Shown here: positions 1 through 64,000 of the stretch, piece by piece | Layout of the letters: every line of letters starts with the position of its first letter | Position numbering within the stretch: position 1 is the first letter of the stretch | Source: Cyanobacteria bacterium SIG26 | GTDB lineage: Bacteria > Cyanobacteriota > Vampirovibrionia > Gastranaerophilales > Gastranaerophilaceae | DNA length: 64,000 nt | Direction: 5' to 3' | Assembly: GCA_015152555.1 (NCBI GenBank) | Contig: SUTS01000013.1 | Location: forward strand, 1 to 64,000 | The notes under the pieces: model-generated | Told to the model about the DNA's origin: nothing | Databases searched by the model: none | The model's input: only the letters and a program-made list of their open reading frames with translations | Made by a program: the position numbers and the translations under genes

Positions 1-88
1 TTATTAAGCATTTTACCTATTCATATTTTTTCAAGAGTTTTTAAAAATATGCTAACTCTATAACTTAATATCCTCGTGTTTATTTAAT

Positions 89-115
89 GTTGCCATAATC
101 TGGCAACTTTTTTTT
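89..115 (+). terminator. Rho-independent terminator of an off-window gene
   Basis: The arms GTTGCC and GGCAAC (89-94 and 102-107) enclose a 7-nt loop and are followed by eight T. It faces the plus strand, so it most likely ends a gene lying left of the window. Nothing codes convincingly in 1-201. Confidence 0.75.
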
Positions 116-162
116 GCTTGAGAATATTGTTACTGACAACAACTTAAATAAAAATTAAAATT

Positions 163-189
163 GCGGGCGGAAATTAAATTTCCGCCCGC
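163..189 (-). terminator. Terminator downstream of the Cys-rich exported protein
   Basis: A GC-rich inverted repeat with 12-nt arms (GCGGGCGGAAAT and its complement) around a TAA loop. Read on the minus strand it is followed by a T-rich run. It lies 13 nt after the stop of the 202-492 gene. Confidence 0.75.
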
Positions 190-201
190 GTCTACTATTT
201 A

Positions 202-492
202 CTAAAATGCTCTTTGACAATTATTACACTTTGGGGCCACAACAGGTTCTTCTATGTAATAGTAATAATCTACAGGTGCTGCACAACCACAAACGTTACC
301 CCTTTTTATTTTCATGCCATGTAATTTTTGGCATTTAGTTAATTTTGGTTTTTCACAACCACAATTGTTATTACGCCCAAAATTAGTAAATGGATTCAAA
401 CTACCCAAACCATTATAAGTCCAAGCGAATGCACCTTGTGCAGGAATAGTCAAAAATGCTAGTAAAGCAGTTGAAGCAAATAATTTTTTCAT
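202..492 (-). CDS. Small cysteine-rich exported protein
   Basis: I do not recognise the family. The 96-aa product opens with a Sec-type signal peptide: MKK, a hydrophobic stretch, then an Ala-rich end near residues 18-23. The mature part is polar and holds paired cysteines (CGCE around 44-47, CGCA around 68-71, CNNC near 89-92), plus single cysteines. This suggests disulfide bonding or metal binding outside the cytoplasm. A run of tyrosines (DYYYYIEE) precedes the last CxxC. An AGGAGA ribosome binding site sits just upstream of the ATG, and a strong terminator follows. It is monocistronic. Function unknown; being an exported protein is fairly safe. Confidence 0.75.
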   Translation of the reverse strand: MKKLFASTALLAFLTIPAQGAFAWTYNGLGSLNPFTNFGRNNNCGCEKPKLTKCQKLHGMKIKRGNVCGCAAPVDYYYYIEEPVVAPKCNNCQRAF

Positions 493-624
493 ACAATAAT
501 CTCCTATAAATAATTCGGTTAAACATATCGACTACATTATTATTTTATAAGTTTTAAATAAAAAAACGATAACCATTCAGGTAAATATAATTATCCTTAA
601 GACTTAAGTAAATATAACAAAAAA

Positions 625-655
625 AAGAGGTCTTGAATTAACAAGAACCTCTTTT
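625..655 (-). terminator. Terminator of the SLH gene
   Basis: AGAGGT-type arms (about 627-635 and 642-652, with one bulge) around a short AT loop. On the minus strand they are followed by a run of T. It lies 22 nt past the stop of the SLH-domain gene. Confidence 0.7.
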
Positions 656-676
656 TCAGTTTTTTATAACTATAAA

Positions 677-1951
677 CTACTTAGCGATACTAGCGTCATC
701 TAGCAAGATAACTCTAATTTCTTCACCATTTTTAGCACTGTAGTTCAAACCTGGAGTAATTAAACCAGTAATTAAACCAAGACCAGCACCAACTGGAGTA
801 CCGATAGCAACACCAGTACCTACTTTATCAGGATCAGGGATGAATGAGAAACCTACACCAGCACCTGTACCAACTGCAGCACCACCAACAGTGTATAATG
901 CAATTTTACCAGCTGTCATCCAAGGACCTTCTTTTAATTCATAGTTTTTGTAGAATGGTTTTGCATTCATATCAACAGTTTTACCATCTGGAGTTACAAC
1001 CTTTGTAATTTGAGTGTAAACTCTAGCGTTTTTGTTAAACCATTGAGGGTCTTTAATTTCCAACACTTGTCCGTAGAATACAGAACCAGCTGGGAATAAT
1101 AAAGTACCTTCTTCAGTTACAATGTCAGCAGGGTTTGTGAATGTTACACAATCACCTGCAGCATGTAATTTTGATTTAAATTCTTCGTTGAAAGAAACTT
1201 CTAAAACATTACCTTCTTTGATGATGTTTCTTAAGTTAGTAATAACAACTTCATCACAAGGAGCTTTTTTAGTTACATTTAAGTGTTCAGTACCTAAAAC
1301 TGTTTCTTCAACATTTTTGTATTGAGATTTAACAAGGTTTAATTTTTGGCTCAATCTGTATAACAATACAGCAGCTTCAGCTCTTGTTAATTCTTCAGTT
1401 GGTCTTAATTCATTTTCATTTGGATGGTTTACATAAATGCCATAAGATAAAGTTTTAGCATAAACTGTATTAGCCCATGCCGGAACTTTGTTAGCATCAA
1501 TGTAGTTATTAACGATAGAAGTATCAATATCACCATCAATTGTAATATGGCTGATAACTGATTGAGCTTCATCTCTTAATACATGATTATCTGGTTTGAA
1601 TGTACCATCTGGGTAACCATAAACCAAACCTAACTGTTGAGATCTAGCGATAGGCGCATAGATATCAGATGATTTTGCAACATCTTTGAATTTAACTTTT
1701 GCAGTTACTTCTAGATCATCGTTGCCTAAAACTTTTAACAAAGCTTTTACGAAATCAACTCTTGAGATTTTGCATTCAGGGTAGAAGTTAGCACCTGTTA
1801 AGAACATAACTTCATCGTTAACAACGCTAGCGATTTCAGTTTGTGCCCAATAATCTTGTGCAACATCTTCAATACCTTGAAAAGCGAATGCAGGGATTGC
1901 GTTTACAGAAAGCATACCGCAAACCAATAAACTAGCTAATAATTTTTTCAT
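677..1951 (-). CDS. S-layer homology (SLH) domain protein with glycine-zipper C-terminus
   Basis: 424 aa with an N-terminal signal peptide (MKKLLASLLVCGM..., cleavage near AFAF, about residues 22-24). Three SLH-like repeats follow at roughly 25-78, 85-145 and 150-202. Each ends with the usual R-x-E/D-A/F-x-x-x-L/I pattern, for example TRAEAAVLLYRL. SLH repeats bind pyruvylated or other secondary cell-envelope polymers and anchor proteins to the envelope. The middle part (about 215-345) looks beta-rich. The end (about 350-405) is a Gly-rich hydrophobic hairpin (GGAAVGTGAGVG), a glycine zipper that could insert in a membrane. It is neither a cyanobacterial SLH-OprB porin nor a typical S-layer protein by length. 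It has its own terminator and no operon partner. Confidence 0.85.
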   Translation of the reverse strand: MKKLLASLLVCGMLSVNAIPAFAFQGIEDVAQDYWAQTEIASVVNDEVMFLTGANFYPECKISRVDFVKALLKVLGNDDLEVTAKVKFKDVAKSSDIYAPIARSQQLGLVYGYPDGTFKPDNHVLRDEAQSVISHITIDGDIDTSIVNNYIDANKVPAWANTVYAKTLSYGIYVNHPNENELRPTEELTRAEAAVLLYRLSQKLNLVKSQYKNVEETVLGTEHLNVTKKAPCDEVVITNLRNIIKEGNVLEVSFNEEFKSKLHAAGDCVTFTNPADIVTEEGTLLFPAGSVFYGQVLEIKDPQWFNKNARVYTQITKVVTPDGKTVDMNAKPFYKNYELKEGPWMTAGKIALYTVGGAAVGTGAGVGFSFIPDPDKVGTGVAIGTPVGAGLGLITGLITPGLNYSAKNGEEIRVILLDDASIAK

Positions 1952-2053
1952 TTACTCTTCCTCACTTTTCTTATAGTAAATCTTTACCGATATAATTATA
2001 ATATAACAAACACCAATTGTAAAGTAGGTTAAAAGAGTGATTCACTAATAGTT

Positions 2054-2206
2054 TTATAAGTTTTTATTTTTAATACATTCAGGATGTGCAGAGTTTGATA
2101 ATATAATCTCATAGTATTCGTTTTTATCGATGTTTACACCCATTGTTCTTACATCGCAATACTTTTTCTTTTTTTTATTTAAAAGTTTTTTATAATCTTG
2201 TCCCAT
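2054..2206 (-). CDS. Possible 50-aa ORF, unsupported start
   Basis: An open frame runs from an ATG at 2204-2206 to a TAA at 2054-2056 (50 codons). It begins MGQDYKKLL, has a Lys-rich stretch, then a more protein-like half (CDVRTMGVNIDKNEYY, with HPEC near the end). There is no Shine-Dalgarno sequence before the first ATG. An internal Met at residue 22 is an alternative start. It occupies an otherwise empty 479-nt gap between the SLH gene and rplS. It could be a small gene, a remnant of one, or chance in AT-rich DNA. Confidence 0.3.
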   Translation of the reverse strand: MGQDYKKLLNKKKKKYCDVRTMGVNIDKNEYYEIILSNSAHPECIKNKNL

Positions 2207-2340
2207 AGGGCTAAATATAACACAAAAACTTTAACAGCTAGCAACCACATTTACCTGACCTGTAATAATTAGTAACATAATCAATTACCCCCGCTTGCAA
2301 AATAAGTTTCTTTATAATAATATTACAATATTGACGTGCG

Positions 2341-2377
2341 TCGGTGTACTTTGTGTGGAAAAGTAAAACAACACCGA
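2341..2377 (+). promoter_or_regulatory. Hairpin in the rplS leader (candidate L19 autoregulatory leader)
   Basis: Outer arms TCGGTGT (2341-2347) and ACACCGA (2371-2377) pair perfectly. Inside them ACTTT (2348-2352) pairs with AAAGT (2360-2364), leaving an asymmetric bulge. The structure ends 53 nt before the rplS ATG. Ribosomal-protein leaders that bind their own product are known for L19 in other phyla, but I cannot match this one to a published consensus. Confidence 0.45.
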
Positions 2378-2430
2378 TTAAGGAATTACACAATTAAGTA
2401 ATAGATTAGAAATATAAAGGAAAGCAGAAA

Positions 2431-2787
2431 ATGAATAACCCAATCATTGATGAATTAGAAAAAGCGTATTTAGGTAAAGAATTACCTGAAATGAACGCTG
2501 GTGATACAGTAAAAGTATTCGTAAAAATTATTGAAGGTAACAAAGAAAGAATCCAAGCATTTGAAGGTACAATCATTAAAATGCACGGTTCTGGCCTTAA
2601 CAAAACTATCACAGTTAGAAAAGTATTCCAAGGCGTTGGTGTAGAACGTGTGTTCTTAATCAACTCTCCACGTATCGATAAAATCAACGTTATCAGACGT
2701 GGTGATGTTAAACGCGCTAAATTATACTACTTGAGAGAACGTTCAGGTAAAGCAACTCGTATTAAGGAAAAAATTGAAAAAAGATAA
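2431..2787 (+). CDS. rplS: 50S ribosomal protein L19
   Basis: 118 aa, the normal length for bacterial L19, a protein at the 30S-50S interface. It has the family pattern [19 protein letters not shown], then [14 protein letters not shown], and the [12 protein letters not shown] block. A GGAAAG ribosome binding site precedes the ATG. It overlaps rbgA by 14 nt, so the two are probably translationally coupled. The two products fit together: RbgA helps assemble the 50S subunit. A structured leader lies upstream (2341-2377). Confidence 0.97.
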
Positions 2788-3634
2788 ACTTCACATTCAC
2801 TGGTATCCAGGACATATTGCCAAAGCTGAAAAGAAGTTGAAAGAGCAACTGTCTTTAGTAGATGCCGTTATTGAAGTTCTTGATGCGAGATTACCAATCT
2901 CAAGTTGTTATACAAATATAACGAGGCTTTTAGGTCAAAAGCCTCGTTTAATATTGCTAAATAAAGCAGACTTAACACCAAAAGCAGAATTAAATAAATT
3001 TATCAAATTATTAGAAGAACAAACTGGCTTTCCTGTAATTCCAACAGATGCAAAAAATTCAAAAGATTTAAAATTTATAGTAAACAAAGCTGTAGAAATG
3101 TCTGAACCTAGAATTCAAGCAATTATGGCAAAAGGGCTATTAAGACGTCCAGCCAGAGTAATGGTCGTTGGCATGCCTAATGTCGGCAAATCAAGTATTA
3201 TTAATAAATTAACACGCTCCTCAAAAACAAAAATCGGAGCAAAAGCAGGTGTTACACGCCAACAACAATGGGTTAGAATTAACCCACAACTTGAGTTGCT
3301 AGACACCCCAGGCATCATCCCAATGAAACAAGACGACCAAGACAAAGCAAAAAAACTCGCGTTTGTTAATTCTATCTCCGAAAATGCTTATTCAAACGAA
3401 CTTGTAGCTCAAGAATTATTAGATATGCTAAACGAACAACAAGCACAAGCATTTAGACAATATTACAAACTGCCAGAAGATATGGAATTAAATATTGATA
3501 ACATTTCAATCGAAAGAAAATGGCTACTGACAGGCGGCTCAACTGACAGAGAACGGACAGCTGTTTATATTTTAAGAGATTTCAGAGAAGGCAAAATCGG
3601 CAAATTCATCCTTGATAAAATAGAAGAACAATAA
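2774..3634 (+). CDS. rbgA: Ribosome biogenesis GTPase YlqF/RbgA
   Basis: 286 aa. It is a circularly permuted GTPase: G4 (NKAD, about residue 61) comes before G1 (GMPNVGKSS, about 133-142) and G3 (DTPG, about 176). This is the RbgA/YlqF signature. The protein begins with the family motif [10 protein letters not shown] and has an all-helical C-terminal domain. In Bacillus subtilis RbgA is needed for late 50S assembly. The start is TTG at 2774, preceded by AAGGA (2764-2768) inside rplS. No ATG suits the conserved N-terminus, so the overlap with rplS looks real. rnhB begins 1 nt after the stop. Confidence 0.93.
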
Positions 3635-3635
3635 A

Positions 3636-4274
3636 ATGAGTAATTTATTTGAATTTGATAAAAATCACACAGCCGTTATTGGTACAGATGAAGCAGGGCG
3701 CGGCCCCGCAGCTGGTGGAGTTTTTGCAGCTTGCGTACATTTCCCAAAAATTACAGAGGCTTTAATTAAAGATTTGACAAAGATTAACGATTCTAAAAAG
3801 CTTTCTAAAAAAGCAAGAGAAAGCCTCTATGACACAATCCTAAACAATTCAATTAACTCAATAATTTGTATCGAAGTTGAAGAAATTGAACGAATTAATA
3901 TTTTAAATGCTTCTCTAAAAGCTATGAAACTAGCCTGCGAAGAAGTTATACAAAAAGCCGAATTAAAAGATTTTATCACTTTAATTGATGGTAACAAACT
4001 TATAAAAAACTACACTTACCCACAACAATACATAATAAAAGGTGACGGAAAATCTGCATCGATAGCTGGAGCCAGTATTCTAGCTAAAGTCACACGTGAC
4101 AGATATATGGACACATTAGCCCAAGAATTCCCACAATATAAATGGGAGAAAAATGCAGGATATTTGACTGCTGAACACCTTGCTGCAATCGATAAATATG
4201 GACTTTGCAAATACCACAGACCTTCATTTTTACGCAAACATTTTGAAAAACAAAAACAACTAAGCCTATTTTAA
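3636..4274 (+). CDS. rnhB: Ribonuclease HII
   Basis: 212 aa. It removes ribonucleotides and RNA primers from DNA-RNA hybrids. The motif GTDEAGRGPAAGG near residue 16 supplies the first two catalytic acids (DE). NDSKKLS follows at about 52-58, and an Asp in TLIDGN (about 119) and another in KVTRDRYM (about 156) complete the DEDD set expected for RNase HII. The ATG follows the rbgA stop by one base. The ribosome binding site is weak, which fits coupling to rbgA. Third gene of the rplS-rbgA-rnhB operon. Confidence 0.95.
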   Translation: MSNLFEFDKNHTAVIGTDEAGRGPAAGGVFAACVHFPKITEALIKDLTKINDSKKLSKKARESLYDTILNNSINSIICIEVEEIERINILNASLKAMKLACEEVIQKAELKDFITLIDGNKLIKNYTYPQQYIIKGDGKSASIAGASILAKVTRDRYMDTLAQEFPQYKWEKNAGYLTAEHLAAIDKYGLCKYHRPSFLRKHFEKQKQLSLF

Positions 4275-4380
4275 ACAATTATAATTATTAAAATTTGTTA
4301 ACATATCATAAAAAACTCTAAAGATTTCAAGAATTATGCCGATAAATAATTTGTAATCAGAAATCTAAGGAGTATTTTTT

Positions 4381-4536
4381 ATGATAAAGAAGTTAACAAC
4401 ACCATCTAATAACAGATGCGAATGTGTTGAATTAATATTAAGAGGAGCTAAAAAGCGTCGTACATTAGCATATGCAAATGCTAACATCATCAATTCTGAC
4501 GCAGGGATCAAGGCAAACATTGCCGCGGTCAAATAG
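4381..4536 (+). CDS. 51-aa basic orphan protein
   Basis: An ATG-to-TAG frame of 51 codons with an AAGGAG ribosome binding site (4367-4372) at 8-nt spacing and a terminator 40 nt after the stop. This is a complete small transcription unit. The product begins MIKKLTTPSNNR, has one CEC pair, a basic patch (GAKKRRTLAY) and an Ala/Asn-rich tail. No signal peptide or membrane segment. I do not recognise it. Start signal and terminator make it more credible than a random ORF of this size. Confidence 0.7.
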   Translation: MIKKLTTPSNNRCECVELILRGAKKRRTLAYANANIINSDAGIKANIAAVK

Positions 4537-4574
4537 GACCTATTCAAAAACAATAAGAAGAGAGCATAAATAAA

Positions 4575-4605
4575 CGCCGGAGCAAGTGTGCACCCGGCAT
4601 TTTTA
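4575..4605 (+). terminator. Terminator of the 51-aa gene
   Basis: Arms GCCGG (4576-4580) and CCGGC (4594-4598) around a 13-nt loop, followed by ATTTTTATTT. Oriented on the plus strand after the small gene. Confidence 0.65.
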
Positions 4606-4728
4606 TTTAAACGAAACCATAACTTTACTCATTATTCAATAACTATCATTTAATATATAGCATTATACATCATATTATAGACTTATAAATCATTCGAAAA
4701 GATTACTTTATAATGTAAACTGTTTATT

Positions 4729-4959
4729 ATGAATGAAAAAGAGATAATTAATTTGTTCGCAGAAAACCTACGTGTAGAACGAGCTAGAAAAGCTTACACA
4801 CAGGAGTTTTTGGCAGAAAAAGCAAATATATCCCCCGAATACCTATCCAGACTTGAAAAAGGTAAATACAATCCGACAATATGCGTTGTTGTAAACCTTG
4901 CTATAGCACTAAATATTGGTATTGATAAACTATTACCGGTTGAAAAAATTAACTCCTAG
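4729..4959 (+). CDS. XRE-family helix-turn-helix regulator
   Basis: 76 aa, essentially a single Cro/CI-type HTH domain. The helix-turn-helix reads TQEFLAEKANISPEYLSRLEKG, followed by the usual -NPT- and a final helix (ALNIGIDKLL). It is probably a DNA-binding repressor. A TATAAT box at 4709-4714 leaves a leader of only about 8 nt, and there is no Shine-Dalgarno. Its last codons overlap the convergent prs stop (CTAG serves both strands), so it has no terminator of its own. Target unknown. Confidence 0.88.
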   Translation: MNEKEIINLFAENLRVERARKAYTQEFLAEKANISPEYLSRLEKGKYNPTICVVVNLAIALNIGIDKLLPVEKINS

Positions 4960-5975
4960 CCGACTTGCATTTCTTTTTCAAAACCAAACAATGAGCTTAC
5001 AGACTCATCATCATGAATTCTTGAAATTGCCTGTGCTAACAACGGCGCAACTGAAATTTGTTTAATATTAGACGGCATTTTACTCATATCAAGAGGTATA
5101 GTATTTGTTACAATACATTGTGTAATCGGAGCTGAACCAAGTCTTTCAATTGCAGGTCCTGAAAATACTGGGTGTGTTGCACCTACATAAATTTCTTTAG
5201 CACCTTTTGATTTTAACAATTTTGAAGCCTCACAAATAGTTCCGGCAGTATCAATAATATCATCAAACATTAAGCAAACCTTACCTTCAACTTCACCAAT
5301 AACGTTTGTTGCAATAGCTTCGTTATGTTTATCACGTCTTTTATCAATAATTGCAATTGGACAGCCTAATTTTTTAGCAAAATGACGAGTTCTGTTAGCG
5401 CCACCCATATCAGGCGAAACTGCAACCATATCATCAGGATTGATATTCAAATCTTTAATGTAATTAACAATTACATTTGTTGCAAAAATATGGTCAACTA
5501 AAATATTAAAGAAACCTTGAATTTGGCCTGTATGCAAATCCATAGCCAATACTCTGTCAGCACCTGCCGTAGTCAACAAATCTGCAACTAATTTTGCAGT
5601 AATAGCCTCACGCCCAGAAGTTTTTCTATCTTGTCTAGCATAACCATAATAAGGAATAACTGCTGTAATTGTTTTAGCACTTGCACGTTTGAACGCATCA
5701 ATTATAATTAACAATTCCATCAAATTTTCATTTACAGGATTGCAAACCGGCTGAATGATAAACACATCATCTCCACGCACACTTTCTTTTACCTGAACAT
5801 AAATTTCACCGTCAGCAAAATTTTTAACAACCATTGGTCCAACAGTAGTACCTAAATAATCAGCAATTTCTTGCGCCAATCTTGGATTTGAACGTCCTGA
5901 AAATAATTTAATGTCATGTGTCGGGTTGATTGCTCGTTCAAGTTGAGAGTATGTCATTTCTTCAATTGCAGCCAT
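4956..5975 (-). CDS. prs: Ribose-phosphate pyrophosphokinase (PRPP synthase)
   Basis: 339 aa from the chosen ATG. It makes PRPP from ribose 5-phosphate and ATP for purine, pyrimidine, NAD, His and Trp synthesis. Conserved blocks visible: FSGRSNPRLAQEIADYLG, the ATP loop region (YYGYARQDRKTSGREAITAK), and the PRPP/ribose-phosphate loop CLMFDDIIDTAGTICEA. I start at MAAIEE (ATG 5973-5975) because AAAGGAATT lies just upstream; a longer in-frame start would put that site inside the gene. A promoter-like element (6065-6094) lies 90 nt upstream. The stop is shared with the convergent XRE gene. Confidence 0.96.
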   Translation of the reverse strand: MAAIEEMTYSQLERAINPTHDIKLFSGRSNPRLAQEIADYLGTTVGPMVVKNFADGEIYVQVKESVRGDDVFIIQPVCNPVNENLMELLIIIDAFKRASAKTITAVIPYYGYARQDRKTSGREAITAKLVADLLTTAGADRVLAMDLHTGQIQGFFNILVDHIFATNVIVNYIKDLNINPDDMVAVSPDMGGANRTRHFAKKLGCPIAIIDKRRDKHNEAIATNVIGEVEGKVCLMFDDIIDTAGTICEASKLLKSKGAKEIYVGATHPVFSGPAIERLGSAPITQCIVTNTIPLDMSKMPSNIKQISVAPLLAQAISRIHDDESVSSLFGFEKEMQVG

Positions 5976-6064
5976 TTTAATTCCTTTCATTATACACACT
6001 AACAGATAGATAATATTATAAAACTTAATGCAGATTACTACAATATTTTTTTAAGTTTTGTAAT

Positions 6065-6094
6065 CATATAAAACCCCTAAAAAATAAATTTGCT
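6065..6094 (-). promoter_or_regulatory. AGCAAA-N18-TATATG promoter-like element (prs)
   Basis: On the minus strand AGCAAA (6094-6089) is followed after exactly 18 nt by TATATG (6070-6065). The same layout recurs before four orphan genes in this window. The 12-mer TTTACTAGCAAA here is identical to that upstream of the 207-aa gene at 35588-36211. Confidence 0.5.
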
Positions 6095-6095
6095 A

Positions 6096-6131
6096 GTAAA
6101 AAAGAGATGAGTTAAAAAAACTTCATCTCTT
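6096..6131 (-). terminator. Terminator of the aquaporin gene
   Basis: Arms AAGAGATGA (6102-6110) and TCATCTCTT (6123-6131) with a 12-nt loop. On the minus strand they are followed by a run of T. Confidence 0.75.
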
Positions 6132-6153
6132 TTCATTATCTTATGATTATAAA

Positions 6154-6789
6154 TTAATTGTCACTATCAACCAATTTATAAACAAGAGCAGCCGCAACAC
6201 CTGCCACAAGATTTGTAGCAATAGTAATAAGCGTAGCACCGGTACAAGCGATTTTTAAAGACATTAAACCAACCGCAACTGCAGGATTAAATGCTCCAAA
6301 ACATAAAACACCACCTACAACAAATGCACCTACAATTACAGTGCTACCAATAGCTAAACCATAATAAGAATTATTTGCAGCTTTTGAAGTTGCAGTAGTT
6401 AATACGACATAACACAATGCAAACGTAAATAAAAATTCACCTATAATAAGATGCGACAAGGCAAACGGACAACCTGCAGCTTCAACAGCACCACCTGCCA
6501 AATAAACAACCAAACCTGCGGCAGCAAAACCTGCAACAAATTGAGCAATCATATAAAGTATACAATCTTTAACTGTCAAAGCTCCACGCACAGTGGCAGC
6601 AAGAGATACCGCAGGGTTATAATGCCCTCCTGAAATATAACCACCTGCATAAACCATAACCATAAGCACAAAACCAATTGCAACCGCCGCAATTAAACCA
6701 TTACTCGGCATCAAAGCAGTTAAACCTACAGTAAATACCAAGAAAAAGGCACCAATAAACTCCACTAAACATTTTTTGAATGTTTCCAT
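6154..6789 (-). CDS. Aquaporin / MIP-family channel
   Basis: 211 aa, six membrane spans, with both half-helix motifs (GGHYNPAVSLA near residue 65 and GAFNPAVAVG near 170). Both NPA boxes are intact, so a water or small-solute channel is expected. The residue C-terminal to the second box and the overall length look closer to AqpZ-type water channels than to GlpF, but I would not fix the substrate. The start is METFKK (6787-6789) because AGGAG lies about 9 nt upstream; an earlier in-frame Met is ignored. Monocistronic with its own terminator. Confidence 0.93.
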   Translation of the reverse strand: METFKKCLVEFIGAFFLVFTVGLTALMPSNGLIAAVAIGFVLMVMVYAGGYISGGHYNPAVSLAATVRGALTVKDCILYMIAQFVAGFAAAGLVVYLAGGAVEAAGCPFALSHLIIGEFLFTFALCYVVLTTATSKAANNSYYGLAIGSTVIVGAFVVGGVLCFGAFNPAVAVGLMSLKIACTGATLITIATNLVAGVAAALVYKLVDSDN

Positions 6790-6896
6790 AAATAAATCTC
6801 CTATATTTAAACACCAAAATAAATATAACAAAATAAATCAAAGATTTCAAGATATTAATAACGATTTTTACATAGACACTTAGGCTAATATCAAAA

Positions 6897-6922
6897 TAAA
6901 AAAGGCGATTGAAAAACCGCCT
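6897..6922 (-). terminator. Terminator of the GGDEF gene
   Basis: Arms AGGCG (6903-6907) and CGCCT (6918-6922) around a 10-nt loop. On the minus strand they are followed by seven or eight T. Confidence 0.7.
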
Positions 6923-6984
6923 ATTAACCAGATTTACACTATGTAAGTGTTCAGAAAGGAATTGTTTTAAATCCCGCAGGATTA

Positions 6985-7860
6985 TTAATTTTCGCCCAAA
7001 TTAAGTTGGGAGAATTGAACAATTTTATTTTTACCACGTTTTTTAGCATTATATAATGCGTGTTCCGCGTAGCGAATGATAGTATTAGCATCTTCTTCCG
7101 CATCAGGAATACAAGGGAATGTTGCAATACCGCCTGAAATTGTAATCGGATGACGTTCTTCTTCACCAGCCGGAATAAATTCCATTTTTTCAATATCTTT
7201 TCTAAAACGTTCTGCAAATAAAAATGCATTATCTTCAGATGTATTTGGAAGAACAACAATAAATTCTTCATCACCATAACGAGTAATAATATCTTCTTTT
7301 CTGATGAGTTGTTTTAATTTATCCGCAATAGAACGTAATAACACATCGCCCCATTCATAACCATAAATATCATTTACAACTTTGAAAAAGTCTAAGTCAA
7401 ATAACAATACAGAAAGAGCATTACCATAACGTTTTGAACGAGAAATTTCTTGTTCCATACGCTCAAGCAAATATTTTCTGTTATGCAAACCTGTCAATTC
7501 ATCTGTTGTAGATAAAGTTCTTAATTTATCGCGTAATTCTCTGATTTTTAATAAAGTTTTAACACGAATAACCAATTCCTGATTATCAACAGGAGCCTTT
7601 ACATAATCAAACGCAACAGCACGAACTGTTGTACCTTTAAAAGTTTCTCCAATAAATAAAATCGGGAACTTGAATTTTGTAACCATCAAAACATCTTTAA
7701 TATCCGGTACACTTTCCACAACAATAACACCCGGATTTAAAGTTTCATAATCTTTTAAATTAGCAGAATCTTCTAAACGCACATTAACATCTTCAATAGA
7801 TGAAATCACATCAGCGATGGCAGAAGATTTTTTATCTGTGTAAATAATAATATTTTTCAT
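6985..7860 (-). CDS. GGDEF-domain protein with degenerate receiver domain
   Basis: 291 aa. Residues 1-115 look like a response-regulator fold: the hydrophobic strand pattern is kept and it ends FDYVKAPVDNQELVIRVKTLL, like the receiver K-P loop. The expected phosphoacceptor Asp is replaced (IVVES), so this is a pseudo-receiver. Residues about 125-285 form a GGDEF domain (TDELTGLHNRKYL, LFDLDFFKVVND). The signature reads RYGDEEF: the second Gly of GG[DE]EF is Asp. An RxxD inhibitory site (RKED) lies five residues upstream. It is either a c-di-GMP cyclase or a c-di-GMP sensor. The start is ATG 7858-7860, after AAAGGA. Monocistronic. Confidence 0.9.
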   Translation of the reverse strand: MKNIIIYTDKKSSAIADVISSIEDVNVRLEDSANLKDYETLNPGVIVVESVPDIKDVLMVTKFKFPILFIGETFKGTTVRAVAFDYVKAPVDNQELVIRVKTLLKIRELRDKLRTLSTTDELTGLHNRKYLLERMEQEISRSKRYGNALSVLLFDLDFFKVVNDIYGYEWGDVLLRSIADKLKQLIRKEDIITRYGDEEFIVVLPNTSEDNAFLFAERFRKDIEKMEFIPAGEEERHPITISGGIATFPCIPDAEEDANTIIRYAEHALYNAKKRGKNKIVQFSQLNLGEN

Positions 7861-7989
7861 ACCTAATCCTTTCACTAACAAATTAACATATTGTTTAAAA
7901 TCTAGCAAAATTGTAACGTTTTTTAATAATTCACAATTTACGCGAAAAAATTTAAGCAAATAATAAATAAATTATTATATTCAACACAT

Positions 7990-8128
7990 AAAAAAAACCA
8001 CTCACGAGTGAGTGGGTCGTTTTCTGCATCCTAATGGTCTCTTTTAGTGTTTATTATTTAGGAGTTTATATGTTTTTGGGGTTAATGAACTATTTATATT
8101 TAGTGTTTCGACTACACTTAAATCTTAT
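7990..8128 (-). ncRNA. Candidate small RNA (about 140 nt)
   Basis: On the minus strand a strong sigma70-type promoter (8135-8163) is followed about 140 nt later by an 8-bp hairpin with a GA loop (CCACTCAC/GTGAGTGG, 7998-8015) and eight T. No minus-strand ORF with a ribosome binding site lies between. Near the 5' end AGTGT/ACACT arms (8102-8118) form a small hairpin. The middle is A/C-rich and holds ACTCCT (8060-8065), the exact complement of a Shine-Dalgarno AGGAGT. That arrangement resembles cyanobacterial Yfr1, which carries an unpaired ACUCCU motif, but length and the rest do not match. Competing view: a 44-codon plus-strand ORF at 8070-8204. Confidence 0.55.
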
Positions 8129-8134
8129 GTACTT

Positions 8135-8163
8135 ATTATTGCATAAGAAAATTTATATGTCAA
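8135..8163 (-). promoter_or_regulatory. Sigma70-type promoter of the small-RNA candidate
   Basis: TTGACA (8158-8163 read on the minus strand), a 17-nt spacer, and AATAAT (8135-8140). This is one of the best -35/-10 pairs in the window, and there is no coding gene directly behind it. Confidence 0.6.
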
Positions 8164-8405
8164 TAATATCTTTTAATAAATTTTTCAATTCCCCGAAAGA
8201 GTAATAATAGTGTACATTTTACACTTTACAAAACTTAATATTACGGGTTCTGAAGTGCATTTGGCTAAAAAATGGGTTTTATATTAATGACAAACTAAAT
8301 ATGTTACAAAATATTAATATAAATATTCTTTAAAAGGCAATTTTTTGCAAGGTATATACTTTATATATACAAGAGCAGAGTATTTATTTTAAGGATTGAT
8401 TCGAT

Positions 8406-8771
8406 ATGACACACCAAAGACCCATAGACGCGATTAATAGAACAGCTACAAGCTCCGGACAAGGATATGTTAATACGGACCTCAACATTAACAAAACAAA
8501 TCCGGAAACTCGGAGTATCATCAGAGATACACTGGCGTTTTTAAAACTAAGGCCACAAGATTATAGCTCGTTCAGACCAATGTGGGAAGCTTTAGGATTT
8601 TGCGACAACGTTAACTTAGCGTTACAAGATGCTGTAACTGATCCAAACAAAAGCTTCACTGATCAAAAAGGAATAACTTATTCTCAAATTCCTGCGGTCG
8701 GCAGAATGGTTGCCTATGACTTAGACGGAAATCAAACAGGCGGGTGCTGTACAACAATTTTAGTCGGATAA
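8406..8771 (+). CDS. 121-aa orphan protein ending in GGCC-TTILVG
   Basis: I do not recognise the family. There is no signal peptide or membrane span. The sequence is polar and Asn/Thr/Asp-rich, with one Cys in the middle (GFCDN) and an end of T-GG-CC-TTILVG. A double glycine followed by two cysteines eight residues from the C-terminus is unusual. It could be a leader/core boundary of a modified peptide, or just the last strand of a folded protein. The ribosome binding site AAGGA lies about 11 nt before the ATG. It is the first gene of a two-gene unit (21 nt before the next), closed by a terminator and followed by a radical SAM gene. Confidence 0.8.
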   Translation: MTHQRPIDAINRTATSSGQGYVNTDLNINKTNPETRSIIRDTLAFLKLRPQDYSSFRPMWEALGFCDNVNLALQDAVTDPNKSFTDQKGITYSQIPAVGRMVAYDLDGNQTGGCCTTILVG

Positions 8772-8792
8772 CAACAGGAAAGGCAAAAATAA

Positions 8793-9053
8793 ATGCAACA
8801 ATTTGGCGGAGTACAATTAAATAGCAAACCCGGAGTGGATATGTATACTCAATACAATCTACCGGATACAGCGATGACAAATTTAACAACTTTGCCACAA
8901 AGAATGCTTTATAATTTAGCTCAAGTAGTATTCGGCAATGATTTAATGCAAAACATTGCTCACGAACCGCCAAAATGCGATGTAATCGGTTCTGACGGAT
9001 TAAAAACTAACGCCATCAAACCAAACGATGCAAAAGTATTTACCCAAGCATAA
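8793..9053 (+). CDS. 86-aa orphan protein, second gene of the pair
   Basis: 86 aa, unrecognised. Begins MQQFGGVQLNSKPGVD, has a helical middle (LPQRMLYNLAQVVFGNDLM) and one cysteine (PPKCDVIGSDG). No export signal. Ribosome binding site AGGAAAGG lies before the ATG. It follows the 121-aa gene by 21 nt and is ended by a terminator at 9078-9109. If the unit is a peptide-modification cluster it would be a second substrate or a partner protein; nothing in the sequence proves this. Confidence 0.78.
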   Translation: MQQFGGVQLNSKPGVDMYTQYNLPDTAMTNLTTLPQRMLYNLAQVVFGNDLMQNIAHEPPKCDVIGSDGLKTNAIKPNDAKVFTQA

Positions 9054-9077
9054 TAAATTTTATTTGTGTCAATAATT

Positions 9078-9109
9078 ACGGGTCGTAAGATATTCGACCC
9101 GTCTTTTTT
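9078..9109 (+). terminator. Terminator between the small-protein pair and the radical SAM gene
   Basis: Arms ACGGGTCG (9078-9085) and CGACCCGT (9095-9102) with a 9-nt loop, then C and six T. It can uncouple strong expression of the small genes from the enzyme genes downstream. Confidence 0.8.
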
Positions 9110-9164
9110 CGTTACAATAAGTTATAAACTAGCAAAATTCATATTCTCGGGTTTTAAAACAAAT

Positions 9165-10643
9165 ATGAATATTCAATCTTCTCAAATTTTCAAACAAATT
9201 TACCCGACAATTGTAAACAAGAACAAACAGACTTTGGCAACAACCAAGGATTCTATTAATACATCCGGAAAAGAATCCACTCCGGAATGCATATTTAATA
9301 GAGCATATTGCAATATACATTTTGGCAATTTGGCCCCAAAATCTGAAGCCTTCCATAATGCTCGAGATTACTTGAGCAACAATCTTGAAAACATCAAATC
9401 CGCCATAACTTACAGACCGATAAATCTATATGACTTTGACTTAGACGAGCTGGAAGGGATACAAGATGGGATAGAGATATTTGAAGGTTTATCCATAAAA
9501 GAAATAGCTTTCTTATTAAGTACACTGTCAGAAGTTGCTACAAACAGAGGCTGTTATAACAATTGCTCACACTGTTATGCAGATGCCAGACCACCCCACC
9601 TAAAAAAAGAAAACCAAATCAACAAAATGGATTGGGAAGATTTCACTAATTTGACTAACGGGATAAAAGAACTCAATTCAAGACTTGGATTTAACGCAAG
9701 AGGCATAAGCAGTGACAGAACGAACTATCTAACGCCATTTCACGATTCCGACTGTATTGATATTGCGATTACAGACAAATACGGGATTGAACACGATTTC
9801 ATAGATATTAGCCAAAGACTTTATAACTCGCTTAATACACCTGTAATTTTTGACACTGCCGGATGGTCACCAAAAAACATAAAACTACAAGAAAGAGCAG
9901 AAAAGTATGTCGATTATTTTTGTAGCTTAGGTGATAACCACGACAATATTTATCAAATAAACATTTCATTTAACCCATTCCACGCACTTAATACAAAATC
10001 TGTATTTTTCAAAAAAATAGGAAATGAACCTTCCTCAGAAAAATTACGTGACTTGTACACAACAAGAATGGCTAATGTATTATACACATTTACACCATTA
10101 TTGTACAAACTTGATGGCAAAATGTCTATTTTGCCAAGAGCAATAAAGGACGAACAAGAAGGATTTGAAGGGTTCAAAGTTTCAGACTTGAATGAAATTT
10201 TTGCAGAAACAATAAAAAAACTAAAAAAAGTGTATGAAGCGGACTTTGAAAACAGGCAAATGTATATTTCAAATAAAAAACAAATAAAAACGTATTTACA
10301 TAAATACAAAACATTGTATAAAAATTCTTTATCAACAAGAATTAATATGACGGAAAAAATCAACAGAACACTAAAACAAAAACCGGATAATGAATTTCTT
10401 GAACGAGTCCAAATAATTGAAAACAATATGCCACAAACTACATTATTTGATTATTTAAATAGTGATATTATAGGAATAATAGATGCGAACGGCAAATATT
10501 ATTTAACTAATTATGTTTTGACTATCCCGACAGAATTAGCCCTCAACTTTAAAAATAAAAACAAAATAACTGCAGACATAAAACCAAACTTAACAGATGA
10601 TTACACTATTACAAAAGATTTTGTAAACGGCGAATTGTTATAA
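9165..10643 (+). CDS. Radical SAM protein of unknown substrate
   Basis: 492 aa from ATG 9165. It contains GCYNNCSHCYAD with Cys130, Cys134 and Cys137 in the CxxxCxxC spacing that binds the radical-SAM [4Fe-4S] cluster, and a following alternating strand/helix region consistent with a partial TIM barrel. I see no C-terminal SPASM-type cluster of cysteines. The first 125 residues are unlike typical radical SAM enzymes and include a CNIHFGNL segment near residue 50 (see the [IV]xF[TG] finding). The longer in-frame start at 9066 is rejected because it runs through the terminator. No clear Shine-Dalgarno. Followed after 49 nt by a metallopeptidase gene. Substrate unknown; the small proteins upstream are candidates. 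Confidence 0.82.
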   Translation: MNIQSSQIFKQIYPTIVNKNKQTLATTKDSINTSGKESTPECIFNRAYCNIHFGNLAPKSEAFHNARDYLSNNLENIKSAITYRPINLYDFDLDELEGIQDGIEIFEGLSIKEIAFLLSTLSEVATNRGCYNNCSHCYADARPPHLKKENQINKMDWEDFTNLTNGIKELNSRLGFNARGISSDRTNYLTPFHDSDCIDIAITDKYGIEHDFIDISQRLYNSLNTPVIFDTAGWSPKNIKLQERAEKYVDYFCSLGDNHDNIYQINISFNPFHALNTKSVFFKKIGNEPSSEKLRDLYTTRMANVLYTFTPLLYKLDGKMSILPRAIKDEQEGFEGFKVSDLNEIFAETIKKLKKVYEADFENRQMYISNKKQIKTYLHKYKTLYKNSLSTRINMTEKINRTLKQKPDNEFLERVQIIENNMPQTTLFDYLNSDIIGIIDANGKYYLTNYVLTIPTELALNFKNKNKITADIKPNLTDDYTITKDFVNGELL

Positions 10644-10692
10644 TATAATAAATCTATAGCAAAAATTTTTATTTACGGGGTTTGATGCAAAC

Positions 10693-11865
10693 ATGGCACG
10701 AGAATATTATTTAATATCAAAATGCACAAACATGTTGTACGCAAAATACAATGGTGATGCATTGCGCATATCAAAAGAATTCCCACATAGAGTAGATGAA
10801 ATTGTTGTCGGGAAATATGGAACAAATAAACAACGAAAAATAACTACATTCAAAGACCCAAACGGGGAAATTATAGAACGCGCATTCGACTATTCAGACA
10901 AGCCTTACAAAAATGTTTTATATAACAGACAAAACCATACCATCGGAGAAGACGAATTTATTGAATCTACAACAAAACGGCAATTTATATTAGAAAGAGA
11001 ATATCTAACTGCCTACAAAGACTTCCAAAAACAATATGCTGAACTTGGTTTAAAAACATATTTTTGGGATTTAATAAAAACAGAAACCGAACATTTGTCG
11101 CAAAACATTAATTCAGGGATAAAAATATTATCAAAAACCAGTGTAGATTTTTTTGACAAAACCGGAAAACTTTTTCACAGGTTTATTGAATATCCACATC
11201 TATTAGCAAAAAAACTAAAAAATAACACATACAAACTATTATATTTTGAAACCGACAAAGAGTATCGAATAAACCCAAATACAATATTTGAAGATAACGT
11301 GAAGTTTCCTAAAAACGATTCTTTTATTACGTATAGAGCATTAGATATAGAATCGGCAAAAACACCTATTACAAAGAAATTTCTAAAAGATAGAAAAATC
11401 GATACTACAGGAATCACAATAGATACGGATTACATTCCTCCTGATGATGAAGTAAACCAATTAAGTGCCTGCTTTATAGCTTCTGACGGTTCTATAAACT
11501 TTAACAAACTTTATACTCTTAAATCCAAAATAAAGCTAATTGGAACTGCACGCCACGAAGTCGAACACGGATGGCAATACTACTTAGATGCCAGAAACTA
11601 CGCCGGCGCAACACCTTGGCAAAGATACGTTTATGAGACCTTTGGCCCAATTCCTGAGAAAAACAAATCTCTTCAAGCCGAAGCTGATAAATGTACCGAC
11701 GCAATTGATAATTACGTAACTTACAAAGAAGATTACGAAAAATATAAAAATAATTATATTGAAATAGAAGCCGAAAAAAAGGCTAAAACAGCTCAAAATA
11801 AATATTCTCGCCAAGGAAAAAAATTAGCACAAGAATTTCCGCATATTCCACAAGAACTGTTATGA
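10693..11865 (+). CDS. Putative zinc metallopeptidase (HExxH) orphan
   Basis: 390 aa with no signal peptide. Residues 286-293 read ARHEVEHG: H288, E289 and H292 form a zincin HExxH site. A Glu-rich segment about 60 residues later (NNYIEIEAEKKAK) resembles the N-x-x-E-I-E-A-[RE] tail seen after HExxH in some phage- and toxin-associated zincins. The N-terminal 270 residues are unrecognised, Lys/Tyr/Asp-rich and apparently cytoplasmic. It follows the radical SAM gene by 49 nt, so the two are probably co-transcribed. A maturation protease for a neighbouring product is a reasonable guess, nothing more. Confidence 0.72.
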   Translation: MAREYYLISKCTNMLYAKYNGDALRISKEFPHRVDEIVVGKYGTNKQRKITTFKDPNGEIIERAFDYSDKPYKNVLYNRQNHTIGEDEFIESTTKRQFILEREYLTAYKDFQKQYAELGLKTYFWDLIKTETEHLSQNINSGIKILSKTSVDFFDKTGKLFHRFIEYPHLLAKKLKNNTYKLLYFETDKEYRINPNTIFEDNVKFPKNDSFITYRALDIESAKTPITKKFLKDRKIDTTGITIDTDYIPPDDEVNQLSACFIASDGSINFNKLYTLKSKIKLIGTARHEVEHGWQYYLDARNYAGATPWQRYVYETFGPIPEKNKSLQAEADKCTDAIDNYVTYKEDYEKYKNNYIEIEAEKKAKTAQNKYSRQGKKLAQEFPHIPQELL

Positions 11866-11936
11866 TTTTTCAAAAATTTTTATACTAACAAAAATTTCAG
11901 GAATATTATTATAACCGTTGCCAATAGTATTTCTTT

Positions 11937-12446
11937 TTAATCATAACGAGATTTTGATAATCCCAAAATATTATCATTTTCCAACGCAGCTTTTAAATCT
12001 GCTGATTTTTTCTTTAACATCGCCCAGAAAATATTATCATAATGTTCATCTAATGTACCATATTTATCAGATTTTCCCAATTTTTCCATACATTCCACCA
12101 TATCAACATAAACTTTATCGATATGTTTATAGATATTTTGCAGTTTTACAAGCTTTTTAACGATACTGGAGTCTTTCAATTTCATCAATCTTTCTGTGCC
12201 GTAATCGAAAAACTCAATTCCATGCTCGTAAACATCTTTTCTTTTCGGATCATAAACCGAGCTTTCTATATCCAAAACTTTACCGTTATATGAAACATCA
12301 AATTCATAATTCGAATTTTTTGTAGCTTTTGAAAACTCATCAGCAATTCTTTCCCAACGAGCTCTATCAACAATATCTTTAGCTAATCTAAGCTTTGATG
12401 TAAAATTAACATTTGACTGATTTTGAACGGAAGTAACAGTTAACAT
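11937..12446 (-). CDS. 169-aa orphan with N-terminal NVNFTS motif
   Basis: Unrecognised. It begins MLTVTSVQNQS, then NVNFTSKL (Phe15). This short [IV]xF[TG] element is shared with unrelated proteins in this window. The rest is charged and helical, with no signal peptide or membrane span. GAAAGG lies before the ATG, and a promoter-like element AGCAAT-N18-TATATA is 35 nt upstream. It faces the UvrD-nuclease gene across a 161-nt divergent gap and converges on the metallopeptidase gene. Confidence 0.78.
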   Translation of the reverse strand: MLTVTSVQNQSNVNFTSKLRLAKDIVDRARWERIADEFSKATKNSNYEFDVSYNGKVLDIESSVYDPKRKDVYEHGIEFFDYGTERLMKLKDSSIVKKLVKLQNIYKHIDKVYVDMVECMEKLGKSDKYGTLDEHYDNIFWAMLKKKSADLKAALENDNILGLSKSRYD

Positions 12447-12480
12447 TATAATATTCCTTTCTTTACTAATTCACGATACT

Positions 12481-12510
12481 TATATAAAGAACCTAAAAAT
12501 AATTATTGCT
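12481..12510 (-). promoter_or_regulatory. AGCAAT-N18-TATATA promoter-like element
   Basis: On the minus strand AGCAAT (12510-12505), 18 nt, TATATA (12486-12481), 35 nt before the start of the 169-aa gene. Same spacing as the elements at 6065, 29846 and 60816. A TTAC-N6-TTAC repeat lies next to it (12527-12540). Confidence 0.5.
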
Positions 12511-12607
12511 AAATTAAGAGGAAATATTACAAAACGTTACGAAAAATTATCTTTAAAAATTATCAAATTGAGTATATAATTGTGAAAAGAATTAACACGG
12601 GGGAAAT

Positions 12608-15600
12608 ATGACTAAAACAGAGATTAAACCAAACGCAATGCAACAAAAATGTATAGATAATATTGATGGTAAATACCTTGTTTTAGCAGGCCCCGGAACA
12701 GGTAAGACCTTTACAATTATTCAACGAATTAAAGAAATGATTTTACGTGGAATAAATCCCGAAAAAATCCTTTGTTTAACCTTCACAGAAGCCGCTGCAA
12801 ACGAAATGAAAGTACGACTTGAAAAAGAATTAAACAAAATTAACACCGGTGTTAATATATACACTTACCACGGATTTTGCTACGAAGTCATAGAAAATAA
12901 TTCCGAAGATTTTGACATACCGGAAAACTTCAAAATCATATCAGAAGCAATTTCTCGTGCATTTATAAAAGAATGTATTGAAGAACTTAATCCAAAAGCT
13001 TTCAGAAACGCTAACAATGACCCATATCCATATATTAACATCATAGTCAAGCGTATTGAAACAATAAAAAGAAACCAATACACAAAAGAAGAATATTTTA
13101 ATAATATTAAGCATAACCCTGATTGGGAACCTAAACTCATTAAAGATAAAGCAAAACTCGAAGAAAAAATAAAATCAGGCGATACCAGAACGAAAACTCT
13201 CATAAAAGATATACAAGAACACGAAGAAAGAATTGCAAAAGCGGTTGAATTATGGGATTTCTACGAGCTTTACCAACAGAAAATGCAAAAAAACAAATAT
13301 CTTGATTTTAACGATATGATAGGATTTGTAATAAACAAATTCAGTCAAAGCCCTTCATTTTTGGAAAAAATAGCAAACAATTATGAATATATTTTAGTTG
13401 ACGAATATCAAGACACCAACAAAGCTCAAAATACCATCGTTTTTGAATTAACAAAAGCATTAAAAAGTGAAAATGTTTTTGTTGTAGGAGATGACGATCA
13501 AATAATTTACAGTTTTCAAGGCGCAAAACTTGATACCATTGAAAGGTTTTTAAAGGAATTTCCTCAAACTCAAGTAATTTGTCTAAACGAAAATATGCGC
13601 TCCACTCAAAACATTCTTGACGTAGCAAGACAAGTCGCAATACAAGATAATACCAGACTTGAAGCTAATCCCCTCTTTGCGCATTACCAAATAAACAAAA
13701 ATCTGATAGCAAAAAATCCTAAACTGTCTGAATTAAACAAAAAAGTCAGATGCTATAAATACGCAGATGTCCTACAAGAATACAACGAAATCGCGGACGA
13801 AATAGAAAAACTTATAAATTCTTCAGAATGTCCAAAAAATAGCAGTGGAGATAAAAAACTTTCAGAAATCGCTATATTAGCTAAATCTCACGCCGAATTG
13901 GCAACATTTGCACAACTTCTAAAAGACAGAAATATACCTTACGAACTCAAAGACGGGAAAAACATTTTCTCAATAAAATCATCTGTCGCATTATTTTATT
14001 ACATGCAAATGCTGACAAACCCTGAATTACATTCTGATAAAGTTTTTAAACTTTTGCTAATGCAACCATTCAACATTAACCCGAAAGATTACACAAAACT
14101 ATATGAAAAACGTTCATCAGTAAAATCAATAATTGATGCAATTAAAAGCGTAAACAAAGATGAATTTCTTGATTTTGATAAAATCGAAAAGTTTGTGCAA
14201 GTATATGATTATTTACAACAATACAAAACCAATGAAACACTAAAAAACGTTGTACTTGAAATCGGCGCAAAAACAGGTATTTTTGATTACTATTTAAACT
14301 CGGAAATAAATCGTACCGAAAATATCGCCGGACTTAAAAGATTAATTGATGAAGCAGTCGCATTTTCAGATATTAGCAAAACCATCTCACTTGAAGATTT
14401 TGTAGAATATTTGGGAATAGCACTAAAAGAAGATATCGAAATTCTAACAGAAAAAGCACCGGTAACACTTAATGCCGTTCAATTATCGACATATTATTCA
14501 GCAAAAGGACGCGAATTTGAATACGTTTATATGCCTACGCTACTTGACACAAACTGGGAAAAGAAAAAAGAATTGGGACGCTACGATGTACCTTTGGATT
14601 TAGAACAATATAAAACCGAAGATGAACGAAAATCCGCAAAACTTGTTGATTGTATAAAAGTTTTATATGTTGGAATGACAAGAGCTAAGCATACATTAAG
14701 ATTGTCTTATGTTCAAAGCGCAAACAAAAAAAATCAAAACCCGGCACAATTTATTATTCCAATGCAAGATTTGTACGAAAAAGAAACAGAACCGTTTATT
14801 TATGACGAAACTTCTTTTTGGGCACAAATTCAAAAATCAATTGTTAAACGTGACTATGATTATGAAAAAGAGTTTTGCACAACTATTGACACCGAGCTTG
14901 AAAACAAATCATTCTCACCTTCATCCATCAACACTTATTTAAATTGCCCAAGACAATATCTTTATAATTATGTTTTAAATTTAGAATCAAAAAGTGGCAA
15001 TCCTAACGCTAAAAATTATGGCATAGCCGTTCACAAAGCATGTGAATTTGTAACGACTTACGCAAAAGAACATAACCAATATCCTGAAAAAGAAGCTTTC
15101 ATAAACGAGTTTAAAAAAGAATTATCAAAACGACCATTATCTGATTATAATCAAAGGGAAATCCTTGAACAAAGAGGAATAAAGGCCCTTGAAGAATTTT
15201 ATCCATCACTTTGCGCGACACCGATTTCAATGCTTTATCAAACTGAAACTAAATACAAACTAGAATTAGATGAAGTTAAGTTTGAGGGTATAATGGATAG
15301 AATTGATAAAAATCCTGACGGGACATATTCAATTATTGATTACAAAACAGGAAGCGCAAAATCAGCTAAAATAATTTGTCCAAACGGAGAGCACGAAGAT
15401 TATTATAATCAAATAGTTTTGTATAAATATTATTTCGAAAAAGCAACAGGCGAAAAAGTTAAAGAAACAACATTCATTTTTCCTGAAGAATTTGAAAAAA
15501 ATTTAACATTACAAATTACAGAAGAAGAATGTGAAGCGGTTGTAGAAAAATTCAAAACAGCAATTCAAAGTATTAAACAATATAAGTTTGAACCAATACA

Positions 15601-15673
15601 AAATCGTGACAAAAACAAACGCCCTTGTCAGTATTGCCAGTATAAAGATTTTTGTAACCTTGAAATAATTTAG
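12608..15673 (+). CDS. UvrD/PcrA-type helicase fused to a RecB/Cas4-like nuclease domain
   Basis: 1021 aa. SF1A helicase motifs: Walker A GPGTGKT (28-34), LTFTEAAANEM, VDEYQDTN (motif II), GDDDQIIYSFQGA (motif III), LYVGMTRAKHTLRLS (motif VI). The last 250 residues form a PD-(D/E)xK nuclease: FEGIMDRID and IIDYKTG supply the catalytic Asp and Lys. A cysteine in LNCPRQYLYN together with CQYCQYKDFC matches the iron-sulfur staple of AddB/Cas4/AdnA nucleases. The likely role is a one-chain DNA end-processing helicase-nuclease, AdnA- or RecB-like. Ribosome binding site GGGGGA. Promoter TATAAT just upstream. Its stop overlaps the convergent histidine kinase by 4 nt. Confidence 0.92.
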   Translation: MTKTEIKPNAMQQKCIDNIDGKYLVLAGPGTGKTFTIIQRIKEMILRGINPEKILCLTFTEAAANEMKVRLEKELNKINTGVNIYTYHGFCYEVIENNSEDFDIPENFKIISEAISRAFIKECIEELNPKAFRNANNDPYPYINIIVKRIETIKRNQYTKEEYFNNIKHNPDWEPKLIKDKAKLEEKIKSGDTRTKTLIKDIQEHEERIAKAVELWDFYELYQQKMQKNKYLDFNDMIGFVINKFSQSPSFLEKIANNYEYILVDEYQDTNKAQNTIVFELTKALKSENVFVVGDDDQIIYSFQGAKLDTIERFLKEFPQTQVICLNENMRSTQNILDVARQVAIQDNTRLEANPLFAHYQINKNLIAKNPKLSELNKKVRCYKYADVLQEYNEIADEIEKLINSSECPKNSSGDKKLSEIAILAKSHAELATFAQLLKDRNIPYELKDGKNIFSIKSSVALFYYMQMLTNPELHSDKVFKLLLMQPFNINPKDYTKLYEKRSSVKSIIDAIKSVNKDEFLDFDKIEKFVQVYDYLQQYKTNETLKNVVLEIGAKTGIFDYYLNSEINRTENIAGLKRLIDEAVAFSDISKTISLEDFVEYLGIALKEDIEILTEKAPVTLNAVQLSTYYSAKGREFEYVYMPTLLDTNWEKKKELGRYDVPLDLEQYKTEDERKSAKLVDCIKVLYVGMTRAKHTLRLSYVQSANKKNQNPAQFIIPMQDLYEKETEPFIYDETSFWAQIQKSIVKRDYDYEKEFCTTIDTELENKSFSPSSINTYLNCPRQYLYNYVLNLESKSGNPNAKNYGIAVHKACEFVTTYAKEHNQYPEKEAFINEFKKELSKRPLSDYNQREILEQRGIKALEEFYPSLCATPISMLYQTETKYKLELDEVKFEGIMDRIDKNPDGTYSIIDYKTGSAKSAKIICPNGEHEDYYNQIVLYKYYFEKATGEKVKETTFIFPEEFEKNLTLQITEEECEAVVEKFKTAIQSIKQYKFEPIQNRDKNKRPCQYCQYKDFCNLEII

Positions 15674-16335
15674 CCCACGGGTAATTCAATAGTACAAACA
15701 AATTCACACCGTTTTTTCTCATAACTAAAACTTCCGTTATGCTCTTTAATAATTTGTTCACATATACTTAAACCCAGCCCCCATCCCGTATTTACAGTTG
15801 AATTAAGTGCTATATCAACCTCATTAGAAAAACTCAATATAAATTTATCTGCAATAGTTTTTATACATATTTTTAATTCAGTATTATCCAAAGAATAATT
15901 TATCGCATTATTTAATAAGTTTCCAAAAACTCTACGCAATTGAATATGATCAGCACATATCAAACCATTAAAGCCTATTGGAATATTAAACCTTATTTTT
16001 ATTTGCTTTTGCTCAATTGGTCCGGAAATTTCATTTATACAAACTTGTAACAAATCAACCATATCGAACTCAGTTTTGTTTAAAGAATTTTCCACCACAT
16101 CTTTCGTATAAAAACTCATCACTGAATAAAGTAAAGAATTCATATAATCTACACTTTCAGACATATAACCCAACATTGTTTTTTGTTCTGAATTTAAAGG
16201 GCCAAAAGAACCCTTATACAATAAATCAATAGTTATTTTTTGTGCTTGAGTTGCATTTTTTAAATCATGAACCAAGTTTGAAATAACTGATTTCATCTGT
16301 TTTATTTCATTTGAATTATCTAGTATTTCTCTCAT
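15670..16335 (-). CDS. Small histidine kinase without sensor domain
   Basis: 221 aa. DHp helix with H-box LVHDLKNATQA (H23), then an ATPase domain with N-box NLLNNAINYS and G2-box GWGLGLSICEQII. There is no transmembrane or PAS region, so it would need a partner protein for input. No response regulator lies nearby. The kinase core looks intact (H, N and G boxes all present). It sits 6 nt downstream of the membrane orphan at 16342-17358, probably in one transcript, and its stop overlaps the UvrD-nuclease stop on the other strand. Confidence 0.88.
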   Translation of the reverse strand: MREILDNSNEIKQMKSVISNLVHDLKNATQAQKITIDLLYKGSFGPLNSEQKTMLGYMSESVDYMNSLLYSVMSFYTKDVVENSLNKTEFDMVDLLQVCINEISGPIEQKQIKIRFNIPIGFNGLICADHIQLRRVFGNLLNNAINYSLDNTELKICIKTIADKFILSFSNEVDIALNSTVNTGWGLGLSICEQIIKEHNGSFSYEKKRCEFVCTIELPVG

Positions 16336-16341
16336 ATAATT

Positions 16342-17358
16342 TTATTTAGAATGCTTTTTAATATATTTATCAAGTTTTTCGGCTGTATAAGTGGAAATTA
16401 TAGGTAATAAACCATAATAAATTCCCGCAAAAATCACAGCAGGACGCAATATATTTATACCTTCTATATATTTACCTAACCTTGGATCAGCATGATGAAT
16501 TTGTTTAAATTTATCTATAATATTTGAAGTACCCTTTTTAACAAGACTATCTGCAAAATATCCCCCGATAATTGTAATCCCCGTTGAAATCCAATTATTA
16601 TATATCAAAACTTTTTTACGATTTTCTTTAATTTTATCACTTTTATTTGTTTGATAAGCAAAAGAACCGGTTAATAACAAGTCTGTCGCTACTGTTATGT
16701 GTTTTGGTATATCATTATCTTTATTTTGATAATTCTTTGCAAAATTTTGTATTGACTTATTGTCTATAATTTTAGCTATAGATTTTGGCAAATATCCGGT
16801 AAATGAAATTTTATTCCCATTTTCAAGCTGAGGTATAATTTGTTTATTATTAGAAATTGCAGGACTTTTCCTAAAAAACATTTTGTCCATCAAAATAGGT
16901 ATAAGCACAATTGTTAACATAGATTTAGGAATTGCTGTTATAAACCCTGTACTAAGCTTTATAATTTGAGTAAGCAATTTATACGATCTTGCAGTAGCCA
17001 AATCATTTACTCCGGAAGTTAAATTTTTAACAGTTTGTGATTTTAAATATTTTTCAGGATTATTATCTATTTTTTTTACCGCATATTCAATTGGCAAGGC
17101 AACAGCCTCAATCATACCAAATTTTATCAAACCGGAACAAATAGAATTAGCCATAGCATATTGTTTGTTCTCTTTTTCGACGTCAGGGGTAGAATATATT
17201 GCCAAAGGTCTAACAGCAGTAGACATTACAAGCGCAGTTGTTGCAGAAAACGTTGTCCCATGCTCAGATACTTTTGCTAATGTATTTAGCAATGTCTTAT
17301 TTTTTAGTATTTTTTCGGTTAATGAAGTCGCACCTTGACTAACTTTTAATATCGACAT
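16342..17358 (-). CDS. Membrane orphan, large member of a paralogous family
   Basis: 338 aa with several hydrophobic segments (about 40-60, 75-105, 140-175, 260-285, 300-325). The end (LLPIISTYTAEKLDKYIKK) aligns by eye with that of the 193-aa protein at 32716-33297 (VPLIATPIAEKFEKKYIKK). The N-terminal half shares a hydrophobic helix/K-rich turn layout with it and with the 186-aa protein at 32163-32723. An ISFTGYL segment lies near residue 195. Function unknown; membrane location is inferred. Probable operon partner of the histidine kinase. Confidence 0.75.
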   Translation of the reverse strand: MSILKVSQGATSLTEKILKNKTLLNTLAKVSEHGTTFSATTALVMSTAVRPLAIYSTPDVEKENKQYAMANSICSGLIKFGMIEAVALPIEYAVKKIDNNPEKYLKSQTVKNLTSGVNDLATARSYKLLTQIIKLSTGFITAIPKSMLTIVLIPILMDKMFFRKSPAISNNKQIIPQLENGNKISFTGYLPKSIAKIIDNKSIQNFAKNYQNKDNDIPKHITVATDLLLTGSFAYQTNKSDKIKENRKKVLIYNNWISTGITIIGGYFADSLVKKGTSNIIDKFKQIHHADPRLGKYIEGINILRPAVIFAGIYYGLLPIISTYTAEKLDKYIKKHSK

Positions 17359-17570
17359 TTATCCCTACCTACTATTAGTAGACACCACACAAAGACAAAA
17401 GTAAAGAGGATAACACATTACACAACAAAAAATTTCACTAGAAAAAAGAGGGCAAACATTAAAAACTTATCAAATGTTAAAAAATGTTACAGAAAATACA
17501 TTTACTGAAATTTGGCAAAATTAATATACTTTATATATTTGAGAGAGAACTAAATAAGAGGACAAGAGTT

Positions 17571-17969
17571 ATGGCAGTATCAAATTTTCACGAAATGTTA
17601 TGCTTTTACGTAAAGCAAAAAAGCATGGTTACAGCAAAATTATCTGATATTCAAATGAAACAATTAGCAGCGACAAAAACGCAAGCAACAAAACAACAAG
17701 AATATAATGCCCAATTAAGTGCTTTATATTATGACGAAGAATTCGGGTATGGTACAGATGAATACTCAGAAATGCTAGTTATTTTACAAAGCGATCACGA
17801 ATTTGAGATGGCAAATCTAACTAACTGGGAATCTCAACTAGAACTAGAAAAAGAATGTTTAGAAACACAATTAAATGAAATTCAAGCTTATGAAAATTCA
17901 TGGACAAAAATGTTAAATGCAGCAATCAAAAACGGATTTGCCTACGGAGGTGGCGGCGGAGGTAAATAG
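17571..17969 (+). CDS. 132-aa helical orphan with Gly-rich end
   Basis: I start at ATG 17571 because an AGAGGA site precedes it and the upstream extension is unlikely. The product is almost entirely helical and Gln/Glu-rich. It carries a heptad-like stretch (NLTNWESQLELEKECLETQL) and ends in YGGGGGGK. No signal peptide or membrane span. The layout, a short amphipathic helical protein with a flexible tail, recalls secreted helical-hairpin proteins, but I see no defined family motif. A 15-nt upstream sequence (17524-17538) is identical to one before the 121-aa gene at 8406. Confidence 0.75.
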   Translation: MAVSNFHEMLCFYVKQKSMVTAKLSDIQMKQLAATKTQATKQQEYNAQLSALYYDEEFGYGTDEYSEMLVILQSDHEFEMANLTNWESQLELEKECLETQLNEIQAYENSWTKMLNAAIKNGFAYGGGGGGK

Positions 17970-18002
17970 AAAAATTTTTACCTTAACTCTTATTCTCATA
18001 AA

Positions 18003-18032
18003 AAAATCGGTGTTAATATTAACACCGATTTT
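18003..18032. terminator. Bidirectional terminator between the 132-aa gene and fusA
   Basis: A perfect 30-nt palindrome (arms of 15 nt, 18003-18017 and 18018-18032) with A/T ends on both sides. It lies between two convergent genes. Confidence 0.85.
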
Positions 18033-18050
18033 CATATATATTATTGGAAA

Positions 18051-20141
18051 CTATGATTTAGAAGCTCCAGATTTAGAAATAATTTCTTCTTCAATGTTTC
18101 TAGGAACTTGTTCATAGCATTTGAATTCCATAGAGAAAGTACCACGACCTTGAGTATTAGATCTCAAGTCAGTAGCGTAACCGAACATGTTAGCCAATGG
18201 AACCAAACTTCTTACGATTACGTTACCTGTGTTACCTAAAGGTTCTTGACCTTCAACTCTACCACGACGTCTTGAGATATCACCGATGATAGTACCTGTA
18301 AATTCTTCAGGAATTTCGATTTCAACTTTCATCATAGGTTCTAAGATACAAGGTTGAGCTTTTCTTGTACCTTCTTTAATCGCCATAGAACCGGCAATTT
18401 TGAACGCCATTTCTGAAGAGTCGACTTCGTGGTATGAACCATCGTAAAGTTCAACTTTAACATCGATCATCGGATAACCAGCTAAGATACCGCCTTCAAG
18501 AGCTTCTTCCATACCTTTTCTTGCAGGTTCGATATATTCTTTAGGAATAGCACCACCAACGATTTTGTTTTCGAATACAAAACCGGCATTTTCTTCAGCA
18601 GGTGAAATTCTGATTTTAACGTGACCATATTGACCTTTACCACCTGATTGACGAGCAAATTTAGAGTCTTGTTCAGCATTACCACGGATAGTTTCACGGT
18701 AAGCAACTTGTGGTTTACCGATGTTAGCTTCAACTTTAAATTCTCTTAACATACGGTCAACAATGATATCTAAGTGAAGTTCGCCCATACCAGAAATAAT
18801 TGTTTGACCTGTTTCTTCATCAGATTTAACTCTGAAAGATGGATCTTCTTCTGCAAGTTTTTGAAGAGCAATACCCATTTTATCTTGGTCAGCTTTTGTT
18901 TTTGGTTCAATAGCAACAGAGATAACAGGTTCAGGGAAAGTCATTCTTTCTAAGATGATAGGTGCTTTTTCATCACATAAAGTATCACCTGTAGTAGTGT
19001 CTTTCAAACCAACTGCTGCACAGATATCACCAGCGTATACTTCAGTTTCTTCTTGTCTTTGATCTGCATACATACGAACCAATCTTGAAATACGTTCTTT
19101 TTTACCGTTAGTTGAGTTCAATACGTATGAACCAGATGTAATAATACCTGAATATACTCTCAAGAATGTTAAACGACCAACGAATGGGTCTGTCATAACT
19201 TTGAATGAAAGTGCTGAGAATGGTTCAGAGTCTGAAGAATGTCTTTCAGTTTTTGTGCCGTCTTCCAATTCACCTTCAATAGCTTTAACATCAACCGGAG
19301 ATGGCATATAAGAAACAACGTTGTTTAACAACAATTGAACACCTTTGTTTTTGAAAGCTGTACCGCAGTTAACCGGAACGATTTTGTTATCACAAACAGC
19401 TTTTCTCAATGCTGCTTTTAATTCATCAACAGTGATTGAATCAGGATCTTCGAAGAATTTTTCCATTAAAGTATCATCTTCAGATGCAATAGCTTCAACC
19501 ATAGCTTCTCTGTATTCTCTAGCTTTATCTGCTAATTCAGCAGGAATTTCTTCAACTTTAATATCTGTACCTAAATCGTTAGTATAGATATGAGCTTTCA
19601 TTTCGAACAAGTCAACGATACCGGAGAAATTGTCTTCAGCTCCGATAGGTAATTGAATAGGAACTGCATTTGCATTCAATCTTGTTTTTAATTGTTCAAC
19701 AACTCTATAGAAGTCAGCACCTGTTCTATCCATTTTGTTAACGAATACCATACGAGGTACTTCGTATCTGTTAGCTTGTCTCCAAACTGTTTCAGATTGT
19801 GATTGAACACCACCAACCGCACAAAATACTGCAACAACACCGTCTAATACACGTAATGAACGTTCAACTTCAATAGTAAAGTCAACGTGACCCGGTGTAT
19901 CAATGATATTAATTTGGTGACCTTGCCAAGAAGCAGTTACAGCTGCTGATTGGATTGTAATACCACGTTCTTTTTCTTGTTCCATAAAGTCTGTTACTGC
20001 TGCACCATCGTGAGTCTCACCGATTTTGTGAGTTTTACCTGTGTAAAACAAAATACGTTCTGTTGTAGTTGTTTTACCAGCGTCGATGTGGGCTGCAATA
20101 CCAATGTTTCTAATTTTTTCCAATGGAGTTTTTCTAGCCAT
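18051..20141 (-). CDS. fusA: Elongation factor G
   Basis: 696 aa, the standard EF-G length. Translocation GTPase with G1 [10 protein letters not shown]3 DTPGHVDF and G4 NKMDR, followed by domains II-V including the Gly-rich HGSG-like [10 protein letters not shown] block and the C-terminal [13 protein letters not shown]. Complete, no missing key residues. Here it stands alone, not in a str operon with rpsL, rpsG and tuf. Ribosome binding site AAAGGAAAAAG. The terminator is shared with the convergent 132-aa gene. Confidence 0.97.
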
Positions 20142-20281
20142 TTTTCTTTTTCCTTTTTTTATCTATATCTACATCGCTATTTTACATTTAGCCTCATGTA
20201 AAATTATCCCATAAACATGTTTATTTTCAATAAATTATAAACCTTTTATGAAACAATTTTAAGAAAAAAAGATATTTATGG

Positions 20282-20293
20282 TATTATAAATGT
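20282..20293 (+). promoter_or_regulatory. -10 box placed for a leaderless purB mRNA
   Basis: TATTAT at 20282-20287 is followed by exactly 6 nt and the purB ATG. No Shine-Dalgarno is present. The -35 is weak. Confidence 0.45.
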
Positions 20294-21583
20294 ATGATTG
20301 AAAGATATTCACGAAAACAAATGGCAAAAATTTGGGAATTAAATTCCAAATTTGATTATTACTTACAAGTGGAACTGGCAGTATGTGATGCTTATGCTAA
20401 AAAGGGTATAATTCCTCAAAGTATAGCTGATGAAATCCGACAAAAAGCCAGTTTTTCTATCGAACGAATTGATGAAATCGAAAAAGAAGTTCGCCACGAT
20501 GTTATTGCATTTTTAACTTGTGTAAACGAAAGCATAGGTGATTTAGGCAGATACGTTCATGTCGGAATGACAAGCTCTGATGTTATAGATACAGCTTTTG
20601 CTTTACAAATTAAAGACAGCGGAGAACTTATTTTAGAAGGTTTGGATAAAACCATTCAAACTCTTAAAAATTTAGCAAAAGAACATAAAAACACTATTTG
20701 TATAGGACGTTCTCACGGAATTCATGCAGAAGTAATGACTTTTGGAATAAAACTTTGTTCTTGGATTGATATTTTAATTCGACAACGAGAAAACTTTATT
20801 CACGCATTAGAACAAATCCGAGTCGGTCAAATATCCGGACCGGTAGGTACATATAGTAACATTTCACCGGAAATTGAAGAAATCACTTGTGAAAACTTAG
20901 GATTAAAACCTGCAAAAATTTCCACTCAAATTATAGCAAGAGATTACCATGCTTACTTCATGCAATCATTAGCACTTATTGCGAGTGTAATTGAACAATT
21001 CGCAACAGAAATCAGACATCTTCAACGTACTGAAGTTTTAGAATTAGAAGAAGGTTTTGCAAAAGGCCAAAAGGGTTCTTCTGCAATGCCTCATAAGAAA
21101 AACCCTGTGTTAAGTGAAAATTTATGTGGTTTGGCAAGAGTTGTAAGAGCAAATTCTATAGTTGCATTAGAAAATATTACACTATGGCATGAACGAGATA
21201 TTTCGCATAGTTCTGCTGAGCGTATAATTTTTCCTGATAGTTTAACTCTTGTAGATTTCATGTTGACTCGTTTTAACGGAGTTATGGAAAATATTGTTGT
21301 GCATCAAGATAATATGTTGAAAAATACTGACAAATTTGGCGGTATAGTTTTCTCTCAAAAAGTTTTATTATCATTAGTTGAGAAGGGTTTAACTCGTGAG
21401 CAAGCTTATGTGATTGTTCAACGCAATGCTTTAGATGCTTTTCAAAATGATGGAGATTTTAAAGCAAATTTGTTAAAAGATGCTGATGTTATAGCACTTT
21501 TGTCCATTGATGAGATTGAAAGTATTTTTGGTAAAAAATCTTTTTTAGAAAATATTGAACAAATTTACTCCAAAATTCTTTAA
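20294..21583 (+). CDS. purB: Adenylosuccinate lyase
   Basis: 429 aa. It acts twice in purine synthesis: SAICAR to AICAR, and adenylosuccinate to AMP. The fumarase/aspartase-superfamily signature GSSAMPHKKNP is intact near residue 262. VGMTSSDVIDTA (about 92-103) and RSHGIHAE (catalytic His, about 141) are also present. Length and order match the short bacterial PurB class. The ATG has no ribosome binding site and a -10-like TATTAT lies 6 nt before it. The next gene starts 22 nt after the stop with its own ribosome binding site. Confidence 0.96.
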   Translation: MIERYSRKQMAKIWELNSKFDYYLQVELAVCDAYAKKGIIPQSIADEIRQKASFSIERIDEIEKEVRHDVIAFLTCVNESIGDLGRYVHVGMTSSDVIDTAFALQIKDSGELILEGLDKTIQTLKNLAKEHKNTICIGRSHGIHAEVMTFGIKLCSWIDILIRQRENFIHALEQIRVGQISGPVGTYSNISPEIEEITCENLGLKPAKISTQIIARDYHAYFMQSLALIASVIEQFATEIRHLQRTEVLELEEGFAKGQKGSSAMPHKKNPVLSENLCGLARVVRANSIVALENITLWHERDISHSSAERIIFPDSLTLVDFMLTRFNGVMENIVVHQDNMLKNTDKFGGIVFSQKVLLSLVEKGLTREQAYVIVQRNALDAFQNDGDFKANLLKDADVIALLSIDEIESIFGKKSFLENIEQIYSKIL

Positions 21584-21605
21584 TAGTATAAAGGAGAATA
21601 AAGTC

Positions 21606-22892
21606 ATGAAAAAGATTATACCGATTTTTGTAATTTCATTAATTTTGAATTTGCCTAATTTTGCCTTTTCTATTGAAGGGAATTCGTTTTTGTTCACTAC
21701 ACAAAATACGGTGTATAAAGAACCTCTTGCGCCTCAAGGGCTTGAGTTTCAGATGCCATACAGCTTATACCAATACGATAGCAAAAATTTGGTAGCGCGA
21801 TATGTAGGGTTAGATAAAAAAGCTGAAAAAATGTATTTAAAATCAGCGCCTGATAATGACGAAAAAACTTATAAAAACATTAAAAAAGCTCAAAAAGATA
21901 TTGCAAAAAATAAATGGGTAAACGCAGAAGAAAAAATGCCGAATTTTATCCCAATAAAATTGCAGTATTTTGACTATTTACTCAAGCAACAAGATATAGC
22001 AGGCGCGTTGAGAATTTTAGTTGAAATTAAAGATTTGAACAAAAAAACACCTATTATTGAAGCTACAGACATCAACTATAATTTAGCTGTTTTATTTTTT
22101 GCAACCGGCCAATATGGGCAGGCTCTGAATTATTACAAAATGTTTGAAAGCGTAAATGATGATACTATTTTTCGTTCTATTGCGGAATGCTATTATAATT
22201 TAAATTCATACCAACAATCTTTAAATTCTTTAAAATCTATAAAAATATTATCTTATGCAGATAAAGAGTTGTTCTTTTTGTGCAATTATAAGTTAAAAAA
22301 TTTCACGGAAGCTAATAAATACGCATTAATATTAGCAAAAGAGACTCCAAATTATACTAATTATATGCGTGTTGCAACCACATCTTCTAACCAAGATATC
22401 AAATTAAATTACTTATACAAAGCTCGTAATTCATCTTCCGAAAATGAAGCTATTATGGCTACAAATTCCCAAATTGCTAAAATTGAACAAGATAAATTAA
22501 ATAAAAAAGTTAACTCTGTGTTGAAGAATCAATTTATAAAAATTCCAAATTGGAATGACGTTTTGGAACAACTCCCTCAGGGTGTACAAATTAGTGATGT
22601 TTTAGTAGAACAAGATAAATTTTTCAAAAATGCCAATATATACATTACAAAATACAAAGGACAACAATTGACTAATGCTTTTAATTCTTTGAGCCAAGAT
22701 TGCAATAATTTTATTCAAAATAAAAAAAACGAATTTTATCAAATGCAACAATTGCAAGCTCAAAACGCATTAGTAATAGAACAACAACGACAAAACCAGT
22801 TACAACAACAAATGATTTATGAACAACAAAGACAAAATGCTATTCAACATCAACAGTTGTATTACATGCGTCATCGTTATTACTATTACTAA
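21606..22892 (+). CDS. Exported TPR-like protein with Gln-rich tail
   Basis: 428 aa from MKKIIPIFVIS; AAAGGAGAA lies just upstream, so an in-frame start inside purB is rejected. A signal peptide (to about residue 22, ...NFAFS) is followed by a helical body. The middle (about 150-290) has TPR-like A-x-x-x-Y/F repeats such as FATGQYGQALNYYKMFESV and AECYYNLNSYQQSLNSLKSI. The last 60 residues are low-complexity Gln/Arg and end in YYYY. Probably a periplasmic scaffold or an envelope protein. No enzyme motif. It is downstream of purB by 22 nt, but the functional link is unclear. Confidence 0.78.
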   Translation: MKKIIPIFVISLILNLPNFAFSIEGNSFLFTTQNTVYKEPLAPQGLEFQMPYSLYQYDSKNLVARYVGLDKKAEKMYLKSAPDNDEKTYKNIKKAQKDIAKNKWVNAEEKMPNFIPIKLQYFDYLLKQQDIAGALRILVEIKDLNKKTPIIEATDINYNLAVLFFATGQYGQALNYYKMFESVNDDTIFRSIAECYYNLNSYQQSLNSLKSIKILSYADKELFFLCNYKLKNFTEANKYALILAKETPNYTNYMRVATTSSNQDIKLNYLYKARNSSSENEAIMATNSQIAKIEQDKLNKKVNSVLKNQFIKIPNWNDVLEQLPQGVQISDVLVEQDKFFKNANIYITKYKGQQLTNAFNSLSQDCNNFIQNKKNEFYQMQQLQAQNALVIEQQRQNQLQQQMIYEQQRQNAIQHQQLYYMRHRYYYY

Positions 22893-22945
22893 TTAAATGA
22901 AACTGCATTTACCCCTTGATAAATTATTAATCTATACACCGATTT

Positions 22946-24037
22946 CTATTTTTCAATAAAATCCGCAAGAATTACATTACTTACAAGAACTCCGTTAGGT
23001 GTAAAAGCATAGCCTTTCGGAGTTTTTGTTAATAAGTTTAAGTTACTATATTTTTTCAGAATGTCATTGTATTTTTGTTCAAAATCTATTCCGTATTTAA
23101 GATTGATTTGCGCCACATCAATACCTGCCATTTTTCTCAAACCTAAAAATATTTCTTCTTCTAAAATTTCTTGTTTAGTGAGCAACTTTGATGATTTTTT
23201 GGTATAGGGCGCATTGATATAATCTTCGATAGTTTCCTGATTTTCATATCTGGAGGAATTTTGATACCCATGCGCCGCAACCCCAAAACCATAATATTCT
23301 TCATTATTCCAATAAGTTAAATTATGTCTGGAATTATAATTTGGCAAAGAAAAGTTACTTACTTCATAGTGCTCAAATCCGTCTTTGGTTAAAAGCTCTA
23401 TAGCACCTAAATACATATCAGCCTGCTCATCGTCATCAGGTAAATTATCAGGTAAATTATTATAAAAATGACAACCTTCTTCTATTTTTAAACCGTAAAG
23501 TGAAATATGTTGAATCCCTATATCTACGGCGATTTTTAAATCATTTAAAAATCGCTCAATAGTTTGATTTGGCAATCCATAAATAAAATCTAAGCTTATA
23601 TTTTCAAATCCGGCAACTTGAGCAGCCCTTACAGCTTCAATTACTTGTTTTGCATTATGTCTACGGTTTATTTGTTTTAATATATTGTCATCAAAAGTTT
23701 GACAACCTAAACTAATGCGCTTAATCCCCAAATCATATAACGCACGGAAATAAGCATAATCTACGCTTTCAGGATTTAATTCGGTTGTAATTTCAGTTTT
23801 GTCATTTGTATTAAATAATAAAAGTAGTTTTTGAAAATCCGCAATAGTCAATATAGATGGAGTTCCGCCACCAAAGTAAAGTGTATTCAAACACTCACCT
23901 TCGTAATAATATTGAATTTCTTTTTTTAAAGCCTCAAGATATACGGTTTTCAAATCAAGTTCATTAAATGACACAAATGAACAGTAGTGACATTTCGACT
24001 TGCAAAAAGGTATATGAATATAAGCACTTTTAACCAT
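22946..24037 (-). CDS. hemW: HemW-type radical SAM protein (HemN-like)
   Basis: 363 aa. Starts MVKSAYIHIPFCKSKCHYCSF: CxxxCxxC for the radical-SAM cluster, within the typical Y-I-H-[IV]-P-F-C opening. FGGGTPS and the HemN-like C-terminal winged region are present (REEIFLGLR-like EEEIFLGLRKMAGID). HemW proteins are heme chaperones rather than coproporphyrinogen oxidases, and their third/fourth Cys spacing (CxYCSF, no extra Cys) fits HemW. The ATG is placed 6 nt after a TATAAT box with a TTGTCA -35 at 18-nt spacing, so this mRNA should be leaderless. It is divergent from mutS2. Confidence 0.9.
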   Translation of the reverse strand: MVKSAYIHIPFCKSKCHYCSFVSFNELDLKTVYLEALKKEIQYYYEGECLNTLYFGGGTPSILTIADFQKLLLLFNTNDKTEITTELNPESVDYAYFRALYDLGIKRISLGCQTFDDNILKQINRRHNAKQVIEAVRAAQVAGFENISLDFIYGLPNQTIERFLNDLKIAVDIGIQHISLYGLKIEEGCHFYNNLPDNLPDDDEQADMYLGAIELLTKDGFEHYEVSNFSLPNYNSRHNLTYWNNEEYYGFGVAAHGYQNSSRYENQETIEDYINAPYTKKSSKLLTKQEILEEEIFLGLRKMAGIDVAQINLKYGIDFEQKYNDILKKYSNLNLLTKTPKGYAFTPNGVLVSNVILADFIEK

Positions 24038-24043
24038 ACCGCA

Positions 24044-24073
24044 ATTATATAACAGGGATATTGATTTTGACAA
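24044..24073 (-). promoter_or_regulatory. Promoter for leaderless hemW mRNA
   Basis: TTGTCA (24068-24073 on the minus strand), 18-nt spacer, TATAAT (24044-24049), then 6 nt and the hemW ATG. The expected start of transcription falls on the A of the ATG. Confidence 0.6.
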
Positions 24074-24116
24074 ATTTGCAATAAATGATCAATCATCTTT
24101 GTGTTAATATATTTCT

Positions 24117-26486
24117 ATGGATATCACATCAAAAAGTAATCAGACTTTAGAATTTGATAAAATCAAACAAGAATTAAGTAACTTTGCTAAATTTGAGCAA
24201 AGTAAAAATCTTTGTATTCGATTATCTGCAGCATCAAATTTCGATAAAATACAAGAACAAATTAAATTAACTCGTGAAGCAAAATATATTCTCGATTTAG
24301 CGAAAGAAGCTCCTACTGAATATATTGCAGATATTACAAGAATAAAAAATAATGCGGCAGTTTCATATCTTACAGAACAAGAATTAAATGATATTGCCAA
24401 AACAATGAAATCTTCAAGGCTTTTAAAACGTTTTATTTTTGAAAATTCACAAGATGATTTTTCAATTAAAGATTTGAGCAGCCGATTGTTTGCGGATAAA
24501 GAATTAGAAGATAAAATTTTTTCGACATTTGATGAAAATTTAAATATAAGACAAAATGCAACACCGGAATTAAAAGGATTATATTCCTCTTTAAAAGATA
24601 CTGAGCAAAATATTAGAGATCAAGTAAATTCACTTTTAAATAATCCGAGCTTTTCAAAATATTTACAAGATAATATTTATACACAACGCGATAATAGGGT
24701 TGTTTTTCAAGTAATGGCATCAAATAAAACTAAAGTTCCCGGAATTATTCATGATGTTTCAGCATCTGCAAAAACTTTTTATATCGAGCCGACGCAACTT
24801 GTACCATTAAATAATAAAGTTCGTGAAGTTAAATCAAAAATTCATGCTGAATGTATAAGAATACTGGTAGAATTGACAAATTCAGTAAAAGAATATATGC
24901 CAGACCTTGTTTTATGCGAAAAGATTATGGCAGAAATTGATTTTCATTTTGCAAAAGCTAGATATGCTGTAAGATTAAGGGCGGTTGAACCGGAATTGAT
25001 TGAAGAAAAAACAGTCTTTTTTGAGAATATGAAACATCCATTATTGTTAAAATTGGGTGAGGATGTTGTCGCTAATAATTTTGAAATAGGAAAAGATTAC
25101 AAATCTGTGATTATTACAGGTTCAAACACTGGTGGTAAAACTGTTACGTTAAAAACGATTGGCTTGTTTATTTTAATGGCAAGGGCAGGAATGTTTTTAC
25201 CTTGTACGTATGCCAAAGTTTATCCGTTTAAAAATGTGTTTGCAGATATTGGAGATTCTCAAAGCATTTTACAAAGCTTGTCAACTTTTTCATCTCACAT
25301 GACAAATATTATAGAAATTCTTAATCAAAGTGATGATGAAACATTCGTATTATTAGATGAGATTTGTGCAGGAACAGATCCGGTGGAAGGCGCAGTATTA
25401 GCACAAGGTATTTTAGAAAAATTAGCACAAAAACAGGTGACCAGTGTTATCACAACTCATTATGGCGAGTTAAAAGCATTAGAATATACAAATAATTATT
25501 TTAAAAACGCATCTGTAGAATTTAATACAGAGACTTTGAAACCTACATACAAGCTTCTGATTGGAATTCCGGGATTAAGTAATGCTATTTCTATTGCGTC
25601 TAATTTGGGACTTGATAGAGATATCGTAAATAAGGTTAAAAATATTTTAATTACCCAAAAAGATCCTACGGTTGCCGTTGTTGAAAAACTACAAGAAACC
25701 CATCAACAATTATCTAAAAACTTAGAAGCAGCTCAAGAAATAAAAGAAGAATCTTTAGAAATTAAAAAAGAGTACGAAGAAAATCTAAACCAAGTTAAAA
25801 AAGATAAAAAGAAAACTATTAAGAATATAAAAAACAAATTTGATGCAGAAATGATGGAAGCTCGCAGCGAAATAAAACAAATTTTGGATGAATTACGCAA
25901 AGAAAAATCTGAAAAAATTGCACGTAGGGCATATTCCAGATTAGCAAAATTAGAAGAAGGCTTTAGGGGTGAAATTGATAAATTCTCCGACAAGCAACAA
26001 TATTTGGAAATAGATTGGGATAAAATTGTTGTCGGTGATATTGTTATGTTGAAAAACATGCACCAAAAAGTTACTATTGTTTCACTACCTGATAAAAATA
26101 AACGAGTGGGTGTTGATATGGGTAATATTAAAATGATGGTCAAAAAAGATGAATTGGCTGTTATTGATGATAATTACAAAGCACCGACAAAAGTTCAAAT
26201 TCCGGGAACATCATACAAAAAATTTGAGTTAAGAAGATTAGAAATGTCATCAACTTTAGATTTAAGAGGTTATAGAGTAGAAGAAGCTTTAGATGAAGTT
26301 GAAGCATATTTAGACAAGGCGAGTTTAGCTAATCTTACTCCTGTTTGTATAATTCACGGACACGGTACAGGCGCATTAAAACAAGCCGTAAGAGAATTTT
26401 TGAGTACCTCACCTTATGTCGCAAAATATAGACCGGGTGAAGAAGCTGAAGGCGGCGACGGGGTTTGTGTTGTTGATATAAATTAA
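24117..26486 (+). CDS. mutS2: Endonuclease MutS2
   Basis: 789 aa, full length. MutS-family ATPase with Walker A GSNTGGKTVTLKT (about 338), Walker B VLLDEICAGTDP and the long coiled-coil clamp (about 510-625). The C-terminal Smr domain (about 715-789) carries STLDLRGYRVEEAL and HGHGTGALK. MutS2 lacks the mismatch-recognition domain of MutS and acts on recombination intermediates and collided ribosomes in other bacteria. The Smr LDxH is LDLR here, a variant common in MutS2. TAATAT lies 6 nt before the ATG with no Shine-Dalgarno, so the mRNA may be leaderless. Confidence 0.95.
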   Translation: MDITSKSNQTLEFDKIKQELSNFAKFEQSKNLCIRLSAASNFDKIQEQIKLTREAKYILDLAKEAPTEYIADITRIKNNAAVSYLTEQELNDIAKTMKSSRLLKRFIFENSQDDFSIKDLSSRLFADKELEDKIFSTFDENLNIRQNATPELKGLYSSLKDTEQNIRDQVNSLLNNPSFSKYLQDNIYTQRDNRVVFQVMASNKTKVPGIIHDVSASAKTFYIEPTQLVPLNNKVREVKSKIHAECIRILVELTNSVKEYMPDLVLCEKIMAEIDFHFAKARYAVRLRAVEPELIEEKTVFFENMKHPLLLKLGEDVVANNFEIGKDYKSVIITGSNTGGKTVTLKTIGLFILMARAGMFLPCTYAKVYPFKNVFADIGDSQSILQSLSTFSSHMTNIIEILNQSDDETFVLLDEICAGTDPVEGAVLAQGILEKLAQKQVTSVITTHYGELKALEYTNNYFKNASVEFNTETLKPTYKLLIGIPGLSNAISIASNLGLDRDIVNKVKNILITQKDPTVAVVEKLQETHQQLSKNLEAAQEIKEESLEIKKEYEENLNQVKKDKKKTIKNIKNKFDAEMMEARSEIKQILDELRKEKSEKIARRAYSRLAKLEEGFRGEIDKFSDKQQYLEIDWDKIVVGDIVMLKNMHQKVTIVSLPDKNKRVGVDMGNIKMMVKKDELAVIDDNYKAPTKVQIPGTSYKKFELRRLEMSSTLDLRGYRVEEALDEVEAYLDKASLANLTPVCIIHGHGTGALKQAVREFLSTSPYVAKYRPGEEAEGGDGVCVVDIN

Positions 26487-26556
26487 ATACTTTTCTATTG
26501 TAATACTGTGAAAATATGTTATTATGTAAACGTTAAGAATAATTTTGGAGAGTATT

Positions 26557-27720
26557 ATGAATATTGTTGAATTGAGAAAAGAAAATAAATTAGTAAATTT
26601 ATTTTGTACATTAGCAGAAATTCCGTCACCATCATTAAAAGAAGATAAAGTTATTGATTGGATTTGTAATTACTGCAATGAAAATAATTTATCATGCGAA
26701 ACCGACGATTATAAAAATATTTATATAAAGATTCCGGCAACTGATGAAACAAAAGAATCAGTATTGTTATCTGCACACATGGATGTAATCGGTGATGATT
26801 CTCCGATAGTTGTTAGATTGGATGGCGATTTGATAAAAGCCAATGATCGTACTCTCGGTGCGGATGATAAGGCAGGAATTACTAACGCTTTATATTTTGC
26901 AACTGAATTAAATAAAAGATCTGATATTAAACACGGCGGATTAGAAATTCTATTCACTCGAGATGAAGAAAGTGGAATGAGCGGAATTAAACACGCAGAT
27001 TTTTCAAAAATAAACTCGAAATATGTTTTAGTATTAGATAGTGATGCCTTAGGTCAATGTTTGGTTGCCGGAGCAAGTTATGTAATGGTTGATTTAAAAA
27101 TCAATGCACCAAAAGGCGGCCATTCCGGTAATGACATAGGTGATGAATCAAGAGAAAATGCTGCTAAATTAATTGCAGATTTAATTTCGGTGATGCCACA
27201 AGGTGTTTTTTATTCAGAAAATGGACAAGTGATAACATCATGCAATCTCGGTGGAATATCTGCCGGTGATATTAATGTTACTAATGTTATTAATACCGAT
27301 GCTCACGCAACTTATTCCATAAGAAGTTCTAATAAAGCAAAAGAAAACGAATTAATTGCAACAATGCAAGGTGCGGTTGATGGTTTTAACAAAGAATATG
27401 AAAATATAGCAACTGCAACTATTGTGTTTACAGAAAAAATGCCTATGTTTGAGAAAAATGAAGATGAGTATTTACCGATTTTATTTGAAACCGTGGCAAA
27501 GAAAATCGGCTTAGAACCGGAAATTTCTACATTCCACGCGGGCGCAGAAACTCATATTTATGCTAATGAAAAAAATGCAAAAGGCGAAAAGTTTTCTCCT
27601 TATTTGATTGGGTTAGCAACAGTATGTAATATGCATTCAAGTAGTGAATATGTAGATTATAAATCTATGATAAAAGGACAAGAACTATTAACAGAGCTGT
27701 TTGAAGCTTATAATAAATAA
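26557..27720 (+). CDS. M20 family peptidase, PepT-like
   Basis: 387 aa. Two-metal aminopeptidase fold: SAHMDVIGDD (metal His/Asp, about 75-84), TLGADDKAGI (bridging Asp), TRDEESGMSG (catalytic and metal Glu). It also has a dimerisation domain (about 185-290) and a last His (FHAGAETHIYAN). Probably cleaves di- or tripeptides in the cytoplasm; PepT is the nearest named family. The start is ATG 26557 because GGAGAG lies 5 nt upstream; the TTG at 26545 would include that site. A terminator follows immediately and is shared with the convergent malQ gene. Confidence 0.9.
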   Translation: MNIVELRKENKLVNLFCTLAEIPSPSLKEDKVIDWICNYCNENNLSCETDDYKNIYIKIPATDETKESVLLSAHMDVIGDDSPIVVRLDGDLIKANDRTLGADDKAGITNALYFATELNKRSDIKHGGLEILFTRDEESGMSGIKHADFSKINSKYVLVLDSDALGQCLVAGASYVMVDLKINAPKGGHSGNDIGDESRENAAKLIADLISVMPQGVFYSENGQVITSCNLGGISAGDINVTNVINTDAHATYSIRSSNKAKENELIATMQGAVDGFNKEYENIATATIVFTEKMPMFEKNEDEYLPILFETVAKKIGLEPEISTFHAGAETHIYANEKNAKGEKFSPYLIGLATVCNMHSSSEYVDYKSMIKGQELLTELFEAYNK

Positions 27721-27728
27721 ATTATATG

Positions 27729-27755
27729 AGGGCGGGATTTATAAAATCCCGCCCT
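27729..27755. terminator. Terminator between the M20 peptidase gene and malQ
   Basis: 12-bp arms (AGGGCGGGATTT and complement) with an ATA loop, then TTTATTT. It can serve both convergent genes. Confidence 0.85.
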
Positions 27756-27759
27756 TTAT

Positions 27760-29730
27760 TTATTCTTTCAAAATTTGCTCATATTTTTCCAAATTATTTA
27801 TAAGTTCTTGAACTTCCGGATTATTCTCTTTTGAAATATCTGTTTGATTTTCCCGCGCAAAATCCAAGTTATTTCTGTCAGATTTTGCTTGAACAGCAAT
27901 TTTTAAAATTTCAGGCATATTAATGGCTGTTGGATTATTACTTGCTAAATTTCTATAATAATCATCTTCATAGTCACTGTTTAATCTTAATTTCCAATTT
28001 TGAGAGTTTTCTGTTCCTGCCATATTATACGTTTTATCAATACCAAAGAAATCTGCAAATGATATTTGAACTTTTTTGCAAGTTAAAAATAATTCTGCAA
28101 ATTTTGCTTTAATTCTTTCCATATCATTATTAGCGATTTTTTCACAATAGGCATTTCTTTCATCTGATCTTTTAGGATTAGAATTTAATAATCCGGCAAG
28201 GTAAAAAACATTCCAAGAATCACTATTTTTTATCCAATCTTTTTTTATCATTTCTGTCGCCGGAGCAGAATCATGAGAACCAACAAGTCCCCAATTTTCA
28301 GGATGACGTGAATGCTCTCCTCGTGCATATTCCAATTGAGTTATTCCGGGAAGCTGATGTTGATTATGGTATATTTGATTAAATATCTGAGTTTCACAAA
28401 CCAAATCTTCCCAAACAGGAGAATCTTTTGTTAGTCCGTGTTCTTCTAATGTCGGTAAAATAATTTCAGGCAAAATTCGTTTATAATTACCTTGAGGATC
28501 TAAATCAGGAATTTGCGAAATATTGTTACCTTTGAATTTATACATATTAATTTTCCCGTCGAATTTTTCAACGGTTCTTTCATCATAAATATACGGATCA
28601 ACAAGCCCTAAAGCATGATCAATTCTTACATTGTCAAAATTTTCTAAAGCGTCATTTAATTTCTTCTTTAAATATAAACCGGCAGGACCAATAGAACCAT
28701 CCTCATTAAATATTTTTTTAGGATTTAAAACCGGTATATTCCAAGTTTGCGGACCATTCCCTTTACCTCCATAAGGACAGCCCATTTTATAATCCTTTAA
28801 AAATAATTCCTGATTTGCCCAATGATCCGAATTTGCAAAACCTACCAAAAAATCACTAATATATTTGTATCCTAAATCTTGTCTTAGCTTTGTATTTGCT
28901 TTAATTTGCTTATCAATAAGAAATTGGCCAAAAATATATGCTTCAAAATCATCTTTTGAACGTTCTATTATTTTATTATATCTTTTGATAGCCTTTTCAT
29001 CTCTATGTTTTATATCATTGAGTAAATTTTTATCTTGCTCACTCCATTTATTAAAATCATTTGTTCCATTAATATCAGATAAAATATCAAAAAGAGCATC
29101 TTTACGTACAAGATTTCCTTTTAATTCTTTAAATTCATCAAATTCTTTTTTTAGTGCAATTAAATAAACATTCGTATTTTTTGAAGAATTCTTTTGCTCA
29201 TTTAATTTATTTTTATAATTTTTATGTGCTAACTTTAAACAATATTTTGCATTCGCAAATGCTTCAGAAAAATCTGAATATGCATAATTTTCATCTTTGC
29301 TGACAGTTTCGTTAAAGATAGATTTAATATCTTTATCCGATAAGATATTCGCATATTCATCTTTTTTTAATTCTTCAAAATCAATAAATAGATAATTCCT
29401 TGTTGATATCGTAGATTTATAAGGAGAATATGCCTGAGCACTACGGATAACACCTGTAGGTCCTAGTTGATCAGAATTAAACCCATGAAGTTTTTTAAAC
29501 GGAATAAAATTTGCCGCAACATTGCCATAAGGTGAACCTACCCCCAAATCATAGGTTTTATTTTCCGGAAAACAAGTCCCATGAATAATCATCGCAACTT
29601 CTTCCGTCCCCAAATATTTTAAAGCAGGTGTAATCGCATTTTGTTTATAATCAATTTCTTCACTTTTTGTAAGTTTTCTGCCAAATGAAACCTTATTATA
29701 ACTTGTCGACAAAATCTTATTTACAAACAT
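27760..29730 (-). CDS. malQ: GH77 4-alpha-glucanotransferase (amylomaltase-like), divergent
   Basis: 656 aa. The GH77 core is visible: PYGNVAANFIPF early, VRIDHALGL (nucleophile Asp, about residue 375), VWEDLVCET corresponding to the usual AEDLG acid/base Glu, and GSHDSAPATE for the transition-state Asp. Lys- and Glu-rich segments at about 165-290 enlarge the protein beyond the 500-aa form. It moves glucan chains during maltodextrin or glycogen turnover. The first 20 residues (NKVSFGRKL) carry the short [IV]xF[TG] motif seen in several proteins here. Ribosome binding site AAAGGGA. No other glycogen gene is adjacent. Confidence 0.88.
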   Translation of the reverse strand: MFVNKILSTSYNKVSFGRKLTKSEEIDYKQNAITPALKYLGTEEVAMIIHGTCFPENKTYDLGVGSPYGNVAANFIPFKKLHGFNSDQLGPTGVIRSAQAYSPYKSTISTRNYLFIDFEELKKDEYANILSDKDIKSIFNETVSKDENYAYSDFSEAFANAKYCLKLAHKNYKNKLNEQKNSSKNTNVYLIALKKEFDEFKELKGNLVRKDALFDILSDINGTNDFNKWSEQDKNLLNDIKHRDEKAIKRYNKIIERSKDDFEAYIFGQFLIDKQIKANTKLRQDLGYKYISDFLVGFANSDHWANQELFLKDYKMGCPYGGKGNGPQTWNIPVLNPKKIFNEDGSIGPAGLYLKKKLNDALENFDNVRIDHALGLVDPYIYDERTVEKFDGKINMYKFKGNNISQIPDLDPQGNYKRILPEIILPTLEEHGLTKDSPVWEDLVCETQIFNQIYHNQHQLPGITQLEYARGEHSRHPENWGLVGSHDSAPATEMIKKDWIKNSDSWNVFYLAGLLNSNPKRSDERNAYCEKIANNDMERIKAKFAELFLTCKKVQISFADFFGIDKTYNMAGTENSQNWKLRLNSDYEDDYYRNLASNNPTAINMPEILKIAVQAKSDRNNLDFARENQTDISKENNPEVQELINNLEKYEQILKE

Positions 29731-29845
29731 CTTAAATCCCTTTTGCTTATAACATAGTCAGCTTTTATTTATTCTAATATAAACTCTTGAAAATTTAATT
29801 TTTAACCCCCTTTCATTACAAAACTTTACAATTTACACTAATAAA

Positions 29846-29875
29846 AGCAAATAATTATATTCAGCACTATTAATG
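29846..29875 (+). promoter_or_regulatory. AGCAAA-N18-TTAATG promoter-like element
   Basis: AGCAAA (29846-29851), 18 nt, TTAATG (29870-29875), 39 nt before the 96-aa gene. It aligns well with the element before the 174-aa gene (60816-60845). A TTAC-N6-TTAC repeat (29816-29829) lies just upstream. Confidence 0.45.
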
Positions 29876-29913
29876 TAAACACAACAGAGGTAGAAAACGA
29901 AAGGAACCCCACA

Positions 29914-30204
29914 ATGGACGCAGTAAAAGGTATTAAAATCGGTGCAAATTATTTTGTAGATATGGCAAAACAAAGAAATTTAAAAATTACAAGTATTCCA
30001 CTAAAAGATAAAACAGCAGTAAAGATTTTATCTAATGATGATACTTTTGAACTTTATCACGTTGATAAAGGTCATATCACAGCAGCAAAAGGCTTTAAAG
30101 GCTCGTTAGAAGGCTATTTAAACTTTGCAGGACGTATGATTGAAAAAGTACAAAATGCAGCAGCAGAAGGTATTGATGTTATGCAAGAATGGAGATGGTT
30201 TTAA
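29914..30204 (+). CDS. 96-aa orphan protein
   Basis: Unrecognised small protein with a strong start (GAAAGGA before ATG) and its own terminator. Begins MDAVKGIKIGANYFVDMAK, then LKITSIPLKDKTAVKIL, FELYHVDKG and a C-terminal helix ending EWRWF. It looks like a compact alpha/beta fold. No export signal, cysteine or metal motif. The upstream element AGCAAA-N18-TTAATG groups it with other lineage orphans here. Confidence 0.75.
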   Translation: MDAVKGIKIGANYFVDMAKQRNLKITSIPLKDKTAVKILSNDDTFELYHVDKGHITAAKGFKGSLEGYLNFAGRMIEKVQNAAAEGIDVMQEWRWF

Positions 30205-30225
30205 TATCAAACATAAATAATTGTA

Positions 30226-30252
30226 AAGCAGGGTGTATCCCTGCTTTTTTTG
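30226..30252 (+). terminator. Terminator of the 96-aa gene
   Basis: Arms AAGCAGGG (30226-30233) and CCCTGCTT (30239-30246), loop TGTAT, then a run of T. Confidence 0.85.
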
Positions 30253-30326
30253 TGCTATTATGTACTTGGTCTAAAATTTTTTTAGTAAGTAACAAATTTT
30301 TATTTATAGGGATTGAGGTATTAGCT

Positions 30327-32021
30327 ATGAAATTTGAAAATGTATTTTCTCTATTAGAAGAAATCACCATCAAAAATTGTGAAAAAGTTTCAGTAGGTAT
30401 GAAATCAAAATGGGGATGGAATGAATTTACGTACAGAGGTCTTGGATTATTATCAAGAAGACTTGCTTGTTATTTAATCAATGATTTGCAAATCGAAAAA
30501 GGTGAAAAGCTTGCGATTATGTCAGAATCAAAACCGGAATATGGTGCTTGTGTATTTGGTTCAGTTTTAGCAGGGTTAACTACTGTACCTTTAGATAACA
30601 AATTAACAATTTATGAAATGGAGTCAATCCTTTCTAATTGTAATCCTGTGGTATTATTAACATCAAGCGCGAACCTTGAAAAAGCAAAAGAATTGAAAAC
30701 CAAAGTATCATCAATCAAGCATATTATTGTTATGGAAACTTCAGCATGCGAATGTGCAGAAATGCCAAGCTTATATTCGCTTCCTGAAAACTACAATACT
30801 AAATGGAGACGAAGAGCATTAGGTTCAACTGCATTTATTATTTATACATCAGGTACGACAGGAAACCCAAAAGGTGTAGAAATCACATTCAAGAATATGC
30901 TTGCACAAATGCATGATTTAAGAAAAGCTTTGAAAATGATTTTACCTTCAGAAAATGATATGAGAGTATTATCAATTCTTCCAATGAACCATTTATTTGA
31001 ATTAACTGTAGGGTTCTTTACATTCTTGAACCACGGTTTTTCAATTTACTATACACAAAGTCTAAAGCCAAAAGATATTTTAGAAGTTATGTCTGAAAAG
31101 AAAATCAAATTCATGGTTACTGTTCCTGCATTTTTAAAATTATTAAAATCATCAATAGAAGCAGAAATCAGTAAAAAACCTCCAATGATTCAAAAAATTG
31201 TAAAAGCTAATTTGGCTGTAGCAAAATATTTACCATTTGAAACAAGAAGAAAAATGTTTAAACCAATTCACGACAAATTCGGTGGAGAATTCTGGGGTTG
31301 TATCGCAGGTGGAGCTCCATTAGATCCTCAAGTTGGTGAATTCTTCCAAAGCCTTGGTATTGTATGTTTACAAGGTTATGGTTTATCAGAAGCTTCACCT
31401 GTTGTTGCAGTAAATAGAGGTAAATATATTGATATGAAATCTATCGGACCTGCATTAGATTCATTTGAAGTTAAAATTGATGAAACAACAGGAGAATTAT
31501 TGTTGCGCGGACCTTCTATTATGAAAGGTTACTACAACAGCCCTGAATTAACAGCAGAAGTTATCGATGAAGATAATTGGTTACATACCGGAGATATCGC
31601 AAGTATAGATTCTAAAACAAAAAATATTTATATCACAGGTCGTATTAAGAATATGATCGTATTATCAGGTGGTAAAAAAGTATTCCCTGAAGAAGTAGAA
31701 GCAGTTTTGGAACAAAGTTCTAATTTTGCAGAAGTTTGTGTAATGGGAATGAAACGCGAATTCGGGGAAAAAGATGGTTGTGAAGAAATCGTTGCAATCG
31801 TTGTTCCAACCGAAAAATATGCAGCTAATTTTAGTGAAAGAGATAATTTAGAAGCTGCAGTGCAAAATGAAGTTAAATTCTTGTCAACGAGACTAGCTTC
31901 ATACAAACGACCAATTAAGATTATTGTTCATACTGAGTGTCTTCCAAGAACGACAACAAGAAAACTTAAACGTATGGAAATTAAAAAGATGCTTAGCGAA
32001 CTTGAAACAGTAAATAAATAA
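30327..32021 (+). CDS. AMP-dependent synthetase / long-chain acyl-CoA ligase-like
   Basis: 564 aa. ANL-superfamily adenylation enzyme: P-loop FIIYTSGTTGNPKGVEIT, the A5-type motif LQGYGLSEASP, LHTGDIASID and the C-terminal catalytic Lys region (TTTRKLKRMEI). The overall pattern (PMNHLFELTVGF, GGKKVFPEEVE) is that of long-chain fatty acid CoA ligases or acyl-ACP synthetases. The cytoplasmic reaction would be fatty acid plus ATP plus CoA to acyl-CoA. The start is ATG 30327, after TTGAGG; the open frame upstream runs through the preceding terminator and is rejected. Monocistronic. Confidence 0.9.
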   Translation: MKFENVFSLLEEITIKNCEKVSVGMKSKWGWNEFTYRGLGLLSRRLACYLINDLQIEKGEKLAIMSESKPEYGACVFGSVLAGLTTVPLDNKLTIYEMESILSNCNPVVLLTSSANLEKAKELKTKVSSIKHIIVMETSACECAEMPSLYSLPENYNTKWRRRALGSTAFIIYTSGTTGNPKGVEITFKNMLAQMHDLRKALKMILPSENDMRVLSILPMNHLFELTVGFFTFLNHGFSIYYTQSLKPKDILEVMSEKKIKFMVTVPAFLKLLKSSIEAEISKKPPMIQKIVKANLAVAKYLPFETRRKMFKPIHDKFGGEFWGCIAGGAPLDPQVGEFFQSLGIVCLQGYGLSEASPVVAVNRGKYIDMKSIGPALDSFEVKIDETTGELLLRGPSIMKGYYNSPELTAEVIDEDNWLHTGDIASIDSKTKNIYITGRIKNMIVLSGGKKVFPEEVEAVLEQSSNFAEVCVMGMKREFGEKDGCEEIVAIVVPTEKYAANFSERDNLEAAVQNEVKFLSTRLASYKRPIKIIVHTECLPRTTTRKLKRMEIKKMLSELETVNK

Positions 32022-32026
32022 ATGAA

Positions 32027-32052
32027 AAGGGGACCAATGGTCCTCTTTTTTT
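32027..32052 (+). terminator. Terminator of the acyl-CoA ligase gene
   Basis: Arms AAGGGGACC and GGTCCTCTT (one G-U pair in RNA), loop AAT, followed by seven T. Confidence 0.8.
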
Positions 32053-32162
32053 ACATAATTTTACATCACTTGTAAAATTGGTTTTGACATGTATAATAAC
32101 TATGATTAGGTATAAAAGCTTATGAAATTAATTAAGGATTCGCAGATAATACGAATATAACA

Positions 32163-32723
32163 ATGAGAATTCAAAAAGTAATTAATCAAAATATTAATAA
32201 AAACCAAAGACTTGCAAGAGGATTAGAAAAATTTTCAGAACAAGGCGGTGAAAACATTGCAAATTACATCAACGCTGCAGGTAAATTTGCAATTGCGCCA
32301 TTAATGATTATGTTCAACCCATTTTCTAAAGAGTCAAAAAAGAACAAGGAATGGGCTGCAATCAAACAACCGGTTGAAGCTTTGGTAACCATCGGAGCTC
32401 AAGTTTTATCTATTGGTTTGTTATTTAAAGGCATAGATAAATACGCAGCAAAAGGTAAATTAAACTTCAAACTGGTTGAAGACGCTAAAAAAGACGCATC
32501 AAAAATCCCACAAGCGATAATTGATGCAACAAAAGATAAGCTTGACAAAGCCGGCAACCCATTAGACCCAATAAAAGTTTTAGAAAAAAATTGTTTAGAC
32601 ATATTTAAAGATAGAGTAGGTACCATTCTAACAATTGGGTTATATGTGCCTATTTTAGCCTTATCAAACAGAATATTCCCGATAATTGCAGACTGGTTAA
32701 TAAAGGACAATGATAATGATTAA
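32163..32723 (+). CDS. Membrane orphan, small paralogue A
   Basis: 186 aa. Hydrophobic stretches at about 35-55, 70-95 and 150-178, with Lys-rich loops between. It shares its plan (FAIAPLMIMFNPFSKES, K-rich turn, QPVEALVTIGAQVLSIG, final IFPIIADWLIK) with the following gene and with the 338-aa protein at 16342-17358. A TTAC-N6-TTAC direct repeat lies at 32051-32064. The end of the gene overlaps the next by 8 nt. Function unknown. Confidence 0.75.
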   Translation: MRIQKVINQNINKNQRLARGLEKFSEQGGENIANYINAAGKFAIAPLMIMFNPFSKESKKNKEWAAIKQPVEALVTIGAQVLSIGLLFKGIDKYAAKGKLNFKLVEDAKKDASKIPQAIIDATKDKLDKAGNPLDPIKVLEKNCLDIFKDRVGTILTIGLYVPILALSNRIFPIIADWLIKDNDND

Positions 32724-33297
32724 ACCAATAACACAGTCAAATATCTTTAATAATCACCTGCGCAAAGTTATAGAAAATGACGCATTTGCAGCAAAAACAA
32801 TTGTGACCTGCTCCGTAATGAAAGATGTATTTGCATATACGGTTCGTTATAAAACAACTATGGACAACGAAAAAATCCCGGAAAAACGCAGACCCTTTGT
32901 TGCTGCAATGGATTTAGCATCAGGAGTAGTAACAGCAATTGCACAAATTGCAGTAGGTTTTTCAATAGCAAGTCCAAAAGTACAAAATAAATTATGGAAT
33001 TCTTTGTTTAAAAATTCAACTTTTAAAGATGTGGCTATTGCTAAAAAAAGTTTTGCAACGATTTTGGCTTTAGTTGGCTCCGGAGTAATTACTGAACGCG
33101 TAATTGTTCCATTAATAGCAACACCGATTGCAGAAAAATTCGAAAAAAAATACATTAAAAAAGATACAAATGGACAAACAAAATATCCTATGAGCAAGTT
33201 TTTACATTCAAAAATGTACAGACCTGAATTTAAAAGCTTTATGAAAAAACCTAAAATAAAAAATGATAAAACAACTCCACAATCAACTAAAAGTTAA
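32716..33297 (+). CDS. Membrane orphan, small paralogue B
   Basis: 193 aa from ATG 32716, where AAAGGA has an 8-nt spacing; the ATG two codons earlier is too close to it. Hydrophobic segments around 65-95 and 115-140. The end VPLIATPIAEKFEKKYIKK closely resembles that of the 338-aa protein at 16342-17358. A basic tail (MKKPKIKNDK) follows. It overlaps paralogue A by 8 nt and the convergent pnuC by 4 nt. Function unknown; tandem paralogues suggest a heteromeric pair. Confidence 0.75.
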   Translation: MIKPITQSNIFNNHLRKVIENDAFAAKTIVTCSVMKDVFAYTVRYKTTMDNEKIPEKRRPFVAAMDLASGVVTAIAQIAVGFSIASPKVQNKLWNSLFKNSTFKDVAIAKKSFATILALVGSGVITERVIVPLIATPIAEKFEKKYIKKDTNGQTKYPMSKFLHSKMYRPEFKSFMKKPKIKNDKTTPQSTKS

Positions 33298-33986
33298 TTA
33301 ATATCGTTTAACTCTTTTTTCCACGTGTATAAAAAATAAACTGATAATATAAGATAAATTGCCCACATCATTATTGTGACAAAACAATTTGAACCGTTTA
33401 AATAAGCCTCTATCCACATAACCATAGATAATCCGTTTACCACAAACCAAATATACCATTGTTCGATACAACGTTTTACGGTTAATAACAATCCGGCAAT
33501 TGAAAAAACAGAAGTTATAGCATCAAAAATCGGACTTTTGTCATTTAAACTAATTAAAATAAAATAACATAAAATGGTTAACACCAATGTAGTTGAAAAA
33601 TAAATTACTTTATCCTTGTTAGAAAGTCTTGTTTTTTTAATCTCTTGAATATCTTTTTTTAGATGTTGTTTCCATTTAAAAATTCCTAAAATTTGCATAG
33701 GTAAATAATATAAAAGATAAAGTGCCAAGTTTCCAAACAACCCATTTTGCCAAGAAATAAAACTATAACAAAGAGTACCGCATAATCCGATAAAATAACA
33801 GGATATTTTGCCCTTACCCGCCAATATCGTATAAGAAATACCACAAATTGCTGAAATTAATGCAATTTTACTATCATTTATTAGAATAGACATTAAAATA
33901 ATAGAAAGTACACAAACAGGAAAAACAACCTTTTCATATTTGCCCCAACCGTCTAATTCTTTTTTTACAAAATCAATAACAGTCAT
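33294..33986 (-). CDS. pnuC: Nicotinamide riboside/mononucleotide transporter PnuC
   Basis: 230 aa, about seven membrane spans. Family features: SWQNGLFGNLALYLLYYLPMQ with W-x-NG and PMQ, FDAITSVFSIAGLLL, and the EQWYIWFVVNGLS substrate-site motif. It imports an NAD precursor by facilitated diffusion. No NAD kinase or NadR is adjacent; nadD lies 7 kb away. Its stop is shared with the convergent 193-aa gene (TTAA). Confidence 0.92.
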   Translation of the reverse strand: MTVIDFVKKELDGWGKYEKVVFPVCVLSIILMSILINDSKIALISAICGISYTILAGKGKISCYFIGLCGTLCYSFISWQNGLFGNLALYLLYYLPMQILGIFKWKQHLKKDIQEIKKTRLSNKDKVIYFSTTLVLTILCYFILISLNDKSPIFDAITSVFSIAGLLLTVKRCIEQWYIWFVVNGLSMVMWIEAYLNGSNCFVTIMMWAIYLILSVYFLYTWKKELNDIN

Positions 33987-34098
33987 TTTGTATATTTTAG
34001 CTCAAAAAAAGTAAAATACACCAAAACTTAATATTTCTATAAAATTATATATACATTACAATAATTGACAATAATAAAATCTTTATTAAATACTCAAT

Positions 34099-34479
34099 AT
34101 GTTATTATACGATATTTTCAAATTCAAAAAAAAGTGTTTACACCCCAATGTACCTATAGATGAAGATATAGGATATTGTTCAGATTGTGGAGAATTAATA
34201 CAAAATAAATGGTTCATAACACGCTGTAGCTGTTGTGGTGTAAAGCATCGAGCTACAATCCGTAATGATGAAGTCGTGCCCGAAGAGGGTATTTGCCACA
34301 ATTGTGGTAGCAAAATGTATGTAGTCGAAGAAATAGAAAAAATCGATTGTATTAATATAAATTATGCAATTGTGGTTAGAGAAATTATAAAAAACGAAAT
34401 AACAGAATACACACAAAGTTGGGTTGATGTTATGCAAACATCCAATTACAAACCAAAACTGCTGCAACAATTCCAATAA
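34099..34479 (+). CDS. Zinc-ribbon protein, 126 aa
   Basis: Three CxxC pairs (CSDCGEL, CSCCGVKH, CHNCGSK) over residues 27-75, plus a further Cys/His near the start (CLHPN), point to one or two zinc ribbons. The rest is acidic and helical. TTGACA lies at 34065-34070, and the AT-rich -10 region ends about 5-7 nt before the ATG, so the mRNA may be leaderless. Its 3' end overlaps the convergent spmB gene by 50 nt, a large overlap for this window. Function unknown. Confidence 0.68.
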   Translation: MLLYDIFKFKKKCLHPNVPIDEDIGYCSDCGELIQNKWFITRCSCCGVKHRATIRNDEVVPEEGICHNCGSKMYVVEEIEKIDCININYAIVVREIIKNEITEYTQSWVDVMQTSNYKPKLLQQFQ

Positions 34480-34963
34480 AATCAGCCAATAAACCAACAA
34501 ACAAAGCATATCTTATTTTAGTAATTCCAACCGCTCCAAAATAAACCGCTAACACATAAAAAGTTGTTTCACTACTACCTAACATAACAGCAGCCAGTTT
34601 TGTCGTATAAGATTCCGGTCCCGCAACATTAGCAATATCTGAAAAAACCCCCAAAGCACCCGAACCTGATAAAGATCTTACAATCATCAATGGCAATACA
34701 TCTGCTGAAATATTAAATTTCAAAAATATTGGTGATAATAAATTCGCAAGAAATTCTATAGCTCCGCTGGCTCTAAACATTGAAATCCCAACAATTATTG
34801 CAACCAAATAAGGTATAATTTTAACCGCAACTTCAAACCCGTTTTTAGCTCCCTCAGTAAAAACTTCATAAATCGGAACCTTTTTTATTAAACCAAAAGT
34901 CATAATACTAATTATTATTACAGGTAGTGCCCATAATGAGATTAAATTAAGAAGGTTAGCCAT
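34430..34963 (-). CDS. spmB: Spore maturation protein B-like membrane protein
   Basis: 177 aa from MANLLNL (GAAGGAGA upstream). Nucleoside-recognition (Gate) domain membrane protein. Typical features: EGAKNGFEVAVKIIPYLVAI, FRASGAIEFL and the terminal half LGSSETTFYVLAVYFGAVGI. SpmB pairs with SpmA; in Bacillus the pair affects spore core dehydration, but homologues occur in many non-sporulating phyla, with proposed transport roles. It overlaps spmA by 8 nt. Confidence 0.9.
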   Translation of the reverse strand: MANLLNLISLWALPVIIISIMTFGLIKKVPIYEVFTEGAKNGFEVAVKIIPYLVAIIVGISMFRASGAIEFLANLLSPIFLKFNISADVLPLMIVRSLSGSGALGVFSDIANVAGPESYTTKLAAVMLGSSETTFYVLAVYFGAVGITKIRYALFVGLLADFIGIVAAVLVCNWMFA

Positions 34964-35552
34964 TTTTCGTCTCCTTCTCATTCACAATTTTTTGTGCAAC
35001 TTTTGCCAATATAATAGCTGAGACAAAAGCAATTGTTGTAACAATCAAAGTTGGAGCAATAATTTCTGTCGGGTTTTTATAACCAATCCCAACCAAAATA
35101 GCAATTACTGTTGCCGGAACTAATTGAAATCCTGCAGTATTCATACCTAAAAACAAACACATTGAATTACTTGCAGTATCTTTATTTTTATTAACTTTTT
35201 GCATATTTTCCATAGCTCTGATACCAAAAGGTGTTGCTGCATTTGCAAGTCCTATTGCATTAGCAGTAAAATTCATTGCAATATCGCCTATAGCCTCAGA
35301 ATCTTCCGGCAATTCATTAAATAACTTTTTTGTAATCGGTTTTATCAGTTTTGCAATTATTGAAACAATACCGGATGTTTCTGCAATTTTCATTATTCCA
35401 AGCCAAAAAGCCATAATCCCGATTAGTGAAAAAGCCACTTTTACCGACAATTCAGCACCAGACATTACGGCATTTATAACATCTTGTAACCTTCCATTAA
35501 TAGCACCGATTACAATTGAAAAAACTATCAAAAAATAGAATATATAGTTCAT
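34956..35552 (-). CDS. spmA: Spore maturation protein A-like membrane protein
   Basis: 198 aa. Gate-domain membrane protein with GAELSVKVAFSLIGIMAFWLGIMKIAE, ITKKLFNELP and MNFTANAIGLANAATPFGIRAME, the SpmA hallmark. First gene of the spmA-spmB pair. No sporulation gene is present in this window and the organism is presumably non-sporulating, so transport or envelope homeostasis is more likely than spore maturation. Confidence 0.9.
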   Translation of the reverse strand: MNYIFYFLIVFSIVIGAINGRLQDVINAVMSGAELSVKVAFSLIGIMAFWLGIMKIAETSGIVSIIAKLIKPITKKLFNELPEDSEAIGDIAMNFTANAIGLANAATPFGIRAMENMQKVNKNKDTASNSMCLFLGMNTAGFQLVPATVIAILVGIGYKNPTEIIAPTLIVTTIAFVSAIILAKVAQKIVNEKETKNG

Positions 35553-35587
35553 AGAACAATTAAACCATCAAATCAATAAACGGTCAA

Positions 35588-36211
35588 TTATGAAAAATAA
35601 TCAATCATCCTATCTGTTATAGCTTTCAATGCACCATTACAAACTTCTTTTGCATTATTTTTATCATAATAATCTTGAATCTTTTGATTATCCTCATCTG
35701 TCAAATCCTCTCTGGAAGGGATTTCTTCCGGATAATTCATACAAAGAGAATTTATCATAATTGGAGCTTCATAGCTTTCCTCCAGAAAATTTTTATTTAA
35801 AATAAGTTTACCAGCCGGAGTATCAGCAACTCTTTGAAGCGTCTGCGCAATAAATGACAGAATATTTAGATTTTCATCTTTTATTTCGACTTCAGAATCA
35901 TTTAAAAATATGCGAAAATTCCCATATTCTTTAGAATTTGGCTTTAAGATATTTAAATGCATAAAATTGATATTAAAATCATGATAACCGTCTTCTATAT
36001 CAGATTTCATTACTTCTCGTTTGAAAGTTGTTAAATCTTTTCCATTATCCTCATCTGTCAATTCCATTGATACAACATAATTATCAATAGAACGTTTCGA
36101 ATCAGGAAGATCAGTATCCTCGGAATTCATTCTGAAAGCATAATATCTATTGCGTTCTCCACCTACATTTTTAAAACCTGTAAATGCTATATGTGAATTT
36201 CTAACTTGCAT
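35588..36211 (-). CDS. 207-aa orphan with N-terminal HIAFTG motif
   Basis: Unrecognised. Starts MQVRNSHIAFTGFKN (Phe10 of the [IV]xF[TG] motif). It continues as an acidic alpha/beta protein with many Asp/Glu/Asn and no membrane segment. The region 60-130 is strand-rich (YHDFNINFMHLNIL, NFRIFLNDSEVEI) and the end is helical. GGAGAAAA lies 10 nt before the ATG and an AGCAAA-N19-TATACT element is 23 nt upstream. 36 nt after its stop begins spmA, so it may head that transcript. Confidence 0.75.
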   Translation of the reverse strand: MQVRNSHIAFTGFKNVGGERNRYYAFRMNSEDTDLPDSKRSIDNYVVSMELTDEDNGKDLTTFKREVMKSDIEDGYHDFNINFMHLNILKPNSKEYGNFRIFLNDSEVEIKDENLNILSFIAQTLQRVADTPAGKLILNKNFLEESYEAPIMINSLCMNYPEEIPSREDLTDEDNQKIQDYYDKNNAKEVCNGALKAITDRMIDYFS

Positions 36212-36233
36212 GGGGTAATTTTCTCCTTTGCTA

Positions 36234-36264
36234 AGTATAAAACCTCTGAAAAATATTTTTTGCT
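36234..36264 (-). promoter_or_regulatory. AGCAAA-N19-TATACT promoter-like element
   Basis: On the minus strand AGCAAA (36264-36259), 19 nt, TATACT (36239-36234). The flanking 12-mer TTTACTAGCAAA is identical to that upstream of prs. It sits directly behind the pgk terminator and 23 nt before the 207-aa gene. Confidence 0.5.
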
Positions 36265-36267
36265 AGT

Positions 36268-36302
36268 AAAAAAGGACTTACAAAAATTTGCAAGTCCTTT
36301 TT
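36268..36302 (-). terminator. Terminator of pgk
   Basis: Arms AAAGGACTT (36271-36279) and AAGTCCTTT (36292-36300) with a 12-nt loop and T runs. It follows pgk on the minus strand. Confidence 0.8.
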
Positions 36303-36320
36303 ATATTTTGTTATTTATTC

Positions 36321-37523
36321 TTACGCTTCATCTAAAGCTGCAACACCCGGTAACACTTTACCTTCGATAAATTCTAATGATGCACCACCACCTGTTGAAA
36401 CGTGAGTGAAATCTTCTGCTTTACAGAATTTCTTAGCTGCAGAAACAGAATCACCGCCACCAATAACTGATACGGCACCATCTTTTGTAGCTTCAACAAT
36501 TGCTTCTAATACAGCTTTTGTACCTTCAGCAAATTTAGGATTTTCAAACGCACCTACAGGGCCGTTCATCAAAATTGTTTTTGAAGATTTTAATACATCC
36601 GCAAACGCTTTTCTTGAATCAGGACCGGCATCAACACCTTCAAAACCATCTTCAATTTCATTAATTGCTGAAAATTTATTTGTACCGTTACCTGAAAAAT
36701 CATCAGCTACTAAAACATCTGTTGCCATAACTAATTTAACACCTTTAGCAGCAGCTTTTGCTTCGATAGCTTTTGCAACTTCAATTTGGTCATCTTCACA
36801 AATTGAATTACCAATTTTACCACCATTTGCTTTTACAAATGTATAAGCCATACCACCGCCAATAATTAAATTATCAACTTTATCAATCAAGTTTTCTAAA
36901 ACACCAATTTTAGAAGAAACTTTAGCACCACCAACAACCGCAGTAAATGGTCTTGCAGGATTATCTAAAGCTTGAGACAAACATCTGATTTCTTTTTCCA
37001 TCAACAAACCTGCTACAGCCGGTTTCAAAATTTCAGCTACTTTAGCTGTTGATGTGTGTTTTCTGTGAGCTGCACCAAAAGCGTCGTTTACATAGAAATC
37101 ACCTAATTTAGCAAGCTCTTCAGCAAATGTCATATCATCATCTTTAGCTTCTTCAGCTTTGTAATATCTAATATTTTCCAATAAAGCAACCTGACCGTCT
37201 TTTAGTGCTTCCAATTCTTTATCTGCACCTTCACCTACAGGTGATTTAACAAATAAAACATCTTCCCCTAAAACTTTTGCCATATATTTAGCAACAGGCT
37301 CTAAAGTGAATTCCGGATTCCATTCACCTTTTGGTCTGCCTAAGTGAGCCATTAAAATAATTTTAGCTCCTTTTTCTTTCAAGAAATTAACCGTAGGCAA
37401 AATTGCTTGAATTCTTGTGTCATCAGTAACATTTTTGTCAGCATCAAGAGGAACATTAACGTCAACTCTGATTAGCGCTCTTTTACCTTGAATATCTCCA
37501 AGATCTTTGATTGATTTTTTCAT
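36321..37523 (-). CDS. pgk: Phosphoglycerate kinase
   Basis: 400 aa, standard length. Glycolytic enzyme: 1,3-bisphosphoglycerate plus ADP gives 3-phosphoglycerate plus ATP. Visible blocks: RALIRVDVNVPLD, HLGRPKG, YVNDAFGAAHRKHTS, VVGGAKVSSKIGVL, GPVGAFE and the nucleotide loop SVIGGGDSVSAAKKF, all intact. AAGGAGAAA ribosome binding site. Single-gene unit with its own terminator; gapA is not adjacent. Confidence 0.97.
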   Translation of the reverse strand: MKKSIKDLGDIQGKRALIRVDVNVPLDADKNVTDDTRIQAILPTVNFLKEKGAKIILMAHLGRPKGEWNPEFTLEPVAKYMAKVLGEDVLFVKSPVGEGADKELEALKDGQVALLENIRYYKAEEAKDDDMTFAEELAKLGDFYVNDAFGAAHRKHTSTAKVAEILKPAVAGLLMEKEIRCLSQALDNPARPFTAVVGGAKVSSKIGVLENLIDKVDNLIIGGGMAYTFVKANGGKIGNSICEDDQIEVAKAIEAKAAAKGVKLVMATDVLVADDFSGNGTNKFSAINEIEDGFEGVDAGPDSRKAFADVLKSSKTILMNGPVGAFENPKFAEGTKAVLEAIVEATKDGAVSVIGGGDSVSAAKKFCKAEDFTHVSTGGGASLEFIEGKVLPGVAALDEA

Positions 37524-37602
37524 ATAATTTCTCCTTCTTAAATGGTCAGCATGTTTATTTTACAAAAAACATAAAATAAATTAAAGCGAAGGAAAAGTTT
37601 TG

Positions 37603-37851
37603 TTAAAAAATATCATCACAATCATTTTGCGATTGTCCGGATTCAAACATCTCAGCATCCGGAATATCATCATATTTATCAGCATGTTTTTCGGCTTTTT
37701 TCACAAGAGATCCTAAAACATTACTTTCAAAAACATCCGAATCCGGTACTCTTTCTAATCTTGAAGTCATCGTACCGTCAACAGCTCGTGAATATGCGCT
37801 GCTCAAAGTTATAGGGTTGTATATTGATGCTAAATTTTGTACTCTAAACAT
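37603..37851 (-). CDS. 82-aa orphan with a duplicated PDxxxFES motif
   Basis: Unrecognised. The sequence contains VPDSDVFESN (about 36-45) and IPDAEMFESG (about 64-73), two near-identical acidic decapeptides 28 residues apart, separated by a Lys-rich helix (GSLVKKAEKHADKY). Two copies of the same short linear motif suggest a docking or adaptor peptide. The ribosome binding site AGGA lies 8 nt before the ATG. No signal peptide. It lies between pgk and the HerA-like fusion gene. Confidence 0.7.
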   Translation of the reverse strand: MFRVQNLASIYNPITLSSAYSRAVDGTMTSRLERVPDSDVFESNVLGSLVKKAEKHADKYDDIPDAEMFESGQSQNDCDDIF

Positions 37852-37939
37852 TATAATTCCTATGTACTAAGTATCTATATAATACTTGTAAAATTTTTTT
37901 TTAACAGTCTTGAAGTAATTTGTTACATTTAAATATAAA

Positions 37940-39856
37940 TTAAATTTCTACACCTAATTTTGTTAATTCAGATATAGAAGGGTCAAGTAATCTTCTGCCC
38001 ACATTTTCAAACGCTATAGAACATAGTGTTTTGTCACCATATTTAATAATTTTTTCAACAACACCACGTCCATATCTTGGATGAGTTACACTATCTCCTT
38101 GAGCAAATCCGACAGAAACAGTTGAATTATCTTCCACCGGATAAACAGGGACCACTTGCGAATCACCCTGCTCAAACGACATTTCCTCATAATCCTTATC
38201 AAAAATTTCTTCATTTTCAATAATTTGATTATCTTCAATATAATTCAAATCTTCTTCAGTCAAATCCTCATTAAAACCTAAATCTTCGTCATAAGGATGA
38301 ATTTCATCTGTGATTTCATCAAAAGTATGTAAATCATCATCACCACCAATATCTTCTACCGGATTGATTTCAACTTCGGAATCATCAAACGAGTGTACCG
38401 CATTTAAAAGATTTGCAACAGGTTTAATTGTATTTACAGATGATGTAAAACCATTATCTACATCTGAATATAAATCCTGCCCCATATCATAAGAAGTATC
38501 AACAGGTTTTGACATCTGAGATGATTTATACATATCTGCATTAGATTCTTCTACAAGAATTTTATTACCATAATCATCTAATCGAACAATTTTAACATCT
38601 TCCGCTATCGGTACGAATTGACATCTTTCGCCCAAAACATCTTCTTTTGTTAAAGGTAATTCTAAATCGTCCATATCAATAACAAAAGGAATACCTTGCG
38701 TTAGTTTACCTTCAACAATACATTCATTCGGATTTAGTTTACTAATAAAAGTATTATATATCGCAAAATCATGATTTAACGACATAGGAGTAAACAACAT
38801 TATATTTTGAGCATGCTGACGCAAATCAAATGCATACTTGTAAGTCGGACTGACCAACAATGTTGTAAATACATGATTATGATTAATAATCTGCCTTAAA
38901 AGTTTTTTATCAGAATTATCATCATTAATCGGCAAAAATAAATATGTATATTTATCTAGTTGAGCCAAAACGTTATGAATATGCAATATAACTTCTTTTT
39001 GTAAACTTTCGCATATATTTTTCAAATCAAAAATAATACAATTTCTTTTATTTACAATATCATTCAGTAATAAAACATCTTCGATAGAGTCAGCAAAAAT
39101 ACCTGAGTCCTTATATTTTAATAGCTTATTTTTCAATAAAGCTAATTCAGGCATTTGAGTAGACTTATATTGTTCAGCAACAACTTCAACAAACTTGTCA
39201 ATTGATAAAAATTGCCCATCCAAAGTTTTGATATACTGTTGAACTTCATAAAAAATATCTTGAATAACCGCCCTTGTAGAGGCATCTACCTCTTTTAAAT
39301 CATATTCAAAAATATAATCTATCATCTCAGAATTCAACGGCAATTTAAAATCTCGAGATAATTCAACTTTCTCATAATCTTCAAATAAATTTGCATCATC
39401 TATAATAATACATTTTTCTTTCATCTGAAAAAGCTGTCTAACGCAATTAGAAACAAATGTCGCTTTACATGAATCTGAATCAACAAACACAGTAAAATTG
39501 CGTTCAAAAATTGAAACATCTAATGCTAACATATCTTCTTGTTGTGATAAATTTCCAAATGTTACAGGAGTTTCAATCGGTAACAAATCTAACAATTCAG
39601 AAGATGACAAAAATGATAATTCCGAATCAACATTAGGAATCGAACCGTCATAATTATCAACAACACCATCTGAAGTAAATGTGAATAATAATTTTGCAAT
39701 AGCGTAACTATTTGACACATCTGATTTCAAATTTACAAGCTGAGCTACATAAGACTTTTCCCCAGTCGCTATGACAATAAACCTACCTAAAACAGGTGAC
39801 TCAGTTTCCGAATATGACAACTTCACCAAATTATTCTTAATCTCGAGTAATTTCAT
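37940..39856 (-). CDS. Degenerate HerA-like ATPase fused to a PcrA/UvrD-type C-terminal tail
   Basis: 638 aa, not a known named protein. Residues 1-100 look like the HAS-barrel of HerA/FtsK-type ATPases (VLGRFIVIATGEKSYVAQLV). Residues about 115-420 follow the HerA fold: a strand leading to DSDSCKATF where a Walker A GxxxxGK[ST] should be, a Walker-B-like CIIFDLKN, and a terminal block with LRQHAQNIMLFTP. The P-loop is lost, so it probably does not hydrolyse ATP. Residues 430-585 are a long acidic linker. Residues about 588-637 (GDSVTHPRYGRGVVEKI ... FENVGRRLL) match the Tudor-like RNA-polymerase-binding tail of PcrA/UvrD. Possibly a DNA-repair or transcription adaptor. Confidence 0.7.
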   Translation of the reverse strand: MKLLEIKNNLVKLSYSETESPVLGRFIVIATGEKSYVAQLVNLKSDVSNSYAIAKLLFTFTSDGVVDNYDGSIPNVDSELSFLSSSELLDLLPIETPVTFGNLSQQEDMLALDVSIFERNFTVFVDSDSCKATFVSNCVRQLFQMKEKCIIIDDANLFEDYEKVELSRDFKLPLNSEMIDYIFEYDLKEVDASTRAVIQDIFYEVQQYIKTLDGQFLSIDKFVEVVAEQYKSTQMPELALLKNKLLKYKDSGIFADSIEDVLLLNDIVNKRNCIIFDLKNICESLQKEVILHIHNVLAQLDKYTYLFLPINDDNSDKKLLRQIINHNHVFTTLLVSPTYKYAFDLRQHAQNIMLFTPMSLNHDFAIYNTFISKLNPNECIVEGKLTQGIPFVIDMDDLELPLTKEDVLGERCQFVPIAEDVKIVRLDDYGNKILVEESNADMYKSSQMSKPVDTSYDMGQDLYSDVDNGFTSSVNTIKPVANLLNAVHSFDDSEVEINPVEDIGGDDDLHTFDEITDEIHPYDEDLGFNEDLTEEDLNYIEDNQIIENEEIFDKDYEEMSFEQGDSQVVPVYPVEDNSTVSVGFAQGDSVTHPRYGRGVVEKIIKYGDKTLCSIAFENVGRRLLDPSISELTKLGVEI

Positions 39857-39919
39857 TTTTGCCCTCTCTATTTATGAGAATTGTACCAAAAAAATACCAT
39901 CTTATGTTAATTTATTAAG

Positions 39920-40507
39920 TTACTTAACATCATTAAGATGATTATAAATTTCAATAGTAAGCGGACAAATCTTCAAATCTCTATCAACAAGACTTTTTAT
40001 CGTCTGTCTATAACACTGCAACAACGCACCATCTAGCCCCTTACCACAAGATAAACAATTACGTATAGGTTCCGCATACTCAAACTCGCGAGTATTATAT
40101 TCAATTTTATCTGCCAAAAATATAATCTTTTCAAAATCTGACATACCGACTCGGCCCAATGTATGCCATCTAATCGCCGATAAAATTTCACTGTCGCAAA
40201 CACCAAATTCTTTTTGCGCTATATATGCACTAACCGGAGCATGTATTGTTTTATAATTATTTTTTTCTGAGTCTAAAACATCCAAAGAACATTCATTAAT
40301 AATTTGCATAGATTTTTCATTAGAAAAGCATTTAGCACAATCATGTAACAAACCTGCAATATATGCTTTTTGGCTATCTAAAGCATAATCTTTTGCTAAT
40401 TCTTTTGCACATTCAGCCGCTCCGAGCGAATGTTCATATCGTTCTTCAGATAAGTTCTCTTTCAACCATTTTAATAAATCTTCTTCACTAACTTTGATAT
40501 AATCCAT
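39920..40507 (-). CDS. yqeK: YqeK-type HD-domain hydrolase (probable Ap4A hydrolase)
   Basis: 195 aa. HD domain with HSLGAAECAKELA, LLHDCAK (the HD pair) and a later AIRWHTLG / FLADKIE that supply further metal ligands. YqeK enzymes split diadenosine tetraphosphate symmetrically. The gene overlaps nadD by 20 nt, an arrangement common in Gram-positives (nadD-yqeK-rsfS). No rsfS follows here. Confidence 0.9.
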   Translation of the reverse strand: MDYIKVSEEDLLKWLKENLSEERYEHSLGAAECAKELAKDYALDSQKAYIAGLLHDCAKCFSNEKSMQIINECSLDVLDSEKNNYKTIHAPVSAYIAQKEFGVCDSEILSAIRWHTLGRVGMSDFEKIIFLADKIEYNTREFEYAEPIRNCLSCGKGLDGALLQCYRQTIKSLVDRDLKICPLTIEIYNHLNDVK

Positions 40508-41078
40508 TTTCTTTTATATATTCCTCTACTTGTTTAGGCACATACGTACTAATATCTTGGTTTTTTTCGATCATTTCGCGTAATTTTGTGGATGAAATAT
40601 CTTCATAACTTAACGATTGAAATTCGAAATCCACTCCAACTTCTTTATAATAATCATATCTGTTTTTGTCAAAATTGTCCTCCCTAACAAAGACGATAAA
40701 TTTCACTAAATCTTTCAAGCGTTCAAATTCATACCACAATTGTATTTTTTCAAACGCATCAGTACCAATAATAAAATTAATTCGCCCGTTTATGTTATAT
40801 AACTTTCGAAGTTCACATATAGTCAAATACGTATATGATTTACCACCACGCTTATATTCAATATCTGAAACCGAAAATCTGGGATTGTTTTGAATCGCTA
40901 AATTTACCATATTATATCTGTGTTTTGAAAACTCTAAATCAACAGATTTGTGAGGCGGATTATACGCAGGTATGAAAATAAATTTATCAAAATTATACTT
41001 TTCCACCAAAAAATCTGCCACTCTCAAATGTGCATTATGGATAGGATTAAATGTTCCTTGAAAAACACAAATATTCAT
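40488..41078 (-). CDS. nadD: Nicotinate-nucleotide adenylyltransferase
   Basis: 196 aa. It adenylates nicotinate mononucleotide in NAD synthesis. Nucleotidyltransferase signature FQGTFNPIHNAHL (the GxFxPxHxGH family, with N-A-H at the end), then YNPPHK and the C-terminal ISSTKLREMI (the ISSTxIR motif). The start is ATG 41078, just after a GTG, with GAGG 8 nt upstream. It begins 3 nt after cysK ends and overlaps yqeK by 20 nt: one operon. Confidence 0.93.
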   Translation of the reverse strand: MNICVFQGTFNPIHNAHLRVADFLVEKYNFDKFIFIPAYNPPHKSVDLEFSKHRYNMVNLAIQNNPRFSVSDIEYKRGGKSYTYLTICELRKLYNINGRINFIIGTDAFEKIQLWYEFERLKDLVKFIVFVREDNFDKNRYDYYKEVGVDFEFQSLSYEDISSTKLREMIEKNQDISTYVPKQVEEYIKENGLYQS

Positions 41079-41081
41079 CAC

Positions 41082-42002
41082 TTATTCCTCAAAAATCCCA
41101 CAACTTAAATAATGATCCCCGCAATCAGGAATGATAGTTACAATTGTTTTACCAATATTCTCATTTTTCTTCGATAACTCAATAGCAGCCCAAACATTTG
41201 CGCCTCCTGAAATCCCAGACAAAATACCTTCTTGTCTTGGTAAACTTTTAGTCATTTTTATAGCATTTTCATCACTAACTGCGATAATTTCATCGACTAC
41301 ATTTTGATTATAATTTTTAGGTATAAAATTCGCTCCAATTCCTTGAATTTTATGAGCCGCAGGACAATCGCCCGATAAAACTTGAGATGATTCAGGCTCT
41401 ACGGCAACAATTTTAATATCCTTATTTTTTTCTTTTAAAAATTCACCAACGCCTGAAAGAGTACCGCCGGTACCAACTCCTGCAACAAATATATCCACGT
41501 TACCATCTGTTTGCTCCCAAATTTCTTGAGCCGTCATTAATTTATGAGCTTTAGGATTAGAAGGGTTATCAAACTGAGAAGGTATAAAAGAATTCGAATA
41601 TTCTTGAGCCAATTTATTTGCTTTATCAATCGCGCCCTTCATACCATCAGAAGCAGGTGTTAAAACCAATTCAGCACCATAAGCACTTAATAAAGCCCGC
41701 CTTTCTAAACTCATGGATTCGGGCATTGTTAAAATTAATCTGTATCCGCGGATTGCACAAATCATAGCCAAACCTATACCGGTATTACCACTTGTAGGCT
41801 CAATTATGACAGTGTTGACGTCAATTTTACCTTCTTGTTCTGCATCAATTATCATTTGAAGTGCAGCCCTATCTTTTATAGAATTTGCAGGGTTAAAATA
41901 TTCTAATTTTGCATAAATTTCTGCCCCCTCATTTATTTTATTCAAACGAACTATTGGAGTTTTTCCAATCAATTGAGTTAAATCATTAGCGATATTTTTC
42001 AT
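41082..42002 (-). CDS. cysK: Cysteine synthase A (O-acetylserine sulfhydrylase)
   Basis: 306 aa. PLP enzyme of fold type II: NSIKDRAA gives the Schiff-base Lys (K43), EPTSGNTGIGLA binds substrate carboxylate, and GTGGTLSGVG binds the PLP phosphate. It makes cysteine from O-acetylserine and sulfide. Start MKNIAND (ATG 42000-42002), with AAAGG about 10 nt upstream. It heads a cysK-nadD-yqeK transcript. No cysE is adjacent. Confidence 0.95.
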   Translation of the reverse strand: MKNIANDLTQLIGKTPIVRLNKINEGAEIYAKLEYFNPANSIKDRAALQMIIDAEQEGKIDVNTVIIEPTSGNTGIGLAMICAIRGYRLILTMPESMSLERRALLSAYGAELVLTPASDGMKGAIDKANKLAQEYSNSFIPSQFDNPSNPKAHKLMTAQEIWEQTDGNVDIFVAGVGTGGTLSGVGEFLKEKNKDIKIVAVEPESSQVLSGDCPAAHKIQGIGANFIPKNYNQNVVDEIIAVSDENAIKMTKSLPRQEGILSGISGGANVWAAIELSKKNENIGKTIVTIIPDCGDHYLSCGIFEE

Positions 42003-42130
42003 AAAGTTATACCTTTTCAACCATAAACCTTACACCCATTATACAATACAAATATTACACTTATCAATAAATATTGAGGAGGTTTGAAAAATATGTTATA
42101 ATAAAATAGAAATAGACGAGGAATTTTTAT

Positions 42131-42766
42131 ATGTCAAAAAATTTAGCTTTTACATTATCAGAAGTACTTATTACAATGAGCCTTGTTGGGGTTGTCGCAG
42201 CTCTTACAATCCCCTCAATTCACTACAGCAAAACAAAAAAAGAATATTCTGCAAAAATTAAAAACTTTTATAGTCGTATGAATAACGCAATTTTAGATAT
42301 GGAAATGGACAAGGGCTCATTTAAAAATATGTATAAACCATCAAACCAATCAAAAAGTTATGAATGGTACATAAACAACATTGATCCTTATTACGGTCAT
42401 CAATTTGTTAAAGAAGAAGGACGCTTTAACAGTCCTGAAGTTTTCTTCAAAGACGGCTCCTCGTTATATTTTCCGGATGACGGAGAAGATTGTATGACAA
42501 TAAATTACGACATTAATGCACTAAAACCCCCAAACAAACCAGGGTATGATATTCATTCCTTTTTATTTTGCTTTAGCAATACAACAAGAGGGGTTAGCTT
42601 TGGTAACGAAGAAATATTCTTTGGTCCATACAATGAAGGCGTCCTTACCTTGGGAACAGACCGAGATAATATAAAAGATTATTGTTCACTTACCCCGTCA
42701 TATTGCTCAAAACTTCTGCAATACGACCAATGGGAATTTAAAGATGATTATCCACATAAGTTTTAA
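42131..42766 (+). CDS. Prepilin-like protein, type IV pilin N-terminus
   Basis: 211 aa. Very short leader MSKNLA, then FTLSEVLITMSLVGVVAALTIPSI: prepilin peptidase/N-methylation segment with Glu+5, followed by a hydrophobic helix. The residue before the cleavage site is Ala, not the usual Gly. The body is soluble, with cysteines at about 117, 146, 187 and 192. Minor pilin or pseudopilin substrate of the PilPQBC machinery. Start ATG 42131 with GAGGA upstream. Terminator directly after. Confidence 0.88.
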   Translation: MSKNLAFTLSEVLITMSLVGVVAALTIPSIHYSKTKKEYSAKIKNFYSRMNNAILDMEMDKGSFKNMYKPSNQSKSYEWYINNIDPYYGHQFVKEEGRFNSPEVFFKDGSSLYFPDDGEDCMTINYDINALKPPNKPGYDIHSFLFCFSNTTRGVSFGNEEIFFGPYNEGVLTLGTDRDNIKDYCSLTPSYCSKLLQYDQWEFKDDYPHKF

Positions 42767-42771
42767 CTTAA

Positions 42772-42800
42772 AAAAATGGGCTCACCGCCCATTTTTTTTT
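42772..42800. terminator. Terminator of the prepilin gene
   Basis: Arms AAATGGGC (42774-42781) and GCCCATTT (42787-42794), loop TCACC, flanked by A and T runs. It overlaps the stop of the convergent aminotransferase gene and can work in both directions. Confidence 0.85.
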
Positions 42801-44040
42801 AATATCTGAAACCATCTGCTTTCAATCTGTCAATCACCTCTTGTAGTTTTTCATCACTACATACATAAGATAATCTAAAATAGCCTGCACCATAAGAACC
42901 GAATGCATCACCGGGAACGATTACAATGCCGGACTTTTCAAGTACATCTTCACAGAATTTGAATGCTGAATCATATTTTCTTGGTATTGGCAACCATAGA
43001 TAGAATGTTGTATGAGGCAATTTCGCATCATCAATTTCCCACCCCAACTCTCTCAAGCCTTTTACCATGATAGCTTGTTTACGTTTATAAGCCACATTTC
43101 CTTGTGCCAAATACTCTTCACCTTCAACAGAATCCATAATATACGCACATGCTTTTTGAAGAGCCTTAAATATACCATTATCAATTGTTGATTTAGCTTT
43201 TGCAAAACAAGAAACAACTCCTGCATTCCCGCAAGCCCAACCTAAACGCCATCCGGTAATCGCATAAGGTTTTGACAAGCTAAACATCTCAAGAGTTACA
43301 TCTTTTGCACCTTCTATTTCCAAGACACTGAATGGTTTTTCAGCTTCATCAAAATAAATATCACAATATGCAGCATCAGCAATCAATAGAATATGATATT
43401 TTTTACAAAAATCAACAATTGATTTAATATATTCTTTTGAAGCGGAAACACCAAGCGGATTATTTGGATAATTGATAATTACGGCTTTAACTTTTTTGCT
43501 GTCATATCCATCGGAAACTAAAGACGCCATAACATCTTCCATATCAGGTTGATAATCATTTTCTTTAGTCAAAGGTATAGGATAAGCCTTAGCTCCTGAA
43601 CACTGAATCATTGATGCATAAGATGCATACCCCGGATCCGGAATCATAATAATATCTTTTTCCTTATCTTCAGATTTTTGAGTAACTAAAAATCTGATTA
43701 AATTTGCCAGACCATCTTTTGAGCCTAATAAAGAAACAACTTCCTTATCCGCATCCAAATCAACACCAAAACGTTCTTTCATCCTTTTAACAACAGCCTG
43801 ACGGAAATAAGTTTCGCCTCTTGTTACTGAATAAGTATGAATATTATCTTCTGTTAAAAATTCTTTTAGCTTTTCAATCAAAATTGCAGGAGGATTAGCC
43901 GTTGGTGCACCCATTGATAATGAAATAGGAGCTCGTCCTTTTTTTGTTAGACCTTCTGCTAACTTCGCGGTTTTTTCTTTCAACTTTACCATAATATAAG
44001 TTTCAAGAGATTTCACATCATCATTAAATAAATTTTCCAT
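42799..44040 (-). CDS. Class I/II aminotransferase, LL-diaminopimelate aminotransferase-like
   Basis: 413 aa. Fold-type I PLP enzyme: YSVTRGETYFRQAV, IMIPDPGYASY, NYPNNPLGVSA, ADAAYCDIYF, and the Schiff-base Lys in MFSLSKPYAITGWRLGW. The pattern is closest to LL-DAP/aspartate aminotransferases (DapL/AspC). A DapL-type role in lysine and peptidoglycan synthesis is plausible, but substrate is not fixed. The start is ATG 44040, since AAAGGA is 9 nt upstream; the Met two codons earlier is too close. Confidence 0.85.
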   Translation of the reverse strand: MENLFNDDVKSLETYIMVKLKEKTAKLAEGLTKKGRAPISLSMGAPTANPPAILIEKLKEFLTEDNIHTYSVTRGETYFRQAVVKRMKERFGVDLDADKEVVSLLGSKDGLANLIRFLVTQKSEDKEKDIIMIPDPGYASYASMIQCSGAKAYPIPLTKENDYQPDMEDVMASLVSDGYDSKKVKAVIINYPNNPLGVSASKEYIKSIVDFCKKYHILLIADAAYCDIYFDEAEKPFSVLEIEGAKDVTLEMFSLSKPYAITGWRLGWACGNAGVVSCFAKAKSTIDNGIFKALQKACAYIMDSVEGEEYLAQGNVAYKRKQAIMVKGLRELGWEIDDAKLPHTTFYLWLPIPRKYDSAFKFCEDVLEKSGIVIVPGDAFGSYGAGYFRLSYVCSDEKLQEVIDRLKADGFRY

Positions 44041-44085
44041 AATCATATATCCTTTTAACTATTCTTTCACTATTTCGGCAGTACA

Positions 44086-44805
44086 TCATGCCTGCATTTG
44101 CATTGGCCCTTCTAATGAAGCGGTAACAAATTGCTTTGTATACGGTGTATCTTGTTTCAATAACTCTTGCGGAGTTCCTTCAAAAACAATTTTACCATCA
44201 TACAACATTATAACACGATCAGCCGTTCTTGTGATAGTTGACATCTGATGTGTTACAACAATTGAAGCTGCGTTAATTTCTCGTTTCAAACTTACGATAT
44301 AATCCTCAATCAGCGTCGAAGACATCGGGTCTAAACCGGCAGTCGGCTCATCATACAATATTGTGTTAGGATTAGTTACAATTGCACGAGCAAAACTAAC
44401 ACGCTTTTGCATGCCTCCTGACAATTCAGAAGGGAATTTATTTTCAATACCTTTTAAACCGACCAATTCCAATTTCTGTGAAACAATATTTTTTATTTCG
44501 CTTTCTTTATACTTTTTACGCAATTCTTTACGTTCTCTTAAAGCAAACGCAATATTATCAGAAACAGAAAGTGAATCAAATAATGCCGAATATTGAAACA
44601 CCATTGCCACATCACCTTCTGAAGTTACAATTTCACCTTCATCATAAGGAATTAGCCCACAAATAAGCTTTAAAACAGTACTTTTACCCGAACCGGAAAA
44701 TCCAACAATTGCCAGAATTTCACCATCGTTTACCTTAAATGAAATGTCGTTTATAACCGTTTTATCCTCAAATCTTTTTATTAAATTTTTAACTTCAATA
44801 CTCAT
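44086..44805 (-). CDS. mlaF: ABC transporter ATP-binding protein, MlaF-type
   Basis: 239 aa. Walker A GFSGSGKST, signature LSGGMQKRVSFAR, Walker B TILYDEPTAGLDP and a switch His (VVTHQ). The LSGGMQ-KR form and the pairing with an MlaE permease identify the phospholipid/organic-solvent transporter family of the diderm envelope. The start MSIEVKN (ATG 44805) has AAGGATA 6 nt upstream. It follows mlaE by 19 nt. MlaD, the MCE-domain partner, is not next to it. Confidence 0.9.
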   Translation of the reverse strand: MSIEVKNLIKRFEDKTVINDISFKVNDGEILAIVGFSGSGKSTVLKLICGLIPYDEGEIVTSEGDVAMVFQYSALFDSLSVSDNIAFALRERKELRKKYKESEIKNIVSQKLELVGLKGIENKFPSELSGGMQKRVSFARAIVTNPNTILYDEPTAGLDPMSSTLIEDYIVSLKREINAASIVVTHQMSTITRTADRVIMLYDGKIVFEGTPQELLKQDTPYTKQFVTASLEGPMQMQA

Positions 44806-44824
44806 ACTACTATCCTTACACAAA

Positions 44825-45634
44825 TTAGAAGAAAAATAAAACCGCAAATATCATATCCCAAATTACAATAGCAATAAAGGACCAAACCACGGCTTTTGTA
44901 GTTGCAAGCCCTACACCTTTAGCACCACCTGAGGCATTGTAACCGCAAGTACAACTTATCAAAGCTATTGTTGCGCCGAAAACTATAGCTTTCAACAAGC
45001 AGACACCTAAATCTTTCATAAATAAACCCAACCACACCGAATCAAAATAAGCTCGATATGATAAACCTGCAAACATATCAGATGTAACAGCGCCCAACAA
45101 AACCCCAATTACAGAAGATAAAATGACAATAAACGGCATCATTATGGCTCCTGACAAAACCCTTGGGACAAATAAATATCGAATCGAGTCTACACCCAAT
45201 ACATCTATCGCATCGACTTGTTCTGTAACTCGCATTGTTGCAATTTCTGATGCCAGTGACGAACCTATCATTGAAATTATTGCAAAACCTGACATTATTA
45301 CACCAACTTCTCTCACAATAAGTATCGTCATTAATAACCCAACAAAATTTCCACCGCCTTGTTTTACCATTTCATTTGCAACTTGTGATGCTACAATTAT
45401 TGAGGTCATGCCCACAATAGAAAGAGTTATTGGTAATGAACTCACCCCAAATCTTTCACATTGCATCACCAATTCTTTACAATCTATTTCACCTTTTAAT
45501 ATACACATCAATGTATGAAAACCTATTTGCGCAATTTTCCCTAATGTTTCTAAAAAATCCGCAAATATTACCAAAAAATGTGAAATAACCTTATATGTAG
45601 CTGATTGCTTTAAATATTTTTGTAAAACTGACAT
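44825..45634 (-). CDS. mlaE: MlaE-family ABC permease
   Basis: 269 aa. MlaE/YrbE permease fold with SLPITLSIVGMTSIIVASQVA, REVGVIMSGF, SEIATMRVTEQVDAI (the family EQVDA motif) and five to six membrane spans. It is the inner-membrane part of a lipid transporter, maintaining outer-membrane asymmetry. A near-consensus promoter ends 6 nt before the ATG, so translation probably starts on a leaderless mRNA. Confidence 0.92.
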   Translation of the reverse strand: MSVLQKYLKQSATYKVISHFLVIFADFLETLGKIAQIGFHTLMCILKGEIDCKELVMQCERFGVSSLPITLSIVGMTSIIVASQVANEMVKQGGGNFVGLLMTILIVREVGVIMSGFAIISMIGSSLASEIATMRVTEQVDAIDVLGVDSIRYLFVPRVLSGAIMMPFIVILSSVIGVLLGAVTSDMFAGLSYRAYFDSVWLGLFMKDLGVCLLKAIVFGATIALISCTCGYNASGGAKGVGLATTKAVVWSFIAIVIWDMIFAVLFFF

Positions 45635-45640
45635 AACTGA

Positions 45641-45669
45641 ATTATACTAAAGATGAACTTTATTGTAAA
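45641..45669 (-). promoter_or_regulatory. Promoter for leaderless mlaE mRNA
   Basis: TTTACA (45664-45669 on the minus strand), 17-nt spacer, TATAAT (45641-45646), then TCAGTT and the ATG. The first transcribed base should be the A of the start codon. Confidence 0.65.
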
Positions 45670-45736
45670 TTAAATATATTAAAATTTTTACTCAGTATAA
45701 AGTTTCATAATAAAATATATAAAAAAAGAGGTAAAT

Positions 45737-46540
45737 ATGAAAAATATTATAATAACAGGTTCAACATCAGGTATTGGAAAAGAATTAGTAAAACTTTTTG
45801 CAAAAAATTATAAAGTATATGCAGCGTACAGAAATAAAAACTTAATTGAAGCATTGGAAAATGTAGAATATTTTTATATGGATATGACCAATAAAAAATC
45901 AATTATTGAAGCTGCTAATTTTATAAAATCTAAAACCGATAAAATTGACCTACTTATAAATGTTGCAGGTTGTGTAATAGCAGGGCCTGTTGAAACCATA
46001 AACACAGACAATATACGAGAACAATTTGAAGTAAACACATTTTCACATATAGAATTCACACAGAATTTATTACCAATCATGGAAAACTCTACAATAATCA
46101 ATATAAGTTCAATGGCAAGCTTTGGACAATTCCCGTTTATTAGCCCATATTGCGCATCAAAACGAGCTTTAGATATCTTTTTTAACGCTTTTTCTATTGA
46201 AAACCATAAAAATATCAAAGTTATTTCAATTAAACCAGGGGTAATTGTCACCCCTCTTTGGTCAAAATCAGTTGACAAAAACGCTAACATAATTAACAAC
46301 TGCACAGGTTATGAAAAAGAAATGAATTTTATGAAACAAAATGCTTTAAAAAACCAAGAAAAAGGTCTTAAAGTTGAAAATGTGGCTAATAAAATTTATA
46401 AAATTGCTCACAAGAAAAACCCTAAAACCTCTTACACCATAGGTTTTGATGCAAAAATTGCAGAGTTACTTTCACTTCTACCACAAGACTTACTAAACAA
46501 AATAGTAAAACTAGGATTAAATTATAGAGTAAACCATTAG
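45737..46540 (+). CDS. Short-chain dehydrogenase/reductase
   Basis: 267 aa. Rossmann start IIITGSTSGIGKELV (TGxxxGIG), NVAG, IINISS catalytic Ser and YCASKRA (Tyr/Lys). Classical SDR, with an unusual C-terminal stretch (LSLLPQDLLNKIVKLGL) that may touch a membrane. Substrate unknown. AGAGGT lies 6 nt before the ATG. Single gene between mlaE (divergent) and the TPR gene. Confidence 0.9.
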   Translation: MKNIIITGSTSGIGKELVKLFAKNYKVYAAYRNKNLIEALENVEYFYMDMTNKKSIIEAANFIKSKTDKIDLLINVAGCVIAGPVETINTDNIREQFEVNTFSHIEFTQNLLPIMENSTIINISSMASFGQFPFISPYCASKRALDIFFNAFSIENHKNIKVISIKPGVIVTPLWSKSVDKNANIINNCTGYEKEMNFMKQNALKNQEKGLKVENVANKIYKIAHKKNPKTSYTIGFDAKIAELLSLLPQDLLNKIVKLGLNYRVNH

Positions 46541-46598
46541 GTGTAATTTTGCGTAAATCATATTAAATTCTCTATCTCCGTGGTATAATTACAATATT

Positions 46599-48371
46599 AT
46601 GGAAGATAAAGATTTTGAAAAAATATATAAATTAATTGAAGAAGAACAGTTTGAAACTGCCAAAAAGCTTTTAGATGAAATTTTATTAAAAGATGTGGGC
46701 GATATAGAAGCTCAAAAACTTATGGCTCTTTGCGAGGTTAATTTAGATAACTATGCAGTTGCAAAATACATTTTAGAAGAAATAATAAAATACAAACAAG
46801 ATGATGCACTTTGTTGGTACTATTTGGGATGCTGTTATGATGCCGAAAATAATATAATCGCAGCAAAGCACGCTTATCTTAAAGTTCTGGAGCTAAGACC
46901 CGAATATATTGATGCTTATGCAAGCTTGGCTATTGTTTACATTAAAATGGAAGACTACGAAAATGCCATCAAAACAGGTAAAGAAGCTCTAAAATATACA
47001 GAAGAAGACGAGTATTCCATTTATTATATACTTGGAACTGCCTGTATGGCAGCACAAGATTTCGAACAAAGTGTTCTTTTTATAGAAAAAGCCCTTGCGA
47101 TTGAACCCGAAAATTTCCAACTATATAACAATTTAGGAACTTCATATCTTACAATCGGGAATACAGATAAAGCTTTGGAAGCCTATGAAAAAGCACGTGA
47201 ACTTGATCCGTCAGATTCGTTAACCTACTATAATATTGCGTCAATACTTCAACTTCAAGAAAATCACATTGAGGCTTGTAAATATTTCGAAAAAGCTAAT
47301 TCCTTAGAACCTGAAGAAGATAGTTATATTGTAGCTTGGGCGTTATCTGAGGTTAAAGCTGGGTTATTCGCTTCAGCTATAGAACACTACAAATACCTTG
47401 CCGCAACTTATCCGCAAAAAACCAATTATAAATATAACCTTGCATGTTGCTACCAAGCTGTTGGTAATTACGAAGTGGCTATATCTTTATTAAAACAACT
47501 TATTATGCTTAACCCTAAAGCAGTTAACGTCTTAAAAAAACTGGCAAGTATCTATATAGCAACCGGACAACTTGCTAATGCCAAAGATATTTACGAAAAA
47601 ATTATTAAACAAGGTACTGTAGCAGATGAAATATACTACGAACTGGCACAACTTTGTATCAGAACTGATGATACAGATAAGGCTGAACAAACATTAAAAA
47701 AAGTTTGCGGACTCAATCCGCAGCACGCTCAAGCTCATAAAGATTTAGGCGTAATCTATCTAAACAAACGTTTATTTGATTATGCAAAAGACGAGTTTGA
47801 AAAAGCATACCAAATAGCACCTAACGATGCGACAATTGTAGTTGAATACGCAAATTATTTACATTCAACATCCGATTTTGTTAAGGCTGATGAATTTTAT
47901 GCGAAAGCTCTTGAGCTTGATCCAGATAATGCCAACGCGCTTGCTTTTTCCGCACTTAACAAAACTCATCTAAAACAACTTGATATTGCAAAAGAACAGA
48001 TTAATAAAGTTTTGGAAAAGATTACAATATCTGCGTTTCTATACTACATTGCAGGAAGAATATATCATTTAGACAATGATTTTGAAACCGCAAAACTATA
48101 TTTAATTAAAGCATACGAGCTTGAACAGATACCGGATGTTCAAAATCTTTTGGCTCTTTGTTATATGGAACTTGGAAATTTTGAACAAGCAAAAGTTATT
48201 TTTATTAACATGCTAAAAGAAGTACCGCAAAATATTAACGTCATGCTTAATATCGCAAAATGTTTTGAAAAACTTGGACAAAACGATCAAGCTATTGAAT
48301 ATGCAGAAAAAATTGTTGAAGATTTCGAAGAATGTGAAGAAGCTCACGAAATAATCAGACGATTATCCTAA
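46599..48371 (+). CDS. Tetratricopeptide-repeat protein, about 16 repeats
   Basis: 590 aa, made almost wholly of TPR units (for example AIKTGKEALKYTEEDEYSIYYILG and ALEAYEKARELDPSDSLTYYNIA). No signal peptide, so it should be cytoplasmic. A scaffold for protein complexes; partner unknown. TATAAT at 46584-46589 leaves a leader of only 2-3 nt and there is no Shine-Dalgarno. A terminator follows at 48408. Confidence 0.9.
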   Translation: MEDKDFEKIYKLIEEEQFETAKKLLDEILLKDVGDIEAQKLMALCEVNLDNYAVAKYILEEIIKYKQDDALCWYYLGCCYDAENNIIAAKHAYLKVLELRPEYIDAYASLAIVYIKMEDYENAIKTGKEALKYTEEDEYSIYYILGTACMAAQDFEQSVLFIEKALAIEPENFQLYNNLGTSYLTIGNTDKALEAYEKARELDPSDSLTYYNIASILQLQENHIEACKYFEKANSLEPEEDSYIVAWALSEVKAGLFASAIEHYKYLAATYPQKTNYKYNLACCYQAVGNYEVAISLLKQLIMLNPKAVNVLKKLASIYIATGQLANAKDIYEKIIKQGTVADEIYYELAQLCIRTDDTDKAEQTLKKVCGLNPQHAQAHKDLGVIYLNKRLFDYAKDEFEKAYQIAPNDATIVVEYANYLHSTSDFVKADEFYAKALELDPDNANALAFSALNKTHLKQLDIAKEQINKVLEKITISAFLYYIAGRIYHLDNDFETAKLYLIKAYELEQIPDVQNLLALCYMELGNFEQAKVIFINMLKEVPQNINVMLNIAKCFEKLGQNDQAIEYAEKIVEDFEECEEAHEIIRRLS

Positions 48372-48407
48372 ACAAATCTTCACAAATGCCAAAGCACTCT
48401 AAAAAGC

Positions 48408-48447
48408 ACTTGCCAAGACTATTACAGGAGTTTGCAAGTGTTTTTTA
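48408..48447 (+). terminator. Terminator of the TPR gene
   Basis: Arms CACTTGC (48408-48414) and GCAAGTG (48435-48441), a 20-nt loop, then six T. Confidence 0.65.
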
Positions 48448-48449
48448 AT

Positions 48450-48746
48450 TTTAATTAACAAATTTATTGTAAATTTTTTCACAAAACACAAACCTCGCAA
48501 AATGCTTGTCACATAATGATTTTAAAAATTAGTCCAAAATAATTGTAAAAACTTTGGCATGGAAATTGTTTTTTATTAGCTAAAAAAATTAATTTAGTCT
48601 ATTATAAATATACAAATCGGGAATGAGATTTAGAAAATTAGATATTCCTTACTATTATATACATCTTTTGAACGATTAAGATCTTCGCAAAAGTACGTTA
48701 TCATGATAGTAGATGGAAGAAGTGTATTTTTGGAGGTTAACTTAAA
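48450..48746 (+). other. Long leader region upstream of cobO
   Basis: About 300 nt without an ORF. I see small inverted repeats (GGAAT 48620-48624 with ATTCC near 48644; ATCTT/AAGAT around 48663-48682) and an AT-rich -10-like TATAAA near 48603. There is no cobalamin riboswitch B12-box that I can find. It may be a long 5' UTR or simply spacer. Confidence 0.3.
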
Positions 48747-49280
48747 GTGTTAGAGCATGGTTATATACAAATCTATACAGGAGATGGAAAGGGTAAAACT
48801 ACAGCAAGCTTAGGTTTAGCTATGAGAGCTTTAGGACATAACTGGAAAGTTCTTATTATCCAATTTACAAAAGGTGATGGCGCTACAACTTATGGTGAAA
48901 TCGCTTCATCTTCAAAATTTTCTGAAAACTTAGAAGTCGTACAATTTGGTATGGACAGAGTTTGCTATTCTCATAATGTTTGCTTAGACGATTACAAAGA
49001 AGCTAAAAAAGGTTGGGAATTTGCCAAACAAGCTATCAATTCAGGTAAATATCAGCTCATCATTATGGATGAAATCAATATTTGTACATCTCTTAATATG
49101 ATTAAAGTTAGTGATATTAAAAACACCTTGCTTAATAAGCCTGAAAATCTTGAAATCGTTTTAACAGGACGTTATGCTCACCCTGAATTAGTTGCAATGG
49201 CTCATCTTGTTACTGAAATGAAACCGGTAAAACACTACTTTGATATGGGTGTTATGGCAAGACAGGGCATTGAGTATTAG
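48747..49280 (+). CDS. cobO: Cob(I)yrinic acid a,c-diamide / cobalamin adenosyltransferase (CobO/BtuR)
   Basis: 177 aa. P-loop YTGDGKGKTTASLG at the N-terminus, then IQFTKGDGATTYGE, LIIMDEINI and VLTGRYAHPELV, all of the CobO/BtuR family. It transfers the adenosyl group to corrinoids. The start is GTG with GGAGG 10 nt upstream. It is the only cobalamin gene here, so it may serve salvage. A terminator follows at 49365. Confidence 0.95.
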   Translation: MLEHGYIQIYTGDGKGKTTASLGLAMRALGHNWKVLIIQFTKGDGATTYGEIASSSKFSENLEVVQFGMDRVCYSHNVCLDDYKEAKKGWEFAKQAINSGKYQLIIMDEINICTSLNMIKVSDIKNTLLNKPENLEIVLTGRYAHPELVAMAHLVTEMKPVKHYFDMGVMARQGIEY

Positions 49281-49364
49281 GTTGAAAAAATTCATGAGAG
49301 AAATTCTCGCAAATTAAAGGTTTAGGTTAATGTGAATCCTTTTTTGTTTCAGAAATGAAATAAG

Positions 49365-49390
49365 CGGACAGCTTGCTGTCCGTTTTTTTT
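49365..49390 (+). terminator. Terminator of cobO
   Basis: Arms CGGACAGC and GCTGTCCG with a TT loop and eight T. Confidence 0.9.
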
Positions 49391-49429
49391 AGGGGTAAAT
49401 GTATTGGCAACCATAATATTTGCAGGACT

Positions 49430-49560
49430 AAAGCGTGACAAAATGAGCAGAGGTACGAGCAAAGCGAGAGACGAGCACGCGTCAACGGAAACGTTGAGTT
49501 TTCGTTGCAAGTTGTGAGCGTTGCCGTTTAATGCGAGCGCGTAAAGGGGGTAAGCTGTAT
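49430..49560. other. GC-rich non-coding island
   Basis: A stretch of roughly 130 nt with clearly higher G+C than the surroundings (about half or more by hand count at 49449-49552). It is full of GAGC/GCGAG words and short inverted repeats (CAACG...CGTTG around 49493-49516). An open frame crosses it on the minus strand but lacks a ribosome binding site and looks like a by-product of the composition. Similar in style to 62460-62880. Confidence 0.4.
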
Positions 49561-49581
49561 GAGCAGATGTAAAGATAAATG

Positions 49582-49618
49582 AGAACAAACAACGGGTTTA
49601 AAACCCGTTGTTTGTTCT
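49582..49618. terminator. Long palindromic terminator
   Basis: Arms of 18 nt (49582-49599 and 49601-49618), perfectly complementary around a single A. It ends the 178-aa gene on the minus strand and could also stop plus-strand readthrough from cobO. Confidence 0.85.
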
Positions 49619-49637
49619 TTTCATTATATTTAATTCA

Positions 49638-50174
49638 CTAGAATTTATATTTTTTGATTCTTTCTTGTCCATGCATATACTGTGGGACATCGCCATTGTA
49701 TCTTATAGGTGTAATCGATTCAGTAGCATCATCATAAACTCCATCTTGATCTCTATCAAACCAATTAATAACTCTCACTTGATGCCCTTCATCTATCTGT
49801 TGACTCATACGTTCAAATGTTCCATTACGTTCTTTATCATAAAGTGTAGTACGGAGACCATTTGCACCAGTAAAAGTCCAAACTTGACTTTTTGAGCCAT
49901 CAGGGTTTATTGTAACGACCGTTTGGTATGAGCGCTTACCATTTGGCTCAGAATAATCCCTTGTTATAATTGTTTTAACATCTTCCCCAAATACATCTGC
50001 CCAAAACAAACTGAATGAACTATTTGAAGGTTTTGAAGAACCATTAATGTAATTATTTTCTGTTACCTCACATTTTGTACAATTCTTACGTAATTCCCAC
50101 ATTCCGTTTTTATTTTCAGGTTTTTCTCCATAGAATGAGTAACCATATTTTGTAATACCCGTATAATCTGCCAT
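49638..50174 (-). CDS. 178-aa orphan with a Ca-binding-loop-like segment
   Basis: Starts MADYTGITKYGYSF (ATG 50172-50174) after GGAGATTT; a longer frame upstream is rejected. No signal peptide. A CTKCE pair lies near residue 33, beta-rich WTFTGANGLRTTLYDKERNG follows, and DRDQDGVYDDATE (about 138-150) resembles an EF-hand or dockerin calcium loop. Bacterial type III dockerin-like loops occur in such strand-repeat proteins. Function unknown. Confidence 0.78.
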   Translation of the reverse strand: MADYTGITKYGYSFYGEKPENKNGMWELRKNCTKCEVTENNYINGSSKPSNSSFSLFWADVFGEDVKTIITRDYSEPNGKRSYQTVVTINPDGSKSQVWTFTGANGLRTTLYDKERNGTFERMSQQIDEGHQVRVINWFDRDQDGVYDDATESITPIRYNGDVPQYMHGQERIKKYKF

Positions 50175-50297
50175 AATAAAATCTCCTTTATATTTTTTAT
50201 CTATCCCCGTAAAATATATCCTCGTTGCAACTGTTTGAATATCCCTTACACAGATATAAAAAATATATACAAAGAAAAATTGCCTCACCCCACCACA

Positions 50298-50317
50298 TCA
50301 TATCATATCATATCATA
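50298..50317. repeat. Pentanucleotide repeat (TCATA)x4
   Basis: Four tandem TCATA units in the spacer upstream of the 178-aa gene. Too short to claim phase variation. Confidence 0.6.
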
Positions 50318-50318
50318 T

Positions 50319-50567
50319 AGGGCATTATAACAGGGTTTCAGCCATTTTAAATTCATATTTACATTTTGTTACAATTAGGGTTTTGAGGTTTTTAAAGACA
50401 AATTTGTAAGTTGGGGTTTTTACAGCCATGATTTAACTGCGAATATATTTACCCCTTCCTAAAATTTTCTGTCATTTTGGACTCCGATCCGGAATCTATC
50501 AATGCTAATAAACCTTCTCATATCACTTCGAGGGCTTATCTTTCTATTAGAGGGTGAAACTTTACCA
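50319..50567. other. Spacer downstream of pilC
   Basis: About 250 nt with no credible ORF, terminator or RNA structure. A TTTACATTTTGTTAC segment (50358-50372) belongs to the TTAC-containing words common in this window's spacers. I see nothing else. Confidence 0.3.
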
Positions 50568-51782
50568 CTACATACCCATATAAGATGCGAACAACGGTAA
50601 ATAAAGTGCGGCAGCCAACACAAGTACTATAGACCCGATAACTATTAACATAATCGGTTCAATCATTTTAGTCATAATATCAATGATTGTATCCAATTCT
50701 TTATCAATATAATTTGTAGCTTGCCCCAACATATCACCTAAACGACCTGACTGTTCACCTGTTGCAATCATAAACAAAATCATTTTAGGCATTGTTCTTG
50801 TAGCACGCAACGCAGCAGACAAATGTTGGCCCTGTTGAACCCTCATTGTTGCTTCTTCAACTCTTATTTCTAAAGTATGGTTTGTTAATGTCAAATTAGA
50901 CAAATACAAACATTCCAAAATAGGAACACCTGCATCATAAGCCACTTGCATTACAGCAATAAAGTTTGCAAAATTAGAAAACTGAATTAAATTACTTAAT
51001 ACAGGAATTTTTAAAACATACTCATCTATTTTCCATTTACTAGGTTTCCAACGGAACAAGAAATTAATAAATAAAGAAACTGCAGCAAAACCAAGTGGAA
51101 TTGTATACCAATTTTTTTTCATCCACAGCCCCATATCCATCAAAACTCTTGTAATCCAAGGTAATTGCATCCCCATTGAATCAAACATTTCTTTAAATAC
51201 CGGGAATACAAACACTAACATAACAATTACAATAAATACTGCCAATAAAATAACAAATATCGGATACATCAAGGTTCCAATAACTTTACTTCTGATTGCA
51301 TCTTGCTTATTTAATAACTCTAACAGACGGTCTAAAGTTTTTTCTAATTCCCCGGAATCTTCCCCTGCTCTAACCAAACCAATATAAACCTGTCCAAATT
51401 GCTCCGGATATTTTGCAATTGTCCCTGCAAAAGTCCCACCGTTCATAATCTGACGGCGCAATTCTGTCGCACATTGTCTAATTTTTAATTTAGCTGCATC
51501 ATTTTCAATAAATAGCAAAGATTCAATAATCGGAATACCCGCAGCCGCAAGAATTTGTAGGGTTGATGTAAAATCAATTTGTTCTTTTAACCCCAATTTT
51601 GGCATTTTTGCAGCTTTTGGCTTTTTAATTTCTTTTTTAACACCCTGTTCTTCAACTAAATTAGTCGGCGTAAACCCTAACTCCCTAACAGCAGCACGCG
51701 CCTCTCTAAGATTCTCGGCTTCAACCTTACCTTTTACAAGCTTATTAGAACTATCTATAGCAGTATAATTATATATCGTCAT
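50568..51782 (-). CDS. pilC: Type IV pilus inner-membrane platform protein PilC
   Basis: 404 aa, GspF/PilC family. The N-terminus is YNYTAIDSSNKLVKGKVEAEN. Two cytoplasmic T2SSF domains (about 65-185 and 265-390) each precede membrane helices (around 170-195, 225-245 and 375-400). It anchors the assembly ATPase. It follows pilB by 10 nt in the pilP-pilQ-pilB-pilC transcript. Confidence 0.94.
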   Translation of the reverse strand: MTIYNYTAIDSSNKLVKGKVEAENLREARAAVRELGFTPTNLVEEQGVKKEIKKPKAAKMPKLGLKEQIDFTSTLQILAAAGIPIIESLLFIENDAAKLKIRQCATELRRQIMNGGTFAGTIAKYPEQFGQVYIGLVRAGEDSGELEKTLDRLLELLNKQDAIRSKVIGTLMYPIFVILLAVFIVIVMLVFVFPVFKEMFDSMGMQLPWITRVLMDMGLWMKKNWYTIPLGFAAVSLFINFLFRWKPSKWKIDEYVLKIPVLSNLIQFSNFANFIAVMQVAYDAGVPILECLYLSNLTLTNHTLEIRVEEATMRVQQGQHLSAALRATRTMPKMILFMIATGEQSGRLGDMLGQATNYIDKELDTIIDIMTKMIEPIMLIVIGSIVLVLAAALYLPLFASYMGM

Positions 51783-51792
51783 TTTAAGCTAC

Positions 51793-53850
51793 CTACTCAC
51801 CAGCCATACCAAGAACACGTACAAACTCATCAATTGTCGTATAACCTTTCATAATATGACCCAAACAAGACCTGTGTAACGTTGTCATACCATTTGCAAC
51901 TGCACTTTCTTCAATTTCCAAATCATGAGCACCTTGAGCAATAAGTTTTTTAATTTCTTTTGTAATTTGCATAATTTCATACACACCCAATCGCCCTTTA
52001 TATCCTTGGAACCCACATTTGTTACAACCTTTGGCTCTATAAACCGGAGTTTTAATTATTCGCTCAATTTCATCAGGATCAGTTGTAACCATTCTTGCTT
52101 CTTCTTTTGTCGGGTAATATTCTTCTTTACAATCATCACACAATCTTCTTACCAAACGTTGAGCAATTACACCGGATAAAGTTGAAGACACAAGATAATC
52201 TTTTGCACCCATTTCAATCAAACGAGTAACAGTTGCTGCAGCGGAATTGGTGTGAACTGTACTTAATACCAAGTGACCTGTTAATGCTGCTGAAATCGCG
52301 ATTTCCAAAGTTTCATAGTCACGAATCTCACCGACAAGAATAATATCAGGGTCTTGACGCAAAATCGCACGCATACAAGATGCAAATGTGATACCGGCTT
52401 TTGCATTAATTTGGGATTGGTTAATTCCTTCCAACCTAATTTCTATCGGGTCCTCAATTGTTGTAATATTTACGGATTCATCGTTCAAGCTTTTCAAAAC
52501 CGAATAAAGTGTTGTAGTTTTACCGGAACCAGTAGGACCTGATGTCAAAATAATACCATTTGGACAAGAAACCATTTGCTTAACTTTTTGAATATCTAAA
52601 TCATTCGCACCAACAAGTCTGATTTCTTTATCATTAGCAGACAAAGATACCGCAGGTGCAAGAATACGGATACAAACCTTTTCTTTACCGGCAACAGGAA
52701 GTGTATTAATACGGAAATCGTAAGAACACTCTTTATACGCAATAGAAAACGTACCATCTTGAGGACGTCTTTGTTCTGCGATATTCATCCTTGACATAAC
52801 TTTAAAACGCGCAATAATTGAAGTTTCAACTTTTGCAGGAACATCCAAAACTTTTTGCAACATACCATCTTTTCTATAACGCACAATATAGCCGTTAAGT
52901 CGCGGTTCAATGTGAATATCTGAAACCTTATTATCAATCGCGTTAGTAATAATTTGGTTAACAAACTTCGCAACAGAACCGGTTGAATCTTGTAATTCCG
53001 CATCAACCTGTTCCCAAAGGGTTGCTTCTTCTGCTGCATCTAGAGTTTCAGTTTTAATTTGTTCAATGATTTCATCAGTTTGTTTTTTCTGAGCTGAGAA
53101 AAAAGTATTTAATGAAGTTTGAAACTCATAATGAGTCATCAATATTTGTTTAGGACTTAAACCTGTTAAATAGATGATCTCTTTTAAGACATCCATTTTT
53201 ATAGGTTTAACAACACCTAATACCAATGTTTTTCCATCCGAAGAAATTGGAATAACCGAATTTGCTCTGATAAAATCTTCAGGTAAAATATTAACAAACT
53301 TACCTTGTTCAGATAATTGGTCCGCACTAACCATTTCAAAACCGGTTTGTTCATGCAACACTTCTTTTAATTGCTCAAGAGTAACCAAGCCCATTGAGTG
53401 TAATTGAGAACCGATTGGAGTTCCACTACGTTTCGCCGCAGCCAAAGCTTTCATCAAATCAACTTCAGAAACGATTTTCTTTTCTAAAAGAATCTCTCCT
53501 AACCTGCCAGCGTGTTTTTTAATTACCTCAACCATTTGTTTATTTTCAGATCCGGCATCTTTTGGTGCCCCAACAGGGGTTTTAGCCATTTTTGCATCTG
53601 GGAACAATGATATTAAAAGTTCTCCCAGATCATCTTCACCAACAAGCATAAATTTAATTGAGTGAGAATATTCTTTCTTTAAAATATTATTAATTTCATC
53701 TTTATTAGAGTTTTTAGAAACAGCAACAAAAAGAAAATTATCTTTAACACTTATAGGTACAAAATGATACTGCCCCATTAAATCCTTGTCAATTCTGGCA
53801 AGAACTTTTTGGTCTATACTATTTTTTAATCTTAATATTAATGCATTCAT
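51793..53850 (-). CDS. pilB: Type IV pilus assembly ATPase PilB (GspE family) with MshEN-like N-terminus
   Basis: 685 aa. C-terminal secretion ATPase: Walker A TSGPTGSGKTTTLYS, Asp box ITTIEDPIEIRL, Walker B DPDIILVGEIRD and a His box (LVLSTVHTNSAA). A CDDC...CNKC four-Cys zinc motif near 590-640 is intact. The middle of the N-terminal half (about 115-170: GRLGEILLEKKIVSEVDLMKAL and IGSQLHSMGLVTLEQLKEVL) has the two-unit RLGxxL pattern of MshEN, a c-di-GMP-binding domain. It drives pilus extension or pseudopilus assembly. No PilT gene is in the window. Confidence 0.95.
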   Translation of the reverse strand: MNALILRLKNSIDQKVLARIDKDLMGQYHFVPISVKDNFLFVAVSKNSNKDEINNILKKEYSHSIKFMLVGEDDLGELLISLFPDAKMAKTPVGAPKDAGSENKQMVEVIKKHAGRLGEILLEKKIVSEVDLMKALAAAKRSGTPIGSQLHSMGLVTLEQLKEVLHEQTGFEMVSADQLSEQGKFVNILPEDFIRANSVIPISSDGKTLVLGVVKPIKMDVLKEIIYLTGLSPKQILMTHYEFQTSLNTFFSAQKKQTDEIIEQIKTETLDAAEEATLWEQVDAELQDSTGSVAKFVNQIITNAIDNKVSDIHIEPRLNGYIVRYRKDGMLQKVLDVPAKVETSIIARFKVMSRMNIAEQRRPQDGTFSIAYKECSYDFRINTLPVAGKEKVCIRILAPAVSLSANDKEIRLVGANDLDIQKVKQMVSCPNGIILTSGPTGSGKTTTLYSVLKSLNDESVNITTIEDPIEIRLEGINQSQINAKAGITFASCMRAILRQDPDIILVGEIRDYETLEIAISAALTGHLVLSTVHTNSAAATVTRLIEMGAKDYLVSSTLSGVIAQRLVRRLCDDCKEEYYPTKEEARMVTTDPDEIERIIKTPVYRAKGCNKCGFQGYKGRLGVYEIMQITKEIKKLIAQGAHDLEIEESAVANGMTTLHRSCLGHIMKGYTTIDEFVRVLGMAGE

Positions 53851-53903
53851 TTATATTGTTTACTTTTCTTCGCTCTCTATTTTATAACGTTATGTTTTTG
53901 AGA

Positions 53904-55814
53904 TTATAGCATATTATCATTAGCAACCGCATCTTCAGTATCTATAATAATTTGCGGTGTAATCATAATAACCATTTCTTCTTTTGCTTTTGCTGTAACA
54001 GTAGATCTAAAAAACATACCGACAACAGGCAAATCACCTAAAAACGGGATTTTATTAACAGATTTTCTTTCAGTTTCTTGAATCATACCACCAATTACAA
54101 GAGTTTCGCCATCCTTAATGCGTGCTCCTTTTATATCTAAATCTCGACGTTGCAATAAAGTAGCCACCAAATCTGTCTCGGTAGTTTCACCCTTTGCATT
54201 GACAGAACGGGCAATAGTTTTATAAGAAGGTTTGATATCGAGAGTTACGTAGCCATCAGGGCTAATGAATGGAGTGACTTCAACTTTAATGCCATTATCA
54301 TCCTTAATTTCATACTCTCTTTGGACCTGAGAAGAACCGGATGCTGAACCATTATCCAAATATTGAGAAGTAACTTTTGCAATATAATCAGAAGTTAAAT
54401 CAATTACAGAAGGTTGACCACTTGTAATAAGAATTTTAGGATTAGCCAAAACTCGACCTTTAGAGTTTTCAACCAAATAATTAATATGATATACAAGGTG
54501 CTGACTACCTGACCATCTGCCAACCTTACCTATCTCTTTATATGCACCTTTTTCTTCATCCCATTCATTTGGGTCAACTACTGTATATCCTTTACCTGAG
54601 AAAAATACAGGATACATAGAATCAGAAGTAATACCACCACTAGCATTAAATGAGAAATTTTTGCTCAAATACTGCCAAGTATTTTCAAATGTCTTGCTAC
54701 CACTTTCAGTTAATGAAACAATTTGAACTTCTAAATATGCTTGTGGTGCTTTTTTATCATTTGAATCAATATATTCTTTAACCATATCCAATTGAGAATC
54801 TGAACCACCTAAAATTTGGATAGTACCTCTTGTCGGAAAGAAAGACACAATCATATTAGTCAAAGGAACACTATCAAGCGAGAATGTTTCTTCTCCGTTA
54901 GTTTTTTCTTCAGTTTTCTGTATAGCAGTCAGTTGACAAGCTACCTGTCCACCACCAACAGAAATGGAACCACCTATACTACCACCTGATGATGAGCTAC
55001 TATCTGATGCAAAGCCTGTAGGAAGACCTGCTGCCCCACCTGATAAATCATCATCAGTTACAATAGACATTGTTGGGAATAATGATGTACAAATAGACGC
55101 AGCCATCTCTGCCGGAGTAACATGATTAACTTTATATGTAGTAATAGCAGGTTTTTTATCAAACTGTTCCACAACACGTTTAATCAACATTACATCCTGT
55201 TCTGTACCGGTAACAATTAATTCATTTCGCGCAGGATTAGTTGCGATAATATATCCGCTAGATAAACCAGGATTTACAGATGTAGATGATTTACTAAATA
55301 CGCTGTTATTTAAAAACGAAGATATTGCAACCGCATTAACGTATTTTACAGGAATTACAGTTAATGTCTTTTTTCTGTCAGACAAATTCATAGCCGAATC
55401 AGCAGAAGACACAACCATAGTATTTGCCTTAACGTCATAATACAAGTTAGAAGTTTTTACAACCAAACCAAGAGCATCTTTCAATTGAATATCAACAAGG
55501 TCCATAGTAATAGAACCTTCAACACCCGGAGCAAAAATTATATTCATGCCGGCTTGATCAGCAAACATTCTTAAAACCTGAGTTACATCAGCATCTCTAA
55601 GACTTAAATTAACAACAGAATCACCGTTTGGGATTTCCATAGTTGACCCAAAAGAAATTTCCTTTACATCATTCACCGAATCCCTCAACGCCGGCATATC
55701 TGCACCATAACCGTAATAATCGCCGGTTGCAAAAGCCGCAGCAAAAGAATTAGTTACAACAAACGCTGATAACATAATTCCTGCTATAATCTTTTCTCTT
55801 AATTTATTTTTCAT
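53904..55814 (-). CDS. pilQ: Secretin PilQ/GspD
   Basis: 636 aa with a signal peptide (about 1-31). N-terminal STN/N0 domain (MNIIFAPGVEGSITMDLVDIQLKDALGLVV), N1-like repeats, a Ser/Gly-rich low-complexity stretch (about 260-285), and the C-terminal secretin channel with VPFLGDLPVVGMFFRS-type motif (IPFLGDLPVVGMFF). It forms the outer-membrane pore for the pilus. GGAG ribosome binding site. It lies 28 nt after pilP and 53 nt before pilB. Confidence 0.94.
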   Translation of the reverse strand: MKNKLREKIIAGIMLSAFVVTNSFAAAFATGDYYGYGADMPALRDSVNDVKEISFGSTMEIPNGDSVVNLSLRDADVTQVLRMFADQAGMNIIFAPGVEGSITMDLVDIQLKDALGLVVKTSNLYYDVKANTMVVSSADSAMNLSDRKKTLTVIPVKYVNAVAISSFLNNSVFSKSSTSVNPGLSSGYIIATNPARNELIVTGTEQDVMLIKRVVEQFDKKPAITTYKVNHVTPAEMAASICTSLFPTMSIVTDDDLSGGAAGLPTGFASDSSSSSGGSIGGSISVGGGQVACQLTAIQKTEEKTNGEETFSLDSVPLTNMIVSFFPTRGTIQILGGSDSQLDMVKEYIDSNDKKAPQAYLEVQIVSLTESGSKTFENTWQYLSKNFSFNASGGITSDSMYPVFFSGKGYTVVDPNEWDEEKGAYKEIGKVGRWSGSQHLVYHINYLVENSKGRVLANPKILITSGQPSVIDLTSDYIAKVTSQYLDNGSASGSSQVQREYEIKDDNGIKVEVTPFISPDGYVTLDIKPSYKTIARSVNAKGETTETDLVATLLQRRDLDIKGARIKDGETLVIGGMIQETERKSVNKIPFLGDLPVVGMFFRSTVTAKAKEEMVIMITPQIIIDTEDAVANDNML

Positions 55815-55842
55815 ATCTGCTCCTGCTTATTATTTATTTTTA

Positions 55843-56574
55843 TTAACTTTTTCTACCACCAAATCTGTTTCTCAAATTGTACAAATCATTTTGAGCACCA
55901 TCTAACTCATCCAAGGAAAACAATTCTCCAATACTTGCAGAATATGTATTTGTTCCCATACTAACGGAAATCCAAGATTGGTTGATTTGATCTACAATAT
56001 ATTCTTGACCGATGATTTTATCACCTTGTCTTACTAAATAATCTTTATTGTCAACGTTTATAATAGCCGATGGACTTTTTTCGTTATACATAATCCCAAC
56101 AACTTTAGTTCTGGTAATTTTTGCCGCATGAGACTCGGAAGAAGCCAACGAAGTCGGAGGTGTAGGTAAATCAAAGCTATACGGATTAATATCATCAGGC
56201 TCGGTAATAGCCGTGTCTTTCAATCGCATAATCTCATCTATCTTAGAATTATGAGCGTATGCTTCTGCATAAGCCGCACTTTTCGCCTCTAAAAACGCTT
56301 GATATTCATCATACGGCATAAAAGGATCCGACCTGCCAATTGATATTACATCATACGATACCATTTTCACATCATCTTCAACTTCAATTTCAGCAGTCTT
56401 AGAAGGCTCTGTTTTTGCAACCGGAGCCGGCTGCGAAATATCATTCACGACTTCTTCTTGCTTTGGAGCACAACCGGTCGTAACTATGACAAACATTACA
56501 ACAACTGACAGCAATCCTAAACATCGCTTTAGCCTATCTCCCTCAAATCTTTTTATAAAATTATCTATATTCAC
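55843..56574 (-). CDS. pilP: PilP-like lipoprotein
   Basis: About 243 aa. N-terminal lipobox (VIVTTGCAPK; Cys near 34), so it is anchored in a membrane. Pro/Glu-rich linker, then GRSDPFMPYDEYQ, the PilP-like RDPF motif, and a C-terminal beta domain (TKVVGIMYNEKSPSAIINVDNKDYLVRQGDKI) as in PilP. It connects the inner-membrane complex to the PilQ secretin. Start uncertain: I take GTG 56574 because AGGTGA lies 8 nt upstream; a GTG four codons earlier is also possible. pilM, pilN and pilO are absent here. Confidence 0.82.
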   Translation of the reverse strand: MNIDNFIKRFEGDRLKRCLGLLSVVVMFVIVTTGCAPKQEEVVNDISQPAPVAKTEPSKTAEIEVEDDVKMVSYDVISIGRSDPFMPYDEYQAFLEAKSAAYAEAYAHNSKIDEIMRLKDTAITEPDDINPYSFDLPTPPTSLASSESHAAKITRTKVVGIMYNEKSPSAIINVDNKDYLVRQGDKIIGQEYIVDQINQSWISVSMGTNTYSASIGELFSLDELDGAQNDLYNLRNRFGGRKS

Positions 56575-56846
56575 GTTAGAATTCACCTATTCATAGTTAT
56601 TTAATAACATTATATAAAAGCTCTTTGATTTAAGTATCAATTATATAGAGTATTTCATGATACTAATATCCATACATAATCATACCATAATACGTAAATT
56701 AAGGCAAAAATAAGAAATTCCGGACAAACTACTCAATCAAAACCGTAAAAACCTTTACAGCACGGGGATTACGGCCGTTTACATTTTGTAAAGGTTATAA
56801 TAACAGCAAAAAGTTCAATCCAAGGATTGATAAATAATCCGCGAAT

Positions 56847-57326
56847 TTACTTTCTAATAGTTATCCTCTCCAAAGCTCTTACAAATCTTACAACCGGAGC
56901 TTCGGTTTCCGCAGTGATTGAATCAACTAAAATTGTCCTACAACCTAAATTTTTCCCGCATAAAATGTCTGTCAAAGGTCTATCACCCACCAAAACGCAA
57001 TCTTTCACAGCTAAATTATACTTCTTTAAAAAGGGAATAACCACATCTGTTTTAGGCTTACACGCGTCAAACAACAACGGAAAATCAGAAATCGCCTTAA
57101 CTTTTTCTATATAACTCTGATTATTATTATTTGATACAACAGCAACAAAAAAATCCTTACGAACTTTATCCAACCATTCCAAAATCTCATCAGAATACTT
57201 ACCGGATTTAGAAGCCATTAATGTACTATCCAAATCGAACAACATCGCCTTAACCCCTGAATCTTTCAAAGCCTCTAAATCAATATCATAAATTCTTTTC
57301 AAATTATAATCAGGTTTAAGAAACAT
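56847..57326 (-). CDS. yqeG: YqeG-family HAD phosphatase
   Basis: 159 aa. HAD IIIA type: FDLDSTLM (DxDxT nucleophile), VVSNNNN (Thr/Ser motif), DACKPKTDVV (Lys) and VGDRPLTDI (acidic pair). Family members include phosphatidylglycerophosphate phosphatases in plants and yeast. It overlaps the U32 peptidase gene by 11 nt, with GGAG upstream of its own start. A hairpin at 56750-56796 may be its terminator. Confidence 0.92.
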   Translation of the reverse strand: MFLKPDYNLKRIYDIDLEALKDSGVKAMLFDLDSTLMASKSGKYSDEILEWLDKVRKDFFVAVVSNNNNQSYIEKVKAISDFPLLFDACKPKTDVVIPFLKKYNLAVKDCVLVGDRPLTDILCGKNLGCRTILVDSITAETEAPVVRFVRALERITIRK

Positions 57327-58590
57327 GTTCTTTTACTCCTATTGTTCTTGCTAAAGCAACTTCATAATCTTTTGGCTCACAATCAAATCTCAAATACACA
57401 TCTGCATTTGTATTTGCCAATTCCATATTTTCACCATTTTCGCCAATAATTTCAACAACTTTAGTAATAAATTGCTCATTTGGCGTAATAATTTCAACTT
57501 CTTCATTCAGCAAAATTTTATTTTTTATTTTTACAAAATACAAATCGTCGCATCTATTAGAATCAAAAACCACATCCGAATATTTCTTTTTATCATGGAA
57601 TTCAAACAAGAAATCCGCACCCGCCAAACCTTTTGAAATATCATAACTGTAACTATCCGGTTTGTTTTCACCTAATGCAAACCCCGTTGTATAACCACGA
57701 TTACCAACTTTTTTCAATTCTAAGAAATATTTTTCCAAATCAACCTGTGGATTTTTCATAATCTCATCAATTGCAGCGCGATAGGTTTTTGCTACGGCAG
57801 AAACATAATACAAGCTCTTTGTTCTACCTTCAACTTTAAACGAATCTACTCCAACATCAATCATGTCTTTTAAATACTTCACAAGACATAAATCTTTCGG
57901 ACTCAATATATGAGAACCCCTATCATCTTGATTGATTTCATAATATTGACCCGGACGAGTTTCTTCAACAAGTTTATAACTCCAACGGCAAGGCTGAGAA
58001 CAATTCCCAGAATTTGCTTTTCTCTCACCATTTGTAAAATAATCACTCAATAAGCATCTACCGGAAAATGAAACACATTGTGAACCGTGCACAAAACATT
58101 CTATTTCCATATCTGGAACTTGTTGTTTAATTTCAGCGATTTCTGGTATAGACAATTCTCTTGCTAAAACAACACGAGTTGCCCCCATATCTTGCCAAAA
58201 TCTAACACATTCATAATTTAAAATATTTGTCTGAGTACTTACGTGAATTTCAGTATCAGGCATATATTTTTTCAAAAGACGCAATATACCAAAATCACTT
58301 ACCAACACAGCATCTGGGTTTGCATCTTTCAAAATCTCCATACAGGATTCTAAATGTTTTATATCACTATTAAACGCAAATATATTAAGAGTCAAATAAG
58401 CTTTTGCACCTAATTTGTGAGCTAAATCAACAGCTTGCTTTAAATTTTCAAGGGTAATAATTTCACCTTTGCGCATCGCTCGCAAACTAAAATCAACAAC
58501 ACCCAAATATACAGCATCCGCACCATATTTTACAGCATATTTTAACTTTTCCAAATTGCCCGCAGGCATCAATAATTCAACATTTCGCAT
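57316..58590 (-). CDS. U32 family peptidase / RlhA-UbiU-type protein
   Basis: 424 aa. U32 signature ECFVHGSQCVSFSGRCLLSDYF...NSGNCSQPCRW with its four conserved cysteines. Members with this Cys set carry an iron-sulfur cluster and act in tRNA/rRNA hydroxylation (RlhA, TrhP) or ubiquinone synthesis (UbiU) rather than proteolysis. Named function is not decided from sequence alone. The ATG lacks a ribosome binding site. It is the first gene of the pair with yqeG. Confidence 0.9.
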   Translation of the reverse strand: MRNVELLMPAGNLEKLKYAVKYGADAVYLGVVDFSLRAMRKGEIITLENLKQAVDLAHKLGAKAYLTLNIFAFNSDIKHLESCMEILKDANPDAVLVSDFGILRLLKKYMPDTEIHVSTQTNILNYECVRFWQDMGATRVVLARELSIPEIAEIKQQVPDMEIECFVHGSQCVSFSGRCLLSDYFTNGERKANSGNCSQPCRWSYKLVEETRPGQYYEINQDDRGSHILSPKDLCLVKYLKDMIDVGVDSFKVEGRTKSLYYVSAVAKTYRAAIDEIMKNPQVDLEKYFLELKKVGNRGYTTGFALGENKPDSYSYDISKGLAGADFLFEFHDKKKYSDVVFDSNRCDDLYFVKIKNKILLNEEVEIITPNEQFITKVVEIIGENGENMELANTNADVYLRFDCEPKDYEVALARTIGVKEHVS

Positions 58591-58708
58591 AAAACAATAA
58601 TAAGATAAACTAAATTAATAATCAACCAAATAGGTGATGTTGTTTTTACTTAAATGTAGAAAATAGAATATATAGAAAACACGAGTTTATTTTTGGAGAG
58701 AGAATCAC

Positions 58709-58843
58709 ATGCAAGCAATAAACAATGCAAGAAGCACTATTAAAGAAATCTGGTCTTATCAACACCCTGTTATGCATACTTGGTTTTTATTTAGTGCCGC
58801 ATCATTAGGTTGCATGTTTACACTTTTGTTTTTTGTTTTATAA
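58709..58843 (+). CDS. 44-aa single-span membrane protein
   Basis: A small ORF with GGAGAG at 58695-58700 and a terminator at 58901. A polar, basic N-terminus (MQAINNARSTIKEIWS) is followed by a hydrophobic helix from about residue 22 to the end (MHTWFLFSAASLGCMFTLLF). Likely a single transmembrane small protein. Function unknown. It lies in a 319-nt gap and is convergent with the MATE gene. Confidence 0.7.
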   Translation: MQAINNARSTIKEIWSYQHPVMHTWFLFSAASLGCMFTLLFFVL

Positions 58844-58900
58844 ACACAATGAGCTAACCCCTGAACGGGAAAAGACTTATTCTATACAAAATCCCCTGTT

Positions 58901-58930
58901 AACAAGAACTTACACTAAGTTCTTGTTTTT
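58901..58930 (+). terminator. Terminator of the 44-aa gene
   Basis: Arms AACAAGAACTTA (58901-58912) and TAAGTTCTTGTT (58916-58927), loop CAC, then T's. It overlaps the last codons of the convergent MATE gene. Confidence 0.8.
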
Positions 58931-60235
58931 GTATGTTTTATGGTAATAATTCATCAACATAATTATCATAATCGCACACAAAATCACTGCAGCAGTAACA
59001 AGCCCTATCCAAAAACCTGATAATAATAAATTATATTTAAAAGCTAACAAATATCCCAACGGAATTGAAACCAACCAATAAGCAACAAAATTTGCTACTA
59101 AAACGATATTTGTCTGTTTTATACCTTTACAAATCCCAGCAAGTGCAATCTGTAATCCATCAAAAGTCTGAAACACAGCCAAAATAGCCATAATCGGAAT
59201 GGCAATTTTAAATAATTCGGCATCCACCGTAAAAATACCCACAATCTGTTTTGGGAATGATAAAAATACTAACGCACTACATACCATAAACCCTACAGAC
59301 ATCAAAACCCCAACCAATGAATATTTTTTTAAATCAACGATATTTTTAGCTCCATTTGCAAACCCGACCTTTATGGCTATAGCATTTGATATTGCAAACG
59401 GTACCATAAACGATATTGTCGTAAGTGAACAAACAAGATTTTGAGCGGCCGCATATACTCCGGAATATCTACCCATAAATATAGCAATACTATTAAACGC
59501 AATAAATTCTACTAAAATTGCTGTTGATATAGGTAAACCTATTTTCACCAAACTTGTATAATAGCCTTTTTCATGATAATTCCGCAAATTCATTTTCATA
59601 AAACAATAAATCAGCAGAATAATCCCCATAAAATATCTAACTATTAAACTTGCAATGGCTAAACCAACAACACCTAATGACGGTATAGGCCCAAAACCAA
59701 AAACTAAAACAATATTTAAAACCAAATTTAAAAACACACAAAATATAGTTAGTAAATTTGGGAATAAAACGATTTCAAAAGATTGTAAAAATTCTTTCAA
59801 ACAAGCATGTAAATACGCTCCAAAAGTAGAAAAACCCGTTATAAACATATATTCTTGAATTAATGGGACCAACTTATCTTCAAAACCCATTTTCGAGATT
59901 AATGGTATACAGAGAAATATTAAACACGCTGTCAAAGTTGCCAAAACCATAGCAAACCGTATCGACGGATAAAAATATTTTTTCACCGCACGATTTTCAC
60001 CTCTATAATTAGATAAAAGTGGTGAGATACTTGCAATTAAACCAATTCCAAAAGTTACAATACAATTTGTAATTGCAGTAGCAATACTTATAGCTGCAAA
60101 AGTATCCGTTGAATGACGGCCAGCAACAATTACATCACCTATACCGATTAAAATAAAGCCTAAGTTTCCTAAAATAATCGGGGCAGCAATAGTAAGTAAC
60201 TCTTTAATGTAATATCTTAGACTGTTTTTACACAT
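58910..60235 (-). CDS. MATE-family efflux transporter
   Basis: 441 aa, twelve membrane spans in two repeats. Opening LLTIAAPIILGNLGFILIGIGDVIVAGRHSTD is typical of the family. It exports cationic drugs or metabolites in exchange for Na+ or H+. The ATG has no Shine-Dalgarno; TATTAT (60242-60247) lies 6 nt upstream, so the mRNA may be leaderless. It is 25 nt downstream of the 174-aa gene. Confidence 0.92.
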   Translation of the reverse strand: MCKNSLRYYIKELLTIAAPIILGNLGFILIGIGDVIVAGRHSTDTFAAISIATAITNCIVTFGIGLIASISPLLSNYRGENRAVKKYFYPSIRFAMVLATLTACLIFLCIPLISKMGFEDKLVPLIQEYMFITGFSTFGAYLHACLKEFLQSFEIVLFPNLLTIFCVFLNLVLNIVLVFGFGPIPSLGVVGLAIASLIVRYFMGIILLIYCFMKMNLRNYHEKGYYTSLVKIGLPISTAILVEFIAFNSIAIFMGRYSGVYAAAQNLVCSLTTISFMVPFAISNAIAIKVGFANGAKNIVDLKKYSLVGVLMSVGFMVCSALVFLSFPKQIVGIFTVDAELFKIAIPIMAILAVFQTFDGLQIALAGICKGIKQTNIVLVANFVAYWLVSIPLGYLLAFKYNLLLSGFWIGLVTAAVILCAIMIIMLMNYYHKTYKNKNLV

Positions 60236-60260
60236 AAGATAATAATATCACAAATATAAA

Positions 60261-60785
60261 TTAAACTGAAGGACGAGATGGCGCATTATTTTTCTGACCG
60301 GAACCCAAAACAGCTCCTAAAACAAAACCGATTCCAGCCCCCCAAGTAAAATTACGCCATTTAATATTTTTAAAAGCTTTTGAGGCTACAGAATCCATTA
60401 ACGCCTCCGATTTTTTGTAATTTTCAAAATTATTAGCAAAACTTGTTTTTATATTTTTTACAACATCACTATCAAGTATATTCTTTTTTAAATCCGCAAT
60501 TTTATTATTAATTTCAGCAACAGTTTCTCCAACTCCATTTTGAGCGAGAAAAACTTTCTGTTCATTACTTAATCTACCCTTTTGAGCAGAAACAGCAGCC
60601 TCATTCATTTGCTCTAACGTTTCTTCTGTTTGTTCTTTTACTATATTATATGCAGATCGAACAAATCTATCTTTAGTAACCGGTAAATGATATGCCGACA
60701 TTCCTATAATGCCGCAAACTGCACCACTACCCACTGAATTTGACGAACTTTTATTTTGATTTTGTATATATGATATGCCGGTCAT
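60261..60785 (-). CDS. 174-aa orphan with C-terminal glycine-zipper segment
   Basis: Starts MTGISYIQNQN (ATG 60783-60785) after AAGGAGAA. The N-terminal part has a small Ser/Gly region with VCGIIGMSAYHLP, the middle is a long helix (about 50-135) with Gln/Asn/Lys, and the end is a Gly-rich hydrophobic helix (WGAGIGFVLGAVLGSG). It may attach to a membrane. An AGCAAA-N18-TTAATG element is 31 nt upstream. Function unknown. Confidence 0.75.
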   Translation of the reverse strand: MTGISYIQNQNKSSSNSVGSGAVCGIIGMSAYHLPVTKDRFVRSAYNIVKEQTEETLEQMNEAAVSAQKGRLSNEQKVFLAQNGVGETVAEINNKIADLKKNILDSDVVKNIKTSFANNFENYKKSEALMDSVASKAFKNIKWRNFTWGAGIGFVLGAVLGSGQKNNAPSRPSV

Positions 60786-60815
60786 AATTTTATTCTCCTT
60801 AGTAACTAACATTGA

Positions 60816-60845
60816 CATTAAAAACCGTAAATTTTATTTTTTGCT
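60816..60845 (-). promoter_or_regulatory. AGCAAA-N18-TTAATG promoter-like element
   Basis: On the minus strand AGCAAA (60845-60840), 18 nt, TTAATG (60821-60816), 31 nt before the 174-aa gene. Same spacing as the elements at 6065, 12481 and 29846. Confidence 0.5.
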
Positions 60846-60929
60846 AGTTATAAAATAAATTATACCCTTGAGACACCCATAAAAATATGATATAATAAAT
60901 AAAGATATTAAATGAGGATAGTTATTTTT

Positions 60930-61667
60930 ATGATAAAAAAAATAAAAGCTTTTACATTAAGTGAAGTTCTTATCGCGCTTGGCACAATCGGCGTTATTGC
61001 GGCATTGGTTTTACCGCAATTAGTCACAAAAGAAAAAGCCACAACGGCTAAAGCTCAATTTAGCACAGCTTATTCTATGCTATCAAAAACAATGGCTGAT
61101 TTAGAAATAGATAATAAAACTATTAGCATTAAAGACTTTACTAATGAAGAAGCAGGTTTAGAACCGGTTTTTAATAAACTAAAAGCATACAACAGAGTAA
61201 CTTTGGATTGTGGTATGGGCACACCATCAAGCGGTTCCAAAATATGTATGAAAAAATACGATTATAAAACTTTAGCAAATACGACATATACTGAAGGATT
61301 TGCAGGAAGTTTTGTATTAAACAACGGAATGGCAATAGCGATAAACGAAGGACAACCTTTAGTTAGCGGAACTACTATTAAATTCCCTATAATATTTGTG
61401 GATATTAATGGAAACGAAAAAAAACCAAATAGGCTTGGCTATGATCTTTTTGCATTCCAAATAACCCCACAAGGTTCAATTACTCCTGTTGGGAATCCTG
61501 ATTCATTTACAAGCACGCTTGACAATACTGATCCTACGAGTTATTGTTGCAACCAATTAATTAATCCCGACTGTACAAAAGCAAGCGAAAACTTAGACGG
61601 TATAGGTTGCGCACTATACGCATCATCAGATGAAGAATATTTTGACAAAATCTATAAAGGTTATTAA
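60930..61667 (+). CDS. Prepilin-like protein, type IV pilin N-terminus
   Basis: 245 aa. Leader MIKKIKA, then FTLSEVLIALGTIGVIAALVLPQL. Like the 211-aa prepilin it has Ala before the cleavage site, Ser at +4 and Glu at +5. The soluble part has several cysteines (about 97, 108, then CC near 209-210 and C at 217, 228). Likely minor pilin or pseudopilin. Start ATG 60930 with GAGGA 11 nt upstream; an in-frame Met six codons earlier is less suited to the leader. Terminator follows. Confidence 0.88.
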   Translation: MIKKIKAFTLSEVLIALGTIGVIAALVLPQLVTKEKATTAKAQFSTAYSMLSKTMADLEIDNKTISIKDFTNEEAGLEPVFNKLKAYNRVTLDCGMGTPSSGSKICMKKYDYKTLANTTYTEGFAGSFVLNNGMAIAINEGQPLVSGTTIKFPIIFVDINGNEKKPNRLGYDLFAFQITPQGSITPVGNPDSFTSTLDNTDPTSYCCNQLINPDCTKASENLDGIGCALYASSDEEYFDKIYKGY

Positions 61668-61686
61668 AATTATACTTTACTAATAA

Positions 61687-61715
61687 AAAAGACCTCGAAT
61701 ATCTCGAGGTCTTTT
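61687..61715. terminator. Bidirectional terminator between prepilin and rplT
   Basis: 12-nt arms (AAAAGACCTCGA and complement) around a 5-nt loop, with A and T runs on both sides. It lies between two convergent genes. Confidence 0.85.
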
Positions 61716-61738
61716 TACTGCTTTTTGTAATATTAGAA

Positions 61739-62083
61739 CTATTTAGAAATAGTTTCGAAAATTACATCAAATGCTTCAGGATCTCTTACTGCTAAGTCAG
61801 CAAGCATTTTTCTATTCACAACAATGTTAGCTTTTTTGCAAGCATTAACAAATCTTGAATAGCTCATGCCACGTTGTCTAACAGCAGCGTTAATTCTTAC
61901 AATCCATAATCTTCTCATATTACGTTTTGTAGTACGTCTATCTCTGTAAGCATATTTTAAAGCTTTCATAACAGCAATATTAGCAACTTTGAAGATTCTG
62001 CTTCTAGCGCCAATAAAGCCTTTAGCAAGTTTTAATATTTTCTTGTGTCTTTTGACACCTGCATTACCACGTTTAATTCTCAT
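61739..62083 (-). CDS. rplT: 50S ribosomal protein L20
   Basis: 114 aa, standard length. Highly basic, with [42 protein letters not shown] and [16 protein letters not shown] primary 23S rRNA-binding assembly protein. It follows rpmI by 11 nt. GGAG lies before the ATG. Confidence 0.97.
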
Positions 62084-62094
62084 TTTCTATGCTC

Positions 62095-62304
62095 CTATCT
62101 TGAATACTTCTTGTATGGTAACTCTTTAGATACCAATGCTACATGTGACTCAGAAACGCCAACCATCTTGAAAATTCTACGTTTTCTTGATCCTGACTTG
62201 TGTTGGAGCAAGTGGCCTATACCTGCTTGTCTTTTCATAATTTTACCAGATGCTGTTACTTTGTAACGTTTTGCAGCTGATTTGTGTGTTTTTAATTTTG
62301 GCAT
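62095..62304 (-). CDS. rpmI: 50S ribosomal protein L35
   Basis: 69 aa. MPKLKTHKSAAKRYKVTASGK is the L35 signature. AAAGGAGAAG lies before the ATG. infC, normally its upstream neighbour, is not here; instead a dedicated promoter (62377-62405) and a leader of about 70 nt with small hairpins precede it. Confidence 0.96.
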   Translation of the reverse strand: MPKLKTHKSAAKRYKVTASGKIMKRQAGIGHLLQHKSGSRKRRIFKMVGVSESHVALVSKELPYKKYSR

Positions 62305-62376
62305 TTTCTTCTCCTTTTGTTTAAAGTTAGTCCTAAAACCTTATAGGCATACCAAAGCCTACTTCGGCTAAGAACA

Positions 62377-62405
62377 ATAATATTATGAACCAAGGATTTT
62401 TGCAA
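62377..62405 (-). promoter_or_regulatory. Sigma70-type promoter of rpmI-rplT
   Basis: TTGCAA (62400-62405 on the minus strand), 17-nt spacer, TATTAT (62377-62382). Transcription should start near 62370, giving a leader of about 65-70 nt with an AGCC/GGCT-type hairpin that could be an L20 operator. Confidence 0.55.
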
Positions 62406-62459
62406 GTAGCAAAAACCCTTCAAGCAATATTTCTTAAAATATACTTATAAAATATATTA

Positions 62460-62880
62460 TGTAATAAAACATTGAATGAACCTTCACGGAGCGAACACTC
62501 AATGTTTGCGAAACAATAACAAAGGCAAGTTTTGTTTGAGCGTGAGCGAGTTAACTTGCCACAAGTTGAGCATTACAATTGAGTAGTGAGCGCAGTTCAG
62601 GTTCTGGTTTTGTGGAACTTTTGACATCAAAAGTTTCCCCGTCTGGAAGACCCGTCGGAGACGAAAAGGGAATTTTACAAAATTCGGTTAAGTAAGAAAT
62701 ATTCCCTTGATAGTCTTTCATTCCACATTTCTTTGACCGCAAAGAAACGTGGAGCAAAGAAACTCTTGGGCTGAGCTTCGTTTACTAATAAATTGTAGAT
62801 GCTCAACTAAATAACACACAACTCACTACGTTCAAACAAGTGTGTTTTTGTTGTTGTTTCGCATCACATTTATTGTTCAC
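62460..62880. other. GC-richer intergenic region rich in inverted repeats
   Basis: A 420-nt region with no supported gene. It holds several inverted repeats: ACATTGA/TCAATGT (62470-62506), GGCAAGTT/AACTTGCC (62524-62561), AACTTTTGA/TCAAAAGTT (62617-62636) and CCACATTTCTTTG/CAAAGAAACGTGG (62723-62752). GAGCGTGAGCGAG-type words recur. A 68-codon open frame on the minus strand crosses it without a ribosome binding site. I read this as a repeated non-coding element or a decayed insertion, not as a gene. Confidence 0.4.
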
Positions 62881-62945
62881 TCCGCAAAGCCCAAACCCAT
62901 TTTAACTAATTTTTATTATATACATTTACCCCTACATAATATATT

Positions 62946-64000
62946 TTATAGGGCTAGGTCAAACAGTTTGACCAACTCCCCAATCATATACAAGGAGCCG
63001 CAAATCACGGTTAATTTACCATCATTATAGTCTATTTGCGTATTCCTAGATAATTGATTATGCGGTAATGAGCAAACCTTGCTAAATTCATCATAAGTCA
63101 ACGCACCGGAATGCGCAAACTCGTAAAAATAAATCTCATCTTCATAATTAAACAAGCATTCTATCATTTGCTTATAATCTTTATTGTTCAAACAACCAAA
63201 AATAAACCGCTTTTGTACATTCTGATAATAAAAATCAAGATTTTGGCGCAAAAGATTTATTCCATTAGGATTGTGCGCACCATCTATAATCAAATTCTTT
63301 TCAGCAAAATACTGAAACCTGAAAGGATGCTTTACCTTTTCCAAAGCACTATCAATTGTACTTTGTAGAATTTCAGGGAATAATAATTCTATAGCCGCAA
63401 GTGCCAACGATAAATTTTCCTGTTGGTGCAACCCTTTCAAAGAAAGCTTATCCGCACTTACCATTGGCAAAATCAATTGAAGTGGCGCACCGACAGAACT
63501 TGCGACATCGTAATATATCTCTTTTCCTTCAAATACTATACACGGACAATTTGGCTTTATAATCCCCGCTTTTTCATAGGCAATTTTATCCAACGTATCA
63601 CCTAATCTCTCAGTATGATCAAAATCTATATGCGTAATTATTGAACAAAGATTTTTTTTAATAACATTTGTGGCATCATATCTACCGCCCAAACCTGTTT
63701 CTAAAACAACGACACTAACACCATTATCGGCAAAATACTTAAACATAACCGCAGTTAATATTTCAAATTCCGTTAGGTCTACATTATTTTTATCGGCAAG
63801 CTCAGAAATTTTGAATACATAATTTGCAAAGTCTTCATCAGAAATCTGTTCACCGCTTATTTGAATCCTTTCAGTATAACGAAACAGATGAGGTGAAGTA
63901 TAAAGCCCCACTTTTTTACCCGCAGTAGTGAGTATCGAAGATAAAATTGCGCAAACAGATCCTTTGCCGTTTGTACCCGCAACGTGAATACAGTCTAAGT
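62946..64000 (-). CDS. folC: Folylpolyglutamate synthase / dihydrofolate synthase, 5' end beyond window
   Basis: The frame is open to the right edge, so the true start lies outside. The first residues visible are LDCIHVAGTNGKGSVCAI, the FolC P-loop (GTNGKGS). YTSPHLFRYTERI, ETGLGGRYDATN, ITHIDFDHTERLG and LIIDGAHNPNG follow, all family motifs. It adds glutamate to dihydropteroate and folates. About 350 residues are present; roughly 30-60 N-terminal residues are missing. Confidence 0.94.
   Translation of the reverse strand, partial: LDCIHVAGTNGKGSVCAILSSILTTAGKKVGLYTSPHLFRYTERIQISGEQISDEDFANYVFKISELADKNNVDLTEFEILTAVMFKYFADNGVSVVVLETGLGGRYDATNVIKKNLCSIITHIDFDHTERLGDTLDKIAYEKAGIIKPNCPCIVFEGKEIYYDVASSVGAPLQLILPMVSADKLSLKGLHQQENLSLALAAIELLFPEILQSTIDSALEKVKHPFRFQYFAEKNLIIDGAHNPNGINLLRQNLDFYYQNVQKRFIFGCLNNKDYKQMIECLFNYEDEIYFYEFAHSGALTYDEFSKVCSLPHNQLSRNTQIDYNDGKLTVICGSLYMIGELVKLFDLAL

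Follow-up and report, generated by a model that had tools for sequence, protein, structure and literature searches.

The window, i.e. the whole stretch of 64,000 nucleotides that was analysed, has a G+C content of 32% and carries prs, the gene for ribose-phosphate pyrophosphokinase. A preliminary description had reported a promoter-like element, AGCAAW-N18-TWWAT, in front of prs and of genes for proteins of 169, 96, 207 and 174 residues. All five sites were found where it had placed them and proved to be real, but its list missed two further sites, in front of genes for proteins of 390 and 492 residues. We refer to the element as class A. The four proteins other than that of prs had been called orphans. 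They indeed have no Pfam match, but each has relatives in 14 to 18 of 46 genomes of the genus. For coordinates see Table 1.

Table 1. Candidate class A promoters and neighbouring features in the window, and class B loci elsewhere in the same genome.
Feature	Position	Strand	Remarks
prs, ribose-phosphate pyrophosphokinase	4956..5975	(-)	
Class A promoter of prs	6067..6096	(-)	AGCAA 6094-6090; -10 region TTTTATAT; inferred start ~6060
TTACAAAACTTAAAA box, flanked by the prs promoters	6049..6063	(-)	near-invariant in the genus
Second prs promoter, housekeeping type	6015..6043	(-)	TTGTAG-N17-TATAAT; conserved across the genus; downstream of the class A site
Class A promoter, 492-aa gene	9129..9158	(+)	newly listed; follows a terminator-like hairpin; leaderless-type ATG 9165
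Class A promoter, 390-aa gene	10656..10685	(+)	newly listed; leaderless-type ATG 10693
390-aa orphan under the 10656 site	10693..11865	(+)	includes an HEVEHG stretch
Class A promoter, 169-aa gene MLTVTSVQNQSNVNFTSK...	12483..12512	(-)	gap one base shorter
Weaker class A promoter, 96-aa gene	29844..29873	(+)	TTACAAAACTTTACA upstream at 29816
Class A promoter, 207-aa gene MQVRNSHIAFTGFKN...	36236..36266	(-)	directly 3' of the terminator-like hairpin with T-tract that follows pgk
Class A promoter, 174-aa gene MTGISYIQNQ...	60818..60847	(-)	ATG 60785
Class B loci, own genome	L003:1501, L011:1501(-), L026:1501(-), L027:1501, L174, L175, L178		

The pattern AGCAAW-N18-TWWAT marks real sites, but the true element is longer. 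In its fuller form it reads TAGCAAA, about seven A/T bases, TTTT, (a/c)(a/c)(G)G and TTTTA(TA). The loose form is only moderately enriched: the window contains eight matches against 2.3 expected (none of 100 shuffles reached eight), and the genome 92 against 26 for mirrored controls. Four of the eight window matches are not among the sites described before, and most of these four fall in coding DNA. The loose pattern mixes two sequence classes and coding noise and was dropped as a genome-wide detector. A 12-mer shared by two sites, TTTACTAGCAAA, had also been put forward as evidence; it adds little on its own, its left half being the T-tract of the preceding terminators. A two-block EM model was trained on intergenic sites only; an earlier run with AGCAA held fixed had drifted into coding sequence. 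The gap between the two blocks takes two neighbouring values in nearly all of the 32 modelled sites. A second promoter-like class (class B), AGCAATT-N8-10-AAATACTTTATATATA, was observed before other orphans with ordinary leaders. It has AGCAA in common with class A, but is without the GG step. A -10-like copy of class B is located at 8356(+) in the window.

We derived a matrix from 18-22 distinct sites that precede prs in the genomes of congeneric species, leaving out the window's own site. This matrix recovered four of the five sites described before, with scores of 31 bits (60847(-)), 28-29 bits (36266(-)), 22-25 bits (6096(-)) and 16-17 bits (29844(+)), where chance would give 0.1 matches of at least 16 bits per window. 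It also picked the sites at 10656(+) (29.5 bits) and 9129(+) (~14 bits). The fifth site, at 12510, was missed with a fixed gap (score 4.4) and reached 13.6 or 22.5 when a gap one base shorter was allowed. In a 464-kb sample, consisting of the window and twenty 20-kb stretches picked regardless of the motif, the matrix gave 25 matches of at least 12 bits (10 when reversed, 3-5 when shuffled) and 13 of at least 16 bits (0 and 0-1, respectively). Twenty of the 25 are intergenic and oriented toward a start codon 5-66 nt downstream. By our own ORF calls only 11% of the sample is intergenic, which corresponds to a binomial P of ~2e-15. The comparison of coding with non-coding DNA that the preliminary description had proposed was thus carried out, and it came out in favour of the element. 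All 13 occurrences of the string TAGCAAA-W7-TT were intergenic, and the mirrored controls gave none. The two-block model, which was partly trained on these sites, yielded 22 matches of at least 18 bits against 3 for its mirror image. Scaled up from the sample, a genome holds perhaps 50-90 such promoters.

Upstream of prs, TAGCAAA(A/T)nTTTacGG(n)TTTTA is found approximately 110-120 nt from the start codon in nearly every orthologue of the genus for which upstream DNA was read. Behind it come, in this order, a near-invariant ATTACAAAACTTAAAA and a TTGnGG-N17-TATAAT promoter of the RpoD type. The two promoter types, arranged in tandem at prs, are similar in box spacing, but have no hexamer in common. 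The TTACAAAACTTAAAA box between them resembles the HLR1 direct repeat of cyanobacteria. Boxes of the form TTACAAAACTT(W)A were observed at 6063(-), 8226(+) and 29816(+) in the window; all three are intergenic and the 464-kb sample contains no others. The copy at 29816 reads like a cyanobacterial HLR1/RpaB direct repeat.

In most cases, homologues of the 207-, 174-, 169- and 96-residue proteins from other species have the element too, at about the same distance; the conservation is weakest for the 96-residue set. The element is also present in other genera of the family, several times in front of prs. An excess of the motif was found in all 17 genomes drawn from the family (9-41 matches against 0-9 for the control). 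Genomes of other families show little or no excess, although two of them (G052 and G058, f7) are above control; some of the low counts may reflect a higher G+C content. The element is thus enriched throughout the family (Gastranaerophilales), whereas in the rest of the class it is weak or absent. A chance product of AT-rich intergenic DNA might be suspected for a 5-mer combined with a motif as loose as TWWAT at 32% G+C. However, the signal disappears once the matrix is mirrored or its columns are shuffled, which leaves the composition unchanged, the matrix was independent of the window and orthologues conserve the element. Together with the 13 intergenic matches of TAGCAAA-W7-TT this refutes a compositional artefact, to which we give practically no weight.

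The position of the start codon was determined for 108 non-redundant sites. Counted from the A of AGCAA, the ATG positions are bimodal: they peak at 34 nt (11 sites, with 22 at 32-37 nt), none lies at 38-44 nt, and leadered starts follow from 45 nt on. About one fifth of the sites have their ATG at 32-36 nt; 18 of 19 such leaderless-type starts are without a Shine-Dalgarno sequence, and other genera of the family likewise have leaderless-type starts, at 33-34 nt. Since the ATG lies either at +1 or beyond the room for a ribosome binding site and never between, the simplest reading is that transcription would start approximately 34 nt after AGCAA. In this register, which is deduced from start codons, AGCAA would occupy positions -34 to -30 and TTTWAW positions -12 to -7. 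For roughly one fifth of the sites the AUG itself seems to be the 5' end of the mRNA, and ATG 9165 and ATG 10693 are likely to be leaderless. The ORF start at GTG 9066 (ORF 9066-10643) is probably wrong and ATG 9165 the true start, because a leaderless-type ATG at this position fits the promoter at 9129(+).

Leaderless genes that carry a -10 signal immediately 5' of the ATG have been reported (PMC3160421, PMC4633059). They resemble the class A genes in having the ATG at the inferred +1 and no Shine-Dalgarno sequence, whereas in class A leaderless starts are only a subset of one promoter class. The same start positions bear on a reading of the element as a transcribed RNA feature, part of a leader or linked to a terminator, with no promoter function. 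Terminator-like T-tracts directly precede three of the window sites, as such a feature would suggest. In the leaderless-type genes, however, a mere 6-8 nt separate the end of the element from the ATG, which leaves no room for a leader, and the empty interval at 38-44 nt speaks against it as well. We therefore consider an RNA feature very improbable.

The preliminary description had left the choice between an alternative sigma factor class and an activator site beside a -10 box, and the matrix test supports this general reading, with which the start register agrees. Class A does not conform to the TTGACA-like and TATAAT-like hexamers of a housekeeping sigma-70 promoter. A TTG-N16-18-TAnnnT arrangement within 120 nt is absent at four of the seven window sites; at the prs, 390-aa and 492-aa sites it stands beside the element or overlaps it only partly. 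The sigma-54 pair GG-N10-GC (TGGCAC-N5-TTGCW) does not occur in the consensus either. An activator would be a family-specific factor that binds TAGCAAA(A/T)n at -35 (class II) and brings the housekeeping RpoD holoenzyme to a weak -10 sequence (TTTATA/TTTAAA). In favour of such a factor, class II activators typically occupy a constant position that overlaps -35, a TATAAT-like reading is feasible at some sites (TATACT, TATAAT), and the class B set (AGCAATT..ATACTTTATATA) has mainly the AGCAA part in common. On the other hand, the conserved upstream part is only about 7 bp long and asymmetric rather than the dyad of a dimer, and the leaderless register places T, not A, at -11. In view of the asymmetric element, the lack of a TATAAT in the inferred register and the narrow gap, the data lean to an alternative sigma factor, and we regard an activator as rather unlikely. 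The alternative-sigma reading agrees with the two blocks at near-constant spacing, located upstream of genes in the proper orientation. The variation of the first letters among orthologues (AGCAA, GGCAA, CGCAA, AACAA) counts against it.

The genome contains seven genes of the sigma-70 family: RpoD, a second RpoD-like factor (L183), an RpoD/RpoS-like factor (L185), a FliA/WhiG factor (L184), a divergent SigB/F/G-like factor (L186) and two ECF factors. Orthologues of L183 were found in every genome drawn from the family (at least 377 bits), whereas the scores in other families do not exceed the RpoD level (~283). This distribution is limited to the family like that of the motif and was counted in favour of an alternative sigma factor. 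However, the recognition helix of L183 retains the RpoD residues ERIRQ, which argues against AGCAA as its -35 sequence. L186 is present throughout the family, but has diverged (157-190 bits outside the genus), and its recognition helix varies between genera while AGCAA does not. The helix of L185, KECIRQTE, is unusual and invariant. L185 is family-wide like L183 and L186, and these three are the main candidates for the cognate factor. Assignment of a sigma factor by presence and absence failed, as every sigma type that the window's genome encodes is also present in the four family genomes compared. Nearness to a class A site failed likewise; a tRNA-like stretch separates L183 from the class A gene that precedes it. 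A perfect inverted repeat, AACAAATT...AATTTGTT, was observed just 5' of the L183 ORF at 1222 and is a possible operator. Four other genomes of the family (G061, G084, G100 and G106) encode a third RpoD-like sigma factor of ~335-355 residues; in the genome to which the window belongs (G000, 95.6% complete) no such factor was found.

Class A resembles the regulons of group 3 and 4 sigma factors (HrpL with its 'hrp box', sigma-28, SigB/F/G) in its bipartite -35/-10 structure with a near-constant gap, in the many scattered genes, in a -10 sequence other than TATAAT and in the lineage-specific gene set. Promoters of the SigB/SigF/SigG type read GTTTAA-N12-15-GGGTAT or GYATA-N16-GG.... They have a G-rich step just 5' of the -10 sequence in common with class A, and the genome encodes the SigB/F/G-like L186. 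Class A differs, however, in its -35 sequence, AGCAA, whose G lies at a distance of ~17 from the GG step, not ~20-21. Instead of GTTT or GYATA at 14-16 nt from a GG-type -10 sequence, class A has AGCAAAA with the GG at ~12 nt. To our knowledge, the consensus AGCAA / GTTTTATA equals no known alternative-sigma promoter. Gastranaerophilales are relatives of cyanobacteria that inhabit the gut and have become known chiefly through metagenomes; in our literature search no description of a promoter class or sigma regulon from this group turned up. The most likely reading of class A is an alternative-sigma promoter class that has not been described before and controls a lineage-specific regulon.

The genes placed behind class A elements are mainly those of lineage-specific proteins of poorly known function, with prs having the element as a second promoter. 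Among ten regulon proteins searched against Pfam, four had no match and one only a sub-threshold match. Recognisable members are a 5'-nucleotidase, an M16 peptidase, a phosphoribulokinase/uridine-kinase-like protein, a CheR-like methyltransferase and a CxxCxxCC protein; several orphans contain HExxH-like stretches. The downstream proteins often carry an N-terminal signature, [ILVPA]xF(T/G/Q/K/S/R)(G/A/S/N/T/P). In the unbiased sample the similar form [IV]xF(T/K/G/Q)(G/A/S) was present in 10 of 22 downstream proteins against 55 of 428 others (P = 3e-4), and at residues 60-120 in none of the 22. Over all sites the figures are 45 of 101 against 29 of 401, but some loci of that set had been retrieved because they encode homologues of such proteins.

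Based on these results we propose that the element probably acts as core promoter in a Gastranaerophilales-specific regulon under an alternative sigma factor. A non-housekeeping sigma factor would recruit RNA polymerase at the class A element, with AGCAA serving as the -35 box. This box would be followed by ~17-18 mostly A/T bases with a conserved TTTT(a/c)(a/c)GG, and GTTTTA(TA) at -14 to -7 would form the -10 region ahead of the start. The products would be mostly lineage-specific proteins, many with N-terminal [ILV]xF(T/K/G/Q/S)(G/A/S), together with a few enzymes and prs. It is possible, although we put this forward only tentatively, that one family-specific sigma factor runs several dozen fast-evolving proteins whose common [IV]xF(T/K/G/Q)(G/A/S) tag is a sorting or export signal. 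By exposing likely leaderless genes, the class A element corrects several start codons. It also provides a sequence handle on a regulon rich in proteins without known function, and the tie between the promoter and a recurring N-terminal signature makes a set of sorted or exported proteins directly testable.

Follow-up and report, generated by a model that had tools for sequence, protein, structure and literature searches.

The Locus and the Layout of the Protein

The window, that is, the whole stretch of 64,000 nucleotides analysed here from a genome of the order Gastranaerophilales, carries on its minus strand an open reading frame of 638 amino acids at 37940-39856, whose start codon is ATG and whose N-terminus, MKLLEIKNN, is kept in close relatives. 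The order of domains that had been proposed for it from the letters alone (barrel, HerA core, acidic linker and PcrA-type tail) is borne out, the barrel being the weakest part. The features at the locus are as follows, with the basis of each in brackets.

37940..39856, minus strand, whole open reading frame of 638 amino acids: HAS-like barrel, dead HerA core, acidic linker and PcrA-type Tudor (open reading frame list; match in 58/58 genomes of the order)
37943..38110, minus strand, residues 583-638, PcrA/UvrD-type Tudor tail (profile matches, tail alignment)
38111..38656, minus strand, residues 401-582, acidic disordered linker (pLDDT mostly 30-50; composition)
38657..39571, minus strand, residues 96-400, predicted HerA-type RecA-like core (predicted fold, structure and profile matches, DUF87 over the cut-off in relatives)
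39461..39484, minus strand, VDSDSCKA at residues 125-132, where the Walker A P-loop has been lost (family-profile alignment with ATGSGKS of SsoHerA; 67 members)
39572..39856, minus strand, residues 1-95, HAS-like β-barrel, low confidence (predicted strands, superposition on the HerA N-terminus)
39862..39868, minus strand, Shine-Dalgarno-like gagaggg just upstream of the ATG (sequence)
39920..40507, minus strand, HD-domain protein, upstream neighbour (Pfam HD; adjoins the gene in 33/33 family loci)
40488..41081, minus strand, cytidylyltransferase-like protein, upstream neighbour (Pfam CTP_transf_like; 33/33 family loci)

Promoter and terminator scans of the gene gave no more than shuffled sequence did, and neither the Pfam nor the NCBIfam library holds a family of its own for the protein. 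The observation of a dead HerA core joined to a PcrA-type tail is confirmed to be real. As the first-pass annotation had supposed, this combination of domains appears not to have been described: a literature search of open-licence papers gave no match, and to our knowledge this is the first HerA relative that seems to have swapped its motor for a docking tail.

The HerA-Type Core

An ATPase fold was expected for the core, and structure prediction gives the HerA fold. The AlphaFold model, made from 34 sequences, has pLDDT about 90 at residues 110-350 and near 75 at the core edges, and the top PDB match in a Foldseek search with it is HerA 4d2i_B (E 1.2e-11). By VIA the model is aligned with HerA 8xau_E over 320 residues (Z 23.1, rmsd 3.2) and with HerA 4d2i_B over 328 residues (Z 22.0, rmsd 4.8). 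Because VirB4 (Z 21.6), DndH and TrwB come next in the VIA ranking, the core is placed in the HerA branch on sequence matches and fold together. As for the former, a profile of 28 cores found a sole match at E ≤10 among PDB sequences, namely SsoHerA 4d2i (E 2.4e-6). The 638-amino acid protein itself reaches 16.1 bits with Pfam DUF87, below the cut-off of 23.2, and more distant family members exceed this cut-off (L064, 33.8 bits; L068, 36.6 bits). DUF87 is also over the cut-off at the locus of the gene in five genomes of the order in the genome scan, and at E 1 it matches 9/28 members; these scores vary between two scans (G037/L072, 23.3 against 19.3 bits), and L071 (from G042) gives 26.2 bits in one scan and no DUF87 row in the other. 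On the predicted model, the core is of HerA-type fold.

Loss of the ATP Site

The first-pass annotation had read DSDSCKATF in place of Walker A, and the P-loop is found to be degenerate in all 67 aligned relatives, a set which consists of the family loci and the window protein minus identical copies and frames shorter than 560 amino acids. In the family-profile alignment, ATGSGKS of SsoHerA pairs with ADKESQKN of the family consensus. The first glycine of Walker A is present in 1/67 members, the second and the third in 0/67 each and the lysine in 43/67, and the strict pattern GxxxxGK[ST] occurs in none of the 67. A P-loop elsewhere in the protein was considered and rejected, the sole match to [AG]xxxxGK[ST] being at residue 28 of L013, in the barrel and away from the site. 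The catalytic glutamate of Walker B (residue 310) is found in 0/67 members and an aspartate at residue 309 in 8/67, these positions being set by the end of the predicted Walker B strand (304-309) and not by alignment. D153, which lies in the strand matching D-Y-H-G-E-Y of HerA, is invariant (67/67). Four DUF87-matching proteins of the relatives (L084, L085, L087 and L088) do have P-loops, so the method is able to detect one. Since the ATP site of the core is lost, translocation would not be expected.

The protein is thus like HerA (SsoHerA 4d2i and the defence HerA 8xau) in its RecA-like core and, on a model of low confidence there, in its barrel-like N-terminus, and the D-x-x-G-E strand and the terminal G-k-l...P strand of HerA align with its family. 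Unlike HerA, it has neither Walker A nor a glutamate at the end of the predicted Walker B strand, it is acidic, it ends in a Tudor tail and its own genome is without NurA. Active resection of the HerA-NurA kind was rejected, there being no DUF87 match at E 1e-3 and no NurA in the own genome; among 30 relatives NurA gave a match in one. A precedent for inactive P-loop domains that are kept is given by BREX and Dnd proteins, which retain them perhaps for binding, according to the available part of PMC12839542; those domains, as that part has it, are of the Swi2/Snf2 and STAND types and belong to defence systems, so they differ from the present protein in being neither HerA nor joined to such a tail.

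The N-Terminal Barrel and the Acidic Linker

The HAS-like barrel holds in one respect and falls short in another. The model of residues 6-400, which includes the barrel, superposes on 4d2i_B from chain residue 2 onward (Z 22.0, rmsd 5.2, 352 aligned), and strands are predicted, but residues 1-83 have pLDDT below 50 in both AlphaFold models, the second run (residues 1-400) giving the barrel no higher confidence. Pfam HAS-barrel is absent from the matches of 28 members at E 1, and a search of 30 genomes for HAS-barrel families did not pick up the gene. The N-terminal domain is therefore called, more weakly and on the model, HAS-like and not a proven HAS-barrel.

The linker is acidic and disordered as claimed, but the proposed 150 residues were slightly short, for 182 are counted (401-582), with 27% D/E versus 5% K/R. 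Among the 67 relatives, linkers are of 120-621 residues and 27-41% D/E. Acidity is not confined to the linker: the pI of the core is 4.7 (mostly 4.6-5.1 in relatives), and that of the whole protein, 4.31, is the lowest among 50 open reading frames of at least 150 amino acids in the window, against 5.3-6.3 in the four P-loop-bearing DUF87-matching proteins of relatives. These values speak against the earlier suggestion of a DNA-bound scaffold, which is unlikely given so acidic a core. A more specific form of it, in which a dead HerA hexamer would be a passive clamp round DNA and the tail would link it to transcription or repair, draws on the nearest folds being those of DNA translocases, but with this acidity and with no nucleotide switch for loading we regard it as distinctly improbable.

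The Tudor Tail

The kinship of the tail with the Tudor domain of PcrA/UvrD, which had been recognized in the letters, stands. The Pfam profile PcrA_UvrD_tudor matches 28/28 members at E ≤1 (best, 3.7e-7). Against the cut-off of 23.9 bits, the 638-amino acid protein scores 19.5 in one scan and 23.7 in another, and 24.2 together with its neighbours; L068, L071, L072 and L079 are above it by themselves (25.1-29.5 bits). A profile of 27 tails, L069 of the 28 rows being masked and omitted from the alignment, finds UvrD/PcrA tails in the PDB (9dqs, 5.3e-8; 7egs, 1.5e-6; 5dma, 0.002). CarD_TRCF_RID also matches the tails in 26/28 members at E 1 (best, 0.0014), but the match to the PcrA Tudor is stronger, and among the matches listed in the scan of relatives every CarD_TRCF_RID score is below the 23-bit cut-off (14.1 bits for the 638-amino acid protein).

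In PcrA of G. stearothermophilus, each of the substitutions H681A, W684A, K712A and L714A severely cuts the pull-down of RNA polymerase (Sanders et al. 2017, PMC5397179, in the portion available). By alignment the counterparts in the tail are H592, Y595, R622 and L624, and in the 27 tails these positions read H 27/27, Y 27/27, R 25 plus K 2, and L 27/27. The tail is therefore like the C-terminal Tudor of PcrA/UvrD (5dma, 9dqs) in sequence, in the types of the RNA polymerase-binding residues and in the disordered linker before it; the difference is that the Tudor here sits on a dead HerA core and not on an SF1 helicase. It may also share the Tudor-like RNA polymerase-binding fold of Mfd RID and CarD, to which it has the weak Pfam match; those proteins bind β1. 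Another genome-maintenance protein with a PcrA-like Tudor is DinX, a Y-family polymerase with disorder around its Tudor, as described in the accessible text of PMC6511836. There DinX is an active polymerase, unlike the 638-amino acid protein, whose body is catalytically dead.

Distribution, Selection and Gene Context

A match to the 638-amino acid protein is present in 58/58 Gastranaerophilales genomes of one sample and, among the matches listed and as counted by hand from the table, in 130/131 genomes of the order. In 29 genomes that belong to the phylum but to other orders or classes, no match to the core profile reaches E ≤0.01; one fragment has E 0.016. The phyletic distribution, which the first-pass annotation had named as a check, is thus order-wide presence with the core not found in the 29 genomes outside. 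From one genome of the order (G125, 99% complete, about 110 contigs) the protein is absent, also by profile, which is either a true loss or a gap. A mobile origin was considered and rejected, as collections of plasmids, phages and viral contigs gave no match.

Across seven close pairs, dN/dS is 0.02-0.06 for the barrel, 0.02-0.12 for the core and 0.05-0.34 for the linker, and for the tail it is 0-0.07 (six pairs, the tail of L069/L075 being left out); the pair L020/L021 gives the values of L038/L043 and was taken as the same genomes, so that seven pairs count. Core and tail being strongly constrained, the gene is not a decaying one. Decay, or a chance resemblance, might be suspected from the lost P-loop and from the scores of the 638-amino acid protein, which by itself is under the Pfam cut-offs, but dN/dS far below 1, nearly universal presence and the profile and fold matches make this extremely improbable.

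The two upstream neighbours adjoin the gene in all 33 loci of the window's family; the HD-domain protein is presumably YqeK-like, by position and domain, and the cytidylyltransferase-like protein is taken to be NadD-like. These neighbours do not point to repair. They could suggest a metabolite sensor tied to nadD-yqeK, whose altered nucleotide site would read NAD precursors or dinucleotides. Against this, in the order's other families neither gene is nearby at any of 20 loci, and in 10/19 loci there a protein of about 153 amino acids (151-162) that belongs to no known family lies directly upstream, 19-88 bases away; the one scanned has no Pfam match above the cut-off. A sensor of this kind is accordingly very improbable. 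The loci with the upstream protein of about 153 amino acids are L064, L069, L071-L077 and L083. In 11/19 loci of other families, a gene read as comM/yifB lies within three genes. Since the gene's surroundings change from one family of the order to another, the context does not fix the function.

Candidate Ligands and Proposed Function

The PcrA tail has been mapped to the pattern [VIL]-D-x-x-T-G-E-[VIL]-[VILT], the helicase-interaction motif (HIM), in SI1 of RpoB, and the pattern occurs also in UvrB (Urrutia-Irazabal et al. 2021, PMC8318588, in the part available). The own assembly (G000, 95.6% complete) contains UvrB and PcrA and has no rpoB match, likely because of an assembly gap; as the own rpoB is not in the assembly, RpoB of relatives was used instead. 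The SI1-type motif is present in 0/14 RpoB loci of 13 related genomes. In UvrB of 14 loci, including that of the own genome, the motif is present in 3/14 by the strict pattern and in 13/14 by a relaxed one, which was set by us beyond the published strict pattern. The own UvrB has a relaxed match, IDNVSGEII at 230, and the 14th, outside the relaxed pattern, reads TDPTTGEV. With exact or near motifs in 13/14 UvrB versus 0/14 RpoB, UvrB is the better supported ligand.

Because the SI1 motif is absent, contact with the polymerase, if real, needs another site, for example a β1 hairpin with a TGE/SGE-type tip. Such a hairpin, VNRD[TS]GEIKE or INKETGEIKE near residue 100 of RpoB, occurs in 12/14 loci of relatives and belongs, by our reading of the sequence, to the β1 part. 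On the earlier claim that the tail tethers the protein to RNA polymerase the evidence is divided: all four RNA polymerase-binding residue types are kept in the tails, but the SI1 motif is missing from all 14 RpoB loci. In a form of the claim that allows for this, the tail would bind RNA polymerase β at the β1 hairpin and not at SI1, and the core would modulate transcription or protect stalled polymerase. In favour of this are the hairpin (VNRD[TS]GEIKE or a near form) and the weak CarD_TRCF_RID match, Mfd and CarD being β1 binders (PMC5397179, in the portion available). Beyond the missing SI1 motif, the tail matches the PcrA Tudor better than RID, and the B. subtilis PcrA tail left β1 unprotected in the part available of PMC8318588. 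On balance this tether is possible, but we think it rather doubtful.

The reading that we favour, tentatively and at somewhat short of an even chance, is a non-catalytic HerA-fold adaptor whose tail docks on UvrB and perhaps on RNA polymerase. A HerA shape without a working ATP site, combined with the docking domain of PcrA, suggests that the protein is probably an adaptor and not a motor. In the scheme that we infer, from oligomer and docking to partner and pathway, the HerA-type core would be a fixed, perhaps oligomeric, protein-binding body, from which the long and flexible acidic linker would carry the PcrA-type Tudor. The Tudor would dock on a β-hairpin of the HIM kind, with UvrB as the best candidate and β1 of RNA polymerase as the second, and the core would be brought to excision-repair or transcription complexes or would compete with PcrA there. 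PcrA may serve these hairpins already.

A search of the own genome for the motif by DNA pattern was not informative. It gave four matches, all in seemingly unrelated enzymes, which we take to be PheT-like, MnmE-like and, for two of them, acyl-CoA-ligase-like, so the motif alone is weak. The open reading frame at 30189-32021 of the window (plus strand), which looks like an acyl-CoA ligase, has a strict match, IDETTGELL, and a similar protein on contig C14 of the own assembly has IDPNTGELL; both are probably due to chance. In L066 (and L080) an open reading frame of 494 amino acids after the gene has a stretch IDPVTGERV, and we read it as an FHIPEP-type (FlhA) domain without the membrane part.

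PcrA of the Order and the Origin of the Tail

A Tudor match occurs in 29/30 genomes, and most of these carry two, one of them in a frame of the size of PcrA. Pfam confirms that five PcrA frames are UvrD helicases, namely that of the own genome, another from the order, one from each of two sister families, f8 and f9, and one from elsewhere in the phylum. The Tudor of the own PcrA scores 22.7 bits, below the Pfam cut-off of 23.9. At the position of W684, the 29 PcrA tails of the order (G040 being counted twice) have methionine (14), phenylalanine (9), leucine (3) or tyrosine (3), and at that of L714 they have methionine (22), isoleucine (3), valine (2) or leucine (2); all six PcrA examined from f8 and f9 have phenylalanine at the former and leucine at the latter. 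Against the tail profile, the PcrA tails of f8 and f9 score 56.7-72.0 bits and those of the order 25.5-50.6. The signatures also differ, GRRLLDP on the tail of the 638-amino acid family versus GKKAMDA on most PcrA of the order; in the window's genus (for example L122) the PcrA Tudor ends in GKKAMDA, and in the sister families the type is GKKLLDP.

In a tree of 71 Tudors, the tails, the PcrA of the order and the PcrA of f8 and f9 lie on one side (branch support 98/95), and the PcrA of f8 groups with 24 tails (97/93); the tree is built on 57 columns, its branches are long, and two tails, both from family f2, are placed elsewhere in it. From this tree and the tail-profile scores, the tail of the dead HerA protein comes probably from a PcrA Tudor, and, judged from sequence, it was probably derived within this class, the copy of PcrA itself having drifted afterwards. 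Alternatively, the higher scores of f8 and f9 could arise because a profile built from tails merely favours slow sequences. The dead HerA protein was not found in the f8 and f9 genomes tested.

A further step would be a hand-over of docking, since the GK[KR]LLDP-type signature is on PcrA in f8 and f9 and on the dead HerA protein in the order. The latter would then be the main platform for UvrB or RNA polymerase, and PcrA, whose Tudor has drifted at two RNA polymerase-binding residues, would be recruited differently. We consider this hand-over unlikely. Whatever its exact role, the protein is nearly universal in an entire gut-dwelling order related to cyanobacteria and has no Pfam or NCBIfam family of its own. 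These cells also offer a natural test of the purpose of the PcrA Tudor, with two Tudors per cell, one conserved and one drifting, and in the same cells the polymerase insert motif is gone and the UvrB hairpins are retained.
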